Below, in pieces: positions 1 through 64,000 of a stretch of DNA of 64,000 nt. The DNA is taken from assembly GCF_011058315.1 (NCBI RefSeq), contig NZ_CP049298.1, positions 2,232,001 through 2,296,000 of the forward strand. Reading direction: 5' to 3'. Under the pieces are notes generated by a model that had not been told where the DNA came from, ran no database searches, and was given only the letters and a program-made list of their open reading frames with translations. Position numbers and translations under genes: made by a program. The DNA comes from Chryseobacterium sp. POL2. GTDB taxonomy: Bacteria > Bacteroidota > Bacteroidia > Flavobacteriales > Weeksellaceae. Numbering within the stretch: the stretch's first letter is position 1; each line of letters starts with the position of its first letter.

Positions 1-481
1 AATTCCTGTAGTAGCATTGGGACAGGCTGTGGTTGCTATTATTGGTTATTTTATTTTTGGTGCGCCAAGTCCAATCCTTTTGTTTGCTTTAACCTTTGTG
101 ACAAGTATGATTCCAATAGTTGGAGCGGCAATCATCTATGTACCGGTGAGTATTTTTATGATTGCAGAAGGACAAACTGGAGCCGGATTAGGACTTGCAG
201 TATATTGTTTGGTAATTGTTGGACTTACAGACAACTTGTTGCGTTTTACATTATTAAAAAAATTAGAAAACATCCATCCTTTGAATACCGTTTTTGGGAT
301 TATTGCGGGGATGAATATCTTTGGGTTCCTTGGTCTTATTTTTGGACCAATTCTTGTGTCCGTTACCGCTTTGCTAATTCAGGTTTATCGGGACGAATTC
401 TCAGGTGATGATGATACTCCAAAAGATATTTTGATGCCTGATAAAGACGAACTTGACGATAAAATAGATTTGATTATATAA
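1..481 (+). CDS. AI-2E family transporter (PerM-like), C-terminal part only
   Basis: The reading frame is open from base 2 of the window, so the gene begins upstream; about 159 C-terminal residues are visible. They hold several strongly hydrophobic helices (for example IIGYFIFGAPSPILLFALTF and a later GIIAGMNIFGFLGLIFGP segment) and an acidic cytoplasmic tail rich in D and E. The helix pattern and the FGxxGLIFGPI-type motif fit the AI-2E/PerM permease family (usually 350-400 residues), membrane proteins proposed to export autoinducers or act as antiporters; the substrate cannot be read from sequence. The stop codon overlaps the ATG of the next gene by one base, so the two are probably translationally coupled. 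Confidence 0.8.
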   Translation, partial: IPVVALGQAVVAIIGYFIFGAPSPILLFALTFVTSMIPIVGAAIIYVPVSIFMIAEGQTGAGLGLAVYCLVIVGLTDNLLRFTLLKKLENIHPLNTVFGIIAGMNIFGFLGLIFGPILVSVTALLIQVYRDEFSGDDDTPKDILMPDKDELDDKIDLII

Positions 482-735
482 TGACGCCAGAAATTCTTCA
501 AGAACTTTGCAAGACCAAAATGCCTTATGGAAAGCATAAGGATCAATGGATAATTGATCTTCCTATTTCGTATTTGGAATGGTTTAACCGCAAAGGTTTT
601 CCCAAAAACAAATTAGGCTCGCAGCTTGCTACAGTTTATGAAATTAAACTAAATGGCCTCGATCATATTTTCTCTGTTATTCGAGAGAATAAAAAGCCAG
701 AAGCACCAACGAAACCCAAAATATATAGGCTATGA
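481..735 (+). CDS. DUF3820 family protein
   Basis: This 84-residue protein begins at an ATG sharing one base with the stop of the AI-2E transporter gene. The sequence MPYGKHKDQ followed by DLPISYLEWF is the recognisable core of DUF3820, a small soluble family sometimes named putative quorum-sensing-regulated virulence factor. No catalytic function is established for it. Its 3' end overlaps the converging uvrB gene by six bases, so there is no room for a separate terminator between them. The family call rests on remembered motifs; the gene itself is secure from its coupling and conserved core. Confidence 0.8.
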   Translation: MTPEILQELCKTKMPYGKHKDQWIIDLPISYLEWFNRKGFPKNKLGSQLATVYEIKLNGLDHIFSVIRENKKPEAPTKPKIYRL

Positions 736-2721
736 TTTCAACGCGGCAATTTCGTCACGAAGTCTTGCTGCAGCTATAAAGTCTAATTTTTTCGCAGCAT
801 CTTCCATTTCTTTTTGTTTTTGGTCAATCAATTTCTGGATATCTTCAGAAGCGTAATGGGCTTTAACTTCAGCAACTTCTTGGAGAATAGATTTCTGCGT
901 GTATTTTTCATCAGGGAAATCCTTGCTTCTACCCACAAGATTCTCACTTATTTTTTTGTTAAGAGCAGTTGGTACGATACCATTTATTTCATTGTATCGC
1001 ATTTGCTTTTCACGACGATAATAGGTTTCATCAATCGTTGCCTGCATGGATTTGGTCATTTTATCAGCATACATAATCGCTTTACCATTCACATTTCTTG
1101 CAGCACGGCCAACAGTTTGTATCATCGATCGGCGACTTCTCAACATACCTTCTTTATCGGCATCCAAAATCGCAACCAACGACACTTCTGGTAAATCCAA
1201 ACCTTCTCTCAAAAGGTTAACACCGATTAATACATCAAATAAACCAAGACGAAGATCCTGCATAATTTGGATACGTTCAAGTGTTTCTACATCAGAGTGG
1301 ATGTAACGTGTTCTAATTCCGAATTTTATAAAATATTTGGTAAGCTCTTCCGCCATTTTTTTGGTTAGAGTTGTTACCAAAGTTCGTTCATCTATTTCAG
1401 CACGTTTTTGAATTTCTTCGATTAAATCATCAATTTGGTTCAAGCTTGGTCGCACTTCAATAATCGGATCCAAAAGTCCTGTAGGACGAATAATTTGCTC
1501 GATATATTCGCCACCAGTTTTTTCTAATTCATAATCTGCCGGTGTTGCCGAAACATAGATAACCTGATTTTGCATTTGTTCAAACTCTGGAAATTTTAAT
1601 GGACGATTGTCCATTGCAGCGGGAAGTCGGAAGCCGTATTCTACCAAAGACTCTTTACGACTTCTATCGCCGCCATACATTGCATGGACTTGCGGAATAG
1701 TAACGTGGCTTTCGTCAATGACCATCAAATAATCTTTAGGGAAATAATCCAAAAGGCAGAAAGGTCGAGTTCCTGGCAAACGGCCATCCATATAACGCGA
1801 ATAATTTTCGATGCCCGAACAATAGCCGAGTTCTTTTATCATTTCTAAATCCAGTTCTGTCCGTTCTTGAATTCTTTTGGCTTCAAGTGGTTTTTCTATC
1901 CGATTAAAAAAATCAACTTGCTTAACCATATCATCCTGAATCTCGCGAATTGCGCCTTGCATAGTTTCTGGAGAGGTTACAAAAAGATTGGCAGGATAAA
2001 TATTAATTTGGTCAAAATTAGAAAGTACATTTCCGCTAACAGGGTCAAAACTCTGTATTTTCTCGATTTCATCTCCAAAAAATTGAATTCGGACGGCATT
2101 ATCGGCATAAGCGGGGAAAATATCAACCACATCACCCTTCACACGGAAAGTTCCGCGTTGAAAGTCATTCAATGCTCTGGAATATAATGCGTTAACTAAC
2201 GAGTGGAGCAATTTTGTTCTTGATAATTTTTCATGTTTTTCAATGGTTATCAAAGATTTATGAAATTCTGATGGATTTCCAATACCATAGATACACGATA
2301 CAGAAGCCACAATCAAGACGTCGCGACGTCCAGAAAGTAAGGATGCCGTTGCCGAAAGTCGCAATTTCTCAACCTCTTCGTTGATGCTGAGATCTTTTTC
2401 AATGTAAGTTCCTGTTGTAGCGATGTATGCTTCGGGTTGATAGTAGTCGTAATAACTCACAAAATATTCTACAGCATTATCAGGAAAAAACTCTTTAAAC
2501 TCCATAAAAAGCTGTGCTGCCAATGTTTTGTTATGTGCCAAGACAATGGTAGGTCTTTGGATTTGGTTAACCACATTAGCAATTGTAAAAGTCTTTCCAG
2601 AACCTGTAACGCCCAAAAGTGTTTGGTACTTCTCGTCTTGCTCTATGCCTTTTACAAGTTTTTCGATAGCTTTTGGTTGATCGCCGGTTGGCTGATAATC
2701 TGATTGAAGTTTAAAATTCAT
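730..2721 (-). CDS. uvrB: UvrABC excision nuclease subunit B
   Basis: The protein is the DNA damage-verification ATPase of nucleotide excision repair; it is loaded by UvrA and recruits UvrC. It has 663 residues, normal for UvrB. Visible landmarks are the Walker A motif GVTGSGKT (residues 37-44), the beta-hairpin motif YYDYYQPEAY (about 90-99) that clamps DNA, the helicase motif DESH, the motif QTVGRAARN near residue 540, and a C-terminal UVR coiled-coil motif (about 620-655) that binds UvrC. The start is favoured by a perfect -7 box (TAATTTTG) ending four bases before the ATG. The gene is transcribed alone and its 3' end overlaps the convergent DUF3820 gene. Confidence 0.98.
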   Translation of the reverse strand: MNFKLQSDYQPTGDQPKAIEKLVKGIEQDEKYQTLLGVTGSGKTFTIANVVNQIQRPTIVLAHNKTLAAQLFMEFKEFFPDNAVEYFVSYYDYYQPEAYIATTGTYIEKDLSINEEVEKLRLSATASLLSGRRDVLIVASVSCIYGIGNPSEFHKSLITIEKHEKLSRTKLLHSLVNALYSRALNDFQRGTFRVKGDVVDIFPAYADNAVRIQFFGDEIEKIQSFDPVSGNVLSNFDQINIYPANLFVTSPETMQGAIREIQDDMVKQVDFFNRIEKPLEAKRIQERTELDLEMIKELGYCSGIENYSRYMDGRLPGTRPFCLLDYFPKDYLMVIDESHVTIPQVHAMYGGDRSRKESLVEYGFRLPAAMDNRPLKFPEFEQMQNQVIYVSATPADYELEKTGGEYIEQIIRPTGLLDPIIEVRPSLNQIDDLIEEIQKRAEIDERTLVTTLTKKMAEELTKYFIKFGIRTRYIHSDVETLERIQIMQDLRLGLFDVLIGVNLLREGLDLPEVSLVAILDADKEGMLRSRRSMIQTVGRAARNVNGKAIMYADKMTKSMQATIDETYYRREKQMRYNEINGIVPTALNKKISENLVGRSKDFPDEKYTQKSILQEVAEVKAHYASEDIQKLIDQKQKEMEDAAKKLDFIAAARLRDEIAALKS

Positions 2722-2725
2722 ACCT

Positions 2726-2733
2726 CAAAATTA
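2726..2733 (-). promoter_or_regulatory. -7 box of uvrB, implying a leaderless mRNA
   Basis: On the minus strand this reads TAATTTTG, a perfect match to the Bacteroidetes -7 consensus TAnnTTTG. Only four bases separate it from the uvrB ATG, so the transcript would start at or next to the start codon. No TTG lies at the usual 17-23 base spacing. Confidence 0.5.
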
Positions 2734-2859
2734 CGAAAGATTTTAGATTTTTTATCGATGCTTTTTAATTGTGTGTTTTAATAAATTCATTGATTATCAA
2801 ATGTTTATATTATTTGGTTTAAAAACATTAATTTTAAACTTAATAAAAAAGTGTAAAAG

Positions 2860-4077
2860 ATGAAAATCAATATTAAAATTTCGATCTTTAGTATTTTGGC
2901 AATATTATTCTCGTGCGAGTCAAAATCTCAGAATAAAAATACCTACCAAAATAATTCTGTAGAAACTGAAAAACCTAATTCTACAGATCTTAAACCTGCA
3001 TTTTCTGGACAAACAAGAATTGCTGCTGTTAAGACGAATACCGCTTACAAAGTAGAAACGCTTAATGAAAAACTTGGTCGTCCTTGGGGAATTACGCAGT
3101 TGGATGATGGTCGATTTTTAATCACAGAAAAAAGTGGTTTTCTACATTTGGTTTCAGCAGATGGACAATATGTTAAAAAAATAATAGGACTTCCAAAAGT
3201 CGATGCTTCTGGACAAGGCGGTTTGCTAGATGTTGCAGTTGATCCAGATTTTGCAAATAATAGAATATTGTTTTGGACATTTTCAGAACCTTTTGAAAAT
3301 GGCAATCTAACGTCCGTTGCAAAAGGTAAATTATCTTTGGACGAAACCCAAATAGAAAATCCACAAGTGATATTCCGTGCAACACCATCTTATAATGGTA
3401 AATTGCATTACGGAAGTAGAATCGTGTTTGATACCTCGGGACATCTTTTTGTCAGCACTGGCGAACGGTCTGATAAAGTGACGCGACCTTTGGCGCAAGA
3501 TCTTACAACCTATCTTGGGAAAATTGTCCGAATTACAAAAGAAGGAAAAGCTGTTGTCGATAATCCTTTTGTTGGAAAAACCGATGTAAAGCCCGAAATA
3601 TATTCCTACGGACATCGCAACGTACAAGGTTTGGCGATAGATTCTTCGACTGGAGAACTCTGGAACTCGGAGTTCGGACCTCGCGGTGGAGACGAAATTA
3701 ATTTAATAAAACCAGGGAAAAACTACGGCTGGCCTGACATCACTTATGGTATTGAATATAGCGGCAACAACATCGGAAAACACATCACACAGAAAGAAGG
3801 TATGGAGCAGCCCGTTTATTATTGGGATCCCGTGATTTCTCCAAGTGGCATAACGTTTTATACAGGTACAATTGATGAATGGAAAAATAACTTGTTTTTA
3901 GCTTGCCTTAGTGGCGAACATATTGACAGAATCGTCATCAAAGACAATAAAGTTGTTGGTGAAGAACGGCTTTTGGATGACAAAGGCGAACGCTTTCGAG
4001 ATATTTTGGATGGAAAAGATGGCAATCTTTATACAATAACCGATAGCGGAAAATTGATGAAAATTTCTAAAAAATAA
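2860..4077 (+). CDS. PQQ-dependent sugar dehydrogenase, lipoprotein
   Basis: This 405-residue protein belongs to the glucose/sorbosone dehydrogenase family (soluble aldose dehydrogenases with a six-bladed beta-propeller that oxidise sugars with PQQ). Residues 1-19 form a lipoprotein signal ending in the lipobox LFSC, with Cys19 as the predicted lipidated residue, so it is probably membrane-anchored. Family motifs include GRPWGI near residue 72, GQGGLLDVAVDP, and the block YGHRNVQGLA followed by EFGPRGGDEIN and NYGWP. The physiological substrate is not evident, and no PQQ synthesis genes are in the window. It is transcribed alone, divergent from uvrB, and ends at a strong hairpin shared with tsaB. 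Confidence 0.88.
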   Translation: MKINIKISIFSILAILFSCESKSQNKNTYQNNSVETEKPNSTDLKPAFSGQTRIAAVKTNTAYKVETLNEKLGRPWGITQLDDGRFLITEKSGFLHLVSADGQYVKKIIGLPKVDASGQGGLLDVAVDPDFANNRILFWTFSEPFENGNLTSVAKGKLSLDETQIENPQVIFRATPSYNGKLHYGSRIVFDTSGHLFVSTGERSDKVTRPLAQDLTTYLGKIVRITKEGKAVVDNPFVGKTDVKPEIYSYGHRNVQGLAIDSSTGELWNSEFGPRGGDEINLIKPGKNYGWPDITYGIEYSGNNIGKHITQKEGMEQPVYYWDPVISPSGITFYTGTIDEWKNNLFLACLSGEHIDRIVIKDNKVVGEERLLDDKGERFRDILDGKDGNLYTITDSGKLMKISKK

Positions 4078-4083
4078 AACAAA

Positions 4084-4111
4084 ATCCTAAGTGGAAACTT
4101 AGGATTTTTTT
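4084..4111. terminator. Bidirectional hairpin terminator between sugar dehydrogenase and tsaB
   Basis: The arms AATCCTAAGT and ACTTAGGATT enclose a short GGAA-type loop, with A-rich sequence on one side and a T run on the other. It serves both converging genes; the tsaB stop codon lies within the hairpin. Confidence 0.85.
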
Positions 4112-4785
4112 ATACGATCAGCTCTCTTGACACCATGAAAATCTTTAAGATAAAATGGTTCAAAATAGGCAACATCTTCAAAATCTTTTGCCTCGTATTT
4201 TGCTTTTGCTTTGTTAATTAAATATTGAGCAGAAGGAAAAATATCCGCCTTGTATTCTGCATTAGGAAGTTGTAGAACTTCTTGTGCTTTCGTTGCGCCA
4301 TCGCCAACAAACAAAACTTTTTCTGATTTTAAATCTTGGAAAGAATGTTCGTCAAGAATTTTAGCTTCAGTTTCAGAAATGATGTTTCCTGTTGTACCAT
4401 CATAGGTTGCGGTATATACTTCCATTCTTCTGGCGTCAATTAATGGAATAATTTTGTCAAATCCTTGATTCACAAATTTTTCAATCATACTATCTAAAGA
4501 ATTAATTGAAATAAGTGGCAGCTTTAATCCGAAACAAAAACCTTTGGCAGAAGCCGAGCCAATTCTTAGTCCTGTGTAAGATCCGGGACCTTTTCCAAGA
4601 GAAATCGCGTCAAGATCTTTTAGTTCTATTTCTGCTCCTTCCAATGCCCATTCTACAAATGTATGCAGGCTTTCAGATTGTTTATAATTTTCTGAAACTT
4701 CCTCACAAAGACATAGCAATTCGGCATTGTCGGAGATGGCAACCGAGCAGTTTTTTGATGAGGTTTCGATGTGTAAAATTTTCAT
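4099..4785 (-). CDS. tsaB: tRNA threonylcarbamoyladenosine biosynthesis protein TsaB
   Basis: TsaB is the partner of TsaD and TsaE in making the universal t6A modification at A37 of ANN-decoding tRNAs. The 228-residue protein has the ASKHA-fold start ILHIETSSKNCSVAIS and the family signature GKGPGSYTGLRIG (about residues 63-75), the usual TsaB landmarks. It is the last gene of an operon with the upstream NTF2-like and SDR genes. A TAAATTTG -7 box lies four bases before the ATG, inside the end of the preceding gene, so tsaB may also have its own leaderless transcript. Confidence 0.95.
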   Translation of the reverse strand: MKILHIETSSKNCSVAISDNAELLCLCEEVSENYKQSESLHTFVEWALEGAEIELKDLDAISLGKGPGSYTGLRIGSASAKGFCFGLKLPLISINSLDSMIEKFVNQGFDKIIPLIDARRMEVYTATYDGTTGNIISETEAKILDEHSFQDLKSEKVLFVGDGATKAQEVLQLPNAEYKADIFPSAQYLINKAKAKYEAKDFEDVAYFEPFYLKDFHGVKRADRIKKS

Positions 4786-4789
4786 GTTA

Positions 4790-4797
4790 CAAATTTA
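4790..4797 (-). promoter_or_regulatory. Possible internal -7 box for tsaB
   Basis: The minus strand reads TAAATTTG, matching TAnnTTTG, four bases upstream of the tsaB ATG. It overlaps the stop of the upstream gene. No TTG at standard spacing was found, so it is weaker than a two-part promoter. Confidence 0.4.
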
Positions 4798-5229
4798 CGA
4801 TTTCAAACCAACACTTTGTCTGGTCCACAATTTCCAAACGCCTTTTTTATGAATCCAAATTTCTAAGACAGAAAGTTGCATGCTAAAAAGCTGATTGTTG
4901 TAAAGACCTTTTACAGAAATAATTCTTCTGATGTTGGCTAATTTTTTTCTGAATTTTAATTCTTTCAGTTCGGTTTGTTTGACAGATTGATATTTTACTT
5001 TTCCCGACTCAAAATCCTTGCGAAAATCTTCATAATTCTGAACCCAAGCATTGGAATGTCCGAATGAAACATCATCCGCCAACAAGTTTAAAATCTTATT
5101 GTCATTATGTTCCATTAAAGAATCCAGTTTTGAAACTTGCATCAAAATTTCTGTTTCTTTTCTGGAATATTCTTGCGAAAAACCAATGGTAAAGTATAAT
5201 AGAAATAAAAGCTTTAAAAACGACTTCAT
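4795..5229 (-). CDS. Secreted NTF2-like (DUF4440-type) protein
   Basis: This 144-residue protein starts with a typical signal peptide (MKSFLKLLFLLYFTIGFSQ, probable cleavage after SQ). The mature part fits the cystatin-like NTF2 fold of DUF4440: an initial helix ETEILMQVSKLDSLMEHNDNKILNLLADDVSFGHSNAW and a final strand VWKLWTRQSVGL. Members bind or turn over small ligands, but no substrate can be named. Its ATG overlaps the stop of the SDR gene by one base and it sits nine bases before tsaB, so the three genes form one operon. The family assignment is by sequence resemblance only. Confidence 0.78.
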   Translation of the reverse strand: MKSFLKLLFLLYFTIGFSQEYSRKETEILMQVSKLDSLMEHNDNKILNLLADDVSFGHSNAWVQNYEDFRKDFESGKVKYQSVKQTELKELKFRKKLANIRRIISVKGLYNNQLFSMQLSVLEIWIHKKGVWKLWTRQSVGLKS

Positions 5230-5978
5230 TATTTTTTATAGATGGTTCTTGGCTCTGCTTGGGCTTTTGGATAAATGGTCATCTCTGCGATAGAAACTCT
5301 TTCGGGCACATTAATGCAATAGGCAATGGCATCTGCAATATCTTCTGCTGTAAGTGGCTCGTAACCAGTATAGACTGTTGCGGCACGTTTTTCATCACCT
5401 TTGAATCTCACTTTGGAAAAGTCCGTTTCTACAGCGCCAGGCTGAATGTTGGTAACGCGAATTCCGAATTCTGTTAACTCAATTCTCATGCCTTCAGAGA
5501 TGACATCCACCGCTTTTTTGGAAGCGCAATAGACAACACCATTGGCGTAAGTTTGTCTAGCAGCAACAGAACTTATATTGATGATTTGTCCATTTTGTTT
5601 TTCTTTCATAAACTTAATAATCGGTTGCGAAACATAGAGTAGGCCTTTCACATTGCCATCCATCATAGCGTCCCAATCCTCGATGCTTCCATTAGAAATA
5701 GAGTCCAAACCATGAGCATTTCCTGCATTGTTGATAAGGACGTCAATATTTTTCCAAGATTCTGGTAAAGAGTCAATTGCTTTAAAAACCGCCTCCGAGT
5801 TTCTTACATCAAAGTTCAATGTAATAATTTCGGTTTCTTCGGATAATTTATTTTTTAAATCTTCAAGAATTGTGACGTTTCTTCCACAAAGAATTAATCT
5901 TTGTTTTTGTTTTGCTAGCACAATAGCTGTTGCTTTTCCGATTCCAGAAGTTGCTCCGGTGATGAATATTGTTTTCAT
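5229..5978 (-). CDS. Short-chain dehydrogenase/reductase (YdfG-like)
   Basis: This 249-residue protein is a classical SDR, an NAD(P)-dependent oxidoreductase with a Rossmann fold. Visible motifs are the cofactor loop TGATSGIGK (residues 6-14), the structural NNAG motif, and the catalytic Ser with YCASK (Tyr-x-x-x-Lys). The C-terminal PERVSIAEMTIYP resembles the YdfG group, which act on L-allo-threonine, 3-hydroxy acids and similar substrates; the actual substrate is unknown. The ATG at 5978 is chosen over one at 5999 because a perfect -7 box (TAAATTTG, 5997-6004) would overlap the farther start. It heads the operon with the NTF2-like gene and tsaB. Confidence 0.88.
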   Translation of the reverse strand: MKTIFITGATSGIGKATAIVLAKQKQRLILCGRNVTILEDLKNKLSEETEIITLNFDVRNSEAVFKAIDSLPESWKNIDVLINNAGNAHGLDSISNGSIEDWDAMMDGNVKGLLYVSQPIIKFMKEKQNGQIINISSVAARQTYANGVVYCASKKAVDVISEGMRIELTEFGIRVTNIQPGAVETDFSKVRFKGDEKRAATVYTGYEPLTAEDIADAIAYCINVPERVSIAEMTIYPKAQAEPRTIYKK

Positions 5979-5996
5979 AAGAATGTAATTGCGACA

Positions 5997-6004
5997 CAAA
6001 TTTA
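5997..6004 (-). promoter_or_regulatory. -7 box of the SDR-tsaB operon
   Basis: The minus strand reads TAAATTTG, matching TAnnTTTG, 18 bases upstream of the chosen SDR ATG. It decides the start: the alternative ATG at 5999 falls within this box. Confidence 0.55.
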
Positions 6005-6083
6005 TTTCATTTCTAAATTTTAAATAGACTTTTAGAATTATATTTTGGACTTAATGATTAATTTTACACTTCAATTCAAAATA

Positions 6084-6770
6084 ATGACAGATTTACCAGG
6101 TTTAGCAATTAAAGAATTTTATGAAGGACGAACAAAGTCTAAGCTTTTTGTACATGATGAATTTGGACCGAAAGTGGAAATGCCGATTTCTGCTTATTTC
6201 CGTAACGAAATAGAAATGCCCGAATTGGAAGTTTTGGCGCTTGACCAATGTCAAGGAAAGGTTTTGGATATTGGCGCAGGCGCCGGTGCCCATGCTTTGG
6301 CTTTGCAAGTGCGTGGCCATGAGGTTTCTGCTTTGGAAATTTCTCCAGCAGCTTGTAATGTTATGAAACATCGTGGAGTAAATAATGTTATTTGTGAGGA
6401 TTTTTTTGAGTTTGAAACTGTTGAAAAATTTGATACAATTCTATTATTAATGAACGGAATTGGACTTTGTGGAACACTAGATCAGTTGGAAATTTTTCTT
6501 AAAAAAGCAGAAAATTTGTTGGCTGATAATGGAAAATTGATTTTTGATTCTTCCGATGTTATTTATATGTACGAAGACGATCTGCTGCCAGAGCGCTATT
6601 ACGGAGAAATAAAATGTTCTTATTCTTATAAAGACATTAAAACGGAAACCTTCCAATGGCTATACATCGATGAAGAAAAACTACAAGATATTTGTGAAAA
6701 ACTGGGTTGGAAAATGACACATCTTTTTGAAGACAATCATTACCATTATCTAGTAGAACTAAAAAAATAA
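6084..6770 (+). CDS. Class I SAM-dependent methyltransferase
   Basis: The 228-residue product has the Rossmann-type methyltransferase core: motif I VLDIGAGAGAHAL (about residues 57-69) binds S-adenosylmethionine, followed by HEVSALEISPAA and a motif LLLMNGIGLCG. The acceptor substrate is not evident. The ATG at 6084 (MTDLPGLAI) is preferred; another ATG lies in frame at 6054 and would add ten residues. It is a single-gene unit ending at a palindromic terminator shared with the converging TonB-domain gene. Confidence 0.85.
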   Translation: MTDLPGLAIKEFYEGRTKSKLFVHDEFGPKVEMPISAYFRNEIEMPELEVLALDQCQGKVLDIGAGAGAHALALQVRGHEVSALEISPAACNVMKHRGVNNVICEDFFEFETVEKFDTILLLMNGIGLCGTLDQLEIFLKKAENLLADNGKLIFDSSDVIYMYEDDLLPERYYGEIKCSYSYKDIKTETFQWLYIDEEKLQDICEKLGWKMTHLFEDNHYHYLVELKK

Positions 6771-6794
6771 ACCTCGGATTATCCGAGGTTTTTC
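6771..6794. terminator. Bidirectional palindromic terminator
   Basis: The arms ACCTCGGAT and ATCCGAGGT flank a single T, with A-rich and T-rich tracts outside. It lies between the methyltransferase and the convergent TonB-domain gene. Confidence 0.85.
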
Positions 6795-6795
6795 T

Positions 6796-7305
6796 TTATT
6801 GTGAATTGTCAATAACTAAAGAATCAAAAAGAAGCTTAACCCTAACAGTTGAAGGAATTGCTTGCCCATCGCAATTTGCGGGCGTCCAATTGGTTTTCAC
6901 TTTTTTAGCAGCGGACTTTAGATCATCATAAAAATACTTTGAATTTTCAATAGCTGGCCCAACTTTTATGTCAGTCGTTTTACCATCTTTATCAATCAAA
7001 AAATCGATGTAAAAAGGTCCATTCGCGGCGTAAGCATCATTATTAAGATATTGGTTAATTCGTTTTTTTAAGTCTTGCTTGAAATTTTCTTCTCCCAAAT
7101 TAATCTTAGCGCTGTTGAACTGATGTCCTTCTGTGTTGCTACATTTTTTCTCTGCCAATTGATAGATCCCGCGAAGGTCGTACGTCATCAAATTTTTTGA
7201 AGAATCTATCGACACAAAACTCTCTTGTCCTTGTTCTTCAACATCGGTTTGTGCAAAAGAAAAGGCAGAAATAAAACTAAAAATTAAAGCTAATCGTTTC
7301 ATCAT
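6796..7305 (-). CDS. Secreted TonB C-terminal-domain-like protein
   Basis: This 169-residue protein has a signal peptide (MMKRLALIFSFISAFSFAQ). The region from about residue 90 (GPFYIDFLIDKDGKTTDIKVGP) to the end (LKSAAKKVKTNWTPANCDGQAIPSTVRVKLLF) matches the fold and motif spacing of the TonB C-terminal domain, which in many Bacteroidetes proteins occurs without the membrane anchor. It lacks a Pro-rich linker, so a role in energising receptors is doubtful and the function is unknown. Its start lies six bases after the lysA stop, so it is probably cotranscribed with lysA. Confidence 0.75.
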   Translation of the reverse strand: MMKRLALIFSFISAFSFAQTDVEEQGQESFVSIDSSKNLMTYDLRGIYQLAEKKCSNTEGHQFNSAKINLGEENFKQDLKKRINQYLNNDAYAANGPFYIDFLIDKDGKTTDIKVGPAIENSKYFYDDLKSAAKKVKTNWTPANCDGQAIPSTVRVKLLFDSLVIDNSQ

Positions 7306-7311
7306 ACTAAT

Positions 7312-8511
7312 TTACAAAACTTCAATTTGATTTTTTAATAAATCTTCAAAATCTTCACGTTTTCTGATTAAAGTCGCTTTACCATCGATAAACATGACTT
7401 CGGCAGGTTTTAATCTGGAGTTGAAGTTAGAGCTCATTTCAAAACCATAAGCGCCCGCATTTCTAAATACCAAAACATCGCCTTCTCGAACTTCGTGAAG
7501 TTTTCTATCCCAAGCAAACGTGTCCGTTTCGCAAATATTTCCAACAACTGTGTAGATTCTTTCTGGACCTTTTGGATTCGATAAATTTTCAATCTTATGA
7601 TAAGCATCGTAGAACATTGGACGAATCAAATGATTGAAGCCAGAATTAACCCCAACAAATACCGTAGCGGTCGTTTGTTTAATAACATTTGATTTTACTA
7701 AAAAATGGCCGCTAAGACTTACCAAATATTTCCCAGGCTCAAACCAAAGTTGGAAATCTTTGCCAGAATCTTTGGTGTAGTCTTTCATAGCTTTGTCAAC
7801 CTTTTTTCCTAAAGACTTCACATCGGTTTCTAGATCGCCGTCTTGGAAAGGTACTTTGAAACCGCTTCCCATGTCCAGATATTTTAGATTTGGGAAATGT
7901 TCTGCCAGGTCAAACATAATTTCAAGGCCTTGTAGGAAAACATCAGGATCTTTAATCTCGCTTCCTGTATGCATGTGTAGTCCTTCTACATTGATTTTTG
8001 TAGATTTTACGATACGCTCGATATGACGCATTTGGTGGATCGAAATACCAAATTTGCTATCGATATGTCCTGTAGAAATTTTATAATTTCCGCCTGCAAA
8101 AATATGCGGATTAATTCTTACAAAAATAGGGTAGCTGTCGCCGTGCTTGTTCCCGAACTGCTCTAGCATCGAGATGTTGTCAATATTGATATGCACGTTA
8201 AGGCTCATGGCTTCTTCAATTTCTGTGATATCCACACAATTGGGTGTGAAGAGAATCCGGTCTGACGAAAATCCAGCTTTTAATCCCAGTTTGACCTCGT
8301 TGATAGAAACACAGTCGAGATTGGCGCCAAGTTTCTCAACATATTTCAAGATATTAATGTTGGTTAAAGCCTTTGCAGCGTAGAAAAATCGCGTGTTCTT
8401 CGAGAAAGAACCAGTCAACTTTTCGTACTGCATTTTTATCGATTCTACATCGTACACATATACTGGTGTACCAAACTCATCAGCAATTTTTAATAAATCT
8501 TGATTGGTCAT
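7312..8511 (-). CDS. lysA: Diaminopimelate decarboxylase
   Basis: LysA is the PLP enzyme that decarboxylates meso-diaminopimelate to lysine, the last step of lysine synthesis. The 399-residue protein has the fold III decarboxylase layout: FFYAAKALTN with the PLP lysine at residue 47, the HTGSEI motif, a glycine loop DMGSGFKVPF, and the C-terminal active-site segment GNICETDTF contributed across the dimer. Some flavobacterial LysA proteins have such a variant CETD in place of CESGD. It precedes the TonB-domain gene in an operon. Another gene of the pathway, asd, is at 49819 in this window. Confidence 0.95.
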   Translation of the reverse strand: MTNQDLLKIADEFGTPVYVYDVESIKMQYEKLTGSFSKNTRFFYAAKALTNINILKYVEKLGANLDCVSINEVKLGLKAGFSSDRILFTPNCVDITEIEEAMSLNVHINIDNISMLEQFGNKHGDSYPIFVRINPHIFAGGNYKISTGHIDSKFGISIHQMRHIERIVKSTKINVEGLHMHTGSEIKDPDVFLQGLEIMFDLAEHFPNLKYLDMGSGFKVPFQDGDLETDVKSLGKKVDKAMKDYTKDSGKDFQLWFEPGKYLVSLSGHFLVKSNVIKQTTATVFVGVNSGFNHLIRPMFYDAYHKIENLSNPKGPERIYTVVGNICETDTFAWDRKLHEVREGDVLVFRNAGAYGFEMSSNFNSRLKPAEVMFIDGKATLIRKREDFEDLLKNQIEVL

Positions 8512-8615
8512 TGGATTAAACTATAATGTATTTGAAATAAATAAATACGCGAATTTCGGTATTTTTTGGATAAAAACACCGAAAAGCTCTGAAATTCTAT
8601 AATCTAAATCTTAAA

Positions 8616-9842
8616 TTATTTTTCTGGCAAAACTTGGATTTCAAAATCGCCACGCAAAAGGGATAATTGTAACTCGTTTTTAAGATAAGGCGAAACAGAA
8701 GAAACGGGAATCATCAGTTTTTTGATTTTGTCCAATGTTTTAATCTGATGATAGAGTTCATAAAAACCGAAACCTTTTAGTTTTCCCTTTTCAAAAACAA
8801 TGAAAACCTTTTCGCCCAATTGTCTGCCGCTGGAAGTCCAGATTTCGTTGCGCGTTTTAAGATTAATTTTCTGTGTTAAATTAACTAAATCCTGAAGATC
8901 TTCCTGATGTTTAAGAAAACTTAATGCCTTAAGGCCTTGTGTATAGCTTTTGAATTTTAAAATAGGTTGAGGTTCAGATTCTTTGGTGAATTTCTCAACA
9001 TTATATTTTCCATTTTGATAAAATAAACCAAAACCTAATTTCTGAACTTTGCTTAAGTTCTTGGTTTTCATGATAAGCTGTGCAATAACTTCGTTACCAG
9101 TTAGTTCGTAATTAATTTGCTCAACGTTTTGCTGTATGGCTTTGTATTTTTTTGCATTGGAATTAAAGACTTTTTTGGCAACTTTGTAAATATTATCTAC
9201 CAAATCATGGAAAATGATTTTGCCGTCTTTATTTTGGAAATAAATAATGCCTTTGTCAGCTGGAAGATCTTCGGTTAACTCCTTGATTTTGTTGGTATAA
9301 TTGATGGCTTTGCTTTCTTCGAATTGCGACTGGATTATTTCGTGGTCTTTGTCTTTGGTAATCAGTAATTTAAGTAGGTCCAAAGTCGCTCTCGCATCAC
9401 CACTTGCACGATGGGCTTCCGAAAGAGGAATGCCAATCGACTTGCAAAGTTTACTTAATGAGTAGCTTTTTTCTTCAGGAATTAGTTTTTTGGCTAAAGG
9501 AATTGTGTCTAAAGTATTGATTTTGAAATCGTATCCAAGTCTTTTAAAAGATTGGCGCAACATCCGATAATCGAACTCTATATTATGTCCCACCAAAGTT
9601 GAATTTTGGGTAATTTCGATGATTCGTTTAGCGATTTCATGAAATTTAGGAGCTGTTTTCACCATATTTGGAGAAATGCCAGTCAGTTTTTGTACAAAAG
9701 AGGTGATGTCAGATTCTGGATTTACCAACGAGATGAACTGGTCAACAACTTCGTGGCCATCGTAACGGTATATTGCGATTTCTATTATATTTTCTTTGCG
9801 GTACGGTCCGCCATTGCTTTCTATGTCTACTATGGAATACAT
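8616..9842 (-). CDS. DnaQ-type 3'-5' exonuclease with degenerate GIY-YIG-like segment
   Basis: The 408-residue protein starts with an exonuclease domain (about 1-165) carrying all DEDDh residues: Asp6 and Glu8 (VDIESN), Asp91 (HNIEFDYRML), His144 and Asp149 (HRASGD). It probably degrades single-stranded DNA or proofreads. At residues 193-230 there is LPADKGIIYFQNKDGKII followed by FHDLVDNI, which has the spacing of a UvrC-like GIY-YIG nuclease start but has lost the YVGKAKNL-type motif, so that domain is probably inactive. DnaQ-GIY-YIG fusions are known in Bacteroidetes and Actinobacteria. The gene is 45 bases downstream of the HerA-like gene on the same strand. Confidence 0.82.
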   Translation of the reverse strand: MYSIVDIESNGGPYRKENIIEIAIYRYDGHEVVDQFISLVNPESDITSFVQKLTGISPNMVKTAPKFHEIAKRIIEITQNSTLVGHNIEFDYRMLRQSFKRLGYDFKINTLDTIPLAKKLIPEEKSYSLSKLCKSIGIPLSEAHRASGDARATLDLLKLLITKDKDHEIIQSQFEESKAINYTNKIKELTEDLPADKGIIYFQNKDGKIIFHDLVDNIYKVAKKVFNSNAKKYKAIQQNVEQINYELTGNEVIAQLIMKTKNLSKVQKLGFGLFYQNGKYNVEKFTKESEPQPILKFKSYTQGLKALSFLKHQEDLQDLVNLTQKINLKTRNEIWTSSGRQLGEKVFIVFEKGKLKGFGFYELYHQIKTLDKIKKLMIPVSSVSPYLKNELQLSLLRGDFEIQVLPEK

Positions 9843-9887
9843 CTACATTATTAATGTTCTTCGCTTTTTCAAACGGATCAAATTTTA

Positions 9888-11414
9888 TTATCTTCTACGT
9901 CCACCAAGTCCCAACATTCCCAGAATAGCTCTGGCACCTTCGCGCATGATGGTGTTGGTAAAAGTACGGCCAGCACTGGATTTCATAACAGTTTCGAACA
10001 TGCCTGGTTCTTCTTTGACGGGTTTGTTTTTTTGAGCTTGTGGCGCGGCTTCTACAGCTTGATTCATCCTTTGATTTAAAATTTCAAAAGCTGATTCTTT
10101 ATTAATGCTTTGCTCATATTTTGAAACCAGGGCAGATTTGCTTGTCAGTTCTGAAACTTCGGCATCATTAAGAACATCCATTCTCGATTCAGGCGAAATT
10201 AGATAAGTCTGCACCAATGGCGTCGGAATACCTTTTTCGTCCAAAGCTGTTATAAAAGCTTCCCCAATTCCTAGATTCTGAATAAGATTCGCGGCATTAT
10301 AATATTCAGTTGTAGGATAATTTTCTACGGCTTTAGAAATTTCTTTTTTGTCTTTAGCGGTGAAACCACGCAATGCGTGTTGGATTTTTAAACCCAATTG
10401 TGACAATACATTTTCCGGAACATCTCCTGGAATTTGAGTAATGAAATAAATTCCGACACCTTTTGATCGAATTAATTTCACCATGGTTTCAATTTGTGAT
10501 AAAAGCGTTTTGGAGGCTTCACTGAAAATCAAATGCGCTTCGTCGATGAACAAGACTAATTTTGGTTTTCCACTATCGCCTTCTTCTGGTAAAGTCATGT
10601 AGATTTCAGCAAATAAAGACAGCATAAATGTTGAAAATAATTGCGGTTGATTCTGGATGTTTGCAACGCGCAAAATATTAACAACGCCTTTTCCGTCGCG
10701 CGTATGTAACAAGTCCTGAACGTCAAAACTCGGTTCTCCAAAAAAAGCCGTTGCGCCTTGTTGTTCTAATGCAACAATTGATCGCAAAATGGCCCCTAAA
10801 GAAGCGGATGCAATAGAACCGTAATTGGAAGCAAGTTCTGCTTTTCCTTGTTTGTTATCGGTCACATATTGGAGAACTTTTTTAAGATCGTCAAGGTCGA
10901 TCAATGGCAAACCTTTATCATCACAATATTTAAAAACGATAGACATAATGCTCGTCTGTGTGTCGTTTAATCCAAGAATTTTACTTAATAATAGCGGCCC
11001 AAATTCTGTAACGGTTGCGCGAAGCTTCACACCTTTTTCTCCAGAGATGCTCATCAATTCTACCGGAAAAGCCTGAGGCTCGTAAGGTAATTGCGTTTTG
11101 TTGTAACGTTCATCAATAATAACATTGCGCATTCCTGGTTCTGCAATTCCAGAAAAATCTCCTTTGATATCCAATACCAAAGACGGAACGCCCGCGTGCG
11201 AAAGTTGTTCAGCAAAAACTTGAAGGGTTTTGGTTTTTCCTGTTCCTGTTGCACCAGCTATTAGACCATGTCTATTGATGGTTTTCAGTGGGATAGTGAC
11301 ATTCACCTCAGGGATTACTTCACCATCTAACATCGCTTTTCCGAGAATAATATGTTCGCCTTTTGGGCTGTATCTGGAATTTAGTTCTTCAATAAATTTT
11401 GCTTTCTCCACCAT
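9888..11414 (-). CDS. HerA-like DUF853 ATPase
   Basis: This 508-residue protein is a FtsK/HerA-superfamily ATPase of the DUF853 type. It shows Walker A GATGTGKT (residues 54-61), Walker B LVLFIDEAHLIF (about 292-303), a Gln/Arg-rich segment FITQIPGDVPENVLSQLG, and a C-terminal basic GLGGRRR tail. HerA proteins pump or translocate DNA and often pair with nucleases; the adjacent DnaQ-type exonuclease on the same strand makes such a pairing plausible but not shown. It is not annotated as a defence system because no partner such as a SIR2 or NurA protein is present. Confidence 0.85.
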   Translation of the reverse strand: MVEKAKFIEELNSRYSPKGEHIILGKAMLDGEVIPEVNVTIPLKTINRHGLIAGATGTGKTKTLQVFAEQLSHAGVPSLVLDIKGDFSGIAEPGMRNVIIDERYNKTQLPYEPQAFPVELMSISGEKGVKLRATVTEFGPLLLSKILGLNDTQTSIMSIVFKYCDDKGLPLIDLDDLKKVLQYVTDNKQGKAELASNYGSIASASLGAILRSIVALEQQGATAFFGEPSFDVQDLLHTRDGKGVVNILRVANIQNQPQLFSTFMLSLFAEIYMTLPEEGDSGKPKLVLFIDEAHLIFSEASKTLLSQIETMVKLIRSKGVGIYFITQIPGDVPENVLSQLGLKIQHALRGFTAKDKKEISKAVENYPTTEYYNAANLIQNLGIGEAFITALDEKGIPTPLVQTYLISPESRMDVLNDAEVSELTSKSALVSKYEQSINKESAFEILNQRMNQAVEAAPQAQKNKPVKEEPGMFETVMKSSAGRTFTNTIMREGARAILGMLGLGGRRR

Positions 11415-11523
11415 TTTTTAAATTTAAATAAAAGGATAAAGGTAAATAATTTCTTAGTAAAAATGCAAGATATCTTAAAATGCTTAGTTGATATAAATCT
11501 AATCGAATCTTACTTAATTTTAG

Positions 11524-11531
11524 TAAATTTG
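11524..11531 (+). promoter_or_regulatory. -7 box of the GreA-like gene
   Basis: TAAATTTG matches TAnnTTTG and ends 23 bases before the ATG at 11555. No TTG was found at 17-23 bases upstream. Confidence 0.45.
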
Positions 11532-11554
11532 TTATTGTACAAAATCGCAGCAAT

Positions 11555-11998
11555 ATGGACAGAACCAAAATAATGGATGCTATTATCAAAGAACAACAAA
11601 AAGTGATTGATAATTTAAAAGAATCTGTGGATAGATATGTCCTAGCTTCAGATATAGAAGAGGATAGTACGATTGATCCGGACGATTTGTCACAACAAGT
11701 ACAAGCCAAAGATATGCAACTTCGCTTCGAGCAGCTTTTGAAGAAAGCCCAAGACGAAATGAGTTTTTTGGTTATAGAACGTGATTTGAAACATGAAATA
11801 ATTGAAAAAGGAAGTCTTGTGAATCTCGACGATGCCCTATTGTTTATTGGACTTTCTCTGCCAAAATTTGACTATTCTGGAAAAACGCTTATGAGTTTTT
11901 CTATCGATGCGCCAGCTTTTAAAAATGTTGAAGATAAAAAAGTGGGCGATCAAATTAGTCTTGGAAACCAGATGTATAATATCCTATCGATTTTATAA
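11555..11998 (+). CDS. GreA/GreB-like coiled-coil protein
   Basis: This 147-residue protein has a coiled-coil N-terminal half (about residues 5-75, with IIKEQQKVIDNLKESVDRY and a second helix LRFEQLLKKAQDEM) and a globular C-terminal half with GSLVNLDDALLFIGLSLPK. The layout resembles transcription cleavage factors GreA/GreB, and related flavobacterial proteins are sometimes mislabelled 3-oxoacyl-ACP synthase. It lacks clear acidic tip residues like those of GreA, so the function is uncertain. A TAAATTTG -7 box lies 23 bases before the ATG. It is a single gene between divergent herA-like and the MBL operon. Confidence 0.65.
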   Translation: MDRTKIMDAIIKEQQKVIDNLKESVDRYVLASDIEEDSTIDPDDLSQQVQAKDMQLRFEQLLKKAQDEMSFLVIERDLKHEIIEKGSLVNLDDALLFIGLSLPKFDYSGKTLMSFSIDAPAFKNVEDKKVGDQISLGNQMYNILSIL

Positions 11999-12131
11999 AA
12001 AATGAATATTAAAACAAATATTAAAACAAATAGATAAACCCAATCCAGCAATTCCTGATTTTTAACATTTTTGAAATGAAAAGAATGATTTTTGCTGATA
12101 TAGAAAACAAAAAAATTTAGATTTAAAAAAT

Positions 12132-13541
12132 ATGAAAGTAGAACAAATATACACAGGATGTTTAGCACAGGGCGCTTATTATATCGTCTCTGAAAATGAA
12201 GCCGCAATTATTGATCCTCTGCGTGAGATTTTGCCTTATTTATCAAGATTGGAAAAAGATGGTGTTAAGCTTAAATATATTTTTGAAACTCATTTTCATG
12301 CAGATTTTGTTTCTGGACATTTAGATTTAAGTAAAAAAACAAAGGCGCCGATTGTCTATGGACCAACAGCCAATCCCGAGTTTGAAGCTATTATTGCTGA
12401 AGACGAACAGGTTTTTGAAATTGGAAAAATTAAGATTAAAGCCTTACATACGCCAGGACACACCTTGGAAAGTACAACCTATCTTTTGATTGACGAAGAT
12501 GGAAAAGAAACCGCAATTTTCTCTGGCGACACTTTATTTTTAGGTGATGTCGGCCGACCAGATTTAGCACAAAAAGCCGCAAATATGACGCAAGAGGAGT
12601 TAGCGGGTATGCTGTATGACAGTTTGCAGACTAAGATCGTTCCTTTGTCAGACGATATTACAGTTTATCCTGCGCATGGTGCAGGTTCGGCTTGTGGAAA
12701 AAATATGCAGAAAGAAACTGTCGATACTTTAGGTAATCAAAAGAAAACAAATTATGCGCTTAACCAGCCCAATAAAGAGAGTTTTGTAAAAGAAGTTCTG
12801 GATGGACTTTCGGCACCGCCAAAATATTTTGGAATGAATGTCGCGATGAATAAAGCTGGCTACGATTCTTTTGATGACGTTATGAAAAAAGGAAATAATC
12901 CGCTTTCTGTTGAAGATTTCGAAAGCATTGCAGAAAATACGGATGCTTTAATTTTAGACACACGTGGTGCGGCAGACTTTCATAAAGGCTTTATTCCTAA
13001 TTCTATTAACATCGGTTTGAAAGGTGATTTTGCGCCTTGGGTTGGTGCTATGATTGTGGATGTTAAACAACCAATTTTGTTGGTGAGTGACGCTGGCACA
13101 GAAGAAGAAGTCATTACCAGACTAAGCCGCGTAGGATTCGATAATGTATTAGGTTTTATCAATGGCGGTTTCGAGGCTTGGAAAAATGCAGGAAAAGAAA
13201 TTGACGTGGTTAAAAGAATTAGCCCGCAAGAATTTGCTGAAGTTTATAAAACGGATGACAAAGTTATTGATGTTAGAAAAGATGGAGAATATGCGGCAGA
13301 ACATATCAATGAAGCCTATCATAGACCTTTATCGGAAATCAGCGAATGGGTAAACAATGTCGATGATAAAGAACATTTCTTCTTACATTGTGCAGGCGGT
13401 TACAGAAGTATGATTGCTGCAAGTATTCTTAATGCTAGAGGAATTCGGAATTTTACCGAAATTGATGGCGGTTTTAATGGGATTAAAAAAACAGAAAAAG
13501 TGCCAACTTCGGATTTTGTATGTCAAAGTAAAACATTATAA
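12132..13541 (+). CDS. MBL-fold hydrolase fused to two rhodanese domains (persulfide dioxygenase-like)
   Basis: The 469-residue fusion has a metallo-beta-lactamase domain (about 1-235) and two rhodanese domains (about 255-355 and 365-460). The metal motif ETHFHADFVSGH has His54, His56 and Asp58, and FSGDTLFLGDVGRPDL is typical of the persulfide dioxygenase/ETHE1 group. The first rhodanese lacks the catalytic Cys (its loop reads VSDAGTEEE), while the second keeps it in LHCAGGYRS. The family oxidises or transfers sulfane sulfur such as glutathione persulfide; glutathione use in this organism is uncertain. The next gene starts directly after its stop, and the operon continues with a lipoprotein rhodanese and thioredoxin. 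Confidence 0.88.
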   Translation: MKVEQIYTGCLAQGAYYIVSENEAAIIDPLREILPYLSRLEKDGVKLKYIFETHFHADFVSGHLDLSKKTKAPIVYGPTANPEFEAIIAEDEQVFEIGKIKIKALHTPGHTLESTTYLLIDEDGKETAIFSGDTLFLGDVGRPDLAQKAANMTQEELAGMLYDSLQTKIVPLSDDITVYPAHGAGSACGKNMQKETVDTLGNQKKTNYALNQPNKESFVKEVLDGLSAPPKYFGMNVAMNKAGYDSFDDVMKKGNNPLSVEDFESIAENTDALILDTRGAADFHKGFIPNSINIGLKGDFAPWVGAMIVDVKQPILLVSDAGTEEEVITRLSRVGFDNVLGFINGGFEAWKNAGKEIDVVKRISPQEFAEVYKTDDKVIDVRKDGEYAAEHINEAYHRPLSEISEWVNNVDDKEHFFLHCAGGYRSMIAASILNARGIRNFTEIDGGFNGIKKTEKVPTSDFVCQSKTL

Positions 13542-13910
13542 ATGAATAAATTAATTACGGTTGTAATTCTAATGTTTTTGGCGTCATGCCAAACACAACA
13601 GCCACAAAATGTTAATGCACGTCCAGATATGAAAGAGTTGATTAACGATTCTGAAACCGTATTGGTAGATGTTCGCGTTCCAGAGCAGTTTGAAAAAAAC
13701 ACAGCGAAAGGTGCTATTAATATTCCTTTAGCCGAAATAGAAGAACATGCCACTGAGTTGAAGGGCAAAAAAGTCGTTTTGTTTTGTAATACAGGAAGAC
13801 AAGCTGGACAAGCTTTGGACATTTTGAAAAAAGTAGGACACGACAATGTCTATTCTGGTGTAAGCGTTTTTAATATTCAAGCTTTACAGAAAGAAAGTAA
13901 TGATAAGTAA
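13542..13910 (+). CDS. Rhodanese-domain lipoprotein
   Basis: The 122-residue protein carries a lipoprotein signal with lipobox LASC (Cys16) and a single rhodanese domain (about 30-115). The active-site loop is FCNTGRQAG with the sulfur-carrying Cys intact. Its role is probably sulfur transfer at the periplasmic face of a membrane. The ATG follows the stop of the MBL-rhodanese gene with no gap, and thioredoxin follows 17 bases later, so the three products likely cooperate in sulfane-sulfur handling and reduction. The partner acceptor is unknown. Confidence 0.88.
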   Translation: MNKLITVVILMFLASCQTQQPQNVNARPDMKELINDSETVLVDVRVPEQFEKNTAKGAINIPLAEIEEHATELKGKKVVLFCNTGRQAGQALDILKKVGHDNVYSGVSVFNIQALQKESNDK

Positions 13911-13927
13911 CTGAAAATTAATAAATA

Positions 13928-14227
13928 ATGTCACAAGCATTTCAAGAAATTATAAATTCTGAACGTCCTGTTCTTATCGATTTTTTTGCAACGTGGTGTC
14001 AACCCTGCAAAGTACAATCGTCCGTACTAACAACGGTGAAAGAAAATATTGGAGAAGGTGCAAGAATCATCAAAGTTGATGTCGATCAATATCCCGCAAT
14101 AGCTGGTCAATATGGTGTGCGAGGCGTACCAACTTTAGCCATCTTCAAAAATGGAGAAATGCTATGGAAAGAAAGTGGTGTCCATGATGTCAACACACTG
14201 ACAGAACTTTTAAAAAGATTTCAATAA
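13928..14227 (+). CDS. Thioredoxin-family protein
   Basis: The 99-residue protein is a short thioredoxin with active site WCQPC (Cys24 and Cys27) in place of the classical WCGPC, and the cis-Pro segment GVRGVPTLAIF. It has no signal peptide, so it is cytoplasmic. In this operon it could reduce persulfides or the disulfides formed by the neighbouring rhodaneses; this is inferred from position. It ends at a strong bidirectional terminator. It may not be the main cellular thioredoxin. Confidence 0.9.
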   Translation: MSQAFQEIINSERPVLIDFFATWCQPCKVQSSVLTTVKENIGEGARIIKVDVDQYPAIAGQYGVRGVPTLAIFKNGEMLWKESGVHDVNTLTELLKRFQ

Positions 14228-14230
14228 TAA

Positions 14231-14265
14231 AAACAGCCAGAAAATATTTTCTGGCTGTTTTTATT
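14231..14265. terminator. Bidirectional terminator between thioredoxin and omega-amidase genes
   Basis: The arms AAACAGCCAGAAAA and TTTTCTGGCTGTTT form a long perfect stem, followed by T-rich sequence on both strands. Confidence 0.9.
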
Positions 14266-15019
14266 TTAATTCAAATTCATCAGCATCTTTCAAAAACGGA
14301 AAACGCGCTCGGAATTTCTTTAAATCTTCCAAATCCAATTCGGCTGTAACAATATTATTTTGTCTAGCCGAAATTTCGGTTCCATCTGCGAAAAGTATCA
14401 AAGAGCTTTCCTCGTAGTTCAGTTGATTGCCATCTGTCCCGATGCGGTTAAGTCCAAATACGAAAGACTGGTTTTCTACGGCGCGCGCTTTCAGTAATGT
14501 ACGCCAAGCCTCAACGCGAGTTTCTGGCCAATTGGCAACATTGATTACCAAATCATAATCGCCTAAGTTTCTTTGAAAAACTGGAAATCTCAAATCATAA
14601 CAAACTTGTAATAATATTCTAAATCCTTTATAATCAATTATTTTCCTGACGTTACCTGCCGTATAGATTTTGTCCTCGCCAGAATAAGAAAACAAGTGTT
14701 TTTTATCATAATAATCAAAATTTCCATCGGGTTTTACAAAATAAAATCGGTTGTAAAATTTCTCATTTTCACAAATAGAAACACTTCCAGCAATTGCAGT
14801 CTTTTTTTGTTGCGCAAAATTCTGCATCCAGATTAATGTCTCGTTGTTGCGATCAGCAATATCTTCGGCATCCATGCAAAATCCTGTTGAAAACATCTCG
14901 GGAAGCAAAAAGACATCAGCTTCTATATTTTTGAAACTATCGGCGATAACGTCGTAATTTCTGACTTTGTTTTTCCAGAAAATGTCTAGATTGAGTCCAG
15001 CAATTTTTAGTTTTGACAT
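14261..15019 (-). CDS. Nitrilase-family omega-amidase (YafV-like)
   Basis: This 252-residue carbon-nitrogen hydrolase has the Glu-Lys-Cys triad: Glu in LLPEMFSTGF, Lys in YYDKKHLFSY and Cys in LQVCYDLRFPVF. The FSTGF and CYDLRFP forms are those of the omega-amidase/YafV group, which hydrolyse alpha-ketoglutaramate or alpha-ketosuccinamate after transamination of Gln or Asn, and act as metabolite repair enzymes. It is cytoplasmic. It lies just downstream of the radical SAM gene on the same strand, with about 35 bases between them. Confidence 0.88.
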   Translation of the reverse strand: MSKLKIAGLNLDIFWKNKVRNYDVIADSFKNIEADVFLLPEMFSTGFCMDAEDIADRNNETLIWMQNFAQQKKTAIAGSVSICENEKFYNRFYFVKPDGNFDYYDKKHLFSYSGEDKIYTAGNVRKIIDYKGFRILLQVCYDLRFPVFQRNLGDYDLVINVANWPETRVEAWRTLLKARAVENQSFVFGLNRIGTDGNQLNYEESSLILFADGTEISARQNNIVTAELDLEDLKKFRARFPFLKDADEFELK

Positions 15020-15054
15020 AATGAAGTTTCTTGCTTAAAGTTAAGGATTAAATC

Positions 15055-16094
15055 TTAAAACAAACGAAGTTGCTGCGCTCGCGATCCTGAGAAATTTTCT
15101 ACGGAAAGCTCTCGTTTTTCGTTGTTATGAAAATATTTTTTTCTCCCAACTTCAAAGGTTTTATGAATCATTTCTGCAATGTTTCCTTCGCCTTTATAAC
15201 GTTCGAAATAACGTTTTTCGCCCAATTTTCCGCCACGCATATTTCGGATGAGGTTAAGAACTTTATCTTTCCTCTCCGGGAAATGAGCCGATAGCCATTC
15301 TATAAATATAGGCTCTACACTATCGTTGAGTCTTACCAAAGTGTAGCCAAAATTACGAGCTTCCGCATCAGAAACGGATTTTAATATCGATAGACTTTCA
15401 TCACTCGTCAAGCCTGGGATAACGGGCGCTAGCATTACATTCACAGGAATGTCGTTCTGAGAAAGGATTTCTATGGCTTTTAATTTATTTTGAGAAGATG
15501 AAGTTCTGGGCTCCATCACACGGCGCAATTTTTCATTAAGCGTTGGAATGCTCATAGAAACCGAAACCAAATTCTGACTAGCCATGTCTTTCAAGATATC
15601 TATATCCCGAAGAATCAACGCGTTTTTAGTTATGATACCTACGGGATGTCTATAATCCCGGCAAACTTCGAGAAGTTTTCGGGTGATTTCGAATTCGCGT
15701 TCTATAGGTTGGTAACAATCGGTGTTTCCGGAAAGCATGATAGGTCTTGGAATGTAGCCTTTCTTTTGGAAGTTTTTTCCAAAAGTTCTGGCGCATTTTT
15801 TTTAACCATAATTTTTCTTTCAAAATCGATGCCTGCGCTGTAACCCCAATATTCATGCGTTGGTCTGGCAAAGCAATACGCACAACCGTGCTCACAACCT
15901 TGATAAGGATTCATGGAATAATCCATCCTCAGGTCGGGGCTTTTCACTTTGTTAAGGATTGTTTTTGGAAAAACTTCAATGACTTGGGTTTTGATTATTG
16001 CTATGTCTTCTTCGTCCGGTTCGTAAGTATAACGATCGAACCGATTAACAATATTGTGCTGCGCACCTTGACCTTTTGGAATATTAACTGTCAT
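15055..16094 (-). pseudogene. PA0069-family radical SAM protein, frameshifted
   Basis: Two overlapping reading frames add up to one 346-residue protein of the PA0069 radical SAM family. The upstream frame (16094 down to about 15772) has the cluster motif YQGCEHGCAYCFARPTHEYWG with the three Cys of CxxxCxxC. The downstream frame continues from KKGYIPRPIMLSGNTDCYQP, the normal continuation. A single base is missing near 15770-15772, where the plus strand reads GGAAG and one more A would restore the frame as EKTFQKKGYI. The gene is either recently broken or carries a sequence error. Function of the family is not established; some members sit near DNA-repair genes. Confidence 0.85.
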
Positions 16095-16171
16095 TTTCTA
16101 AGCCAAAATTTTTATAAATCTAATTGAGTTTTTTTGAAAAAAATGACATTTAACTTAAAGTTTTCCACAAA

Positions 16172-16202
16172 AAAACCAATCCCGAAAAGAGATTGGTTTT
16201 AA
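16172..16202. terminator. Hairpin terminator between radical SAM gene and small membrane gene
   Basis: The arms AAAACCAATC and GATTGGTTTT flank a nine-base loop. It lies downstream of the small membrane-protein gene (16223-16420, minus) and upstream of the radical SAM gene, so it ends the former. Confidence 0.8.
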
Positions 16203-16222
16203 TATATGTTTATTGACAAAAA

Positions 16223-16420
16223 TTATATAAATGCGTTAATTTCTATTCCATCTCCATGTTCGACAAGTTGGTTTTCTGATTTTTTACTAAAAAGACGATG
16301 AGAATCTGTATAGTCTTTTGCGTATGTTTTGTCTTTAAAAACCTTTCTTATAGCTAATGCGCCTACAACCGCGAATAAGCCAATAGCGCTTGCCAATATT
16401 ACTTCTACATTTTTATTCAT
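16223..16420 (-). CDS. Small single-pass membrane protein, unknown function
   Basis: This 65-residue protein has one hydrophobic helix near the N-terminus (VILASAIGLFAVVGALAI) followed by a basic patch RKVFKDK and a short polar tail. I do not recognise a family. It is bounded by a terminator downstream and lies between the radical SAM gene (same strand) and the divergent kinase operon. It looks real because it has a clean ATG, a membrane helix and its own terminator, but conservation cannot be judged here. Confidence 0.6.
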   Translation of the reverse strand: MNKNVEVILASAIGLFAVVGALAIRKVFKDKTYAKDYTDSHRLFSKKSENQLVEHGDGIEINAFI

Positions 16421-16511
16421 AAGAATTAATTTTGAAGTTAAGATACAAAATGTGTTCCTTTTCTACAAAGCTAGTCGGATGATAAGTGTTAATTTTAATT
16501 AAAGTTTAAAA

Positions 16512-16542
16512 ACCATTCGGTTGCTAAATTTGACCATTCGGT
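16512..16542 (+). promoter_or_regulatory. Direct repeat with 21-bp period, candidate LytTR operator
   Basis: ACCATTCGGT occurs exactly twice, at 16512-16521 and 16533-16542, so the copies start 21 bases apart, which places them on the same face of DNA. LytTR-domain regulators bind paired direct repeats with about this period. The pair lies upstream of the -7 box of the kinase/LytTR operon, so autoregulation is likely by inference. Confidence 0.6.
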
Positions 16543-16575
16543 AATATTTTTTTAATAAAAAATAAAAGCTAAGTA

Positions 16576-16583
16576 TAAATTTG
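16576..16583 (+). promoter_or_regulatory. -7 box of the kinase/2TM/LytTR operon
   Basis: TAAATTTG matches TAnnTTTG, 18 bases before the ATG at 16602. There is no TTG at 17-23 bases upstream, which fits an activator-dependent promoter using the direct repeat at 16512-16542. Confidence 0.55.
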
Positions 16584-16601
16584 CATTATAATAATTAGAA
16601 A

Positions 16602-17921
16602 ATGACACGCAAATCACTAAAAATATGCTTATGGCTAGCATTAGGCTCGGGGCTTTTCTTTTTCCTCTTTTTTTCGAATGAGAAAAGTTTAGAAACTTTT
16701 GCTATAAGTTGTTTGATATCATCTATGTATGTTTTTTTGATGGCTGTGCCCAATGGTTTGTTAAATGATTATCTTAATAAAAGATATTCTTGGGTTGACC
16801 AGACGCGTACCAGAGCTGTTATTGGCGTTATTGCTACAATTGTACTTAATTTTTTGTTGACCTATTTATGTAACGGGATCAACTTTGTTTTGATACAAAA
16901 AGTGACTACCTGGGAGGTTTTCTTTTCGGAGAAATACAATTTTGCCAATTGGTTCATGATTAATTTCGCATTGATGATTTCGGCATTTCTTCATGCTAAA
17001 GGCTTTATGGAGGAACTGAAAAAAGTAACGCGCAAAGAAGTTGTTGAGCAGAAGATTATCGCAAAATCGGCCAATGCACAATTTGAAAGTCTTAAAAATC
17101 AGCTTGACCCACATTTTTTATTTAATTCTTTAAATGTTTTAAGCGCTTTAATTGACGAAAATCAAGACCAGGCACAAAAATTCACGCTGTCCATGTCAAA
17201 AATTTACCGTTATGTGCTGGACCAAAAAGATAAAGAATTGGTCAGTGTAGAAAACGAGTTGGATTTTGCGAAAACCTATGCAGAGCTTTTAAAAACAAGG
17301 TTTGAGGATAGTGTAGAATTCCAGTTTGATGTTCCAGAAGAAGATTATGTGTTAAAGGTTGTTCCGCTGTCACTTCAACTTTTATTAGAGAATTGTATCA
17401 AACACAATTTTGCGACCGCAGCCAAACCTCTGGTGATGAAAATCTATACCGAAAAAAAATTTTTGTGCATTGAAAATAATCTGCAAACCAGAGAATTACC
17501 CAAAGATCGAGAAGGCATTGGATTGTTAAATATTGTACAGCGTTATTCGCTTTTGACCAAAGAAAATGTTTTTATCGAAAAATCTGAAGATTACTTCAAA
17601 GTTAAAATACCCATGTTAATTGAACAAGAAAATATTAAAATTATGAATGCAACAACATCACAAGAAAGTTTGGCTTACGAGAAAGCTGCTAGACGTGTTA
17701 AAGAACTGAAAGGCTTCTACGGCAATTTGATTTCATATTGTATCGTTATCCCATTTATAGTAATTGTTAATTTGGTTACTTCTCCAAAGCAACTTTGGTT
17801 TTATTGGCCGATGTTGGGTTGGGGAATAGGGCTCGTTGCCCACGGTATGAATGTTTTTACCATCGGAAAAGCCTGGGAAGAACGTAAGATAAAAGAAATA
17901 ATGGAAAAGGATCAATTTTAA
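16602..17921 (+). CDS. LytS-like sensor histidine kinase with C-terminal 2TM domain
   Basis: The 439-residue protein has about four N-terminal membrane helices (residues 8-135), a His_kinase domain of the LytS type (about 155-340; QLDPHFLFNSLN with phospho-acceptor His171, then an N box LLLENCIKHN), and a C-terminal 2TM domain (about 355-439). The 2TM part (AARRVKELKGFYGNL, then WEERKIKEIM) closely resembles the separate 2TM protein encoded next. The kinase should phosphorylate the LytTR regulator encoded third. The signal sensed is unknown. The operon start has a -7 box and a paired direct repeat upstream. Confidence 0.9.
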   Translation: MTRKSLKICLWLALGSGLFFFLFFSNEKSLETFAISCLISSMYVFLMAVPNGLLNDYLNKRYSWVDQTRTRAVIGVIATIVLNFLLTYLCNGINFVLIQKVTTWEVFFSEKYNFANWFMINFALMISAFLHAKGFMEELKKVTRKEVVEQKIIAKSANAQFESLKNQLDPHFLFNSLNVLSALIDENQDQAQKFTLSMSKIYRYVLDQKDKELVSVENELDFAKTYAELLKTRFEDSVEFQFDVPEEDYVLKVVPLSLQLLLENCIKHNFATAAKPLVMKIYTEKKFLCIENNLQTRELPKDREGIGLLNIVQRYSLLTKENVFIEKSEDYFKVKIPMLIEQENIKIMNATTSQESLAYEKAARRVKELKGFYGNLISYCIVIPFIVIVNLVTSPKQLWFYWPMLGWGIGLVAHGMNVFTIGKAWEERKIKEIMEKDQF

Positions 17922-17930
17922 TTAGCAATC

Positions 17931-18224
17931 ATGGAAAATAATGAAAACATAAAATACCAAATGGCCGCAAAACGCGTCAAAGATTTGAAAAGTTTTTACA
18001 CGCATCTATTCGTCTACCTTGCGGTTAATCTTTTACTTTTCTTTTTAAACTATAGAGAGCTGCCAAAAGGTGAAAGTATTTGGCAATGGCAGATTTGGAT
18101 AACGCCTTTGTTGTGGGGAATTGGGCTCATTGCACACGCTTTATCCGTGTTTGTACCCGGTTTTATTTTATCAAAAAATTGGGAAGAACGCAAGATAAAA
18201 GAATTAATGAAGAACTATAAATAA
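17931..18224 (+). CDS. 2TM domain protein
   Basis: The 97-residue protein is a stand-alone 2TM domain: a helix MAAKRVKDLKSFYTHLF, two membrane helices (YLAVNLLLFFLN and WGIGLIAHALSVFVPGF), and a terminal NWEERKIKELM segment. It is nearly the same architecture as the last 85 residues of the preceding kinase, suggesting duplication or fusion within the operon. It lies nine bases after the kinase gene and 18 before the regulator gene, so it is cotranscribed. Its role is unknown; a part in sensing or kinase assembly is inferred from the shared domain. Confidence 0.88.
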   Translation: MENNENIKYQMAAKRVKDLKSFYTHLFVYLAVNLLLFFLNYRELPKGESIWQWQIWITPLLWGIGLIAHALSVFVPGFILSKNWEERKIKELMKNYK

Positions 18225-18242
18225 AATATTATTTTTGAAAAT

Positions 18243-18986
18243 ATGATAAAGACGATTATTATCGAAGATGAAAAACCAGCCGCTAGAAAACTCGAAAGAA
18301 TGTTGGCTAATTATTCTGATTTAGAGTTGGTTGCGGTTCTTAACTCGGTGGAGGAAGCTGTTGCTTGGTTTTCGCAAAACAAACATCCACAACTCATTTT
18401 TTCGGATATTGTTTTAGGCGACGGGTTGTCTTTTGATATTTTCGAGAAAGTCGCTACCAAAGCTTTTATCATCTATACCACGGCGTTTGATCAATATACT
18501 TTAAAAGCCTTTAAACTGAACAGTATCGACTATCTTTTGAAACCAATTATGGAAGAAGATTTAACGAAAGCTATTGAGAAATTCAAATCGTTTTTGCCAG
18601 AAGAAGGCCTTGTTAATTCGCAGGAAATCAAACAAATTCTTAAAAAAGAAAAGTCTGTTTTATCGAGAGTGTTGGTGAAAATTGGTTATAATCTTAAAAT
18701 TATCCATACGCAAGACGTTAGTTGTTTTTATAGCGAGAATAAAATTGTGTATTTACAAACCAAAGAAAGAACTTTTCCCACCGATTTTACGTTAGATGAG
18801 TTAGAGGAAGTTCTTGACAATCAATTGTTTTTTAGGGTTAATCGTCAATATATTATTCAGTCGAGTTTTATTAAAAATATTCACACCTCGCCTTATTTCA
18901 AAGTTGAATTAAACTTTCAGCCAGAAGAAGAAATCACCGTAAGTCGGGATCGTGTCAAAGATTTTAAAAATTGGTTATCTAGTTGA
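18243..18986 (+). CDS. LytTR-family response regulator
   Basis: The 247-residue regulator has a receiver domain (about 1-118) with acidic residues IIIEDE at the start, phospho-acceptor Asp55 in FSDIVLG and the conserved Lys of LLKPI, then a LytTR DNA-binding domain (about 145-245; ending EEITVSRDRVKDFKNWL). It is the cognate partner of the LytS-like kinase two genes upstream. LytTR domains bind paired direct repeats, and an exact pair with 21-base period stands upstream of this operon. The operon ends at a hairpin directly downstream. Confidence 0.92.
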   Translation: MIKTIIIEDEKPAARKLERMLANYSDLELVAVLNSVEEAVAWFSQNKHPQLIFSDIVLGDGLSFDIFEKVATKAFIIYTTAFDQYTLKAFKLNSIDYLLKPIMEEDLTKAIEKFKSFLPEEGLVNSQEIKQILKKEKSVLSRVLVKIGYNLKIIHTQDVSCFYSENKIVYLQTKERTFPTDFTLDELEEVLDNQLFFRVNRQYIIQSSFIKNIHTSPYFKVELNFQPEEEITVSRDRVKDFKNWLSS

Positions 18987-19008
18987 TAATTAATTCATTA
19001 AGTAAATA

Positions 19009-19036
19009 AAAAGCTTCCTCACTTGAGAAAGCTTTT
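19009..19036. terminator. Hairpin terminator of the LytTR operon and mnmA side
   Basis: The arms AAAAGCTT and AAGCTTTT enclose an inner CTCA/TGAG pair. It lies between the converging regulator and mnmA genes and may serve both. Confidence 0.75.
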
Positions 19037-19059
19037 ATATTATTAAATTTATTTTTTCA

Positions 19060-20247
19060 TTAAGCTATCACGCCACTTCCCAACAATTCTTCGTCAAGAT
19101 ACCAAGCCGCGAATTGTCCTTCAGCAATGGCGGATTGCGCTTCATCAAATTCCATATAGAAAGCTTCATCAAACTGATAAATAGTGGCTTCCTGCAAAGA
19201 TTGTCTATAACGGAATCTGGCTTGGACACGCATGCTTTCGCCATTGTTTAATTTTAAATCTTCTCTTACCCAATGCACTTCGCTGTTGTCAATTTTCAGA
19301 GCTTTTTTGTGGAGGCCAGGAAAAGCGTGACCTTCGCCCACGAAAATGATATTGTTGGTCATATCACGAGAAATAATAAAACAACTTTCTTTGTGACCAC
19401 CAATTCCTAGACCTTTGCTCTGTCCGATGGTGAAGAATTGCGCGCCTTGATGTTTTCCAATAACTTTTCCGTCCTCTTTTTTATAATCGATTTTTCGGGA
19501 AAGATATTCTAGTTCTTCTTGTTTGGAACTGAAACGAGGTATGGGTTTCGAAAACTCGGCAAAATCGTTAAAGATTTCAACAATTTCGCCTTCTTTTACC
19601 TCCAATTGTTGTTGCAAGAAAGTTGGCAAACTTACTTTTCCGATAAAGCATAAACCTTGCGAATCTTTTTTGTCAGCAGTTACAAGACCTGTTTCTCTTG
19701 CAATTTCCCGAACTTCAGGTTTTGTTAGTTCGCCAATTGGAAAAAGCGCTTTTGATAATTGATCTTGACTCAATTGACATAAAAAATAAGATTGATCCTT
19801 GTTGTTGTCTTTACCTGCCAAAAGGTGGAAAATCTCTTTGCCGTTTTCATCAACTGTAGAATCTACCCGCGCATAATGTCCTGTGGCAACTTTATCAGCG
19901 CCAAGAGATAAAGCCGTCTGCATAAATACATCGAATTTCACCTCGCGGTTACAGAGCACATCAGGATTCGGCGTGCGTCCTTTCTGATATTCGTCAAACA
20001 TATAGTCCACGATACGCTCTTTGTAAAGCTCGCTCATGTCAATTACCTGAAACGGAATGCCCAATTTCTGAGCAACCATCAAAGCATCATTACTATCTTC
20101 CACCCAAGGACACTCGTCCTCCAAAGTTACCGAAGCATCATTCCAGTTACGCATAAACAGTGCAATCACCTCGTGTCCTTGCTGTTGCAAAAGATACGCG
20201 GTTACGCTAGAGTCCACACCGCCGGATAGGCCAACTACTACTTTCAT
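19060..20247 (-). CDS. mnmA: tRNA-specific 2-thiouridylase MnmA
   Basis: MnmA inserts sulfur at C2 of U34 in the wobble position of Lys, Glu and Gln tRNAs. The 395-residue protein has the ATP PP-loop [10 protein letters not shown] (residues 6-15), the catalytic cysteines in [10 protein letters not shown] and GLCFIGK, and the TGHYAR motif. Length is normal or slightly long. The upstream sequence is unusual: about 230 bases separate the gene from a candidate promoter (20475-20482), and this leader holds a GC-rich structured element (20295-20397). Confidence 0.96.
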
Positions 20248-20294
20248 AATGTTTAAAATTTTAGGAGCAGGACAATTTTTCTTTTTTTAGAAAA

Positions 20295-20397
20295 TTCTCA
20301 CCCGCTGTCCGCTGTATCTTTATTGTTCGCTCGGTCGGCTCCGCTATCGCTCCGCCGCCTCGCTCACAACAAAGGATGTCGCTTCCATCGGGGCTAG
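20295..20397 (-). repeat. GC-rich structured intergenic element, copy A (in mnmA leader)
   Basis: On the minus strand this begins AGCCCCGATGGAAGCG and ends GATACAGCGGACAGCGGG. Between them a stem forms from CTTTGTTGT (plus 20366-20374) and ACAATAAAG (plus 20318-20326), with a GC-rich apical part containing GCGGAGCGATAGCGGAGCC. Its base composition is far above the neighbouring AT-rich DNA. It shares flanks with copies B (43289-43391) and, less clearly, C (55815-55915). Elements with the same flanks occur widely in flavobacterial genomes as I recall, but no function is established. The overlapping 82-codon reading frame is not credible. Confidence 0.7.
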
Positions 20398-20474
20398 GTT
20401 GTAGGGATTTCCATTTTTTAGAACAACAACCAACTGCTGTGACGCTCGCTACGCTCGCGCCATATTTCACAGTG

Positions 20475-20482
20475 CAAAAATA
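20475..20482 (-). promoter_or_regulatory. Candidate -7 box for mnmA
   Basis: The minus strand reads TATTTTTG, a TAnnTTTG match, with a TTG 15 bases further upstream (a little short of the usual spacing). It would give mnmA a leader of about 225 bases containing structured element A. Confidence 0.4.
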
Positions 20483-20538
20483 CAACGAATAATATGTCAA
20501 TAAAAGCATTAATTTTACACATTGACAAAAACTATCTT

Positions 20539-21063
20539 ATGAAAAAATTATCTTGTTTATTATTGCTTTGTTCAGGAGTGTTAGCCTTTTCACAAATTGG
20601 TGTTTCCCAGTCCGGTTCTGACAATCGTTGGACTTATGGTGGTGGGCTTGGTATGGGCTTTGGAAATGGCGGAAGATTTAATGTTCAAATATCGCCAAGA
20701 GTCGGCTATCGAATTACCAGCGACTTTGAGATGGGGCTCATGGGGAATTTCACTTGGCAAACCGCCGATGCTTACAAATCTACGATGTTTGGTGTAGGGC
20801 CATTTGCGAATTATTATTTTGGAAGAAATTTTTATTTAACAAGTGCATTTCAGGAATATTTCATCAATTTTAAAAACAAATATGATAACAAAACCTACGA
20901 CACCGAAGAATCTGCGCTTTATCTCGGAGCTGGTTATATGACTAGAATAGCGGGCAACTCTTACTTCCAAGTTGGGTTGACATACAATGTTCTTTGGAAA
21001 GAAAATAACAGCATTTTTGCAAGCGGACTTGTACCAAATGTTGGATTTGTAGTGGGGCTATAA
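20539..21063 (+). CDS. Outer-membrane beta-barrel protein
   Basis: The 174-residue protein has a signal peptide (MKKLSCLLLLCSGVLAFSQ) and a mature part of alternating amphipathic strands rich in Gly and aromatic residues (RWTYGGGLGMGFGNGG, FEMGLMGNFTWQT, YFQVGLTYNVLW), typical of small eight-strand outer-membrane barrels. Family membership cannot be refined. The ATG at 20539 is chosen because it starts a proper signal peptide; a farther ATG at 20494 would add 15 residues that spoil it. It is followed 17 bases later by the GLPGLI gene, so they are probably cotranscribed. Confidence 0.75.
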   Translation: MKKLSCLLLLCSGVLAFSQIGVSQSGSDNRWTYGGGLGMGFGNGGRFNVQISPRVGYRITSDFEMGLMGNFTWQTADAYKSTMFGVGPFANYYFGRNFYLTSAFQEYFINFKNKYDNKTYDTEESALYLGAGYMTRIAGNSYFQVGLTYNVLWKENNSIFASGLVPNVGFVVGL

Positions 21064-21080
21064 TTTAATTAAAGAATAAA

Positions 21081-21935
21081 GTGAAATACATCCTTTTATT
21101 TTGTCTTTTTGTATCGGGATTTTTGTTGTCGCAAAATCAAAGATTTGTCTACGAATATTCTTTCAAGAATGATTCTTTAAATAAAGAACATGTTGGAAAA
21201 GAAATCATGAATCTAGACGTTACAAAAGAGGGATCCAGGTTTTATAGTGTTTTGTTGATAGCCCGCGATTCACTTTTTAAATCCGAATTCGAAAGGGGAA
21301 AAATGTCGAAATCGATTGTTGTTGATATGCGAAAAATAAAACAGCCAAAAGTTAATTTTCGTATTTCTAAAAGCTATCCAAGTTTGGAAACAACTTATCA
21401 CACGATGCTAAATGCGGTGAATATCGCTTTGAAAGAAGAGCATCCAATAAAATGGACTATTTCTTCAGAAACCCAAAATATTGAAAACTTTAAAGTACAG
21501 AAAGCAACAGCTGATTTCGGTGGCAGACATTGGATTGCTTGGTTTACCAATGATATCCAAATACAAGATGGACCTTACAAATTTTGTGGTTTGCCAGGCC
21601 TTATTTTGAATGTTGAAGACGATAAAGGAGAACATTGTTTTAGGTTCATCGGGAGTCAAAAAATCAAGGATTCATCGGTGTTTCTTGACTCGAAAGTGCA
21701 AGAGGTTTTTGTTTCTAAAGAAAAATTCAATAAGCTTTGGAATGACTACAAAAAAGATCCTGCTAAAAATATAAAACTGATGCATGGCTCATCTGCCATG
21801 TCGGAAACTATTCTTTTTGATTCTAATACCAATAAGCCTTTAACAAAGGAAGAGTTAATCCGAAATAAGGAACAAGGCGCAAAAACCTATTTTGAAAAGA
21901 ATAATAATTTTATAGAAAAGGATCTTTATAAATAA
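21081..21935 (+). CDS. GLPGLI family protein (GTG start)
   Basis: This 284-residue secreted protein begins with a signal peptide (KYILLFCLFVSGFLLSQ). It contains CGLPGLILNVED near residue 170, the motif that defines the GLPGLI family of Bacteroidetes, and the preceding WIAWFTNDIQIQDGPYKF stretch is also typical. Function is unknown; some members sit beside TonB-dependent receptors. The start codon is GTG because no ATG lies in frame upstream before a stop and a later start would remove the signal peptide. A terminator hairpin follows. Confidence 0.85.
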   Translation: MKYILLFCLFVSGFLLSQNQRFVYEYSFKNDSLNKEHVGKEIMNLDVTKEGSRFYSVLLIARDSLFKSEFERGKMSKSIVVDMRKIKQPKVNFRISKSYPSLETTYHTMLNAVNIALKEEHPIKWTISSETQNIENFKVQKATADFGGRHWIAWFTNDIQIQDGPYKFCGLPGLILNVEDDKGEHCFRFIGSQKIKDSSVFLDSKVQEVFVSKEKFNKLWNDYKKDPAKNIKLMHGSSAMSETILFDSNTNKPLTKEELIRNKEQGAKTYFEKNNNFIEKDLYK

Positions 21936-21983
21936 GGATTCTGTTCGAAGATTTTAAAATATTAGTTTGTCTTTATTAAAACA

Positions 21984-22017
21984 AAAATCCCGAAAACCAT
22001 GTAAGTTTCGGGATTTT
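21984..22017. terminator. Hairpin terminator after the GLPGLI gene
   Basis: The arms AAAATCCCGAAA and TTTCGGGATTTT flank a ten-base loop. It lies between the converging GLPGLI and DUF6909-like genes. Confidence 0.85.
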
Positions 22018-22046
22018 CTATTGAAAAATTTAATTTGATTTTTAAT

Positions 22047-23714
22047 TTATGATTTACCAAAAATCTTTTCAAGGATTCTTAAGGTAATTAAATAAGTTGG
22101 CTTAACACCAGTTAGTCCAAGACCTCCAGATGATAGTGTGCTACCTGTCTCTAGTGGATTATCCGAAGCGTAATAAGCATAGCATACAAAGAGATCTTCG
22201 CTGATATGGTGACGGATTTTACTCGCTACTTGTATGGCTTTTTGGTAATGTGCGCCTTCCATTTCTAGTCCAATTGCTTTCCATGAAGTATTCATAAAAT
22301 ACGACAGGATGTCTTTGTTTTGAAGCGATGTTCCCAAAACGGTAATCATGGGTCCTTCGAAAGCTTGTAATTCATCATCTTCAAAGTCTTCTAAATCCAA
22401 AGCGTTAACGAATGGATAGTTGTCCGCCGTGCCTTCAAAAATGTGAGACGTTGGAATCATAATGTCGCCTTTTTGACCTTCCAAAATCCCAGCTTTTCCC
22501 ATGATAGAAATGGATTTCACTTTCATGGTGTAGATTTCACCATTAACATCATAAGGTCGCAAGAGTTCGTCCATCACTTCGTAAGCTTGCTCACCGAAAG
22601 CGTAGTCGAATACTAAAATCACTTCGTCACCAGAAGGAGTTGAGTCAGCAAAAGCCGTGTTTTTAAGGTTTGTTTTAGAAACATCAATGATTTGTACATC
22701 AATATTACTTCCACTTTGGTCTTTAATGTAAATAAGACCTTGTTCTTGAGAAGTATGTAAGATTTTATCTTGTAAAGCTTTTTTATTGCTGATTTCTTCA
22801 AAAAGCTTATAGTCTATTTCCTTCTTCGCTTTTTTGCCCAAAGCATCGTTCGCGTATAACATGTTTTTCACGCTGTGCATGTTCGCGCTGATGATGTGTA
22901 ACGGACGCATGTGTAGGTTGTTTTCGTATAGGACAGACTTTATTTTGTTCGCCCATCTTTCACCGAAAAGGTGGTGACCAACACGTTCTTGTAGAATAGA
23001 AGAGAAATAGATCTCGCGGTTGCGTACTTCCTTCCAATCTTCGAGACTTGTTTGCCCCAGCCAATAAATTATTTTGAACAATCTGTCAGGATTAGCATCA
23101 TCTCCAAAATCGTTGTAAGCGTCCAAGGTCTCATCAAAAGTTCTTCCTAGCAATGAGGACAAATGGATTAATGCTACTTCTTTCTCTTTGCGGCTGTATT
23201 TTTTCTCGCCGATAGCAACTTCTTCGATAATTTTCCAAACGCGTCTAGGTCTTCCGCCATCTTGCATGTCAAAACCGATGTTTCTGATTTTGTCCGCTTC
23301 CAGATATAGGAAAGTTAAGTGCGTTAGGATATCATAAATCTCCGAACGTCCCAGAAGAACCTCAATGTTCATTTGGTGTTCATCGATTCTATAGCAATTT
23401 CTACGACGTTTTTTAGGAACGATAGGTTCGAAACTGCCTTTTTCAAAACCTTCATCAGACGTTAGATGGATAAAAGCGCATTCTTCAATGCCTTCAGGCA
23501 AACGGTCTAAAACATAAAGAAGACCGCTAAGTTCTATCTTATGTGGATTGCCCATGCTTCCGTAGATCTCCGGTTGGATAATTGTCAAAAGTTTTCTTAA
23601 TGACTCACCAGAAACGCCAGAAGGTTTAAAAAATCCTCTATAAAATAAGTGTCTCATAGAAACGTATAATCTTTCAATCGCTTCTGTGGTCTCTCTTGCT
23701 CTAGAATTTACCAT
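22047..23714 (-). CDS. DUF6909-like protein with nucleoside phosphorylase-like C-terminal part
   Basis: The 555-residue protein has an N-terminal helical region (about 1-290) of unknown function and a C-terminal region that resembles nucleoside phosphorylases: SISIMGKAGILEGQKGDIMIPTSHIFEG (about 407-434) and GLEMEGAHYQKAI (about 486-498), where EMEG is the nucleoside-binding motif of the PNP/MTAN fold. Flavobacterial homologues are labelled DUF6909 as I recall. Whether it cleaves or only binds a nucleoside cannot be told. It is a single gene with a TAACTTTG -7 box upstream and is divergent from glutamine synthetase. Confidence 0.7.
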   Translation of the reverse strand: MVNSRARETTEAIERLYVSMRHLFYRGFFKPSGVSGESLRKLLTIIQPEIYGSMGNPHKIELSGLLYVLDRLPEGIEECAFIHLTSDEGFEKGSFEPIVPKKRRRNCYRIDEHQMNIEVLLGRSEIYDILTHLTFLYLEADKIRNIGFDMQDGGRPRRVWKIIEEVAIGEKKYSRKEKEVALIHLSSLLGRTFDETLDAYNDFGDDANPDRLFKIIYWLGQTSLEDWKEVRNREIYFSSILQERVGHHLFGERWANKIKSVLYENNLHMRPLHIISANMHSVKNMLYANDALGKKAKKEIDYKLFEEISNKKALQDKILHTSQEQGLIYIKDQSGSNIDVQIIDVSKTNLKNTAFADSTPSGDEVILVFDYAFGEQAYEVMDELLRPYDVNGEIYTMKVKSISIMGKAGILEGQKGDIMIPTSHIFEGTADNYPFVNALDLEDFEDDELQAFEGPMITVLGTSLQNKDILSYFMNTSWKAIGLEMEGAHYQKAIQVASKIRHHISEDLFVCYAYYASDNPLETGSTLSSGGLGLTGVKPTYLITLRILEKIFGKS

Positions 23715-23740
23715 AATGTTTTTGTTTTTAGAAAAGTTCG

Positions 23741-23748
23741 CAAAGTTA
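23741..23748 (-). promoter_or_regulatory. -7 box of the DUF6909-like gene
   Basis: The minus strand reads TAACTTTG, matching TAnnTTTG, 26 bases upstream of the ATG at 23714. Confidence 0.45.
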
Positions 23749-23854
23749 GCAAATTTTATTAGATAAAGCTAATCTTGTGTAAAGATAGCATTAAACAAAG
23801 GCATTCCGCAGATATCAAACATGATATTTGACTATGTTTTCAAAAAATTCATAA

Positions 23855-23883
23855 TTGCTTAATATTTGCGAATTATATTTTTG
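23855..23883 (+). promoter_or_regulatory. Upstream promoter candidate of glutamine synthetase
   Basis: TTG at 23855-23857, an 18-base spacer and TATTTTTG at 23876-23883 form a complete Bacteroidetes promoter. It would give a leader of about 140 bases in front of the glutamine synthetase gene. A leader-encoded regulatory function is possible but not seen. Confidence 0.55.
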
Positions 23884-23914
23884 AAATTAGAAATGGTAGT
23901 TGTGTGTTGTTTTT

Positions 23915-23977
23915 AGGGGTGTTTTAGTTTTAAATATATAAATTTTAAAATTTAATATAAAAAAACAGGGGTGTTTT
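23915..23977 (+). promoter_or_regulatory. Paired 11-bp direct repeat upstream of glutamine synthetase
   Basis: AGGGGTGTTTT occurs at 23915-23925 and again at 23967-23977. The starts are 52 bases apart, close to five helical turns, and the second copy touches the TTG of the proximal promoter (23976-23978). This layout suits a looping or cooperative regulator binding; the regulator is unknown. Confidence 0.45.
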
Positions 23978-24007
23978 GATTTTGTTTTTGATTTTTTTAT
24001 AAATTTG
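23976..24007 (+). promoter_or_regulatory. Proximal promoter of glutamine synthetase
   Basis: TTG at 23976-23978, a 21-base spacer and a perfect TAAATTTG at 24000-24007 form a complete promoter; the ATG follows 21 bases later. It overlaps the second copy of the AGGGGTGTTTT repeat. Confidence 0.65.
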
Positions 24008-24028
24008 CCCTATTAAAATATATGTTAT

Positions 24029-26227
24029 ATGTCAACATTAAGATTTAAAGCCTTAGCAGAACTTCCTTTCAGAAATTACAGAAAAGACAATTTCGTGGAC
24101 GTTCCCGTAAAACTTTCAGAATTATTCTGCAACAACGTGTTTTCAGAATACACCATGAGAGAGTATTTAACGAAAGAAGCGTTCAGCTCTATTATGGATG
24201 CTATAAAAAAAGGAACTCAAATCCAAAGACATATTGCAGATCAAGTTGCTGTAGCAATGAAAGATTGGGCCATGTCAAAAGGGGTGACACACTACACGCA
24301 CTGGTTTCAGCCTTTGACGGGTACAACTGCTGAGAAACACGATTCTTTTTTTACACCTATTGAGGGCGATAGAGCGATAGAACGTTTTAATGGAGGAATG
24401 CTGATACAGCAAGAACCAGATGCTTCTTCTTTCCCGAATGGCGGCATCCGTAACACCTTCGAAGCCAGAGGTTATACCGCCTGGGATCCAACTTCGCCAG
24501 CATTTATCATGGGAACGACACTTTGTATTCCTTCGATTTTTATTTCTTACACGGGCGAAACTTTAGATTATAAAACACCATTATTAAGAGCATTGAATGC
24601 TGTTGACGAAGCAGCAACCGATGTTTGTAAAGCTTACTTTGATAAAAATGTAACCAAAGTGACACCCACTTTAGGTTGGGAGCAAGAATATTTCTTAGTA
24701 GATTCTGCCTTGTATATGTCGCGCCCAGATTTGGTATTGACAGGAAAAACCTTGTTGGGCCACTCACCCGCAAAAGGACAACAGTTGGACGATCACTATT
24801 TTGGTTCAATTCCCACTAGAGTGATGAACTTTATGAAAGAATTGGAAATCGAATGTATGAAGCTTGGGATTCCCGTAACGACGCGTCACAACGAAGTTGC
24901 GCCGAATCAGTTCGAGTTGGCGCCCATGTTTGAAGAATGTAATGTTGCTGTGGATCACAACTCTTTGTTGATGGATGTTATGGCGAGAATTGCTCATAAG
25001 CATCATTTCCATATTTTGTTCCATGAAAAACCTTTTGCAGGCGTTAATGGAAGTGGAAAACACAACAACTGGAGTTTGGCAACAGATACTGGTGAGAACC
25101 TTTTAAGCCCAGGGAAAAATCCTAAAAAGAACCTTCAGTTTTTGACATTCTTTGTGAACACCATTAAGGCGGTTCACGATTATGCGGATTTAATGAGAGC
25201 AAGTATCGCTTCGGCGAGTAATGATCACCGCTTAGGTGCGAACGAAGCGCCACCAGCAATTATTTCAGCTTTTATAGGAAGTCAGTTGTTCTCCGTTTTG
25301 GAAGAATTAGAAAAAGTGACGGATGGCAAATTGTCGCCTGAAGAAAAAACAGAATTAAAACTGAATGTTGTTGGAAAAATTCCGGAAATCCTTTTGGATA
25401 ATACCGACAGAAATAGAACGTCGCCTTTTGCATTTACCGGGAATAAATTTGAGATTCGCGCCGTTGGGTCTTCGGCAAACTGTGCTGAGGTAATGACGGT
25501 GATGAACGTTATCGCAGCAAAACAACTGCGAGTGTTTAAAAAAGAAGTTGATGCACTCATCGAAACTGGACTGAAAAAAGATGAAGCGATTTTCAATATT
25601 TTGAGAGAATACATCAAACAATCAAAAAATATCTTGTTTGAAGGTGATGGCTATTCGGATGATTGGGCTAAAGAAGCCAAAAAAAGAAAACTTAACAATC
25701 TAAAAACCACGCCAGAAGCTTTAAAACAAGAATTAAATTCTAAATTTTCTGATCTTTATGAAGAATTAGGAATTTATTCTCACAGAGAATTTGAAGCTAG
25801 AAACGAAATTAAGTTTGAAAAATACTCAACAGTAATCGATATCGAAGCGCGCGTTTTGGCAGATATTGCCAGAAACCATATTATTCCTGCAGCGCTTAAT
25901 TATCAAAATAGATTGATTGAAAACGTTAAAGGTCTAAAGGAAATTTTCGGTGATAAAGAATTCAAAATTTTAGGAAAAGAGCAAATCAGTTTGATTACTC
26001 AGATTTCTGAAAATGTATCAAAAATGAAACTTGGTGTTGATGAACTTCTTAAGGAAAAAGAAGCTGCGAAAAATGCTAAAGATAGTCACAAACAAGCGGA
26101 AGCTTATTGCAACAAAGTGAAGCCCTTGTTTGATGTGATTCGTGAAGCTTCAGACAATTTAGAAATGATGGTTGATGATGAACTTTGGCCGATGACAAAA
26201 TACAGAGAGCTTTTGTTTACTAGATAA
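24029..26227 (+). CDS. glnN: Glutamine synthetase type III
   Basis: The enzyme makes glutamine from glutamate, ammonia and ATP. At 732 residues it is the long type III form (GSIII), common in Bacteroidetes and cyanobacteria, rather than the 450-residue type I. Visible landmarks are THWFQPLTGTTAEKHDSF near residue 93, EQEYFLVD with metal-binding Glu, the conserved RHNEVAPNQFELAP block, GVNGSGKHNNWS and NDHRLGANEAPPAI. The gene stands alone with two candidate promoters and a paired repeat upstream, consistent with nitrogen-dependent control. A strong terminator follows. Confidence 0.97.
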   Translation: MSTLRFKALAELPFRNYRKDNFVDVPVKLSELFCNNVFSEYTMREYLTKEAFSSIMDAIKKGTQIQRHIADQVAVAMKDWAMSKGVTHYTHWFQPLTGTTAEKHDSFFTPIEGDRAIERFNGGMLIQQEPDASSFPNGGIRNTFEARGYTAWDPTSPAFIMGTTLCIPSIFISYTGETLDYKTPLLRALNAVDEAATDVCKAYFDKNVTKVTPTLGWEQEYFLVDSALYMSRPDLVLTGKTLLGHSPAKGQQLDDHYFGSIPTRVMNFMKELEIECMKLGIPVTTRHNEVAPNQFELAPMFEECNVAVDHNSLLMDVMARIAHKHHFHILFHEKPFAGVNGSGKHNNWSLATDTGENLLSPGKNPKKNLQFLTFFVNTIKAVHDYADLMRASIASASNDHRLGANEAPPAIISAFIGSQLFSVLEELEKVTDGKLSPEEKTELKLNVVGKIPEILLDNTDRNRTSPFAFTGNKFEIRAVGSSANCAEVMTVMNVIAAKQLRVFKKEVDALIETGLKKDEAIFNILREYIKQSKNILFEGDGYSDDWAKEAKKRKLNNLKTTPEALKQELNSKFSDLYEELGIYSHREFEARNEIKFEKYSTVIDIEARVLADIARNHIIPAALNYQNRLIENVKGLKEIFGDKEFKILGKEQISLITQISENVSKMKLGVDELLKEKEAAKNAKDSHKQAEAYCNKVKPLFDVIREASDNLEMMVDDELWPMTKYRELLFTR

Positions 26228-26231
26228 AAAC

Positions 26232-26266
26232 AAAAAAAAGGACTTACAATTGTGAGTCCTTTTTTT
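26232..26266. terminator. Terminator between glutamine synthetase and class I fumarase
   Basis: A GGACT to AGTCC stem with an ACAATTGT-like centre is flanked by runs of A and T on either side, so it can act on both converging genes. Confidence 0.9.
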
Positions 26267-26298
26267 ATGATGTTGAATATTTAATTTTGTAAATATTA

Positions 26299-27903
26299 CT
26301 ACGCCAAATTTGCGAAGAAATCGTTGCCTTTATCGTCTGTGATGATGAATGCAGGGAAATCTACCACTTCAATTTTACGAACCGCTTCCATTCCTAATTC
26401 AGGGAAATCTACCACTTCCACAGATTGAATGTTTTCTTTTGCTAAAATCGCCGCTGGACCACCGATAGAGCCTAAATAGAATCCACCATACTTTCCGCAA
26501 GCGTTGGTTACATCTTTACTTCTGTTTCCTTTGGCAAGCATTACCATACTTCCGCCATTCGCTTGGAATTCATCTACGTAAACATCCATTCTTCCCGCCG
26601 TAGTTGGTCCGAAACTTCCTGAAGGCATTCCTTCTGGTGTTTTAGCTGGTCCCGCATAATAAATGGGGTGATTTTTAAAATATTCTGGCATGGGCTGTCC
26701 CGCATCCAATAATTCTTTGATTTTTGCGTGAGCGATATCTCTAGCAACAATCAGCGTTCCGTTCAATTTTAAACGGGTTTTGATTGGATATTTTGAAAGT
26801 TCTGCAAGAATTTCTGGCATTGGACGATTTAAGTCGATGGTAACCGCTTCTTCCAAATGTGGAGGTGTTGCAGGTAAGAATTTCTCAGGATTGGTTTCCA
26901 ATTGCTCCAAGAAAATTCCGTCTTTCGTAATTTTTCCTTTAATATTTCTGTCCGCAGAGCAAGAAACGCCCATTCCAACTGGACAAGAAGCTGCATGACG
27001 CGGTAAACGAATCACTCGAACATCATGCGTTAAATATTTTCCACCAAACTGAGCTCCGATAGAAGATTTTTGACAAATTTCCTGAACTCTTTTTTCCCAT
27101 TCCAAATCACGGAAGGCTTGGCCGCCCATATTTCCTTCGGTTGGAAGATTGTCATAATAACCTGCACTTGCTTTTTTCACCGCTGCTAAATTTGCTTCCG
27201 CAGAAGTTCCGCCAATCACCAAAGCCAAATGGTAAGGAGGACAAGCTGCCGTTCCCAAATCCATGATTTTTTCTTTGATGAAAGCCTCCAAAGAAGCATC
27301 ATTCAACAAAGATTTTGTTTTTTGATACAAGAAAGTTTTGTTCGCAGAACCACCGCCTTTTGCTAGGAATAAAAATTTGTAAGCATCGCCTTCCTCCGCA
27401 TAAATATCAATTTGAGCAGGTAAGTTAGAACCCGAATTTTTCTCCTCAAACATCGTTAACGGAACAATTTGAGAATATCTTAAATTTTGTTCTTGATACG
27501 TATTATAAATTCCTTTCGAAATCCATTCTGCATCATTAGCTCCCGTGTACACATTTTCTCCTTTTTTAGCTACACAAATCGCTGTTCCCGTATCCTGACA
27601 AGATGGCAAAGCTCCCTGAACCGCAACAGCAGCGTTTTGCAGAAGATTGTAAGCCACAAAACGGTCGTTATCCGTAGCTTCAGGATCGTCGATAATATTT
27701 TTAAGTTTTTGCAAATGTGCCGAACGCAACAAAAAAGAAACATCTTTCATGGCGTTTTCAGATAGAAGTTCCAAAGCTTTAGAATCAACAGAAAGGATTT
27801 CTCTGTCACCTAATTTTTCAACTTTTACGTAATCTGAACTTAATTTTTTGTATTGTGTATCGTCTTTTAGAATAGGAAATGGTTCCTGATATGAAAATTC
27901 CAT
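26299..27903 (-). CDS. Fumarate hydratase, class I (iron-sulfur type)
   Basis: This 534-residue enzyme interconverts fumarate and malate in the TCA cycle using an oxygen-labile [4Fe-4S] cluster. Recognisable blocks are [10 protein letters not shown] near residue 96, [12 protein letters not shown], and [17 protein letters not shown], with cysteines for the cluster, plus [16 protein letters not shown] near the end. The reading frame could be extended to a TTG at 27924, but the ATG at 27903 gives the family's normal length. The window also has an intact class II fumarase (33735) and a remnant of another, so this strain has two different fumarase types. Confidence 0.95.
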
Positions 27904-28021
27904 ATTATGCTTATTTAGGTCCAAAATAATATTCTTGTAAATTTAAGCATAAGTAAGTTTTGTGGAAAATTAAAAAAACTGATGTATCTCCCGAAAAGCT
28001 TATTTAAAATGATTTTAAATA

Positions 28022-28053
28022 AGAGAAGCGAAAACCATAGTCTTCGCTTCTCT
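28022..28053. terminator. Terminator of the BspA-repeat surface gene
   Basis: The arms AGAGAAGCGAA and TTCGCTTCTCT flank a ten-base loop. It lies just past the 3' end of the minus-strand gene at 28074. Confidence 0.75.
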
Positions 28054-28073
28054 ATTTTATTATTCTTTACATT

Positions 28074-30722
28074 TTATTTCTTAATAAATCTTGACGTTTG
28101 ATGACCTATTTTAAGAATATAAACCCCATTCGGCAAACTGGAAACATTAAGTTTATTCCCTCCTTTGGTAGAATAAATTTCCTTTATGAGTTGACCATTG
28201 GCGGAGTAAACCTGAACTTTACTTGCTTGTTCTGCCACAAAGTTAACCTCATTAGTTGCAGGGTTAGGGTAAATAAACACATCATTTGAAGGCATTTCCA
28301 CATCTGTACCTAAAAAAGAATCGCAAGAAGAATTTAGTCCTCCATCCTTTAGCGACCACCCTTTTTCTATCAATTGATTGCGATATTGTACTGCATCGGT
28401 TCCATAAGCAATGGATCCAAAATTCATTATAATATTGTTTGGTGTTAAATTATTTTCCGCCCAACCTTTTAATGTTTTTCCATAGTTCACACAATCAATC
28501 CCCGAATATTCTGCAAAAACAAATAACGCAGGAGGAGAGGTATTAACAACAGAGTTAAGTTTAAGATTTCCTAAGTTTTGATTAAATACGGAGGCATTCA
28601 TAAACATCAATTCCATATTGGTTACCGTACTTGTGTCAAAGGTAATGGGTTGATTGTATGCACTTGCATTAAAAAACATACCCACCATACTTTTCACATT
28701 GCTCGTATTAAAAGCTAGAGGCTGATTAAATGCTATTGCTTCTCGAAACATCCAATTCATATTTACAACTTTACTGGTATTAAATGCTAATAATTGGTTA
28801 AACGATACTGCTCCCGTAAACATACTTGTCATATTTTCCACATAACTTGTATTAAACCATAAAGGTTGATTAAATGCTGTTGCATTATGAAACATATAAG
28901 ACATATCGGTTGCTGCACTAGTATCAAATGCTAAAGGCAAATTAAAAATAGAAGCGCCACTAAACATGTAGGACATATCTACCACCTTGCTAGTGTCAAA
29001 GATTAAAGGTTGATTAAAAGTAGAAGCTCCACTAAACATACGAGCCATGGATATCACTTTACTCGTATCAAAACGCAAAGGCTGATTAAGGGATTGTGCT
29101 CCACTAAACATCATATACATTGAGGTTACCGACCCCGTATCAAACGATAGTGTTTGATTAAAGGTTTTAGCGTTTTCAAACATAGAAGACATATCTGTTA
29201 TCTCACCTGTTTCCCAACTGTTAATATTGGGAACCGTAATTAAGGATTCACAATTTGCAAAAAGTCTACTTAAAGAATATACATCCATTAAATTGGGTTT
29301 ATCCGTCGCAGACAAGATTAACCTGCTCGCATTTTGAAACAAAGCTTCCATCGAATACCAATTAACATCCCCCCAATTTTTAAGCTCCAAAATATTTCGA
29401 CGTATTGGATCATTAATCCTAAGAACCTGAGTATTCAATTCAACACTACTAGAAGGAGGAGTAATAGACACAATATATTCTCCGATAGTATTTACAATAA
29501 AACTGTTAGTTCCTGTTTTTACTGCACTTACCGTCGATTCTCCCACTTTTTGTGTCGTATACTGAAAATCATTTGCACCTACAAAAGCCCACGGAAAACT
29601 AGTTTCCTTAAAATCAATTTTAAGTACCAAAGGTTTTTTACCACACATAGCATCTACACCACCTGAAACTATTTCCCAATTTTTTGCAAGGAGTTGATTA
29701 TAATAAACTTGAGCTTCACTGCGGTAATTTATGCTACCAAAATCAACCTCTATATCACTAGGTGTTAAAGGATTTTCTGCCCATTTTTTTAAAGTATTAC
29801 TAAGATTAAAGCAGCTAATCCCAGAATTAACAGCAAAAGCTGCCATAAACACACCCGGTTTGAGGGTAAAACCTCCTAAATTCTGATTGAATTTTGTAGC
29901 TCCACCAAACATGCCCTCCATGGAAACCACATTACTTGTATCAAATGCCAATGGTCTATTAAAAGCAGTAGCACCGCTAAACATGTAAGTCATAGACGTC
30001 ACTTTGCTGGTGTTAAAATCTAATGCTTGATTAAACTTCGTTGCCTCAAAGAACATGGCGTCCATCAAAGTCACATTACTCGTATCAAAACTTACAGATT
30101 TATTAAAGGCAGACGCTCTAAAAAAAACGCCGAACATATTTGTTACATTACTTGTATTAAACGACAAATCTTGATTAAATCGAATAGCATTTTGAAACAT
30201 ATAAGAAATATTTGTGACATGGCTAGTATCCCAATTATTTATACCAGGAACTTCCGTTAATGCATTGCAATTATAGAACATCCTCGCCAGCGAACTAACA
30301 TTTGTTAAATTAGGAATATCTGTAGCTGAAACACCAAGCTGTATTGCATTGTAAAATAGATTTTCTACCGAAGCCCATTTGATATCTCCCCAATTTTTTA
30401 ACTCCAAAATATTTTCTCTCGCAGGATTATTAAGAGAAAGAACCGATGTATTTACCGATACGTTACCAGATGGTGGCAAGATAGAAACAAGATATTCCCC
30501 TACTTCATCTACTGCAAACCCATCTGTTCCTGTTTGTATGGGACTCACGGTGGGAGTCCCCACTTTTTGTGTGGTATATTGAAAATTAGAAGAACCTGTA
30601 AAGCCCCATGGAAAAGATGTTTCTGTAAATTTAACTCTCATTACCATTGGTTTATCTTGTCCAAAGCACAAAAATCCAATTAAAATCATCAACAATATCG
30701 ACCACTTTCCGAATACTTTCAT
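28074..30722 (-). CDS. BspA-type repeat surface protein with T9SS sorting domain
   Basis: The 882-residue protein begins with a signal peptide (KVFGKWSILLMILIGFLCFGQ) and ends with a type A T9SS C-terminal domain (about 808-882, IYPNPATNEVNF to SRFIKK), so it is exported and anchored by type IX secretion. It contains two homologous modules (about 23-362 and 363-800), each starting with a TETSFPWGF- or KETSFPWAF-type strand region and followed by DUF285/BspA repeats of about 24 residues with the core FNQPLAFDTSNVTNMSYMF. The first module has about six repeats, the second about ten. The ATG at 30722 is taken because upstream residues do not fit a signal peptide. Confidence 0.9.
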   Translation of the reverse strand: MKVFGKWSILLMILIGFLCFGQDKPMVMRVKFTETSFPWGFTGSSNFQYTTQKVGTPTVSPIQTGTDGFAVDEVGEYLVSILPPSGNVSVNTSVLSLNNPARENILELKNWGDIKWASVENLFYNAIQLGVSATDIPNLTNVSSLARMFYNCNALTEVPGINNWDTSHVTNISYMFQNAIRFNQDLSFNTSNVTNMFGVFFRASAFNKSVSFDTSNVTLMDAMFFEATKFNQALDFNTSKVTSMTYMFSGATAFNRPLAFDTSNVVSMEGMFGGATKFNQNLGGFTLKPGVFMAAFAVNSGISCFNLSNTLKKWAENPLTPSDIEVDFGSINYRSEAQVYYNQLLAKNWEIVSGGVDAMCGKKPLVLKIDFKETSFPWAFVGANDFQYTTQKVGESTVSAVKTGTNSFIVNTIGEYIVSITPPSSSVELNTQVLRINDPIRRNILELKNWGDVNWYSMEALFQNASRLILSATDKPNLMDVYSLSRLFANCESLITVPNINSWETGEITDMSSMFENAKTFNQTLSFDTGSVTSMYMMFSGAQSLNQPLRFDTSKVISMARMFSGASTFNQPLIFDTSKVVDMSYMFSGASIFNLPLAFDTSAATDMSYMFHNATAFNQPLWFNTSYVENMTSMFTGAVSFNQLLAFNTSKVVNMNWMFREAIAFNQPLAFNTSNVKSMVGMFFNASAYNQPITFDTSTVTNMELMFMNASVFNQNLGNLKLNSVVNTSPPALFVFAEYSGIDCVNYGKTLKGWAENNLTPNNIIMNFGSIAYGTDAVQYRNQLIEKGWSLKDGGLNSSCDSFLGTDVEMPSNDVFIYPNPATNEVNFVAEQASKVQVYSANGQLIKEIYSTKGGNKLNVSSLPNGVYILKIGHQTSRFIKK

Positions 30723-30914
30723 ATAGTTTTTAGTTTTATTTTTCAATATGCTAAAGTAATAATTATATTCTATTAAAAAATAATACAATTGTTTTATAAA
30801 TTATATAAAATTAATTCATCACAAATCATAAACACTTTACTACTAAAAAAACGATCTATCCACCTAAAAATGCTAAACTATAATCAAATTTGTATATCTA
30901 ATTAAAAAAACAAG

Positions 30915-31278
30915 ATGGAATACATAATAGAACACGAACACATAGGGAAATTACGAACTCAACGTGTTCAAACTTGTGATGGCTTATAATTTCTTACAAT
31001 CGGTGCAATCGGCGCAATTGATTGCAGATGCTTGTATTTCTTTCAACGATCATTGCGCGGTGGGAATTGAACCGAATTTACCTCGAATTAAAGAACTAGT
31101 GGATAAATCTTTGATATTGGTTACGGCATTGAACACACATATCGGTTACGAAAACGCTGCAAAAATTGCAAAAACAGCCCATAAAAACGGAACAACTTTA
31201 AAAGAAGAAGCTATTAATTTAGGCTTGGTTTCTGCCGAGGATTTTGATAAATGGGTTCGACCAGAAAATATGGTTTAA
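30915..31278 (+). pseudogene. Class II fumarase remnant with internal deletion
   Basis: The first about ten codons ([11 protein letters not shown]) match the N-terminus of fumC at 33735 ([11 protein letters not shown]), and from about 30946 the sequence matches fumC from codon about 355 on (NYELNVFK, then MAYNFLQ) to nearly the end. About a kilobase is missing between and the frames do not agree. A nine-base duplication gives QSVQSAQ where fumC has QSAQ. The 3' part remains about 88 percent similar to fumC, and nearly all differences are at silent positions, so it was long a working gene before the deletion. A separate reading frame from 30964 covers only the C-terminal fragment. Confidence 0.9.
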
Positions 31279-31302
31279 TCAATATAATAAACAATATATA
31301 AA

Positions 31303-31327
31303 ATCCGAAAAATTTTTGGACTTTTTT
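31303..31327 (+). terminator. Probable terminator after the fumarase remnant
   Basis: The sequence TCCGAAAAA pairs with TTTTTGGA to give a short stem followed by a run of T. It would have ended the fumarase copy. Confidence 0.55.
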
Positions 31328-31390
31328 TATTGATTTCATTACTTGATATCTATAATTAGAATTAATTCAGATATATTTTTAACAAACTAA

Positions 31391-31416
31391 ATTTAAAGTA
31401 TTAGAATACTTTAAAT
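31391..31416. promoter_or_regulatory. Perfect 12-bp inverted repeat upstream of receptor gene
   Basis: The arms ATTTAAAGTATT and AATACTTTAAAT are exact reverse complements separated by AG. There is no T run next to it and no gene ends close by, so an operator is more likely than a terminator. The broken receptor gene begins 140 bases downstream. Confidence 0.45.
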
Positions 31417-31555
31417 ATTTACAATCTTACTCGTGTATAATATTAATTTTTTTGTAAATCATGCTGTTACCCAAAAGTGTACTTAAAAAACTGGTTTTGC
31501 AATTTTGTTTTGTTGAATAATGTAACAAAACACGGAAATAAATTGTCAATTGTAT

Positions 31556-33631
31556 ATGAAGAAAATTATAATCACGATATACATCTTGGGAAGCACATTT
31601 ACTTTCGCACAAGAAACCCAAGTTAAAGACACTATTGTAAACACCAAACAAATACAAGAGGTTTTAATAAAATCTCAACGCAAAAAACAATTTGTGGACA
31701 AATCGGTATACACTTTTGATCCCGACGCGCTGGAAAAAGCAAGATATGCAAAAGATCTGTTAACCACTTTGCCCGAATTGCAGTTGGATCCTGTTTCCAA
31801 CACGGTTGCAAGCGTTAAAGGCGGGAAAGTTTTGTTTCTCATTAATGGTATTGAAGCTTCAGACAATCAAATAAAAAGTATTGCTCCAAACAACCTTGCA
31901 AAAGTTGAATATTACGACATTCCGTCTGCTAGATGGACATCAAGAGCTGATACGGTTGTCAACATCATCACCAAAAATCCCGAAAATGGATATAGTTTCG
32001 GAGCAGATGTAACCTCAGCTTTTACCACAGGTTTTGTGAACAGTGCTGCTTATGCAGATATTACAAGGGGAAAAAATAACTTCGGGGTGGAGTACAATCT
32101 TAATCTAAGAAATTATGATAACCGAATTGTGAATAAACGATATGAGTACGATTTTAACAATGTTCATTACATTTCGGATGAAACACAAAAAGATCATTTT
32201 GGCTATACCACGCATGATATTACGGCAAGATACAGTAATTCTGAAATGGGAAAATATGCTTTCCAAGCCAAATTGAATTTAGAAATTAATAATTCATTCA
32301 GTAACGGAAATGGGACAAGTATTTTCAACCAAGGGAATCTTCAAACATTGGACGGAACTATCCATAATCGTACTTCTGATTATGTAAGTCCTACTTTGGA
32401 TATTTATTATTCTAAAAACTTTGGTAAAAAAGATGAAGTTAGTCTGAATCTTGTTGGCTCACATTATGACACCAATTCTACACAATATGACAGAGAATGG
32501 AATCAAGCCACAGATGAAGATATTTTCAATAATGATATGATTTTGAGAGCCAAACAAAATGGTTTTGTAGGAGAAATTGCTCATACACATCAGTTTGAAA
32601 AAGGAAAATTAAGTTCGGGTTACAGAATTACCAATAATGCTATTACCAATGATCTGAAGAACCTTGCAGGAGATTTTCATTATAAAGTAAATTATTTGGA
32701 TTAATATCTTTATTCTGAATATTCTGGGAAGAAAAACAAATTCTCATATCGTTTCGGAATGGGTTTTACTTTCATTAATAATAAAAGTGCAGAAACTACT
32801 AATTCTAGTTGGTCTCCTGCTCCTAAAATGCTATTGGGCTATGACCTTGCAAAAAATCAGAGCATAAGATTACAATCCAGTTTTACAATGCACAGCGCAT
32901 CTAGCGAAGCCATGAGCAGCAATGTAGTGCAAGTAGTTCCAAATATTGTACAATATGGCAACCCACATCTGAAAACATATAAATTGTTCCATAATAATTT
33001 GCAATATTCTTTTAATAATAAATATTTTGATTTCAACACCGTTGCATTCTTTAACTATATGCCAGGAGTGATTAATCAGTTCTTTATTAATGATGCAAAC
33101 GCTTATGCTATTAGTTATGAAAACTCAAAATATTCAACACAATTAGGATTGCAAATTTCAGGTTCTGTAAAACCTTTTGGAAACAGTTTATTAGCATTGA
33201 AAACGTATTTGTTACCTGTTTCTATTCACACCAAAAGAGAAAATGGAACCAGCATGAACAGCCAATATATCTCCAATAATTTTGTGTTGTCATCGGAATA
33301 CAAAGCTTTTAGTATTTTCTATCAATTCAATTTCCCGGTGTTTATTTTAACTGGAGTATTTGAGAATACAAACGAAAACCAAAATCATATTTTCGCAAAA
33401 TACAAACTTAAAGAATGGACATTTTCTGCAGGAATGTATTGGGTGGGACATCCAGCGGAATACAAAGCCAGAAGTGTGCAACAAGATTTGGTGAATTTTA
33501 ATCGGACAACACAAATTCATAATAATAAAAACATGTTGGTTGCGGGAATTAGTTACGATTTCTCCACAGGTAAAAAAGCACAAATACAAAGGAAACTCAA
33601 CAACTCCACGGCGCCTGCTGCAACGTTCTAA
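31556..33631 (+). pseudogene. TonB-dependent receptor-like outer-membrane protein with in-frame stop
   Basis: A signal peptide (MKKIIITIYILGSTFTFAQ) is followed by a plug-like region (LLTTLPELQLDP, GKVLFLINGIEAS, VEYYDIPSARW) and beta-barrel strands. The frame is closed by TAA at 32702-32704 (after KVNYLD), but the same frame continues directly with YLYSEYSGKKNKFSYRFGMGFT and on to a barrel end at 33631. Total length would be about 691 residues, similar to the OMP_b-brl_3 family. The single nonsense codon (CAA or GAA to TAA would explain it) makes this a pseudogene or read-through gene. The first ATG is at 31556. Confidence 0.85.
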
Positions 33632-33640
33632 AAATATATA

Positions 33641-33668
33641 AAACTGACTTTCGATAAGTCAGTTTTTA
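33641..33668 (+). terminator. Terminator after the broken receptor gene
   Basis: The arms AAACTGACTT and AAGTCAGTTT flank a TCGAT loop and are followed by a T run. Confidence 0.85.
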
Positions 33669-33701
33669 TTTTAATCACATCTAGGTTAAAAGATTAAATC
33701 T

Positions 33702-33709
33702 TAAATTTG
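33702..33709 (+). promoter_or_regulatory. -7 box of fumC
   Basis: TAAATTTG matches TAnnTTTG and lies 25 bases before the fumC ATG. No TTG was found at standard spacing. Confidence 0.45.
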
Positions 33710-33734
33710 ATAAGAATCTTTTAAATTTTTAAAA

Positions 33735-35129
33735 ATGGAATACAGAATAGAACACGACACGATGGGCGAAGTAAAAGTCCCTGCCGATAAATATTGGGGT
33801 GCCCAAACCGAAAGATCACGTAACAATTTTAAAATTGGTCCCGAAGCATCCATGCCTCACGAAATCATCGAAGCTTTTGCGTATTTAAAAAAAGCGGCGG
33901 CTTTTGCTAATGCAGATTTAGGCGTACTTCCAACAGAAAAAAGAGACATGATTGCAAGAGTTTGTGAAGAAATTTTGGACGGAAAACTCAACGATCAATT
34001 TCCGTTGGTGATTTGGCAAACGGGTTCTGGAACACAATCCAACATGAATGTGAATGAAGTTATCTCTAACCGAGCTCATGTTCTCAATGGCGGGAAGTTG
34101 GGCGAAACATCTGAAATTCATCCAAATGATGACGTCAACAAATCTCAATCTTCCAACGATACTTATCCAACGGCAATGCACATTGCAGCATACAAAAAAG
34201 TAGTAGAACAAACCATTCCAGCTGTTGAAAAACTAAAAATTACGTTGAATGAAAAATCCGATGCTTTTAAGGACATTGTGAAGATTGGTAGAACGCATTT
34301 AATGGATGCAACGCCATTAACGCTCGGACAAGAATTTTCGGGTTATGTGGCTCAATTGGAATTTGGTTTACGCGCTTTGAAAAACACACTTCCACATCTT
34401 TCAGAATTAGCTTTGGGCGGAACAGCAGTTGGAACAGGCCTCAACACCCCAAAAGCTTACGATGTAAAAGTCGCAGAATATATTGCAAAATTTACGGGAC
34501 ATCCTTTCATCACGGCAGAAAATAAATTTGAAGCTTTGGCCGCTCACGATGCAATCGTAGAATCCCATGGCGCTTTGAAACAATTGGCGGTTTCACTTTT
34601 CAAAATTGCACAAGATATCAGAATGTTGGCTTCTGGGCCTCGTTCAGGAATTGGCGAAATTCATATTCCAGAAAATGAACCTGGCTCATCCATCATGCCC
34701 GGAAAAGTAAATCCCACCCAAAACGAAGCTCTTACTATGGTTTGTGCTCAAGTTTTAGGAAACGACACCACGATTTCGTTTGCAGGAACGCAAGGAAATT
34801 ATGAACTCAATGTTTTCAAACCTGTGATGGCGTACAATTTTTTACAATCGGCGCAGTTGATTGCAGATGCTTGTATTTCGTTCAACGATCATTGTGCAGT
34901 GGGAATTGAACCGAATTTACCAAGAATTAAAGAATTAGTGGATAAATCTTTAATGTTGGTTACGGCATTAAATACGCATATCGGCTACGAAAACGCTGCA
35001 AAAATTGCGAAAACAGCTCACAAAAACGGAACAACTTTAAAGGAAGAAGCTATTAATCTTGGATTGTTAACGGCAGAACAATTTGATGAATGGGTAAAAC
35101 CTGAAGATATGGTGGGAAGTTTGAAGTAG
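33735..35129 (+). CDS. fumC: Fumarate hydratase, class II
   Basis: The 464-residue enzyme is the oxygen-stable, iron-free fumarase of the aspartase/fumarase superfamily. Landmarks are the substrate-binding [15 protein letters not shown] (about residue 95-110), the SSNDTYPTA motif, the [10 protein letters not shown] region, and the superfamily signature [13 protein letters not shown] (about 317-329) whose Ser loop is catalytic. It is intact, unlike the nearby remnant at 30915. It coexists with the class I enzyme at 26299, a pairing known in other bacteria as a response to oxygen or iron supply. Confidence 0.97.
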
Positions 35130-35158
35130 AATCAAGAGTCAAGAATCAAGAATCAAGG
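35129..35158. repeat. Short tandem 7-bp repeat after fumC
   Basis: The unit TCAAGAA or close variants (TCAAGAG, TCAAGAA, TCAAGAA, TCAAGGT) occurs four times in tandem. Such arrays occur in flavobacterial intergenic DNA. No role is apparent. Confidence 0.6.
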
Positions 35159-35237
35159 TGATTTTTAAATATATTCTTAAAATATGAAAGCGATCAATGC
35201 ACAAAAGCGGATGAGTGAAATAGCATCAAAATAAAAA

Positions 35238-35266
35238 AATAGCTTTAGGACAAACCTAAAGCTATT
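35238..35266. terminator. Terminator between fumC and M16 peptidase operon
   Basis: The arms AATAGCTTTAGG and CCTAAAGCTATT flank an ACAAA loop, with A runs and T-rich sequence either side. Confidence 0.88.
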
Positions 35267-35286
35267 TAAATTTATAAACTAAAAAA

Positions 35287-37332
35287 TTAGTTTATTTTAA
35301 AATCTGCATCTTTAGCTTTGTTAATTTGGTAATCTTTGATGATGAAATCGATGCTTTGTCCCATCATTGATTGTGACATTTTGAAAGGATATTTAACACC
35401 ATCCACAACTTTATAATCACTAAATGTCACAGGAACTGTCATCTCCTGACCACCCATTTTTTGAGTTTTGGTTTCGCCAGTTTTCAAACCTGTGCTAAGG
35501 CTATAATAATAAGTTGTCGAAGCATCTTTGATGCCGTAAGAATCTTCGTTGTTGATTTTTTCAACGCCTGTAATTTTAAGATCTTTGTTGTTTGCAAATC
35601 CTAATTCTGGGAACAATAATTTGTCTGCCAACATTTGAGCTTTCGTTTCCTCAGGAAGATCCATCGATTGACCTTGCGCCATCATTTTACCATTTGTACC
35701 ATCGAAAACGATTTTCTGCATGCTGTTGCCCATAACTTTGATATCCATCAAACTTTTGCCGCCTAGAGCTCTGCTCATCGTCATGTTAATTGGCATGTTT
35801 TGCACAGTTGCATCGGCATTCAGGCTTATAGATTTTACTTTGTCCAAAGCGGTTTTTCCTCCGATAGCTGTGATGTATTTGTCTGCAATCTGAGCAACGG
35901 TCACATCAATTTTTTGTGCGACTGGTTTTGAAGTTTTGTTCGCATCTTTGTCATAATAGCTAACAGGATAGCCTAATTTTTCTAAGCTGTCAGCCACTTC
36001 CGAAGCTTTACCAGCAACAAAAATTCTACTTTGATTGGGTAGGATATAGGCTTTTGCAGCGTCTTGAACATTAGCAATTGTCACTTGGTCAATAGACTTA
36101 AGATAATTGGTGTAAAAATCTTTTGGTAAGTTGTAAACCTGAGAATTAACTGCAAATCCAGCGATGGTTTCTGGTTTTTCCATAGAACGGATGAAATCGC
36201 CTTTTAGTTTGGCTTTTGCATTGGCAAGTTCTTCTGGTTTTATGGTAGTTATGCCTTTCAATTCGTTCATAAACTCCATAACTGCTTTGTCTGTTACTTC
36301 GTTTCTTACACTTGCTTCAGCATTAAATTCGGGGCTGTATTTTCCTGTTGATAAATCTGAATAAGCACCGTAAGTGAATCCATTTTTCTCACGAAGATTC
36401 ATGAACAAACGCGCTTCTCCACCGCCTCCAAGGATGTAATCTGCAATTTCTGCAGCGAAAAACTCAGGGTCTTTCTTTTGTAATGTGCTGATGTTATTAA
36501 TATTGATAACCGACTGAACCGCCGATGGAACATCGATCATGACAATTTCCGTTTTAGCAACATTTTTAACTGCTGGAGTCGGCGGATAAACGAAATCTGA
36601 CTTTTTCCAAGCACCAAATTTGTTTTCGATAAGCTTTTTTACATCCTTGTATTTAACATCACCAACAACAACTAGATAGGCGTTGTTTGGAGCGAAATAT
36701 TTGGAATAAGCTTCTTGAACGTCTTTCAGTTGGATGGCATTGTTAGTAGCTTCGGTTTCGAATTCTCCTCTTGCTGTATTTTTTCCGTAGATAATAGCAT
36801 TAGAAACTTTTGATGCGATAGATTTTGCATTTTTCTCATCAAGTTTTAAAGCTTCGATGCTTCTTTCTTTAGATTTCTGAACTTCTTCGGCCGTGAATTT
36901 TGGGTTGATTGCCGCATCTGCCAACAAGCCTAAAACTTCTGGGAAATATTTTGTTAAAGTGTTTGCGAAAGCACCGTTTGAACTAAAATTAATTTTTGAT
37001 CCTAAAAAATCGACTCTTTTATTAAAATCATCTTTAGACATGGACATTGTGCCTTTTCCCAATTGGTCAGCCATGATGCTGTTAACACCAGCAATGTTAG
37101 CTTCGTAAACCGGCGGGCGATCCATCGACAAGCTCACGTTAACGCGAGGCAGCTTGTGGTTTTCTACCACCATAACTGTTAAACCATTGTTTAGTTTAAA
37201 AGTTTTTGGTGTTGCAATGTTGATGCTTGGTGTTGGACCAGGCTTTGGCATTGCGTTAAGGTCTAGTTTTTGTGCCATCGTCATTCCTGAAATCAGAAAA
37301 CTTGCGGCTATGTAAGTTAGTTGCTTTTTCAT
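35287..37332 (-). CDS. M16-family peptidase-like protein, second subunit
   Basis: This 681-residue protein has a signal peptide (MKKQLTYIAASFLISGMTMAQ) and two M16 (insulinase-like) domains in the first 480 residues, with the M16 core FKLNNGLTVMVVENHKLPRV. The zinc motif HxxEH is missing; that region reads NSIMADQLGKGTMSM, so this is the noncatalytic partner of the two-subunit type. After about residue 485 there is a further domain (ISLNADATVQNMP onward) resembling lipoprotein-type beta folds. The start at 37332 begins the signal peptide. It follows the catalytic subunit gene by four bases. Confidence 0.85.
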   Translation of the reverse strand: MKKQLTYIAASFLISGMTMAQKLDLNAMPKPGPTPSINIATPKTFKLNNGLTVMVVENHKLPRVNVSLSMDRPPVYEANIAGVNSIMADQLGKGTMSMSKDDFNKRVDFLGSKINFSSNGAFANTLTKYFPEVLGLLADAAINPKFTAEEVQKSKERSIEALKLDEKNAKSIASKVSNAIIYGKNTARGEFETEATNNAIQLKDVQEAYSKYFAPNNAYLVVVGDVKYKDVKKLIENKFGAWKKSDFVYPPTPAVKNVAKTEIVMIDVPSAVQSVININNISTLQKKDPEFFAAEIADYILGGGGEARLFMNLREKNGFTYGAYSDLSTGKYSPEFNAEASVRNEVTDKAVMEFMNELKGITTIKPEELANAKAKLKGDFIRSMEKPETIAGFAVNSQVYNLPKDFYTNYLKSIDQVTIANVQDAAKAYILPNQSRIFVAGKASEVADSLEKLGYPVSYYDKDANKTSKPVAQKIDVTVAQIADKYITAIGGKTALDKVKSISLNADATVQNMPINMTMSRALGGKSLMDIKVMGNSMQKIVFDGTNGKMMAQGQSMDLPEETKAQMLADKLLFPELGFANNKDLKITGVEKINNEDSYGIKDASTTYYYSLSTGLKTGETKTQKMGGQEMTVPVTFSDYKVVDGVKYPFKMSQSMMGQSIDFIIKDYQINKAKDADFKIN

Positions 37333-37336
37333 TTGA

Positions 37337-38650
37337 TTATTTTTTCTCAGGTACGTAATTGATGATGACACGTTGGTTAGGATTAAGATATTTTTTCGCA
37401 GCATTTCTCAAATCCTCTTTTGTAATAGAACGGTAGATGTCAATTTCTTTATTAATTAAATTAGCATCGCCATACAAAACTTTGTAAGTTGCTAAAGAAC
37501 TTGCAATACCCTGAACGCTTGAATTGGCATTAACAAACTGATTTTCTTCGATGTTTTGAAGTTTTTGATAATCTTCGTCCGAAATAAGAGTGGTTTGTAA
37601 TTTTGTAATTTCAGCATCGATATCTTTTTGTAAAGCGTCTTTTGTTGTAGAACCCATCGGAATGGCAAATACAGCGAAAATACCGTAATCTTCAAGACCT
37701 AAATTAATCGCTTGTATTTCCAAAGCTTTTTTGTCCTGATCTACCATTTTTTTGTACAAGACAGAAGATTTACCGCCACTTAGATAAGTTGAAAGCATGC
37801 TTAGTGCATAAGATTCTTTGTCACGGCTTCCCGGAACTCTGTAAGAGAACAAATAAGCAGGAATCTGAATGTTGGGGTCTGCCCAGGTTACTTCTTTTGG
37901 CTGTGTAATAGGATCTTCTTTGATAGAAACACGCGTTATTTCTGGACCTCTTGGGATGGAGCCATAATATTCTTCAATCCATTTTTTTGTTTGATCCGTT
38001 TTGAAATCTCCAGCTACAACCAAAGTCGCATTGTTTGGAGAATAATATTTTTTAAAGAAATCCTGGAACTCGCTTAACTTAGCATTGTTAAGATCTTCCA
38101 TAGTTCCTATGGTTGTCCATCGGTAAGGATGTTTTGTGAACAAGTTATTTTGTAAAGCGGTCAAAAGATTTCCGTAAGGCTGGTTATCCATACGAAGTCT
38201 TTTTTCTTCTTTTACAACTTCACGCTGTGTGTCAACACCGATTTGGTTAATAATAGGATGGCGCAATCTGTCAGCTTCCATCCACAGTCCCAATTGCAGA
38301 TTGTTGGATGGGAAGGTTTCGTAATAATAAGTTCTGTCATTGGTTGTGTTCGCGTTGTTTGTACCACCGTTAGATGATACCACTTTGAACCATTCTCCTC
38401 TTTTAATATTGGCTGTACCTTCGAATAAAAGGTGTTCAAAAAAGTGTGCAAAACCGCTTCTGCCGACTTCTTCATCTTTAGCCCCAACATGATACATTAC
38501 ACCAGAAGTTACTACTGGCGCGGAATTGTCTTGGTGAAGAATAACATTCATTCCGTTAGGAAGCGTATATTCTTCAAACTTAATTTCTTGTGCGTTCGTC
38601 AGCATTCCGAAAAATGCTAGCGAAGCAATGGATAATTGTTTTAATTTCAT
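37337..38650 (-). CDS. M16-family zinc peptidase, catalytic subunit
   Basis: The 437-residue protein has a signal peptide (MKLKQLSIASLAFFGMLTNAQ) and the inverted zinc-binding motif HFFEHLLFEG (HxxEH), with the downstream Glu and the YYETFPSNNLQ segment typical of M16B peptidases. It probably degrades peptides in the periplasm together with the noncatalytic partner encoded four bases downstream. An ATG nine bases further upstream (38659) could also be used and would add MLK. The pair is an operon. Confidence 0.9.
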   Translation of the reverse strand: MKLKQLSIASLAFFGMLTNAQEIKFEEYTLPNGMNVILHQDNSAPVVTSGVMYHVGAKDEEVGRSGFAHFFEHLLFEGTANIKRGEWFKVVSSNGGTNNANTTNDRTYYYETFPSNNLQLGLWMEADRLRHPIINQIGVDTQREVVKEEKRLRMDNQPYGNLLTALQNNLFTKHPYRWTTIGTMEDLNNAKLSEFQDFFKKYYSPNNATLVVAGDFKTDQTKKWIEEYYGSIPRGPEITRVSIKEDPITQPKEVTWADPNIQIPAYLFSYRVPGSRDKESYALSMLSTYLSGGKSSVLYKKMVDQDKKALEIQAINLGLEDYGIFAVFAIPMGSTTKDALQKDIDAEITKLQTTLISDEDYQKLQNIEENQFVNANSSVQGIASSLATYKVLYGDANLINKEIDIYRSITKEDLRNAAKKYLNPNQRVIINYVPEKK

Positions 38651-38719
38651 CTTTAACATTTGTTAATCTAATGTATAAGTATGAAAAAAGTTAAAAATGT
38701 TACATGTGATGGGCTTTTT

Positions 38720-39421
38720 CTATATGTTTTCTGTGAAAAAATGCTCGAGCTCTTGTAAGGTTTCTGGAGAAGTTTGGATGTCGCGGACCAATTCTCCTTT
38801 ATTAAGGACTACAATTCTATCGGATATTTCTGTGGTATGTACTAAATCGTGGCTAGAAATAATGAATGTAGAATCTGAATTGTTGGACCATTGTTTTACT
38901 AAATTTTTAAGTTTAATCTGTGTGGACGGATCAAGATTTGCAAAGGGCTCATCCAAAACGATGTATTGCGGTTTGCCAATGAGGGCGCCGACAATACCTA
39001 CCTTTTTCATGTTTCCTTTGGAAAGATCGCGGATGTATTTTTTGGCATTCAGGACTTCTCCATTGAAAAACTCAACAAATTCTGTTAAAAAACTGTCAAC
39101 GCTGGCTTTGTTCCAACCACGAAGTTCTCCTAAGAAATAAAAATATTCTTCGGGTGTCAAATAACCAATAAGAAAGCTTTCATCAATAAATGCGGAAACT
39201 TTGTTTTTCCAATTTTCGGAAACGTTGACTTTTTCGTCATCTATTTCCACTGATCCAGACGAGGCTTCTATTAAATCTAAAATTAAGCTGAAAAGTGTGG
39301 TTTTCCCAGCGCCGTTGTTTCCGACCAAGCCAATGGTTTGGCTTTCAGAAAGATTAAGTTCAGGAATATTAAGAACTTGGCGATCGCCATATATTTTTGT
39401 TAAATTTTGAATTCTTATCAT
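38720..39421 (-). CDS. ABC transporter ATP-binding protein
   Basis: The 233-residue ATPase has Walker A GNNGAGKTT (about residues 34-42), signature DLSKGNMKK in a degenerate LSGGQ-type position, Walker B YIVLDEPFANLDP and the switch His in ISSHDL. It is the energising subunit for the DUF5687 membrane protein encoded nine bases upstream. The exported substrate is not evident. Confidence 0.9.
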   Translation of the reverse strand: MIRIQNLTKIYGDRQVLNIPELNLSESQTIGLVGNNGAGKTTLFSLILDLIEASSGSVEIDDEKVNVSENWKNKVSAFIDESFLIGYLTPEEYFYFLGELRGWNKASVDSFLTEFVEFFNGEVLNAKKYIRDLSKGNMKKVGIVGALIGKPQYIVLDEPFANLDPSTQIKLKNLVKQWSNNSDSTFIISSHDLVHTTEISDRIVVLNKGELVRDIQTSPETLQELEHFFTENI

Positions 39422-39430
39422 TTTTAATTT

Positions 39431-40897
39431 TTAAGATGTTTTTTTAAACTCGACCAAGGTGTCGTATTTTTCTTTTTTATAAAGCTTTGTGATGTAGTCA
39501 AACACCTTTTCTCTCAGCAAAAATCCGATAATGCCGACAGCGGCAATGGCTACAACGCCACCTATTGTCCCAAAAAAATGATTTGCGCCTCCGAAAATTA
39601 ACATTGGTAAAAGTATTTTCGGAATAACGAGCAATATGTTTTTGAGACTGAGATTATTCTGTTGTCCCATTGATTTTTTTGCGGTGTTGAGGTCCATTGG
39701 GTTTTTATTAAATGCGCCAGATAATAAAGTGATTTGAGAATTTACACCAATATTATAAAGGCCTGCCGCGAAAAATGTGAAATAAACTTTCCACCCAAAA
39801 AAGGCATAAAATAATGCCATAAACATTGACACAAACGTCACGATATTTACCAGCCACCATTTGGCTTTTAGATATTCTTTATAAGGAACATTCAGACTCA
39901 TCATTAGCGGATAATACGAGCTGTCAAACGACGGAACTCTTTGTCCGAATAGCATCTGAAAACCTCCCGTTACAAAAAGTCCTAAAAACATCAGCATGAA
40001 AGGCGTTTTGTAAGATGGCGTAGAAAACATTAATAAGCCATAAAATAAAAATAAAAAACCTCCGATGGCGATAGCGCGTGCTGCCTTGCTGCGTTTCAAC
40101 ATTCTGATGTCGTTGTTCATAAAAGTGCCTAATATCCCAAACTTGTTTAAGAATTGAATATTTTCAGATTTGGCTTCTTCTTTTTTGGTTTCCAGAGCTT
40201 TGTCCAGATAGAAAATATTTTTTATATAATTAAAACACAAATACAACAAGGGCAAAAACACCAACATAGGAAGAATGGCTAACCAAGGTTTTTCATAGAA
40301 AGCATAAAATATCGTTCCCGAAATATCTCTGAAAGAAATAATTTTAAAATAGTCTAAAACAACGGCAATGAAAAGAAATGCACCAATCAAATACGCGATT
40401 TTGTCTTTTCCGTTCATTAAAATATTCAACAAATTGCTAATGAAATACATTAAAATAATGGCTGTAAACCAAGCCAAACATCCAAGCCAACTATAGCCAT
40501 CTATCAATAGCAACACGACAAAAGGAAGATACAAAAACACGTTTCCCCAAGTGAAGAATGATAAAAAGGTTTTAGAAATCAAATATTTAACAATGGTGTT
40601 TTTGGGGATGTTCATTGTTAAAAATGCTTTGATGTTCTGCGTTGGCATTTGTTGCATAAAATAGCGCAAAACAATGTCTGCCAAAAAAGCGTATAACAAA
40701 AATCTACCTACAAATTGCAATGGATCAACATGCAACTCTTGTTTTGGATAATAAAAAGCAAAAATGCTAAGACCCACAAAAACCGCCAGAAAATAAATGA
40801 TGATGAAAATCTGGAAAATCTTCATCGCAACATTGGCTGCTAAAGTGCTAGAACGCATAAAGTTTTTAAACTCCAAACTTAGAAAAGGTTTTATCAT
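39431..40897 (-). CDS. DUF5687 family membrane protein (ABC exporter permease)
   Basis: The 488-residue protein has about ten or more membrane helices and belongs to the DUF5687 type, a Bacteroidetes ABC-2-like permease. Its gene is directly followed by the ATPase gene, so the two form an exporter. No substrate can be inferred. The N-terminus (LSLEFKNFMRSS) and the long helical C-terminal half are typical. It starts divergently from dnaB. Confidence 0.85.
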   Translation of the reverse strand: MIKPFLSLEFKNFMRSSTLAANVAMKIFQIFIIIYFLAVFVGLSIFAFYYPKQELHVDPLQFVGRFLLYAFLADIVLRYFMQQMPTQNIKAFLTMNIPKNTIVKYLISKTFLSFFTWGNVFLYLPFVVLLLIDGYSWLGCLAWFTAIILMYFISNLLNILMNGKDKIAYLIGAFLFIAVVLDYFKIISFRDISGTIFYAFYEKPWLAILPMLVFLPLLYLCFNYIKNIFYLDKALETKKEEAKSENIQFLNKFGILGTFMNNDIRMLKRSKAARAIAIGGFLFLFYGLLMFSTPSYKTPFMLMFLGLFVTGGFQMLFGQRVPSFDSSYYPLMMSLNVPYKEYLKAKWWLVNIVTFVSMFMALFYAFFGWKVYFTFFAAGLYNIGVNSQITLLSGAFNKNPMDLNTAKKSMGQQNNLSLKNILLVIPKILLPMLIFGGANHFFGTIGGVVAIAAVGIIGFLLREKVFDYITKLYKKEKYDTLVEFKKTS

Positions 40898-41081
40898 TTT
40901 TAAATTTTAGAAAATGTAGTATAATTATTTAGTTAACAAAATACGGAATTTGTTACAAAGTCTGATATTTTTGAAGTTTCATCGAAGTTATCAACATTAC
41001 AAACTGTGATTCTGCAAGACTTTTATTAGTTTTCCATAAAATTTTGTTTAGAACTTGATTCTAAAAAAAATCTAAAAGACG

Positions 41082-41089
41082 TATCTTTG
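41082..41089 (+). promoter_or_regulatory. -7 box of dnaB, implying a leaderless mRNA
   Basis: TATCTTTG matches TAnnTTTG and lies four bases before the dnaB ATG. A TTG lies at 41055-41057, 24 bases upstream, slightly beyond the usual spacing. Confidence 0.55.
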
Positions 41090-41093
41090 TATT

Positions 41094-42701
41094 ATGGCTC
41101 AAAAAGAAACCTTATCGTCGCTTACACAAGGCAATTTTGCTAAAGAATTATCCATTTCGGATGGCAAAATGCCACCTAATGCTGTTGATTTTGAAAAACT
41201 GGTTATCGGGACTTTTTTAATTGATAGAAAAGGATTGGACCATTCTATCGACCTGCTGACGCCAGAGGTGTTTTACGATCCGCGACATACGACGATTTTT
41301 GAAGCAATACTCAAACTTTATGAGACCAATTCGCCCATCGATATGATGACCGTTATTCAGGAACTTAAAAGAACTGAAAGACTCAATCTTGCAGGAGGCG
41401 ACCATTACATCATTGATTTGACATTAGGTGTTAGCTCTTCAGCGCATATCGAATATCACGTTCGGGTGATTTTGGAGAAATTTATTCTTCGCTCTTTAAT
41501 TAATGTTTCTGCCAATGTCATCGACAGTTCTTACAAAGAAACGACCGATGTTTTTGAACTTCTTGATAAAGCAGAACAATCTTTCTTTGAAATTACAAAC
41601 GGAACCATTAAAAAAGGTTTCGATACCGCCAACTCTTTGGTAAAAGAGGCGATTGACAAGATAAAATCATTAAAAGATAAAGAAGGTCTTTCTGGTGTTC
41701 CATCAGGATTTTCTGCTTTGGATAAAGAAACAGGAGGCTGGCAAAATTCGGACCTTATTATTATTGCAGCTCGTCCAGCGATGGGGAAAACCGCTTTCAT
41801 ACTTTCTATGGCACGAAATATCACTGTAGATAATAATATTCCTTTGGCGCTTTTCTCTCTGGAGATGGCTTCTGTACAGTTGATTACCAGGATGATTGCT
41901 TCCGAAACGGGTATTTCTTCCGAAAATTTAAGAAAAGGAACATTGTCCGATCAAGAATGGAGCAGCTTGTTTACCAATGTTTCAGCTTTGGAAAACGCAC
42001 CGCTTTATATTGATGAAACGCCATCTTTGTCCATCTTTGACTTTAGAGCAAAATGTCGAAGATTGGTTATGCAACACGGTGTTAAAATCATCATGGTCGA
42101 TTACCTTCAGCTGATGACTGCTAATTCTGGAAAAGCAGGAGGCAATCGTGAACAAGAAATTGCCATGATTTCACGATCATTAAAAGCCATTGCAAAAGAA
42201 TTAAATGTTCCTGTTATTGCCCTTTCTCAGTTATCGAGAACGGTAGAAACGCGTCCTGGAAAACGTCCTATGTTATCCGATTTGAGAGAATCTGGAGCCA
42301 TTGAGCAAGATGCTGATATTGTGTCATTTATTTTCCGTCCAGAATATTATAAAATTGCTGTTTGGGATAATGATGAAGAAGGTATGGAAACGCCGACCGA
42401 AAATCAAGCCGAGATTATCATTGCAAAACACCGTAATGGTGCAACAGCCGATGTGCGATTAGCTTTCCACAAAAATATTGGTAAATTCGATGATATCGAA
42501 ACGCTTGGCAACGCTTATGGTGGTGGTTTTGGCGGTTCGACTCCTTCTGGATTTGGTTCAGGAAATTTCGAAGCGCCAGATTTTGGAAAAATCACGGTTA
42601 CCGGAACGCCAGATTCTGCATTTGGACCAGCAATTCCTTCTAAAGGACAAGTTTCTGGTTCTGCGATGAACGATGATGACGATGATGAAATGCCTTTTTA
42701 A
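41094..42701 (+). CDS. dnaB: Replicative DNA helicase
   Basis: DnaB is the hexameric helicase that unwinds DNA at replication forks. The 535-residue protein has the N-terminal DnaB domain (about 28-130) and the RecA-like C-terminal domain with Walker A ARPAMGKTAF (about 226-235), the motif MVDYLQLM and SQLSRTVE; the DLRESGAIEQDAD motif follows. A long acidic Gly-rich C-terminal tail (FGGSTPSGFGSG, then DDDDDEMPF) is a bit unusual but common in flavobacterial DnaB. The gene precedes rnhA by ten bases. Confidence 0.97.
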   Translation: MAQKETLSSLTQGNFAKELSISDGKMPPNAVDFEKLVIGTFLIDRKGLDHSIDLLTPEVFYDPRHTTIFEAILKLYETNSPIDMMTVIQELKRTERLNLAGGDHYIIDLTLGVSSSAHIEYHVRVILEKFILRSLINVSANVIDSSYKETTDVFELLDKAEQSFFEITNGTIKKGFDTANSLVKEAIDKIKSLKDKEGLSGVPSGFSALDKETGGWQNSDLIIIAARPAMGKTAFILSMARNITVDNNIPLALFSLEMASVQLITRMIASETGISSENLRKGTLSDQEWSSLFTNVSALENAPLYIDETPSLSIFDFRAKCRRLVMQHGVKIIMVDYLQLMTANSGKAGGNREQEIAMISRSLKAIAKELNVPVIALSQLSRTVETRPGKRPMLSDLRESGAIEQDADIVSFIFRPEYYKIAVWDNDEEGMETPTENQAEIIIAKHRNGATADVRLAFHKNIGKFDDIETLGNAYGGGFGGSTPSGFGSGNFEAPDFGKITVTGTPDSAFGPAIPSKGQVSGSAMNDDDDDEMPF

Positions 42702-42711
42702 AATTTAGAGT

Positions 42712-43188
42712 TTGAAAATCGAAATTTTTACCGATGGCGCATGTAGTGGAAATCCTGGAAAAGGAGGTTTTGGAATCCTTATGCGCGTTCCCGAAAAACA
42801 ATATCAAAAACATTTCTCCGCAGGCTTCAGATTAACAACCAATAACCGAATGGAGTTAATGGCTGTTGTGGTTGCTTTGTCAAAATTAAAAGATGAAGGA
42901 CACGATGTCCATATCTATACGGACAGCAAGTATGTGTCGGATGCGGTTAACCAAAACTGGATTGCTGGTTGGGTAAAACGCGCTTGGAAAAATGTTAAGA
43001 ATCCCGACTTGTGGCAAACTTTGATTCCGTTATTGAAAAAGTACAATCCAAAATTCCATTGGATAAAAGGTCACGCAGGTCATCCCGAAAACGAATTGGT
43101 TGACCAGCTTGCTGTAAAAGCGGCTCAAAATGCTAATCTTCAGGTTGATAGCTATTTTGAGAATCAAAACAATGGCGGGCTTTTCTAA
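42712..43188 (+). CDS. rnhA: Ribonuclease HI (TTG start)
   Basis: RNase HI cuts RNA in RNA-DNA hybrids. The 158-residue protein keeps the catalytic acids Asp8 (FTDGACSGNPG), Glu48 (NNRMELMAV), Asp71 (IYTDSKYV) and Asp131 (ENELVDQLA). The start is TTG: an in-frame stop lies just upstream and the next ATG would remove the first catalytic Asp. A stop and spacing of ten bases to dnaB suggest cotranscription. Downstream lies GC-rich structured element B. Confidence 0.93.
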   Translation: MKIEIFTDGACSGNPGKGGFGILMRVPEKQYQKHFSAGFRLTTNNRMELMAVVVALSKLKDEGHDVHIYTDSKYVSDAVNQNWIAGWVKRAWKNVKNPDLWQTLIPLLKKYNPKFHWIKGHAGHPENELVDQLAVKAAQNANLQVDSYFENQNNGGLF

Positions 43189-43268
43189 AAAGGATATTCA
43201 GTTTATTAAATTAAACAGTTTGTTTGTTTCTCATTTTTTTATAAAGTTAATTTCACCTGAAATTGTTA

Positions 43269-43287
43269 GGAGCCTTGTTACGGCTCC
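43269..43287 (+). terminator. GC-rich hairpin after rnhA
   Basis: GGAGCC and GGCTCC form a six-pair stem with a TTGTTAC loop, just before element B. There is no T run after it, so terminator action is uncertain. Confidence 0.4.
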
Positions 43288-43288
43288 C

Positions 43289-43391
43289 ATAGCCCGGATT
43301 GAACGGCATGTCGGAGCTCATCTTGTATTTTGGGATGGCTTTTTGCGGAAGGAAATACAAGATAGCGACTAGTGAAAGCCGGAACAGCTTC
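43289..43391 (+). repeat. GC-rich structured intergenic element, copy B
   Basis: The element starts AGCCCGGATTGAACGGCATG and ends GATAGCGACT, then AGCCGGAACAGCTTCT. In the middle ATCTTGTATTT (43320-43330) and AAATACAAGAT (43353-43363) form an 11-pair stem. Flanks match copy A and copy C, but the stem sequence differs, which indicates conserved structure rather than conserved stem bases. It lies between rnhA and the nitroreductase gene on the plus strand. Confidence 0.7.
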
Positions 43392-43432
43392 TAATTAACA
43401 AAACTTTAGAATTTATTTTGACTTCGGATGAT

Positions 43433-43440
43433 TATCTTTG
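43433..43440 (+). promoter_or_regulatory. -7 box of the nitroreductase gene, implying a leaderless mRNA
   Basis: TATCTTTG matches TAnnTTTG and ends four bases before the ATG at 43445. It supports that ATG over the upstream TTG at 43418. Confidence 0.5.
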
Positions 43441-43444
43441 TTAT

Positions 43445-44071
43445 ATGAATTATTTGGAAGCTTTGCGTTGGCGGTATTCCGTGAAGAAATTTAGTGGAGA
43501 AAAGATTTCGAAAGTAGCTCTGGAAAATATTCTAGAGGCAGGACGTTTGTCAGTAAGTTCGATGGGATTGCAGCCTTATAAATTGATTGTGGTAGAATCG
43601 GACGAAGAAATAAAAAGATTGATTCCGGCATTTTATAACGAGTCACAAATAAGTACTTGCTCTCATCTTGTCGCGATTGTGTCGAAAACCAAAATAGATC
43701 CAGATTATGTAGATGCTTATTTTGCACATATATCGGATGAACGTGGAATTGATATGGAAACACTTTCTGTATTTCGGAATAATATTGACAAATTCGTTTC
43801 AAGTTATGATACAAATACGTTGAGTCATTGGTCTGAAAAACAAGCCTATATACTTTTGGGTACCATGATAACCGCAGCAGCGGAAGAAATGGTTGATACG
43901 TGCCCGATGGAAGGTTTTAGACATGATAAATTGTCTGAGGCATTAAATTTGAATCTCTTGGAAGAACGTGTTGCTGTGGTATTGGCTTTAGGAAAAAGAG
44001 CTGATGATGACGTGTTTCAGAACTTGAAAAAAATTAGAAAACCTTTGGATAAATTCATTAAATTTATCTAA
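43445..44071 (+). CDS. Nitroreductase-family NAD(P)H oxidoreductase
   Basis: The 208-residue flavoenzyme has the nitroreductase start MNYLEALRWRYSVKKF with FMN-binding Arg/Ser/Lys, then RLSVSSMGLQPYKLIVVES, and the C-terminal EERVAVVLALGKRADDD. Such enzymes reduce nitro groups, quinones or enones with NAD(P)H. The substrate is unknown. A TTG start farther upstream (43418) would place the start codon ahead of the -7 box, so the ATG at 43445 is chosen. It precedes nadB by 16 bases. Confidence 0.88.
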   Translation: MNYLEALRWRYSVKKFSGEKISKVALENILEAGRLSVSSMGLQPYKLIVVESDEEIKRLIPAFYNESQISTCSHLVAIVSKTKIDPDYVDAYFAHISDERGIDMETLSVFRNNIDKFVSSYDTNTLSHWSEKQAYILLGTMITAAAEEMVDTCPMEGFRHDKLSEALNLNLLEERVAVVLALGKRADDDVFQNLKKIRKPLDKFIKFI

Positions 44072-44087
44072 GAAAGCAAAAAAAACT

Positions 44088-45659
44088 ATGATTAAAACGG
44101 ATGTTTTAGTAATTGGTTCAGGGATCTCAGGATTGTCCTACGCCATCAAAATATCGGAGCAACTTCCCGACACCAAAATCATAATTGTTACCAAAGCGGA
44201 CGAGGATGAAAGTAATACCAAATATGCCCAAGGTGGTCTTGCTGTAGTTACGGATTTTGATAAAGATAATTTCCAAAAACATATTGATGATACGATACGT
44301 GCGGGTGACGGAGAAAATGATCCCGAGGTTGTGAAAATGGTTGTTGAAGAAGCACCAAAGCGTTTTCGAGAAATTGTAGAATGGGGTGCAAAATTTGACC
44401 AAGAGAACGGAAAATTTGCTTTGGGTCGGGAAGGAGGGCATACCGAAAACAGAATTGTTCATCACAAAGATATTACTGGTTTTGAAATTGAACGTGCCTT
44501 ATTGGAAACGGCTCGCAATTCTCCGAATATAGAAATTCTTCCATATCATTATGTTATTGACTTGTTAACCCAGCATCACGTACCTGGAAAAGATTTGGAT
44601 CCAGATAATATCCATTGTTATGGCGCCTATATTTTGGACGAAAAGCAAAAGCGCATCAAAAAAATTACGGCCAAAATAACTTTAGTTGCAACAGGAGGCG
44701 CTGGACACGTTTATAAAAACACAACAAATCCAATAATTGCAACGGGAGATGGTATTGCCTTTGTGGCACGTGCTTTTGGTAAGGTTAGCAATATGCAATA
44801 TTATCAATTTCATCCTACGGCATTGTATTCGAAGTTGGATGGGATGCTGTTTTTAATCTCGGAAGCGGTGCGCGGCGATGGTGCAAAACTTCGTACCAAA
44901 CAAGGCAAATCTTTCATGCAAAAATATGATTCGCGCGAAGAACTGGCGTCACGAGATATTGTCGCACGTGCCATCGATAATGAGATGAAAACAAGTGGTG
45001 ACGAATATGTTGGTCTGGATTGTCGCGAAATGGATAAAGAAAAATTTGTAAAGCATTTCCCGAATATCTATAATAAATGTCTTAGCGAAGGTATTGATCC
45101 TTTCAAACAGTTGATACCTGTTGTCCCTGCAGCACATTATTTGATGGGCGGCATTAACATTGATAAAGATGGACAATCTTCTATTAAGAATCTTTTTTCT
45201 GTCGGCGAATGTACCAATTCTGGACTTCATGGTGCTAACAGACTAGCGTCTAATTCTTTATTGGAAGGTTTGATTTTTGGGCATAATGCCGCAATAAAAT
45301 CAATGGAACTTTTGCAAGAGAATAATTTTAATTTTGATGATCTTAAAGCGATTCCAGAATGGAATGAAGAAGGCATGAAGATTATGGACGAAATGGTTCT
45401 GGTAAGTTATCTTAGAAAACAACTACAGGAGATGATGAGCGATTTGGTGAGTATCGTTAGAAGTAATGAGCGTCTTAAAATAGCACAAAAAAAACACCAA
45501 GATATTTCCGAGGCGGTTAACGAATTGTACAACTATTCTATACTTTCACCACAATTATCAGAACTTCGAAATCTGGTAAGTGTTTCTGGACTTATCATTA
45601 ATCAATCTTTAGAAATGAAAGTCAACAAAGGGGCTTTTTATAATAAAGATTTGAATTGA
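44088..45659 (+). CDS. nadB: L-aspartate oxidase
   Basis: NadB oxidises L-aspartate to iminoaspartate, the first step of de novo NAD synthesis. The 523-residue FAD protein has the dinucleotide motif VIGSGISGLSYA (about 7-18), the signature TKYAQGGLAVV and GREGGHTENRIVH, and the fumarate-reductase-type active-site region HPTALYSKLDGM; the C-terminal FAD-binding block is GLHGANRLASNSLLEG. nadC follows 51 bases later. nadA (quinolinate synthase) is not in the window. Confidence 0.96.
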   Translation: MIKTDVLVIGSGISGLSYAIKISEQLPDTKIIIVTKADEDESNTKYAQGGLAVVTDFDKDNFQKHIDDTIRAGDGENDPEVVKMVVEEAPKRFREIVEWGAKFDQENGKFALGREGGHTENRIVHHKDITGFEIERALLETARNSPNIEILPYHYVIDLLTQHHVPGKDLDPDNIHCYGAYILDEKQKRIKKITAKITLVATGGAGHVYKNTTNPIIATGDGIAFVARAFGKVSNMQYYQFHPTALYSKLDGMLFLISEAVRGDGAKLRTKQGKSFMQKYDSREELASRDIVARAIDNEMKTSGDEYVGLDCREMDKEKFVKHFPNIYNKCLSEGIDPFKQLIPVVPAAHYLMGGINIDKDGQSSIKNLFSVGECTNSGLHGANRLASNSLLEGLIFGHNAAIKSMELLQENNFNFDDLKAIPEWNEEGMKIMDEMVLVSYLRKQLQEMMSDLVSIVRSNERLKIAQKKHQDISEAVNELYNYSILSPQLSELRNLVSVSGLIINQSLEMKVNKGAFYNKDLN

Positions 45660-45710
45660 TATTTTAACTTTATATAAATTATTTAACTAAAAATAAATCA
45701 ACAATTTAGC

Positions 45711-46571
45711 ATGACAAAACCAGCCTATATAACCAATAAAGCCTTACATACATTTATAAAAGCGGCAATTTTGGAAGATATCCATACAGGAGATGTTTCT
45801 ACATTGTCGACCATTCCCAAAGACTTAGTGCAACAAGCCAAACTTTTAGTAAAAGAAGACTGCATTTTGGCGGGTGTTGACATGGCTTTGGAGATTTTTA
45901 ATTATGTTGACAAAGATCTGGAAGTTGATGTTTTTATTAAGGATGGTGAACAGGCAAAAGTTGGAGAAATCGCATTTTTGGTTCGAGGAAAAGCGCAGTC
46001 TATTTTGTCTGCTGAACGATTGGTTCTCAATTGTATGCAACGTATGAGTGGTATTGCTACTTTAACCCACGAATGGGACCAAAGATTGGTTGGTACAAAA
46101 ACCAAGCTTTTGGACACTCGAAAGACCACGCCTAATTTTAGAATTTGTGAAAAATGGGCAGTTGCTATTGGCGGCGGAACCAACCATCGTTACGGATTAT
46201 ATGATATGATCATGCTAAAAGACAACCATATTGATTATAACGGTAGTATTACCAATGCTGTGAAAATGGCTAAAGACTATCTTGAAAAAAATAAATTAAA
46301 ACTGAAAATAGAAGTCGAAACCCGTAATCTAAAAGAGGTTGAAGAGGCTATTGAGGCAGATGTTGATAGGATTATGCTCGACAACATGGATGTGAAAACC
46401 ATGGCAGAAGCAGTGCAACTTATCAATGGAAAATGTGAGTCCGAAGCCTCTGGAGGAATTACAAGAGACCAGCTCAAAAACATTGCTGCTACTGGCGTAA
46501 CCTACATCTCGGCTGGAGCATTAACACATTCGGCAAAAAATATTGACCTAAGTTTGAAAGCTGTAGAATAG
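45711..46571 (+). CDS. nadC: Nicotinate-nucleotide pyrophosphorylase (carboxylating)
   Basis: NadC joins quinolinate with PRPP to give nicotinate mononucleotide, the third step of NAD synthesis. The 286-residue protein has LLDTRKTTPNFRICEKWAV (quinolinate-binding), GGGTNHRYGLYDMIMLKDNH and the PRPP-binding RIMLDNM and EASGGIT motifs. It follows nadB by 51 bases and is probably cotranscribed with it. Confidence 0.96.
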   Translation: MTKPAYITNKALHTFIKAAILEDIHTGDVSTLSTIPKDLVQQAKLLVKEDCILAGVDMALEIFNYVDKDLEVDVFIKDGEQAKVGEIAFLVRGKAQSILSAERLVLNCMQRMSGIATLTHEWDQRLVGTKTKLLDTRKTTPNFRICEKWAVAIGGGTNHRYGLYDMIMLKDNHIDYNGSITNAVKMAKDYLEKNKLKLKIEVETRNLKEVEEAIEADVDRIMLDNMDVKTMAEAVQLINGKCESEASGGITRDQLKNIAATGVTYISAGALTHSAKNIDLSLKAVE

Positions 46572-46587
46572 TAGTTTTAATTCAAAT

Positions 46588-46602
46588 TTAACATAATGTT
46601 AA
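46588..46602. promoter_or_regulatory. Small palindrome after nadC
   Basis: TTAACAT and ATGTTAA are exact inverted arms around an A. A T-rich stretch follows after about ten bases. It may be a weak terminator for nadC or an operator for the receptor gene downstream. Confidence 0.3.
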
Positions 46603-46712
46603 CGGAATATTAATTTTTTTATAAAATGACAAATGTTAATTCTTTGTTAAAAGCTAGTTAACTTTTATTTCGGAAATTTGTCCAGTCAAATAAATATAGT
46701 AATAGACAAAAA

Positions 46713-49269
46713 ATGAAAAGCAATCTCAGAAGACGATCATTATCAATCGTTTTAACACTATCAACAGCAAGCATTTACTTTGCTCAACAAAAACCTCTCG
46801 ATACAATTAAATCTAATGATATCGATGAAGTAGTTATCATGAGTGTTGCTGACATCGCAAAAGACAGAAAAACACCTGTCGCAGTGTCAACAATCAAAGA
46901 AGGACAAATCGTAGAAAGACTAGGGAATCAAGAGTTTCCTGAAATCTTAAAATCAACACCATCTATCTATACTACAAAAGGTGGTGGTGGTTTTGGAGAT
47001 GCACGTGTTAATGTGCGTGGTTTTGACATGAACAATATTGCTGTAATGGTAAATGGTGTGCCTGTTAACGATATGGAATCAGGTGCAGTATATTGGTCAA
47101 ACTGGGCAGGACTATCTGACGTAACTTCAGCAATGCAAATCCAAAGAGGTTTAGGTTCTTCCAAGCTTGCTATTGCATCTGTTGGAGGTACTATCAACGT
47201 ATTGACAAGAGCGGCAGATAAAAAAAGAGAAGGTAATGTTACAATAGGCTTGGGTAACGATGGTTATTTAAAAAGTTTATTTTCATACAATACAGGTAAA
47301 TCAGCAAAAGGATGGTCTTCATCTTTCTTAATGGCAAGAACGGCTGGCGCAACTTATGTTGATGGTTCAGATTTCGAAGCTTATAATTATTATTTTGCTT
47401 TGGGTTATCAACCAAATGAAAAACACGATTTTCAGTTTACTTTCACAGGAGCTCCTCAATGGCATAATCAAAATTACCAATCAAGAATTGATGTGCTACA
47501 AAAATATGGCAGCGAAGATAAACCAAACAGAAGATATAATTCTAACTGGGGATATCTTAATGGAGAGCTTATGTCACAATCCGTTAACTTTTACAGTAAG
47601 CCTTTAATGTCTGTTAACTGGGATTGGAAAATAAATGAAAAATCAAAATTATCAACTGTGCTTTATGCCTCTTGGGGTAGAGGTGGAGGAACAGGTGTTC
47701 TTGGTAACATCAATGGAGTTAATATTAACTCATTGCCAAAAACTCAAGATGGTCAGTTAAGATTTGATGATATCTATGCATGGAACCAAGGAGCTGTTAT
47801 TGCAGACTTTAAAGATAAAAACGGTGTTGCTTTGGCTAATCCTACACCAGGAATTGCAACAAGAAGCAATGGTCTTGTTAGAAGAACGCACGTTAACTCA
47901 CATGACTGGTACGGTTTTTTAACGAACTTCCAGCATAAATTTAATAGCAATTGGAGCTTTTCAGGAGGGCTTGATGGAAGATACTATTATGGATACCACC
48001 CAGGTGTGATTTCTGATTTTTTGGGGTAACTCTCAATACAGAGAAACAAATGATCTAAATCAAAAGCCTTATTACACAGTAACACAATCTTACGCACCCA
48101 AAAATTCTGTTAATCCATTTGATAAAGCAATTAAAGACAAATCTCAAATTGCAAGTAGAAACTTCGATGGTGAGGTTATGTGGTTAGGTGCTTTTGGGCA
48201 ATTAGAATATTCTAATGAGGTTATTTCAGCATTTGTACAAGGATCAGTTTCTAATCAACAGTTCCAAAGAATTGACAATTGGATTATTGATGGTGTAACA
48301 GTACAACAAGGTCAAACAGTTAATACGAAAACTGGCTTCGAGGGCATTTGGGGTTATAATGCAAAAGGAGGAATCAATTTTAACATTAACGAAAATCATA
48401 ATGTTTTTGCTAACTTAGGTTACTACTCAAAGCAGCCAAATAATTACGCAGTTTTTCCTAACTCTCAACAGGTAATTAACCCAAGATTGATGAATGAAAA
48501 AATTTCATCTGCCGAATTAGGATATGGTTTCAGAAGTTCTCAATTAAGAGCTAATGTTAATGTTTACTATACTGAATGGAAAGATAGATTCACCAGAATT
48601 ACAGGTCTGACAATGAAAGACCAAAATGGTGTTGACACAAGAAACATCTATGCTAACATTGAAGGTGTAAAAGAGGTTCACATGGGTGCGGAAGTAGAGT
48701 TATCCTATAAGCCTGTTGATTATTTAGAATTCAATGCAATGTTCTCTATGGGAGATTGGTTCTATAAAGGAGATGCTATGGGTTCCACATTTGATGAAAA
48801 CAATAGCCCGTTTACACCACAAGATGGACAAGCTTCGAAAACATTGTATATCGATAAAATCAAAGTTTCTGATGCAGCCCAAACAACAGCTTCATTAGGA
48901 TTTACTCTTAAGCCAGTTAAGGCTTTCAATATTTTTGCTAATTGGAATTACTACGACAGATATTATTCAGTTTTCGATATTACAAAAGCATCAAATCCAA
49001 ATAGTAAAGGCGCGTTAGAATTACCAAGTTATAACCTATTCGATGCAGGTGTTTCTTATACCTTTAATTTGTTGAATGGACATCGTTTAACTTTGACAGG
49101 TAACGTTTATAATTTATTTGATACTTATTATATCTCTGACGGTAAGACATCTATCTTCGCAGGAGATTCTAATGCAACAGGTAAAACTTATAAAGGTATT
49201 GATACTGCCAACCAAGTATATTTCGGATTCGGGAGAACATGGTCAGCAACTGTTTCTTATAGATTTTAA
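46713..49269 (+). pseudogene. TonB-dependent receptor, split by 1-nt frameshift
   Basis: The first frame (46713-48029) has a signal peptide (RRRSLSIVLTLSTASIYFAQ), a plug domain (TPVAVSTIKEGQIVERLGNQEFPEIL, VRGFDMNNIAVMVNGVPVND, GGTINVLT) and part of the barrel. It stops in DFLG. The second frame continues directly from 48030 (NSQYRETND on), and the ATG at 48178 is internal; it ends as a typical barrel with FGFGRTWSATVSYRF. One base too many in the run TTTTTTGGGG (48017-48026) explains the break; a GGG run would restore DFLGNSQYRE. The full protein would have about 851 residues. Substrate unknown. Confidence 0.88.
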
Positions 49270-49293
49270 GAAAATTACCATCAATAGATACTC

Positions 49294-49320
49294 AAATCCC
49301 GGCCAATGGTCGGGATTTTT
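49294..49320 (+). terminator. Terminator after the split TonB-dependent receptor
   Basis: AAATCCCG and CGGGATTT form the main stem with an inner GCC-type extension, then a T run. Confidence 0.85.
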
Positions 49321-49322
49321 GT

Positions 49323-49330
49323 TATCTTTG
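49323..49330 (+). promoter_or_regulatory. -7 box of the small membrane gene at 49350
   Basis: TATCTTTG matches TAnnTTTG, 19 bases before the ATG at 49350, right after the terminator of the preceding gene. A TTG at the proper spacing is not present. Confidence 0.45.
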
Positions 49331-49349
49331 TTAACCTAAAAAAAGAAAC

Positions 49350-49781
49350 ATGGAATTTTACAACATTTTATTAAATGCACACAAAGGTTTTGCTTACCTA
49401 GAACTTTTGCTAGTTGCCCTATTCTTAGTAGCCTTATTGATGACAATGTTCGGCTACAGTGGCAAAGTCAATAACTTTTTAAAGAAAACAACATTGTTTA
49501 CAATGATTTTCTTCCATATCCAATTGTTAGTAGGGCTTGTCATGTTAGGCGTAACATTCTCAAACGGATTGGACATGGGTGCAGTAATGAAAAACTCAGA
49601 CTTAAGATTTCAGTATGTAGAACACCCTTTCTCAATGTTGATAGCGGTTATCTTAATGACTATTATTAATAAAAAAGTAAAAACTGCGGAGACCATTACT
49701 TTAAAAGTAGTTTTCATGGGTGTATTGGCAATCGCATTATTCGCATTTGCCTTCCCTTGGGCAAAAGTTTTCGGAGCTTAA
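49350..49781 (+). CDS. Four-helix membrane protein with possible heme-binding histidines
   Basis: The 143-residue protein has about four membrane helices and few charged residues. His11 lies just before helix 1, His56 within helix 2 (MIFFHIQLLVG) and His92 at the start of helix 3. The pattern resembles small cytochrome-b-like four-helix membrane proteins, but there is no firm motif, and a heme role is only suggested. It stands before asd (37 bases) and may be cotranscribed. No family name is certain. Confidence 0.7.
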   Translation: MEFYNILLNAHKGFAYLELLLVALFLVALLMTMFGYSGKVNNFLKKTTLFTMIFFHIQLLVGLVMLGVTFSNGLDMGAVMKNSDLRFQYVEHPFSMLIAVILMTIINKKVKTAETITLKVVFMGVLAIALFAFAFPWAKVFGA

Positions 49782-49818
49782 TTAAAACTTTATAAAACAA
49801 ACAAATAGAATTTTTTTA

Positions 49819-50811
49819 ATGAAAATAGCAGTTGTTGGTGCTACCGGAATGGTAGGACAAGTGATGTTGAAAGTACTAGAGGAAAGAAATTTTCCTGTAA
49901 CCGAGCTAATTCCAGTGGCTTCAGAAAGGTCAATTGGTAGCAAGGTCAAATACAAAGGTACAGATTATGAAGTTGTATCTATGCAAACCGCTATTGATAA
50001 AAAACCTTCTATTGCAATATTTTCTGCGGGTGGCGATACGTCTTTAGAATGGGCTCCCAAATTTGAGGAAGCAGGAATTTTTGTTATCGATAATTCATCA
50101 GCTTGGAGAATGGATCCCACAAAAAAATTAGTAGTTCCAGAAATTAATGCTGAGGTTTTAACAAAAGAAGACAAAATCATAGCTAACCCCAACTGCTCCA
50201 CAATCCAGTTGGTAATGGTACTCCATCCACTTAATCAGAAATACGATATCAAACGCGTAGTAGTATCAACTTATCAATCGGTAACCGGTACAGGAAAAGC
50301 AGCTGTTGATCAATTGAACGCAGAAGTTAATGGTAACGCATCTGTAGAAATGGTATATCCTTATCAAATCTTCAAAAACGCCTTGCCACATTGCGATGTT
50401 TTTGCGGATGATGATTATACCAAAGAAGAAATTAAATTAATGAAAGAGCCTAAAAAAATCTTAGGAGACGATACATTTAGTTTAACAGCAACAGCGGTGC
50501 GAGTGCCGGTGCAAGGAGGACATTCAGAAAGCGTTAATATCGAATTTGAAAACGAATTTGATTTAGACGAGCTTAGAAAAATACTTTCCGAAACGCCTGG
50601 TGTTACAGTTCTTGACGATGTGCAAAACAAAATTTATCCAATGCCTTTGATGGCCGAAGGTAAAGATGATGTTTTTGTAGGAAGAGTCCGTAGAGATGCT
50701 TCTCAACCAAAAACACTCAATTGTTGGATTGTCGCAGACAACCTTAGAAAAGGTGCCGCAACCAATGCTGTACAAATCGCAGAATACCTTTTAAAACAAA
50801 ATTTAGTGTAA
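49819..50811 (+). CDS. asd: Aspartate-semialdehyde dehydrogenase
   Basis: Asd reduces aspartyl phosphate to aspartate semialdehyde, the branch point for lysine/DAP, threonine and methionine. The 330-residue protein has the NADP fold start AVVGATGMVGQVML, catalytic Cys in ANPNCSTIQLV (about residue 127-137), and RVPVQGGHSESV with substrate-binding Arg and the catalytic His. It is followed by a clear terminator. lysA, another gene of the pathway, lies at 7312. Confidence 0.97.
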   Translation: MKIAVVGATGMVGQVMLKVLEERNFPVTELIPVASERSIGSKVKYKGTDYEVVSMQTAIDKKPSIAIFSAGGDTSLEWAPKFEEAGIFVIDNSSAWRMDPTKKLVVPEINAEVLTKEDKIIANPNCSTIQLVMVLHPLNQKYDIKRVVVSTYQSVTGTGKAAVDQLNAEVNGNASVEMVYPYQIFKNALPHCDVFADDDYTKEEIKLMKEPKKILGDDTFSLTATAVRVPVQGGHSESVNIEFENEFDLDELRKILSETPGVTVLDDVQNKIYPMPLMAEGKDDVFVGRVRRDASQPKTLNCWIVADNLRKGAATNAVQIAEYLLKQNLV

Positions 50812-50816
50812 AACAA

Positions 50817-50844
50817 AAAGCTCACAACAAAGTGAGCTTTTTTT
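50817..50844 (+). terminator. Terminator after asd
   Basis: AAAGCTCAC and GTGAGCTTT flank an AACAAA loop and are followed by a T run. Confidence 0.9.
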
Positions 50845-50889
50845 AATTATTAGAATAGCCAAACAAAAGATTATTCATTTTTCAAACTT

Positions 50890-51894
50890 ATGACGCCTAA
50901 CGGACAAAAAATAGAAAAGCAAAATTTCAAGTTTCAACGTAATGTTGCGATTGCAGGGATTGTTTTATTTATTGCGAAACTCATCGCATGGCGACTCACC
51001 AATTCGGATGCTGTATTTTCAGATGCTATGGAGAGCATTGTCAATATTATTGCTGCATTTATGGGACTTTATTCGCTATATGTTGCGGCAAAACCAAAAG
51101 ATGAAGATCATCCTTATGGCCACGGAAAAGTTGAGTTTATCACCTCAGGTGTGGAAGGTACACTTATCATTTTTGCTGGTATTGTCATTATCGTTCAAGC
51201 GGTCAATTCATTATTGAGTCAAAATGTGCCGAGCAAGTTAGATTGGGGAATGGCAATTGTCGCAGCAACTGCGGTCATCAACTATGTCATGGGTTACATC
51301 TCACTTCAAAAAGGTTTAAAAGAAAAATCTTTGGTGCTACAAAGTTCGGGCAAACATTTGATGAGCGATACGATTACTACAGGTGGCGTTGTCATCAGTT
51401 TAATCATTGTTTATATAACCAAATTATTTTGGTTGGACGCCGTAGTTGCGATTTTGTTCGGTTCTTATATTATTGTTGTTGGTTACAAAATCGTGCGAAA
51501 ATCCTTAAGTGGAATTATGGATGAGCAGGATTTAGACTTGGTCGAAAAAATAGCTAAAATCCTCGAAAATAACCGTGAAATCGACTGGATAGATATTCAT
51601 AATATGAAGATTCAGCAGTTTGGTGCCAATTTGCATATCGATGCGCATATCACTTTGCCTTACTATTACTCTCTACGGGAAGCACACCAGGAAATGGAAA
51701 AGGTGATTATTCTTTTGGCTAAAAATTCTAATCGGCAAGTTGAGTTTAATTTTCACATGGACGATTGCAAACCAAAATCTTGTGAAATCTGCCAAATCCA
51801 AAATTGTCCCGTGCGCGAATTTCCTTTCCTAAAGCGTATCGAATGGACATCTCAAGCAATTACACAAGCCGATAAACACGACAGGAATAATTAA
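50890..51894 (+). CDS. Cation diffusion facilitator family transporter
   Basis: The 334-residue protein is a CDF metal/proton antiporter: six membrane helices, the SDAMESIVNI motif of helix II, the DHPYGHGKVEF loop, and a cytoplasmic ferredoxin-like C-terminal domain (about 210-290). A distinctive Cys-rich tail, FHMDDCKPKSCEICQIQNCPVREFPF near residues 297-320, has several cysteines that may bind Zn or another metal. The transported cation (Zn, Cd, Fe or Mn) is unclear. Its 3' end overlaps the converging XrtF-associated gene by four bases. Confidence 0.88.
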   Translation: MTPNGQKIEKQNFKFQRNVAIAGIVLFIAKLIAWRLTNSDAVFSDAMESIVNIIAAFMGLYSLYVAAKPKDEDHPYGHGKVEFITSGVEGTLIIFAGIVIIVQAVNSLLSQNVPSKLDWGMAIVAATAVINYVMGYISLQKGLKEKSLVLQSSGKHLMSDTITTGGVVISLIIVYITKLFWLDAVVAILFGSYIIVVGYKIVRKSLSGIMDEQDLDLVEKIAKILENNREIDWIDIHNMKIQQFGANLHIDAHITLPYYYSLREAHQEMEKVIILLAKNSNRQVEFNFHMDDCKPKSCEICQIQNCPVREFPFLKRIEWTSQAITQADKHDRNN

Positions 51895-52325
51895 ATCTTT
51901 TGTAAATATTTTCGGTAATAAAATATGGGCACAATCAAAAAAAGTGTCATCGGCTGAATGACAAAACGTCGCATATAAAAACTGAATAATTCGCCAATTT
52001 CAAAATTGGTATAAATGCAATATAAATAAATTGGGAAAACAATTGCAAATACCAATACAATCAAAACCATCGCCTGAATTGTCCATGGCTTATTCCTGAA
52101 AAGATGTTGAATAATTAAAAGTGAAAATATTAAGTTAAGTCCAAATCGAAATAAATAACTTAAAATTAGTTTGGCACTTTCGAATTCTGGAAACGGCGTC
52201 GTGTCATTTTCTCCTTTAAAGTAAGCTAGAAAAGGGTCATAAAATATCGTGTCTTCCAAAAAACGAACACCAATTAGTCCAAAAATTCCAAGAATGACGA
52301 ATAGGTAATTATGCGCTTTCATCAT
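51891..52325 (-). CDS. Exosortase F system-associated membrane protein
   Basis: The 144-residue protein has about four membrane helices and RFLEDTIFYDPFLAYFKGE, the motif of the small protein always found next to XrtF exosortase in Flavobacteriia. Its function is unknown, presumably in exosortase activity or substrate delivery. Its ATG lies inside the end of xrtF, so the two are translationally coupled. Its 3' end overlaps the convergent CDF gene. Confidence 0.88.
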   Translation of the reverse strand: MMKAHNYLFVILGIFGLIGVRFLEDTIFYDPFLAYFKGENDTTPFPEFESAKLILSYLFRFGLNLIFSLLIIQHLFRNKPWTIQAMVLIVLVFAIVFPIYLYCIYTNFEIGELFSFYMRRFVIQPMTLFLIVPIFYYRKYLQKI

Positions 52326-52845
52326 TCTGTTTTAAAGCAAAAAATTTAATCCAAACAATCCATAAGATAATCACAGTTCCATAGATAATTCCAGGAAAAA
52401 CATAATCGTGAAACATTTTTCCATAATCTGGATAATCTGCAATTACCATGTTTAGCGAGGCAATTCTCCCGAAGTTCATAAGGTGTAAAGCCACCAAACC
52501 TGCAACTACAAAAAGAAAAGTTTTGGCACCTTTATAAAATGCAAATATGAAGGCTACAAACATAATCATCACCGAAATAGCATTGCAACCTTCCACCATT
52601 CTGGTCAAATATTCGCCCCGAACAATAAAACGAATGCCTTCCTTCCCGATGCCATCTTGTAGCGTGGAGGAAAATCCGCATACATTTTGTAGCCAGTTGG
52701 CTTGTCCAGCAACCCAACGAGAAAAAGGATCAATAATCTCTGTGTCATATTGATTGAGATACATTTGATATAAAAAAACCAAAATCAAGTAGATGCCCAC
52801 AAAGCGGAGCAAAATTCTAAGAACAGGTTTTAAATCGTTTAGCAT
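52309..52845 (-). CDS. xrtF: Exosortase family protein XrtF
   Basis: Exosortases are membrane Cys proteases/transpeptidases that cleave C-terminal sorting signals of exported proteins. The 178-residue XrtF has about five membrane helices and the triad Cys87 (VEGCNAISV), Arg127 (NFGRIASLN) and His146 (KMFHDYVFPG). The ATG at 52845 is chosen because a -7 box (TATTTTTG) lies four bases upstream and a farther ATG at 52860 would lie on its far side. Substrates of XrtF are not known here; no PEP-CTERM-like protein was recognised in this window. Confidence 0.92.
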   Translation of the reverse strand: MLNDLKPVLRILLRFVGIYLILVFLYQMYLNQYDTEIIDPFSRWVAGQANWLQNVCGFSSTLQDGIGKEGIRFIVRGEYLTRMVEGCNAISVMIMFVAFIFAFYKGAKTFLFVVAGLVALHLMNFGRIASLNMVIADYPDYGKMFHDYVFPGIIYGTVIILWIVWIKFFALKQNDESA

Positions 52846-52849
52846 AACA

Positions 52850-52857
52850 CAAAAATA
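52850..52857 (-). promoter_or_regulatory. -7 box of xrtF, implying a leaderless mRNA
   Basis: The minus strand reads TATTTTTG, matching TAnnTTTG, four bases upstream of the xrtF ATG. Confidence 0.5.
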
Positions 52858-52910
52858 CATAAATAATTAGCAAGTTTTGTGAAGGACATGATTCTTAAAA
52901 GACAATTGAT

Positions 52911-52918
52911 TAAATTTG
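52911..52918 (+). promoter_or_regulatory. -7 box of the phosphotransferase gene
   Basis: TAAATTTG matches TAnnTTTG and lies five bases before the ATG at 52924. It favours this ATG over the GTG at 52879, which is upstream of the box. Confidence 0.5.
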
Positions 52919-52923
52919 TTGTT

Positions 52924-53937
52924 ATGGAATCTAAGATTAAAGAATTCTTCAGTAATTTTTGTAAAACCGAGGCTGTCGAAATCGTCAATTTGCCACAAAG
53001 TGGATCGTCCCGAAAAAATTATATTGGAAGTTGTAACGATAAAAAATACATTATTACAGACAATGATAATCTAAGAGAAAATGAAGTTTTTTTTTACTTC
53101 TCGGAAGTTTTTTCAGAGTTGAGACTCAACACACCAAAGATTTTTAGTGTAGATCCAACAAGACAGATTTATATTCAGGAATTTCTGGGTAGTCAAACGC
53201 TTTCTGAAGTTATTTCATCCGATAAAAATGATGATAGAATAAAAAGGCTTGCCAAGAAAACGCTGAAGGATTTGTTTGAGTTACAGCAGAAAACCGCCTC
53301 AAAAATCGATTATACAAAAACCTTTGATTATGAAGCTTATGACGAATTGGCCATCACACACGATTTGTATTATTTCAAGAATTTTTTGATCGATATTCTT
53401 GAGATGCCATATCATAAGTCAAAACTATTAAAAGAGTTTCAATCCATCGTCTTGCAAATCCATGTGTTAAGCCCTAAAGGTTTAATGATTCGCGACTTTC
53501 AATCGCGAAATATCATGGTTGATGACAACAATAATATCAGTTTTATTGACTATCAAGGCGCGATGTTTGGCCCGTTGATGTACGATGTTGTTTCGTTTCT
53601 TTATCAAGCGAAAGCTAATTTTTCCGATGATTTCAAAAGCGAGATGATAAATTATTATTTATCATTATGGCAAAAGGAAAAGGATATTGAAAGTTTACAA
53701 GCTTCTATTAAGCCTATTATAATGATGCGTTATTTGCAAGTTTTAGGCGCTTATGGATTCCGTGGTTTAATTCAACGAAAAAAGCATTTTATGCAAAGTC
53801 TGGAACAAGGGATTAAAAACATAACAGCATTGGCATCCACGTGGGAAGGTTTGAGGCAATATCCAGAATTATTAATGCTGATTCAGCAACTTAATACAGA
53901 TGAGACAAAACGTAAGATTGCACAACTTTTACAATAG
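52924..53937 (+). CDS. Aminoglycoside-phosphotransferase-like kinase (AmgK type)
   Basis: The 337-residue protein has an APH kinase fold: the N-terminal lobe with LPQSGSSRKNY, then the catalytic loop LMIRDFQSRNIMVDD (Asp as base, Asn for metal) and FIDYQGAMFGPLMYDV with the DFG-equivalent Asp. The SGSSRKNY and RDFQSRNIM forms are those of AmgK, which phosphorylates the anomeric position of N-acetylmuramate or N-acetylglucosamine in cell-wall recycling. The MurU nucleotidyltransferase partner is not in the window. The start is chosen by the -7 box. A hairpin terminator follows. Confidence 0.8.
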   Translation: MESKIKEFFSNFCKTEAVEIVNLPQSGSSRKNYIGSCNDKKYIITDNDNLRENEVFFYFSEVFSELRLNTPKIFSVDPTRQIYIQEFLGSQTLSEVISSDKNDDRIKRLAKKTLKDLFELQQKTASKIDYTKTFDYEAYDELAITHDLYYFKNFLIDILEMPYHKSKLLKEFQSIVLQIHVLSPKGLMIRDFQSRNIMVDDNNNISFIDYQGAMFGPLMYDVVSFLYQAKANFSDDFKSEMINYYLSLWQKEKDIESLQASIKPIIMMRYLQVLGAYGFRGLIQRKKHFMQSLEQGIKNITALASTWEGLRQYPELLMLIQQLNTDETKRKIAQLLQ

Positions 53938-53949
53938 AAATAAATATAA

Positions 53950-53977
53950 AAAAAGCTTCCAAAATGGGAAGCTTTTT
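53950..53977. terminator. Terminator between the AmgK-like and NlpC/P60 genes
   Basis: AAAAAGCTTCC and GGAAGCTTTTT flank an AAAATG loop. It acts on both converging genes. Confidence 0.9.
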
Positions 53978-53996
53978 AATTTTATATTTTTCTGAA

Positions 53997-54653
53997 TTAG
54001 TTCGTTTGATTTAATACTAAACTGTTTTCTTTAATAATTCTTTTAGCAAAACGATATCTTGGACCCCAATATCTGTCGTTGAGAGAAGATACCATTACGC
54101 CTTTCGATGTCGCCGAATGGATGAATTTAACATCGCCTTCTTCATTAACTTCTTCAACAATTCCTACGTGAGAGATACGGCCTCTACCATGTGAGAAAAA
54201 TACCAAATCTCCTTTTTTTAGTTCAGTTTTATCTACCGCTTCACCTTCTTGAGATTGATCTGCCGCAACTCTTGGTAAATTAACACCCGCCACTGCACCG
54301 AAAACTGAAAGTACAAAAGCAGAACAGTCGATCCCACTTCTTGTTGTTCCACCATATCTGTAAGGTGTTCCAAGGTAAGTACTTGCTTCGTCTAAAATAT
54401 TGTCGATTGTTTTTTCGTGTTTGATAGCTTCTGCAATCATTGAAGCCTTGATAGAATTAGATGCGTTGTTAAGAGATGCTAACATTCTCTTAGCTTGTAG
54501 TTTGTCCGCGTTTTCAGCTTTGGCTATAACAGGTGTAACTTTGGCATCAGTTTTGTATATATTTGGTTGAGATACAACGTAGTTGGATACACATGATTGT
54601 AGGGAGAATGTTGTAACTACAGCTAGGATATAAAACAGAACTCTTTTCTTCAT
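53997..54653 (-). CDS. NlpC/P60 (C40) peptidase, lipoprotein
   Basis: This 218-residue protein has a lipoprotein signal ending LQSC (Cys21), and a C40 peptidase domain (about 85-205) with catalytic Cys110 in GIDCSAFV, His162 in SHVGIV and the polar third residue His179 in FIHSA. NlpC/P60 lipoproteins cut peptide stems of peptidoglycan (DL-endopeptidases). A -7 box TAAATTTG lies at 54706-54713, about 52 bases upstream. A terminator-like hairpin stands further upstream, beyond this promoter. Confidence 0.93.
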   Translation of the reverse strand: MKKRVLFYILAVVTTFSLQSCVSNYVVSQPNIYKTDAKVTPVIAKAENADKLQAKRMLASLNNASNSIKASMIAEAIKHEKTIDNILDEASTYLGTPYRYGGTTRSGIDCSAFVLSVFGAVAGVNLPRVAADQSQEGEAVDKTELKKGDLVFFSHGRGRISHVGIVEEVNEEGDVKFIHSATSKGVMVSSLNDRYWGPRYRFAKRIIKENSLVLNQTN

Positions 54654-54705
54654 ATATATTTATTTAAACGTGTTAAACAGGTTTCTTTTTTGTTCAAATG
54701 CAAGG

Positions 54706-54713
54706 CAAATTTA
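54706..54713 (-). promoter_or_regulatory. -7 box of the NlpC/P60 gene
   Basis: The minus strand reads TAAATTTG, matching TAnnTTTG. It would give a leader of about 50 bases. No TTG at standard spacing was found. Confidence 0.45.
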
Positions 54714-54806
54714 AAGAATACCTATAAAAGGACTTTCCGATTGTAAATAAGGAAGACTTTATTTAACACTATTTAACATTTTTATTAAGAATGTTAATCA
54801 AAAACA

Positions 54807-54840
54807 AATCGCAAAACGCTTATAATAGGGTTTTGCGATT
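54807..54840. other. Orphan terminator-like hairpin between divergent genes
   Basis: AATCGCAAAAC and GTTTTGCGATT form an 11-pair stem with a 12-base loop, followed by T-rich sequence on both strands. No gene of either strand ends here: the NlpC/P60 gene starts at 54653 (minus) and the next gene starts at 55035 (plus). It may end an unseen small RNA or lost gene, or insulate the two promoters. Confidence 0.6.
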
Positions 54841-54985
54841 TTATTTTGTTTAAGACTTTTTAACATATTCAGTTGATATCCTTTATTTACTTAGTTATTT
54901 GTGTCTTTCAAGATTCTAAAAAAAGATGTTAAGTTTGTCATTACTTGCAATTCTTCTTTCTTGGAAAAAATCATAGTTAAAACTT
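54841..54985. other. Intergenic stretch with no recognisable feature
   Basis: This AT-rich DNA between the orphan hairpin and the promoter of the next gene holds no credible reading frame, tRNA or -7 box on either strand that I can see. Together with the hairpin and promoters it forms a 381-base gap between divergent genes. Confidence 0.5.
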
Positions 54986-55016
54986 TTGTTGAAATAGAAA
55001 AAATGTTCTATTTTTG
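54986..55016 (+). promoter_or_regulatory. Complete promoter of the small membrane gene at 55035
   Basis: TTG at 54986-54988, a 20-base spacer and TATTTTTG at 55009-55016 match the Bacteroidetes promoter consensus. A second TTG at 54989-54991 would give a 17-base spacer. The ATG follows 18 bases downstream. Confidence 0.65.
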
Positions 55017-55034
55017 CGTTAAATATTTAAGAAA

Positions 55035-55307
55035 ATGATGTTATCAGCATTTTGGCCGTTTTACCAGTACCTTTGGACAATCTATTTTATTGTAATGTTC
55101 TTGGCTGGCTTTTGGTGTATTTTTATGTTCGCAACCTATATCGTTCCACTTTGGTTGACAGAAGGGGTTGCAGAATACTTTGGAAAAATCAATAAAAACT
55201 TTGATCCTGAAAAAGTAAGATACCAAAAATTGTACGAACAAGAAGGTGTAGAAGTTATCTACCAAAGACCTGCAGGCGAAAAGCCAGCAGACAATCATCA
55301 CCACTAA
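55035..55307 (+). CDS. Small membrane protein, unknown function
   Basis: The 90-residue protein has one long hydrophobic region, probably one or two helices (YLWTIYFIVMFLAGFWCIFMFATYIVPLW), followed by a soluble tail (EYFGKINKNFDPEKVRYQKLYEQEGVEVIYQRP) ending in HHH. I do not recognise a family. A complete promoter precedes it and a long hairpin follows, so it is an independent unit. Confidence 0.7.
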   Translation: MMLSAFWPFYQYLWTIYFIVMFLAGFWCIFMFATYIVPLWLTEGVAEYFGKINKNFDPEKVRYQKLYEQEGVEVIYQRPAGEKPADNHHH

Positions 55308-55362
55308 TAGTTGGCAATTTTCTGTTTTGAGAATTGCACTCAAAGCGAAACAACATATATTG

Positions 55363-55396
55363 AAAAGCTTTTTGGATTTTTCCAGAAAGCTTTTTT
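55363..55396. terminator. Long hairpin terminator after the small membrane gene
   Basis: AAAAGCTTTTTGGA pairs with TCCAGAAAGCTTTT in a 14-pair stem with a TTTT loop, then a T run. Confidence 0.88.
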
Positions 55397-55436
55397 GTTT
55401 TGTAACTTTTCTCTTTAAAATGCTGACTTATTATCT

Positions 55437-55793
55437 ATGAAAATAATATTGAAGCTAGAATATTTTACCCTTTTTATTTTGTCGTTATATGGATTCTCCC
55501 ATACAGAGTTTTCTTGGTGGTGGTTTTTGGGATTGTTTTTTGTTCCAGATATTTCGATGTTGGGATATTTGGTAAATACGAGATTTGGTGCTTTTTGTTA
55601 TAATCTTTTCCATCATTTTGGTACAGCGATACTTCTATATTTGGGCGCGATATATTTAAAATTACCTTATCTGGAAATGATTGCTACAATAATGTTAGCG
55701 CATTCTGCATTTGATAGGATTGTTGGCTATGGTTTAAAATATGAAGACAGCTTCCAAAATACACATTTGGGAAAAATAGGTAAGGCTAAATAG
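55437..55793 (+). CDS. DUF4260 domain membrane protein
   Basis: The 118-residue protein has about four membrane helices and the DUF4260 motif pattern: WWFLGLFFVPDISMLGYLV, YNLFHHFG, and the strongly conserved LAHSAFDRIVGYGLKYEDSFQNTHLGKIG C-terminus. Function is unknown. It is a single gene. GC-rich element C follows it on the same strand. Confidence 0.88.
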   Translation: MKIILKLEYFTLFILSLYGFSHTEFSWWWFLGLFFVPDISMLGYLVNTRFGAFCYNLFHHFGTAILLYLGAIYLKLPYLEMIATIMLAHSAFDRIVGYGLKYEDSFQNTHLGKIGKAK

Positions 55794-55814
55794 TTTTCTA
55801 AATATACCTAATCA

Positions 55815-55915
55815 TCTGTGAGGGCGCAGTGCATTGTTGGAGCTCGTTTTGCGATGGCTGGGCGGAGCCGAAGCCAACGAAAACAGCGACTGCACGAAGA
55901 CCGACCCGCATGTTT
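55815..55915 (+). repeat. GC-rich structured intergenic element, copy C
   Basis: The element contains TGTTGGAGCTCGTTTTGCGATGGC and later CGAAAACAGCGACTGCACGAAGACCG. These match copy B's TGTCGGAGCTC, GATGGCT, AGCGACT and AGCCGG in order and spacing. CGTTTT with GAAAACAG can form the central stem. Base composition is clearly higher in GC than the flanks. It lies between DUF4260 and the prfA promoter. About 40 further GC-rich bases follow without clear match to the other copies. Confidence 0.6.
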
Positions 55916-55980
55916 TTGCAAAGCTTTTAGCCAAGGCAAAACAAAGGGGCACAGCCAAAAAATAATTCCCTGAAATTTTG

Positions 55981-55988
55981 TATTTTTG
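55981..55988 (+). promoter_or_regulatory. -7 box of prfA
   Basis: TATTTTTG matches TAnnTTTG, 18 bases before the ATG at 56007, and lies just downstream of structured element C. A TTG with proper spacing is lacking. Confidence 0.45.
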
Positions 55989-56006
55989 CATACTTAAAAT
56001 AAAACG

Positions 56007-57092
56007 ATGTCAAAATCTCTCATTCCGAAACTGGAAGCGATAAAACAACGATATAACGAAGTTGCTGACTTGATTATCCAACCCGATGTCATCAACGACC
56101 AAAAAAGATATTCTACTCTTAACAAAGAATATAGCGATTTGGGAAAGATTGTAGTTGTCTACAACCAATACAAAGGCGCTTTGGATGCGATTGAAGAGTC
56201 GGACGAAATTATCGCTGATGGTTCTGATAAAGACTTGGTGGACTTGGCTAAAATGGAAAAGCAAGAAGCCATCGATAAAATTCCAGGCTTGGAAGAAGAA
56301 CTGAAAGTGCTTTTGATTCCTAAAGATCCTGCAGATGACAAAAATGTTATCGTGGAACTACGCGCTGGTACTGGAGGTGACGAAGCAGCTATCTTTGTGG
56401 AAGACATTTATAGAATGTACACGATGTATTTCAAAACAAAAGGTTGGCGTCACGAAGTAACGGATAGCAACGAAGCAGCCAAAGGTTACAAAGAATTAAT
56501 CATGAAAGTAGAGGGCGATGGCGTGTACGGTGTCATGAAGTTTGAGTCTGGTGTTCATCGTGTACAACGAGTTCCAGAAACAGAATCTCAAGGACGTGTA
56601 CATACTTCTGCGATTACAGTTGCAGTTTTGCCAGAAGCTGAAGAAGTTGATTTTGAACTTAACCCTGCCGATATAGAAATGCAAACATCTCGTTCTGGAG
56701 GTGCAGGTGGACAGAATGTTAACAAAGTAGAAACAAAAGTGCAGTTGACGCACAAACCTTCCGGAATGGTGGTGGTATGCCAGCAAGCACGTTCTCAGTT
56801 AGCTAACCGTGAGTTGGCGATGGAAATGCTTCGTACAAAACTCTATGATATTGAGTTACAAAAAGTTCAGGGAGATATTGCGGCACAAAGAAAATCTATG
56901 GTCTCTACGGGTGATCGTTCGGCAAAGATTAAAACCTACAATTACCCGCAAGGTCGAGTAACAGATCACAGAATTAATAAATCAATCTATAACCTTGATG
57001 CTTACATGAATGGTGATATTGGTGAAATGATTGATGCTGTTATCATGGCGGAAAATGCTGAAAAAATGAAAGGCGAAGAAGAAGGAATGTAA
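56007..57092 (+). CDS. prfA: Peptide chain release factor 1
   Basis: RF1 recognises UAA and UAG stop codons and triggers peptide release. The 361-residue protein has the universal GGQ motif in [15 protein letters not shown] (about residues 226-240), and the C-terminal block [17 protein letters not shown] typical of RF1. The family length is 355-365. It is a single gene with its own promoter and terminator. Confidence 0.97.
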
Positions 57093-57114
57093 AATTTCTT
57101 ATACATTATAAAAA

Positions 57115-57144
57115 CAAAGAACTCCCAAAATTGAGAGTTCTTTG
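57115..57144 (+). terminator. Terminator after prfA
   Basis: CAAAGAACTC and GAGTTCTTTG flank a ten-base loop, followed by T-rich sequence. Confidence 0.85.
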
Positions 57145-57220
57145 TTATTTTTTTAAACTAAAGTTTGACCATATTGATAGATGATGCTATACTTAATTTT
57201 CTAAAAAATGGAATAGCAAA

Positions 57221-57249
57221 AAAACGACACTCAATCTGAGTGCCGTTTT
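57221..57249 (-). terminator. Terminator after the tryptophanase gene
   Basis: AAAACGACACTCA and TGAGTGCCGTTTT form a long stem with one mismatch and an ATC loop; on the minus strand it is followed by T-rich sequence. Confidence 0.85.
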
Positions 57250-57256
57250 TGATTTT

Positions 57257-58633
57257 CTAGGCCTTATTTAACTTCACGGTGAAGTGTCTTAAAATAGGCG
57301 ATTCTTTTACAATTTTATAACCTTTAGTAATGTCATTTCGTCTTTCATAGACATTTTTTACTGCAGCTGCGATGTAATCCATATGATTGTTAGTATAGGT
57401 TCTTCTAGGGATTGCAAGACGCAAAAGTTCTAATTTTGGATAGCGGTTTTCGCGCGTTTCTGGATCGCGGTCAGCTAATAAAGTCCCGATTTCTACACCA
57501 CGTACGCCCGCTTCTTTGTAAAGTTCAATGGCTAAAGTTTGTGCTGGGAATTCTTCTCGCGAAATATTTGGAAGAAAGGTTAAAGCATCAATAAAAACAG
57601 CATGTCCACCAATTGGTTTTTGTACAGGAACGCCATATTTGATTAATTTGTTTCCAAGATATTCGATTTGGGAAATTCTACTTTCCAGATAGGCTTTTTC
57701 AGTTGCTTCGTCCAGACCTACTGCCAAAGCCGCCATATCTCTACCTGCCATGCCGCCATAGGTGATGAAGCCTTCATAGATAATGGTGAAGTTAGAAGCT
57801 TTCTCAAATACCTCTTGATTGTTAAGCGCGATAAATCCTCCGATGTTAACCAAACCGTCTTTTTTGGACGACATTGTCATGCCTTCGCCATAAGAGAAAA
57901 TTTCTTTACAAATTTCTTTGATGCTTCTATCTTGTTGACCTTCTTCTCGTTGTTGAATGAAATAAGCGTTTTCTGCAAATCGCGCTGAGTCGAAATAAAC
58001 AGGAATGCCATATTTGTCGGACAAAGCTTTTACCGCTTTTATATTTTCTAAAGAAACAGGTTGACCTCCCGAAGAATTACACGTAATTGTTACCAAACAA
58101 AACGGAATTTGCTCTTTGGGATGAGATTTATAAACTTCTTCTAGTTTGTTTAAATCAATATTTCCTTTGAAGGGGTAGAGGTCGTTAATATCAAAAGCCT
58201 CTTCAATGGTGCAGTCAATTGCATGCGCTTTTCGGAACTCGATGTGGCCTTTTGTTGTGTCAAAATGCGAATTTCCAGGGACAACATCACCTTCTTTCAC
58301 CAATACCGAAAACAATACATTTTCTGCAGCACGACCTTGGTGCGTTGGCAATAGATAAGGGAATCCTGTGATACGTTCTACGGTTTGTTGTAATTCTTGG
58401 AAGGAGCGGGATCCTGCATAGCTTTCGTCACCCGTCATCAGCGCAGCCCATTGTTGATCGGACATTGCACCTGTTCCGCTGTCTGTTAAAAGGTCTATGA
58501 AAACTTGTGAAGATTTTAGATTGAACAAATTATAATCCGCTTCTTTCAGCCATTGTTCTCTTTGTTCTGGGGTTGATTGCTCAATGTTTTCAACCATTTT
58601 AATTCTAAATGGCTCTGCATAAGGTAATTTCAT
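57257..58633 (-). CDS. tnaA: Tryptophanase
   Basis: The PLP enzyme splits tryptophan into indole, pyruvate and ammonia. The 458-residue protein has the beta-eliminating lyase layout: DLLTDSGTGAMSD, PTHQGRAAEN, FDSARFAENAYF with the PLP-interacting Asp, and MSSKKDGLVN with the PLP Lys. It is closer to TnaA than to tyrosine phenol-lyase: FDTTKGHIE, ITCNSSGGQPVS and VEIGTLLADRDP match the tryptophanase form. Indole production is known in this bacterial family. No TnaC-like leader is seen. Confidence 0.88.
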   Translation of the reverse strand: MKLPYAEPFRIKMVENIEQSTPEQREQWLKEADYNLFNLKSSQVFIDLLTDSGTGAMSDQQWAALMTGDESYAGSRSFQELQQTVERITGFPYLLPTHQGRAAENVLFSVLVKEGDVVPGNSHFDTTKGHIEFRKAHAIDCTIEEAFDINDLYPFKGNIDLNKLEEVYKSHPKEQIPFCLVTITCNSSGGQPVSLENIKAVKALSDKYGIPVYFDSARFAENAYFIQQREEGQQDRSIKEICKEIFSYGEGMTMSSKKDGLVNIGGFIALNNQEVFEKASNFTIIYEGFITYGGMAGRDMAALAVGLDEATEKAYLESRISQIEYLGNKLIKYGVPVQKPIGGHAVFIDALTFLPNISREEFPAQTLAIELYKEAGVRGVEIGTLLADRDPETRENRYPKLELLRLAIPRRTYTNNHMDYIAAAVKNVYERRNDITKGYKIVKESPILRHFTVKLNKA

Positions 58634-58723
58634 GTATAATATTTGTTGATTTTTAAAGTTTGAATGTTTCTAAGTCAAATGTGTTTTTAACCTGAAATGT
58701 TTTTCATTTCTAAAAATCAAGCA

Positions 58724-59338
58724 TCATTCTGGTGCTTTGAAAACGTTATCATCACTATGGAATCCAGCAACGCCTCCACTTACAGCAAATTTCATCGCTT
58801 CGGCAGCGTTCATGCCTTCCACTTCTTTTATGTTATTAAATTTAGTTACGATAACCCAACCCGAAACGGCATAAGAATGTGGGAGATAAACGGCAATCAT
58901 GCCATCCATATTAACGGCTGACATGTCATTTTGTGTTAAAAATCCGATGCGCCATACTTCTGGATTTTCATTGGTTTTTACCCAAACAGGAATGTTAAAT
59001 TTCTTTTTATCGCCTACGAAAGAGCCCATGACGTCTTTCAGAGAAGTGTAGATAAATTTTATGCCTGGCGTATGTTCTAAGATATAATCAACACTGTCAA
59101 CGATAATTCTGCCTAGGATAAATTTGTTTCCGAAATAACCAATAAGCGTTGTTGCGGCGATAACCACAACAAAAACCAATCCTGGAAATTTCTCTGAAAC
59201 CGATGGGATAATATTGTCGATACTAAAAACAATATACCAAATTATCCATGCCGTAATCGCTAAAGGTCCAATAATAACCAAGCCTTGTAAAAAATTACGG
59301 AATGCTAACGCCAAATAATCGTTGATGCCTTTCTTCAT
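58724..59338 (-). CDS. DUF502 family membrane protein
   Basis: The 204-residue protein has two membrane helices (LVIIGPLAITAWIIWYIV and LVFVVVIAATTLIGYFG) followed by a soluble region with PGIKFIYTSLKDVMGSFVG and VNMDGMIAVYLPHSYAVSG, the pattern of DUF502. Function is unknown, though plant members help traffic. The gene begins four bases after miaE ends, so both form an operon. Confidence 0.88.
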   Translation of the reverse strand: MKKGINDYLALAFRNFLQGLVIIGPLAITAWIIWYIVFSIDNIIPSVSEKFPGLVFVVVIAATTLIGYFGNKFILGRIIVDSVDYILEHTPGIKFIYTSLKDVMGSFVGDKKKFNIPVWVKTNENPEVWRIGFLTQNDMSAVNMDGMIAVYLPHSYAVSGWVIVTKFNNIKEVEGMNAAEAMKFAVSGGVAGFHSDDNVFKAPE

Positions 59339-59341
59339 ATA

Positions 59342-59920
59342 TTAACCGTGGATTGTTTCTTTGTTGCCATAAGAACGGATAATGCTGGACTCGTAGTCTA
59401 GCCATTCTTCCCAGCGTTGGTTTACTTTTTCAGGATCGCCTAGTTGTCTTGCAAAACCTATAAAAGTTGTATAGTGATTGGCTTCCGAAATCATCAAATC
59501 GTGATAAAATTTCTTTAGCTTTTCGTCTTTAATATTTTCTGTTAAAACTTTGAAACGTTCACAACTTCTGGCTTCTATCATAGCTGCGAAGAGCATTTTG
59601 TCAACGATAAGATCTTCGCGACTTCCTTGCACGACAAACTTGAGAAGGTCATTAACATAATCATCTTTGCGCTGTCTTCCCAATACACCACCACGTTCTT
59701 TAATAATCTCGTGTACTTGATCAAAATGATCCAACTCTTCCTGTGCAATGGCCAATAGCTCTGTTACAATCTCGGGATATTCTGGCAACATGGTGATAAG
59801 CCCAATCGCATTGGTTGCTGCTTTTTGCTCACACCAAGCGTGGTCGGTTAATATTTCCTCTAAATTGCTTTCTGCGATATTTGCCCAACGGGGATCCGTA
59901 AGTAGCTTTAACCTAAACAT
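59342..59920 (-). CDS. miaE: tRNA-(ms2io6A)-hydroxylase
   Basis: MiaE is a non-heme di-iron monooxygenase that hydroxylates the isopentenyl group of ms2i6A37 in tRNA. The 192-residue ferritin-like protein has the iron ligands Glu in ESNLEEIL, QEELDHF, EARSCERF and SEANHYTTF (ExxH). It precedes the DUF502 gene by three bases. The start falls after an AT-rich divergent region with the DUF4846 gene. Confidence 0.92.
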   Translation of the reverse strand: MFRLKLLTDPRWANIAESNLEEILTDHAWCEQKAATNAIGLITMLPEYPEIVTELLAIAQEELDHFDQVHEIIKERGGVLGRQRKDDYVNDLLKFVVQGSREDLIVDKMLFAAMIEARSCERFKVLTENIKDEKLKKFYHDLMISEANHYTTFIGFARQLGDPEKVNQRWEEWLDYESSIIRSYGNKETIHG

Positions 59921-59987
59921 TTCAATTTTTTTCGTAAAAATAAGAATTTTAAAACTTAATTGTTAATTTTATTACAAACCTTATTAT

Positions 59988-60848
59988 ATGAAATCCATTT
60001 ATCGTTTTTTAATATTAATTCTATTTTTTAATTGTAATAAATCAGAAAAATCAGTATTTGAAACAAATATTATCAGCTCCAAAAATAAAGAACATGTAGA
60101 AACAAAATTTGTTAATGCGAAGTTTAACATTCTCAAAGACAGGTTAATTCCTATGCCTGGATATCAACGTGTTGAAACCAAGCTCAATTCTTGGGAATCT
60201 TTTTTACAAAATTTAAATCTACAAGAATTCGGAAAACCTATATTAAAATATGATGGAACAGAAATATCGGACCAGAAACATCACGTCGGAATATTGACTT
60301 ATGATGTTGGCTCAAAAGATCTTCAACAATGTGCAGATGCTTTGATAAGGCTGCGTGCAGAATACCTTTTTAAAAATGAAAAATACAATGCTATTCATTT
60401 CAAATTCACAAGCGGACATCAATTTTCTTGGAATGAATATGCTGATGGTCTTCGCCCCATTGTTTCTGGAAACAACGTAGATTTTAGTAAAAGAGCAGCT
60501 CCGAATTCTATTAATTCTTATCAAGATTTCAGACAATATCTAGACATTATTTATACTTATGCTGGTACAATTTCCCTCGCACGGGATCTCAAAGAAAGCA
60601 AAAACAAAACAGAATTTAACATTGGTGATCTTATTATAACGCCAGGAAGTCCAGGCCACGTCGTGATGATTGTTGATAAAATCGAGAAAGGAAACGAAAA
60701 ACGATATGCTTTGATAGAAGGATATACACCTGCACAATCAATACATATTTTATCAAAAAACGGAAATCCTTGGTTTGACATGAAACCGAGCAAGGAAATA
60801 ATTACACCTCGATATCATTTTGAAAAGCCAGTGATTAAACAGTTTTAA
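59988..60848 (+). CDS. DUF4846 lipoprotein, possible NlpC-like fold
   Basis: This 286-residue protein has a lipoprotein signal with lipobox FFNC (Cys16). The rest matches DUF4846 of Bacteroidetes as I recall. LQQCADALIRLRAEYLF carries Cys115 at the start of a helix, and GDLIITPGSPGHVVMIVD with His224 looks like the GD...GHV(G/V)I motif of NlpC/P60 and CHAP amidases. A Cys-His hydrolase is therefore possible but unproven. It is divergent from miaE; the small membrane gene follows after 105 bases. Confidence 0.75.
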   Translation: MKSIYRFLILILFFNCNKSEKSVFETNIISSKNKEHVETKFVNAKFNILKDRLIPMPGYQRVETKLNSWESFLQNLNLQEFGKPILKYDGTEISDQKHHVGILTYDVGSKDLQQCADALIRLRAEYLFKNEKYNAIHFKFTSGHQFSWNEYADGLRPIVSGNNVDFSKRAAPNSINSYQDFRQYLDIIYTYAGTISLARDLKESKNKTEFNIGDLIITPGSPGHVVMIVDKIEKGNEKRYALIEGYTPAQSIHILSKNGNPWFDMKPSKEIITPRYHFEKPVIKQF

Positions 60849-60953
60849 TTAACAAACACCATAAAATAAAATTTTAATATTATTTGGTATAATTATTGTG
60901 AATCTGTGAATTGAAATTTAAAACAAATATCAACTTCACAAAATTTTCAAACT

Positions 60954-61187
60954 ATGGCAACTAACCTATCAAACCGATTAAGAAGTGTATTTATTATGCT
61001 TTTATCATTTTTATCAACAGGATTAATTTTTGCACAAGACAAAGGCGCTGACCTTACCGTCGATGTTAATACACACAAAACAACAACTACAGAATGGTAC
61101 ACTAATCCTACTTACCTTATAATAGGTGGTGTGGTTCTTATCATTATCATAGCATTAATTATGCGAGGCGGTGGAAGCAAAAATTAG
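60954..61187 (+). CDS. Small secreted/membrane protein, unknown function
   Basis: The 77-residue product has a signal-like N-terminus (SVFIMLLSFLSTGLIFAQ), a polar central region (DLTVDVNTHKTTTTEWY) and a C-terminal membrane helix (YLIIGGVVLIIIIALIM) with a short GGGSKN tail. I do not recognise a family. It is followed by a strong terminator shared with the acyltransferase gene, which supports it as a real gene. Confidence 0.65.
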   Translation: MATNLSNRLRSVFIMLLSFLSTGLIFAQDKGADLTVDVNTHKTTTTEWYTNPTYLIIGGVVLIIIIALIMRGGGSKN

Positions 61188-61209
61188 TTTAATTTTAAAA
61201 AAAAATATG

Positions 61210-61239
61210 ACCGCTTCTTAATTAGAAGCGGTTTTTTTT
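61210..61239. terminator. Bidirectional terminator before the acyltransferase end
   Basis: ACCGCTTCT and AGAAGCGGT flank TAATT, with T runs on both strands; the acyltransferase stop codon overlaps it. Confidence 0.9.
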
Positions 61240-62309
61240 CTTAAAATACCAAGTATTTTCCAGCCGAGATTATCTACTTTTTTTAGAATTTCAGCAATGA
61301 CAACAGCTAGACCGATATTAACTGCGTAAACTAGAATTAATAACAAAACCCAATTAAGATCTTCTTTTAAAGGAACGACTAAAAAGTAAATTAAAGACGA
61401 ACTGATTCCTTGTGAAAAATAAAAGAAAATAGCGTTGTTTCCAATGTAGGTTAAGAAGTTTTGTTTGTTGATTTTCAATCGGTTATATCCAACGAATAAA
61501 GTTACAACTGCAAACATTGTCCAAATAATATAAGGCAATTTCGGCGGGAATTTATTTTTATTCAGTTTATAAAAAATCTCAGTTCCGTAGTAAGAAAACA
61601 TTCCTACCAAAGCTAAAGCGACGATGCCATAAAGCACAGGAATCATTTTCGTTGGGATTTTTTTTCCACGCATCTGGTGCGCGATTAAAAACACCGCAAG
61701 ATAAAATGCCACATAACCAACTTGTCCACTAGGATAATATTGAGGGAATAAATTGAAAATCAGTGTTAAAACAACACAAAGCGCGATAAACCAGTTGATA
61801 TGTTTTGGAAAGAACTTTAAAATTAAAACGCCAAAAACAGTGAGGATATAATAAACTTTAAGATACCAAAAACTTCCCATTACCACGGGGAAAGTGTCTG
61901 CATTCGTATATTGGTGAAGATACCAATTGCCCAAATTCTGCCATTGTGGATCGCTAGAAATATTCTGTGGAACATACTTTCCTCCAAAGGTTGAATAAAA
62001 ATCTTTTAGCCAGTCCATTGAGAAAAATGTGAGCCCAAAAACTTTAAAGAAATAATCCATAAAGAACAGAAAAGTCACAAAAATCATGTAAGTAACTTGC
62101 AACTTCAGCAGTCTGTAAAAGGTCTTTTCGATATTGGCGCCAGAAGTTATTCCACTCAAGGCATAAAACAAGATTACATCAAAAAACAACGACATCACAC
62201 GAACTTCTGTTGGTACATAAAACTGACCCGACCAAAATACCGTATGGATAAAAATAACAGAAAGCGTTGCAAAACCTTTTGCAAAATCAATATATAAATC
62301 TCTTTTCAT
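61218..62309 (-). CDS. Acyltransferase family membrane protein
   Basis: The 363-residue protein has about ten membrane helices and begins DFAKGFATLSVIFIHTVFW, a motif of acyltransferase-3-type (OafA-like) membrane proteins with the conserved His in the first helix. Such enzymes acylate sugars, lipids or peptidoglycan; the acceptor is unknown. It is a single gene, ends at the shared terminator, and is divergent from mutL. Confidence 0.8.
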   Translation of the reverse strand: MKRDLYIDFAKGFATLSVIFIHTVFWSGQFYVPTEVRVMSLFFDVILFYALSGITSGANIEKTFYRLLKLQVTYMIFVTFLFFMDYFFKVFGLTFFSMDWLKDFYSTFGGKYVPQNISSDPQWQNLGNWYLHQYTNADTFPVVMGSFWYLKVYYILTVFGVLILKFFPKHINWFIALCVVLTLIFNLFPQYYPSGQVGYVAFYLAVFLIAHQMRGKKIPTKMIPVLYGIVALALVGMFSYYGTEIFYKLNKNKFPPKLPYIIWTMFAVVTLFVGYNRLKINKQNFLTYIGNNAIFFYFSQGISSSLIYFLVVPLKEDLNWVLLLILVYAVNIGLAVVIAEILKKVDNLGWKILGILRKKTASN

Positions 62310-62409
62310 TAAAAATGCTATATATTAAAAATTAAAATACGACTAATTTTAGCCAACAATATACAACAGAATTGGCTTTTATTAAGATTATTTCACAAAC
62401 ATTTAATTT

Positions 62410-62438
62410 TTGAGCCTCGAATCTTATCCGTAATTTTG
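62410..62438 (+). promoter_or_regulatory. Complete promoter of mutL
   Basis: TTG at 62410-62412, an 18-base spacer and TAATTTTG at 62431-62438 match the Bacteroidetes promoter consensus. The ATG at 62456 follows 17 bases later. Confidence 0.7.
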
Positions 62439-62455
62439 GGAGTTAATTTTTTAGA

Positions 62456-64000
62456 ATGTCAGACATAATTCAACTTTTGCCAGATCACGTTGCTAACCAG
62501 ATTGCCGCCGGAGAAGTGGTGCAACGGCCTGCGTCTATTGTTAAAGAATTGATGGAGAATGCTATAGATGCTGGCGCTAGCAAAATCGAATTAATTGTTC
62601 GCGATGCAGGAAAAAATCTGATCCAAGTTGTTGACAATGGCGGTGGAATGTCCGATACCGATGCCAGATTGGCGTTCGAAAGACATGCTACTTCAAAAAT
62701 AAGAAGTACCGAAGATATTTTTAAAATCGCTACCAAAGGTTTTCGTGGAGAGGCTTTGGCATCGATTGCTGCCGTGGCGCAAGTAGAGCTCCGAACCAAA
62801 CAAAAAGATACAGCCGTAGGAACAAATATCTATATTGAAGGCGGCGAACTACAATTTCAAGAGCCGATACAGACTGCGGAAGGGTCTAATTTTTTAATTA
62901 AAAATTTGTTTTTCAATGTTCCTGCTAGACGCAAGTTTTTGAAAAATGATAATATAGAATTCCGTCATATTATTGACGAATTTCAGCGCGTTGCTTTAGC
63001 GCATGAAAATGTAGAATTCGAAATGTTCCATAATGACGAGCCTATTTTTCGTTTGCGAAAAGGCGGGCAAATGCAGCGTATCGTGGAAGTTTTTGGAAGA
63101 AAAATACAACCACTTTTAATTCCCATAAAAGAAGACCTTGGCTGGGTAAGGCTTAACGGATTTGTGGCAAAACCCGAAGGTGCCAAAAAAACCAGAGGCG
63201 AACAATTTTTCTTTGTCAACGGAAGATACTTCAGAAGTCCTTATCTCAGCAAAGCGGTACAGGAAGCTTTTGAAGGCCTTTTGCAGCCTGGTTATATTCC
63301 GAGCTTTTTCTTGTTTTTAGAGCTTGATCCTGAGAAAATTGACGTTAATATTCATCCCCAAAAAACGGAAGTGAAATTTGAGGACGAAGCATTGATTTTT
63401 GCGTTGCTGAGATCAACAATTAAAAAAGCTTTAGGGATTTATAATATTGCGCCAAGTTTAGATTTTGACAGAGATCCTGCGATGGACGCTTTTTTCCAGG
63501 CACAACCGAGTAAAGCGAATCTTGAATCTGGAAGTTCTTCTTTTTCCAAAAATGTAAAGGTTGACAGAAGTTTTAATCCTTTCACATCCGAGAAGCCTTC
63601 GACAATAGAAAGTCTTAATCTTTCCGAAATGTACAATGCGGCAATACCAAGCGCGGAACCTTCGAAAATTAATCTTTTTGAGGACGATGATGATGACTTG
63701 GAAGAAGATCTTTTCCGACTTCCGAATGCCTATTGGCTTTTCAATAAAGAAGGAAAAACTTTTATGCTGGATTTGGGACGTATTCATCGGGTGATTTTGC
63801 AATCGCAACAAAAAGAATTTAAACCTAACAAAAATGGGCAACATTTGCTTTTTTCCATTGAATATCATCTCAACGAAATCGAAAAAAATAAATATAAATC
63901 CATTAAAAAATATTTGCCAGCTTTAGGTTTTGACATGATTCTTGCACAAGAGAATGTTTTGAGAATTAATGCAGTGCCAGAAGGTTTGAAAGAATCTGCT
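62456..64000 (+). CDS. mutL: DNA mismatch repair protein MutL, N-terminal part
   Basis: MutL couples mismatch recognition by MutS to strand excision. The gene runs off the window after exactly 515 codons. The visible part has the GHKL ATPase motifs KELMENAIDAGAS, QVVDNGGGMSD, ATSKI and GFRGEALASI, then FFNVPARRKFLKN and HPQKTEVKFEDE that complete the N-terminal domain (about 1-330), followed by an acidic linker (EDDDDDLEED) and the start of the C-terminal dimerisation domain. The ATG at 62456 starts directly with MSDIIQLLPDHVANQIAAGEV, the usual MutL beginning. Confidence 0.97.
   Translation, partial: MSDIIQLLPDHVANQIAAGEVVQRPASIVKELMENAIDAGASKIELIVRDAGKNLIQVVDNGGGMSDTDARLAFERHATSKIRSTEDIFKIATKGFRGEALASIAAVAQVELRTKQKDTAVGTNIYIEGGELQFQEPIQTAEGSNFLIKNLFFNVPARRKFLKNDNIEFRHIIDEFQRVALAHENVEFEMFHNDEPIFRLRKGGQMQRIVEVFGRKIQPLLIPIKEDLGWVRLNGFVAKPEGAKKTRGEQFFFVNGRYFRSPYLSKAVQEAFEGLLQPGYIPSFFLFLELDPEKIDVNIHPQKTEVKFEDEALIFALLRSTIKKALGIYNIAPSLDFDRDPAMDAFFQAQPSKANLESGSSSFSKNVKVDRSFNPFTSEKPSTIESLNLSEMYNAAIPSAEPSKINLFEDDDDDLEEDLFRLPNAYWLFNKEGKTFMLDLGRIHRVILQSQQKEFKPNKNGQHLLFSIEYHLNEIEKNKYKSIKKYLPALGFDMILAQENVLRINAVPEGLKESA

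Follow-up and report, generated by a model that had tools for sequence, protein, structure and literature searches.

Flavo-1 (Rfam RF01705) was described by Weinberg et al. in 2010 as a probable RNA that is not cis-regulatory (PMC2864571), and it has been listed since then as a computationally found bacterial RNA. In a 2022 review it ranks with the most abundant sRNA families of Rfam, its function field being left blank (PMC9029176). In F. psychrophilum, many Flavo-1 matches are untranscribed, strand is of no importance, and several 5′ transcribed regions overlap matches to the family (PMC9723704). Consistent transcription of Flavo-1 is not supported by these F. psychrophilum data. The family is a known one that published work leaves unexplained, and the remark in the initial annotation that no function is established agrees with all three papers.

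Two classes of mobile repeat offer further points of comparison. REP/BIME elements with their RAYT (TnpA_REP) share with Flavo-1 the form of dispersed intergenic hairpins with conserved mismatches, present in tens of copies and in both orientations; unlike them, Flavo-1 is longer (75-150 nt), builds a three-way junction, leaves its apical sequence free and has no linked RAYT. The MITEs of Bacteroidetes, such as BrickBuilt of Porphyromonas (PMC5771137), are likewise short, non-coding, interspersed intergenic repeats, whereas the terminal inverted repeats of Flavo-1 are limited to a 3-5 bp stem (P1) and its fold is conserved while much of its sequence is not. We focus here on one Flavo-1 copy upstream of mnmA and on its relatives within and beyond its genome. 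The fold of these elements covaries and is strand-specific. Their placement takes no account of gene direction, and orthologous sites retain them even as the flanks decay. With a probability of about 0.55, we read Flavo-1 as a selected, strand-specific structural repeat that acts more likely as folded single-stranded DNA than as RNA, action as DNA being the part that we infer.

The window is the whole 64,000-nucleotide stretch of DNA that was analyzed. Within it, cmscan retrieved a full-length RF01705 match on the minus strand at 20294-20399 (copy A; 53.5 bits, E 8.7e-9, model positions 1-76; the gathering cut-off is 42 bits). The features of this locus are as follows.

19060-20247, minus strand: mnmA, tRNA 2-thiouridine(34) synthase (NCBIfam NF001138, 437 bits, cut-off 284)
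20266-20300, minus strand: P3-like hairpin of copy A (AATTTTC/GAAAAATT) and 3′ P1 strand GCT (from sequence, fold and ortholog comparison)
20294-20399, minus strand: copy A, Flavo-1 element (RF01705), type 1 (from cmscan)
20301-20321, minus strand: 3′ arm of copy A, consisting of AAAGAT, loop ACA, GC, loop GGA, CA, G.A mismatch and CGGG (from sequence and pairing columns)
20322-20370, minus strand: variable apical hairpin of copy A, GC-rich, with a GGA/GGA 3x3 internal loop and a GATA cap (from sequence and fold)
20371-20395, minus strand: 5′ arm of copy A, consisting of AGC (P1), CCCG, A.G mismatch, TG, loop GAA, GC, loop GAC, ATC, bulged C and TTT (from sequence and the pairing columns of a 117-sequence alignment)
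20475-20482, minus strand: candidate mnmA promoter −7 box TATTTTTG, which fits TAnnTTTG (from sequence)

The conserved ends of copy A read AGCCCCGATGGAAGCG at 20395-20380 and GATACAGCGGACAGCGGG at 20318-20301 on the minus strand, with the central stem CTTTGTTGT/ACAATAAAG between them, exactly as the initial annotation had quoted them; its placement of the element between a promoter-like box (20475-20482) and the mnmA ATG (20247) was confirmed as well. The box conforms to TAnnTTTG, the published flavobacterial sigma-A motif (PMC9723704). Both ends are unique within the window even at 3 mismatches (0.00 and 0.10 matches in shuffles). P1 pairs AGC (20395-20393) with GCT (20268-20266), and a P3-like hairpin lies in between. 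This hairpin is kept in the ortholog of the congener Soonwooa buanensis, where the apical hairpin has been exchanged for a different one.

Copy A belongs to a large and unevenly distributed family. Its own genome (3.24 Mb, one contig) holds 38 Flavo-1 matches at E<=0.001, and under stricter filters matches occur in 31 of 59 genomes of the same order, with very uneven counts from 0 to 66; fuller scoring gives 60 copies in S. buanensis and 106 in G009. This spread through Flavobacteriales bears out the statement in the initial annotation that similar elements occur across Flavobacteriia. The outcome that it had named as a refutation, no further copies or no covarying pairs, clearly did not occur. 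No Flavo-1 match was present in 14 control genomes, and one query of PLSDB plasmids and INPHARED phages returned none either. That the element is a product of chance or low complexity, an idea to which its repetitive, GC-rich apical part lends itself, is already refuted by the Rfam E-value, the 38 genomic copies, the empty controls and the covariation, and its probability is negligible.

Two further members of the superfamily lie in the window.

43287-43389, plus strand: copy B, divergent superfamily member with inner module GGAGCTC...AGCG (from a sub-threshold RF01705 match and fold)
55816-55956, plus strand: copy C, superfamily member with a three-way junction, P1 CTGTG/CACAG, P2 with GGAGCTC...AGCG, and P3 CCC...GGG (from sequence, unconstrained fold and a pattern match at G000:2287839)

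Copy B scores 23.5 bits against RF01705, under the Rfam cut-off, and has the architecture of copy A with a GGAGCTC...AGCG inner module. Its existence and its quoted stem stood up to analysis (three exact AAATACAAGAT sites against 0.21 expected), but the claim that it has the same flanks as copy A did not, the 5′ end differing at 4 of 16 positions. The third copy that had been counted in the window is most likely copy C, which is of the GGAGCTC type; the Rfam model misses it, and unconstrained folding returns the same three-armed shape. GGAGCTC-type hairpins gave 10 exact pattern matches genome-wide against 0 for the reversed pattern. The 10 places in G000 that carry this subfamily include 709426, 1932783, 2037884 and 2951756. 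The subfamily has the same architecture, lies outside RF01705 and deserves a covariance model of its own.

Examination of the aligned copies led to a fold that is larger than the one in Rfam and new here, namely a three-way junction made of a closing stem (P1), a long P2 arm and P3, a hairpin that varies. Copy A shares with RF01705 the P2 core and the Bacteroidetes range. The Rfam model ends at the base of P2; it covers neither P1 nor P3, and it takes in neither the CCC/GGG to GGG/CCC subtypes nor copies B and C, the relatives with a GGAGCTC module. Read from its base, P2 comprises CCCG/CGGG or GGGA-type/CCC, an A.G mismatch, TN/N′A and an internal 3x3 loop (GNA opposite GGA or GAA). Above these follow the GC step of 2 bp, another loop measuring about 3x3, AUC/GAU, the bulged C, UUU/AAA and a free apical helix. 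Across 122 arms aligned from the own and related genomes, the mismatch retains its A in 120 and its G in 119, and the bulged C is present in 121. Unconstrained folding produces the three-way junction in many copies, among them L216, L218, L220, L223, L225, L226 and L228.

The P2 arm covaries strongly and almost purely by Watson-Crick exchange, an observation that is new here. Pair counts used 117 distinct P2 cores, type 3 being omitted because a direct MAFFT alignment puts it out of register by one base. Column pair 25-57 occurs as GC (40), TA (37), AT (29) or CG (7), with pairing in 97% of the cores against at most 60% after shuffling. Pairs 21-61 (CG72/GC33/TA9) and 20-62 (CG75/GC36/AT5) flip from C-G to G-C, pairs 30-52 (CG95/TA20) and 29-53 (GC100/AT15) change together, and 34-48 is an additional base pair gained or lost as one unit. 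These six are the best Watson-Crick candidates by APC-corrected mutual information and lie within its top nine scores, the other top scores touching the adjoining insertion. The closing stem behaves in the same manner. In type 2, P1 takes the form GCNNN ... N′N′N′GC followed by C(C), with the P3 hairpin between P2 and the 3′ P1 strand. Among 33 elements with a recognisable 5′ GCNNN, the 5-mer meets its exact partner no more than about 105 nt downstream in 30, whereas 5-mers taken from other elements were matched in 3 of 264 trials. The forms include GCAAT, GCGTG, GCGAT, GCGTT, GCGCG, GCATA, GCGAC and GCGTA. Type 1 has a shorter P1, read by eye as AGC/GCU or AGCC/GGCU, and type 3 (L036, L037, L065 and L108) has GCAGC/GCTGC, with GCAAC/GTTGC in related copies. 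The covariation of P2 and P1 bears out the suggestion in the initial annotation that conserved ends surround stems which keep pairing while their bases change. Swapping of whole inner modules between copies was also considered and has been partly withdrawn, given that some seeming swaps (AUC(C)/GAU against GCU(C)/AGC) are explicable as compensatory change on either side of one shared bulged C.

Selection on the fold can be followed at individual sites through orthologous copies, another observation that is new here. Both flanking genes of 23 own copies could be aligned to S. buanensis (about 75-88% nucleotide identity), and about 22 of these 23 sites, judged by eye, are occupied there by a superfamily element, mostly of the same subtype; this count takes in the sibling-type sites L020 and L036 and leaves out L037, which is empty in S. 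buanensis. In 18 measured ortholog pairs, core identity is 0.92 against 0.79 between non-orthologous copies, while identity is 0.69 in the apex, 0.67 in the upstream flank (baseline 0.55) and 0.72 in the downstream flank. Several orthologs differ by compensatory changes in place (L015, C-G to T-A at 25-57; L019, A-T to G-C at 29-53; L232, T-A to C-G at 30-52; L011, both base pairs of the GC step), from which it follows that the fold is under selection site by site. Between genera, Flavo-1 sites turn over. On the mnmA side, Epilithonimonas and its relatives have empty sites at L043, L113 and L115, and type 3 relatives with differing interiors at L065, L108, L102, L096, L055 and L080. These empty sites have diverged too far for base-exact junctions, and the element ends share the 3-5 bp P1 alone. 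At one intergenic site (L113:1843-1922, L055:958-1050 and L115:1268-1367), one species has Flavo-1 and two have unrelated hairpin repeats (TTGGTTGTTAG.../CCATCAACTGACAACC and GTCATTCCGACGAACG...).

The strand that folds can be read from its errors. Isolated mismatches in the apical Watson-Crick helices comprise G.T (28), A.G (13), G.G (4), C.T (2), A.A (1) and A.C (0). Mutation of double-stranded DNA should yield G.T and A.C equally, so the folding strand is the one with the conserved loops. This asymmetry separates the strands; by itself it cannot separate RNA from single-stranded DNA. A structured RNA within or beside mRNAs, binding a protein or affecting mRNA stability, would account for the strong, strand-specific, covarying fold and for purine-rich internal loops typical of RNA, and it agrees with the transcribed 5′ regions of F. 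psychrophilum that coincide with matches (PMC9723704). The tolerance of G.T in the apical helices suits RNA equally, and sheared G.A loops form in RNA and DNA. In the core, by contrast, such wobble pairs are nearly unused (6 of 1565 cells), which speaks against RNA, as does the published finding that many matches are untranscribed and that strand is immaterial (PMC9723704).

Genomic placement bears on the same question. Flavo-1 copies lie in intergenic DNA and show no preference for gene direction, which is new here. For 106 copies with flanks long enough, the nearest gene is tandem-sense in 29, tandem-antisense in 32, divergent in 22 and convergent in 19, with 2 copies inside an open frame and 2 unclear; the ORFs were called mechanically, so single assignments may be wrong. 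Among the S. buanensis stretches, gaps measuring 90 nt or more are tandem in 126 cases, divergent in 63 and convergent in 26. The equal share of sense and antisense placements counts against an RNA within mRNAs, and the copies do not stand in sense orientation ahead of a consistent set of genes, as a cis-regulatory leader or riboswitch would. Within 120 nt of the element, 50 TAnnTTTG boxes point away from it and 25 into it; upstream promoters are thus not enriched, and box orientation in the flanks gives no sign of a promoter belonging to Flavo-1. The filing of RF01705 as Gene; sRNA finds no support in this placement. Taken with the evidence on its other side, the RNA reading appears possible but rather unlikely.

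The preference for single-stranded DNA rests on this placement, the published transcript map, the lack of promoters, a core nearly devoid of G.T, and the apices found in Weeksellaceae. There, GC-GNA-GC triloops cap 53 of 122 arms against 0.6 in shuffles, and the DNA hairpin d(GCGAAGC), which is of this type, is extraordinarily stable (PMC6582339). The Flavobacteriaceae copies inspected carry no GNA caps and use others, so the Weeksellaceae caps may be a single inherited apical sequence; they were dropped as decisive proof of DNA. This absence counts against the DNA reading, together with the apical G.T tolerance and a replication-strand bias that single-stranded DNA would lead one to expect but that is weak, uneven and derived mainly from one genome (126 of 213 copies leading). 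It counts against it too that a promoter-like box precedes both copy A and the ortholog in S. buanensis, placing copy A in what would be the mnmA leader of this species.

Flavo-1 might instead be a REP-like element moved in trans by a RAYT or another Y1 (HUH) transposase and largely neutral. Its high copy number, dispersal, hairpin shape and patchy occurrence between genera are consistent with this, and Flavo-1 and Y1_Tnp counts correlate over 49 genomes (rho 0.69); both, however, follow genome size (rho 0.71 and 0.69, respectively), and six genomes with 3-14 copies (G002, G015, G029, G030, G034 and G036) have no Y1_Tnp match. The link to REP-associated transposases that the initial annotation had suggested failed on inspection of 20 Y1_Tnp/RAYT neighborhoods (about 105 kb), which hold one Flavo-1 in total, roughly the chance level, and RAYT/Y1 was rejected as a cis-linked partner. 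Most of the Y1/RAYT genes examined are bordered by palindromes of their own, such as CGGATTTGCAATCCG, and not by Flavo-1, likewise a new observation. Orphan arms flanking an ORF, as in an autonomous form, were absent from about 2.8 Mb. Neutrality is contradicted by retention at orthologous sites and by core conservation, and we consider a REP-like origin of this kind unlikely. A protein partner, a target-site duplication or a clean recent insertion was not found for Flavo-1 itself.

The RAYT/Y1 genes of L129, L134 and L127 (also L123 and L130) have matching short palindromes on both sides (CGGATTTGCAATCCG/CGGATTGCAAATCCG; CAAGGTTTCCAAAACCTTG), which are probably REP elements of their own. In L040 (G000:850252-850506), palindromes of the AGCTTCGAGC type border a Y1_Tnp/RAYT-like coding stretch that lies in frame within a type I restriction hsdR-like gene (1284 codons, no stop), and Y1_Tnp matches in G004:C133 and G051:C73 likewise fall inside very long open frames.

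On the preferred reading, that of a repeat selected for its single-stranded fold, the Flavo-1 superfamily comprises repeats of about 75-150 nt, dispersed between genes, in which one defined strand takes the shape of a hairpin (type 1) or of a three-way junction (type 2, with P1, the long arm P2 and the variable P3). The active form would be a folded single DNA strand, present at replication forks, in repair or after extrusion, rather than a dedicated RNA, and a putative structure-specific protein would read it. The copies would descend from past dispersal and now be kept by selection on the fold. As a speculative and doubtful extension, Flavo-1 could, rather than being an sRNA, belong as its best-sampled member to a class of single-stranded DNA elements that form three-way junctions in the chromosome, with tens to >100 shape-selected sites per flavobacterial genome and a putative structure-specific protein serving a chromosome-wide role (e.g., replication, repair, recombination or domain structure). 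Should the majority of copies be blind to orientation, lack promoters and be selected as a one-strand three-way junction, classification as RNA is probably wrong. Looking for targets of a Flavo-1 "sRNA", or for regulation by it, would then be misdirected, and attention would shift to the protein that reads the fold. With P1, P3 and the second inner module included, the extended fold improves the model with which copies can be sought and offers precise mutants for tests.

Copy A beside mnmA would be one such site and not a regulator of that gene. The initial annotation had raised the possibility of a long mnmA leader, and in this species and S. buanensis the element does lie upstream of the mnmA ATG and downstream of the promoter-like box. 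In G027, G071, G007 and G059, however, it lies upstream of the promoter-like TAnnTTTG box of mnmA, which is new here, most other mnmA leaders inspected contain no Flavo-1, and the 37 other genomic copies stand near unrelated genes in both directions. Flavo-1 is not a conserved mnmA leader, and a cis-regulatory role of copy A in mnmA expression is very improbable. Upstream of mnmA in L163 and L169, the Flavo-1 apex consists of the repeat TGTCATTGCGAGGAACGAAGCAATC, one dispersed repeat nested inside another. The 60 nt upstream of mnmA (L041-L055, L143-L155 and others) contain two alternative short conserved leaders, one (AACTAAGAACTCCCGTTAAGAGTTTCGTAAAATTGA) in Chryseobacterium/Epilithonimonas and the other (AAACTTTCCCTTAACGAAAGCGTAA) in other genera, which resemble small hairpins and could be the true mnmA control element.
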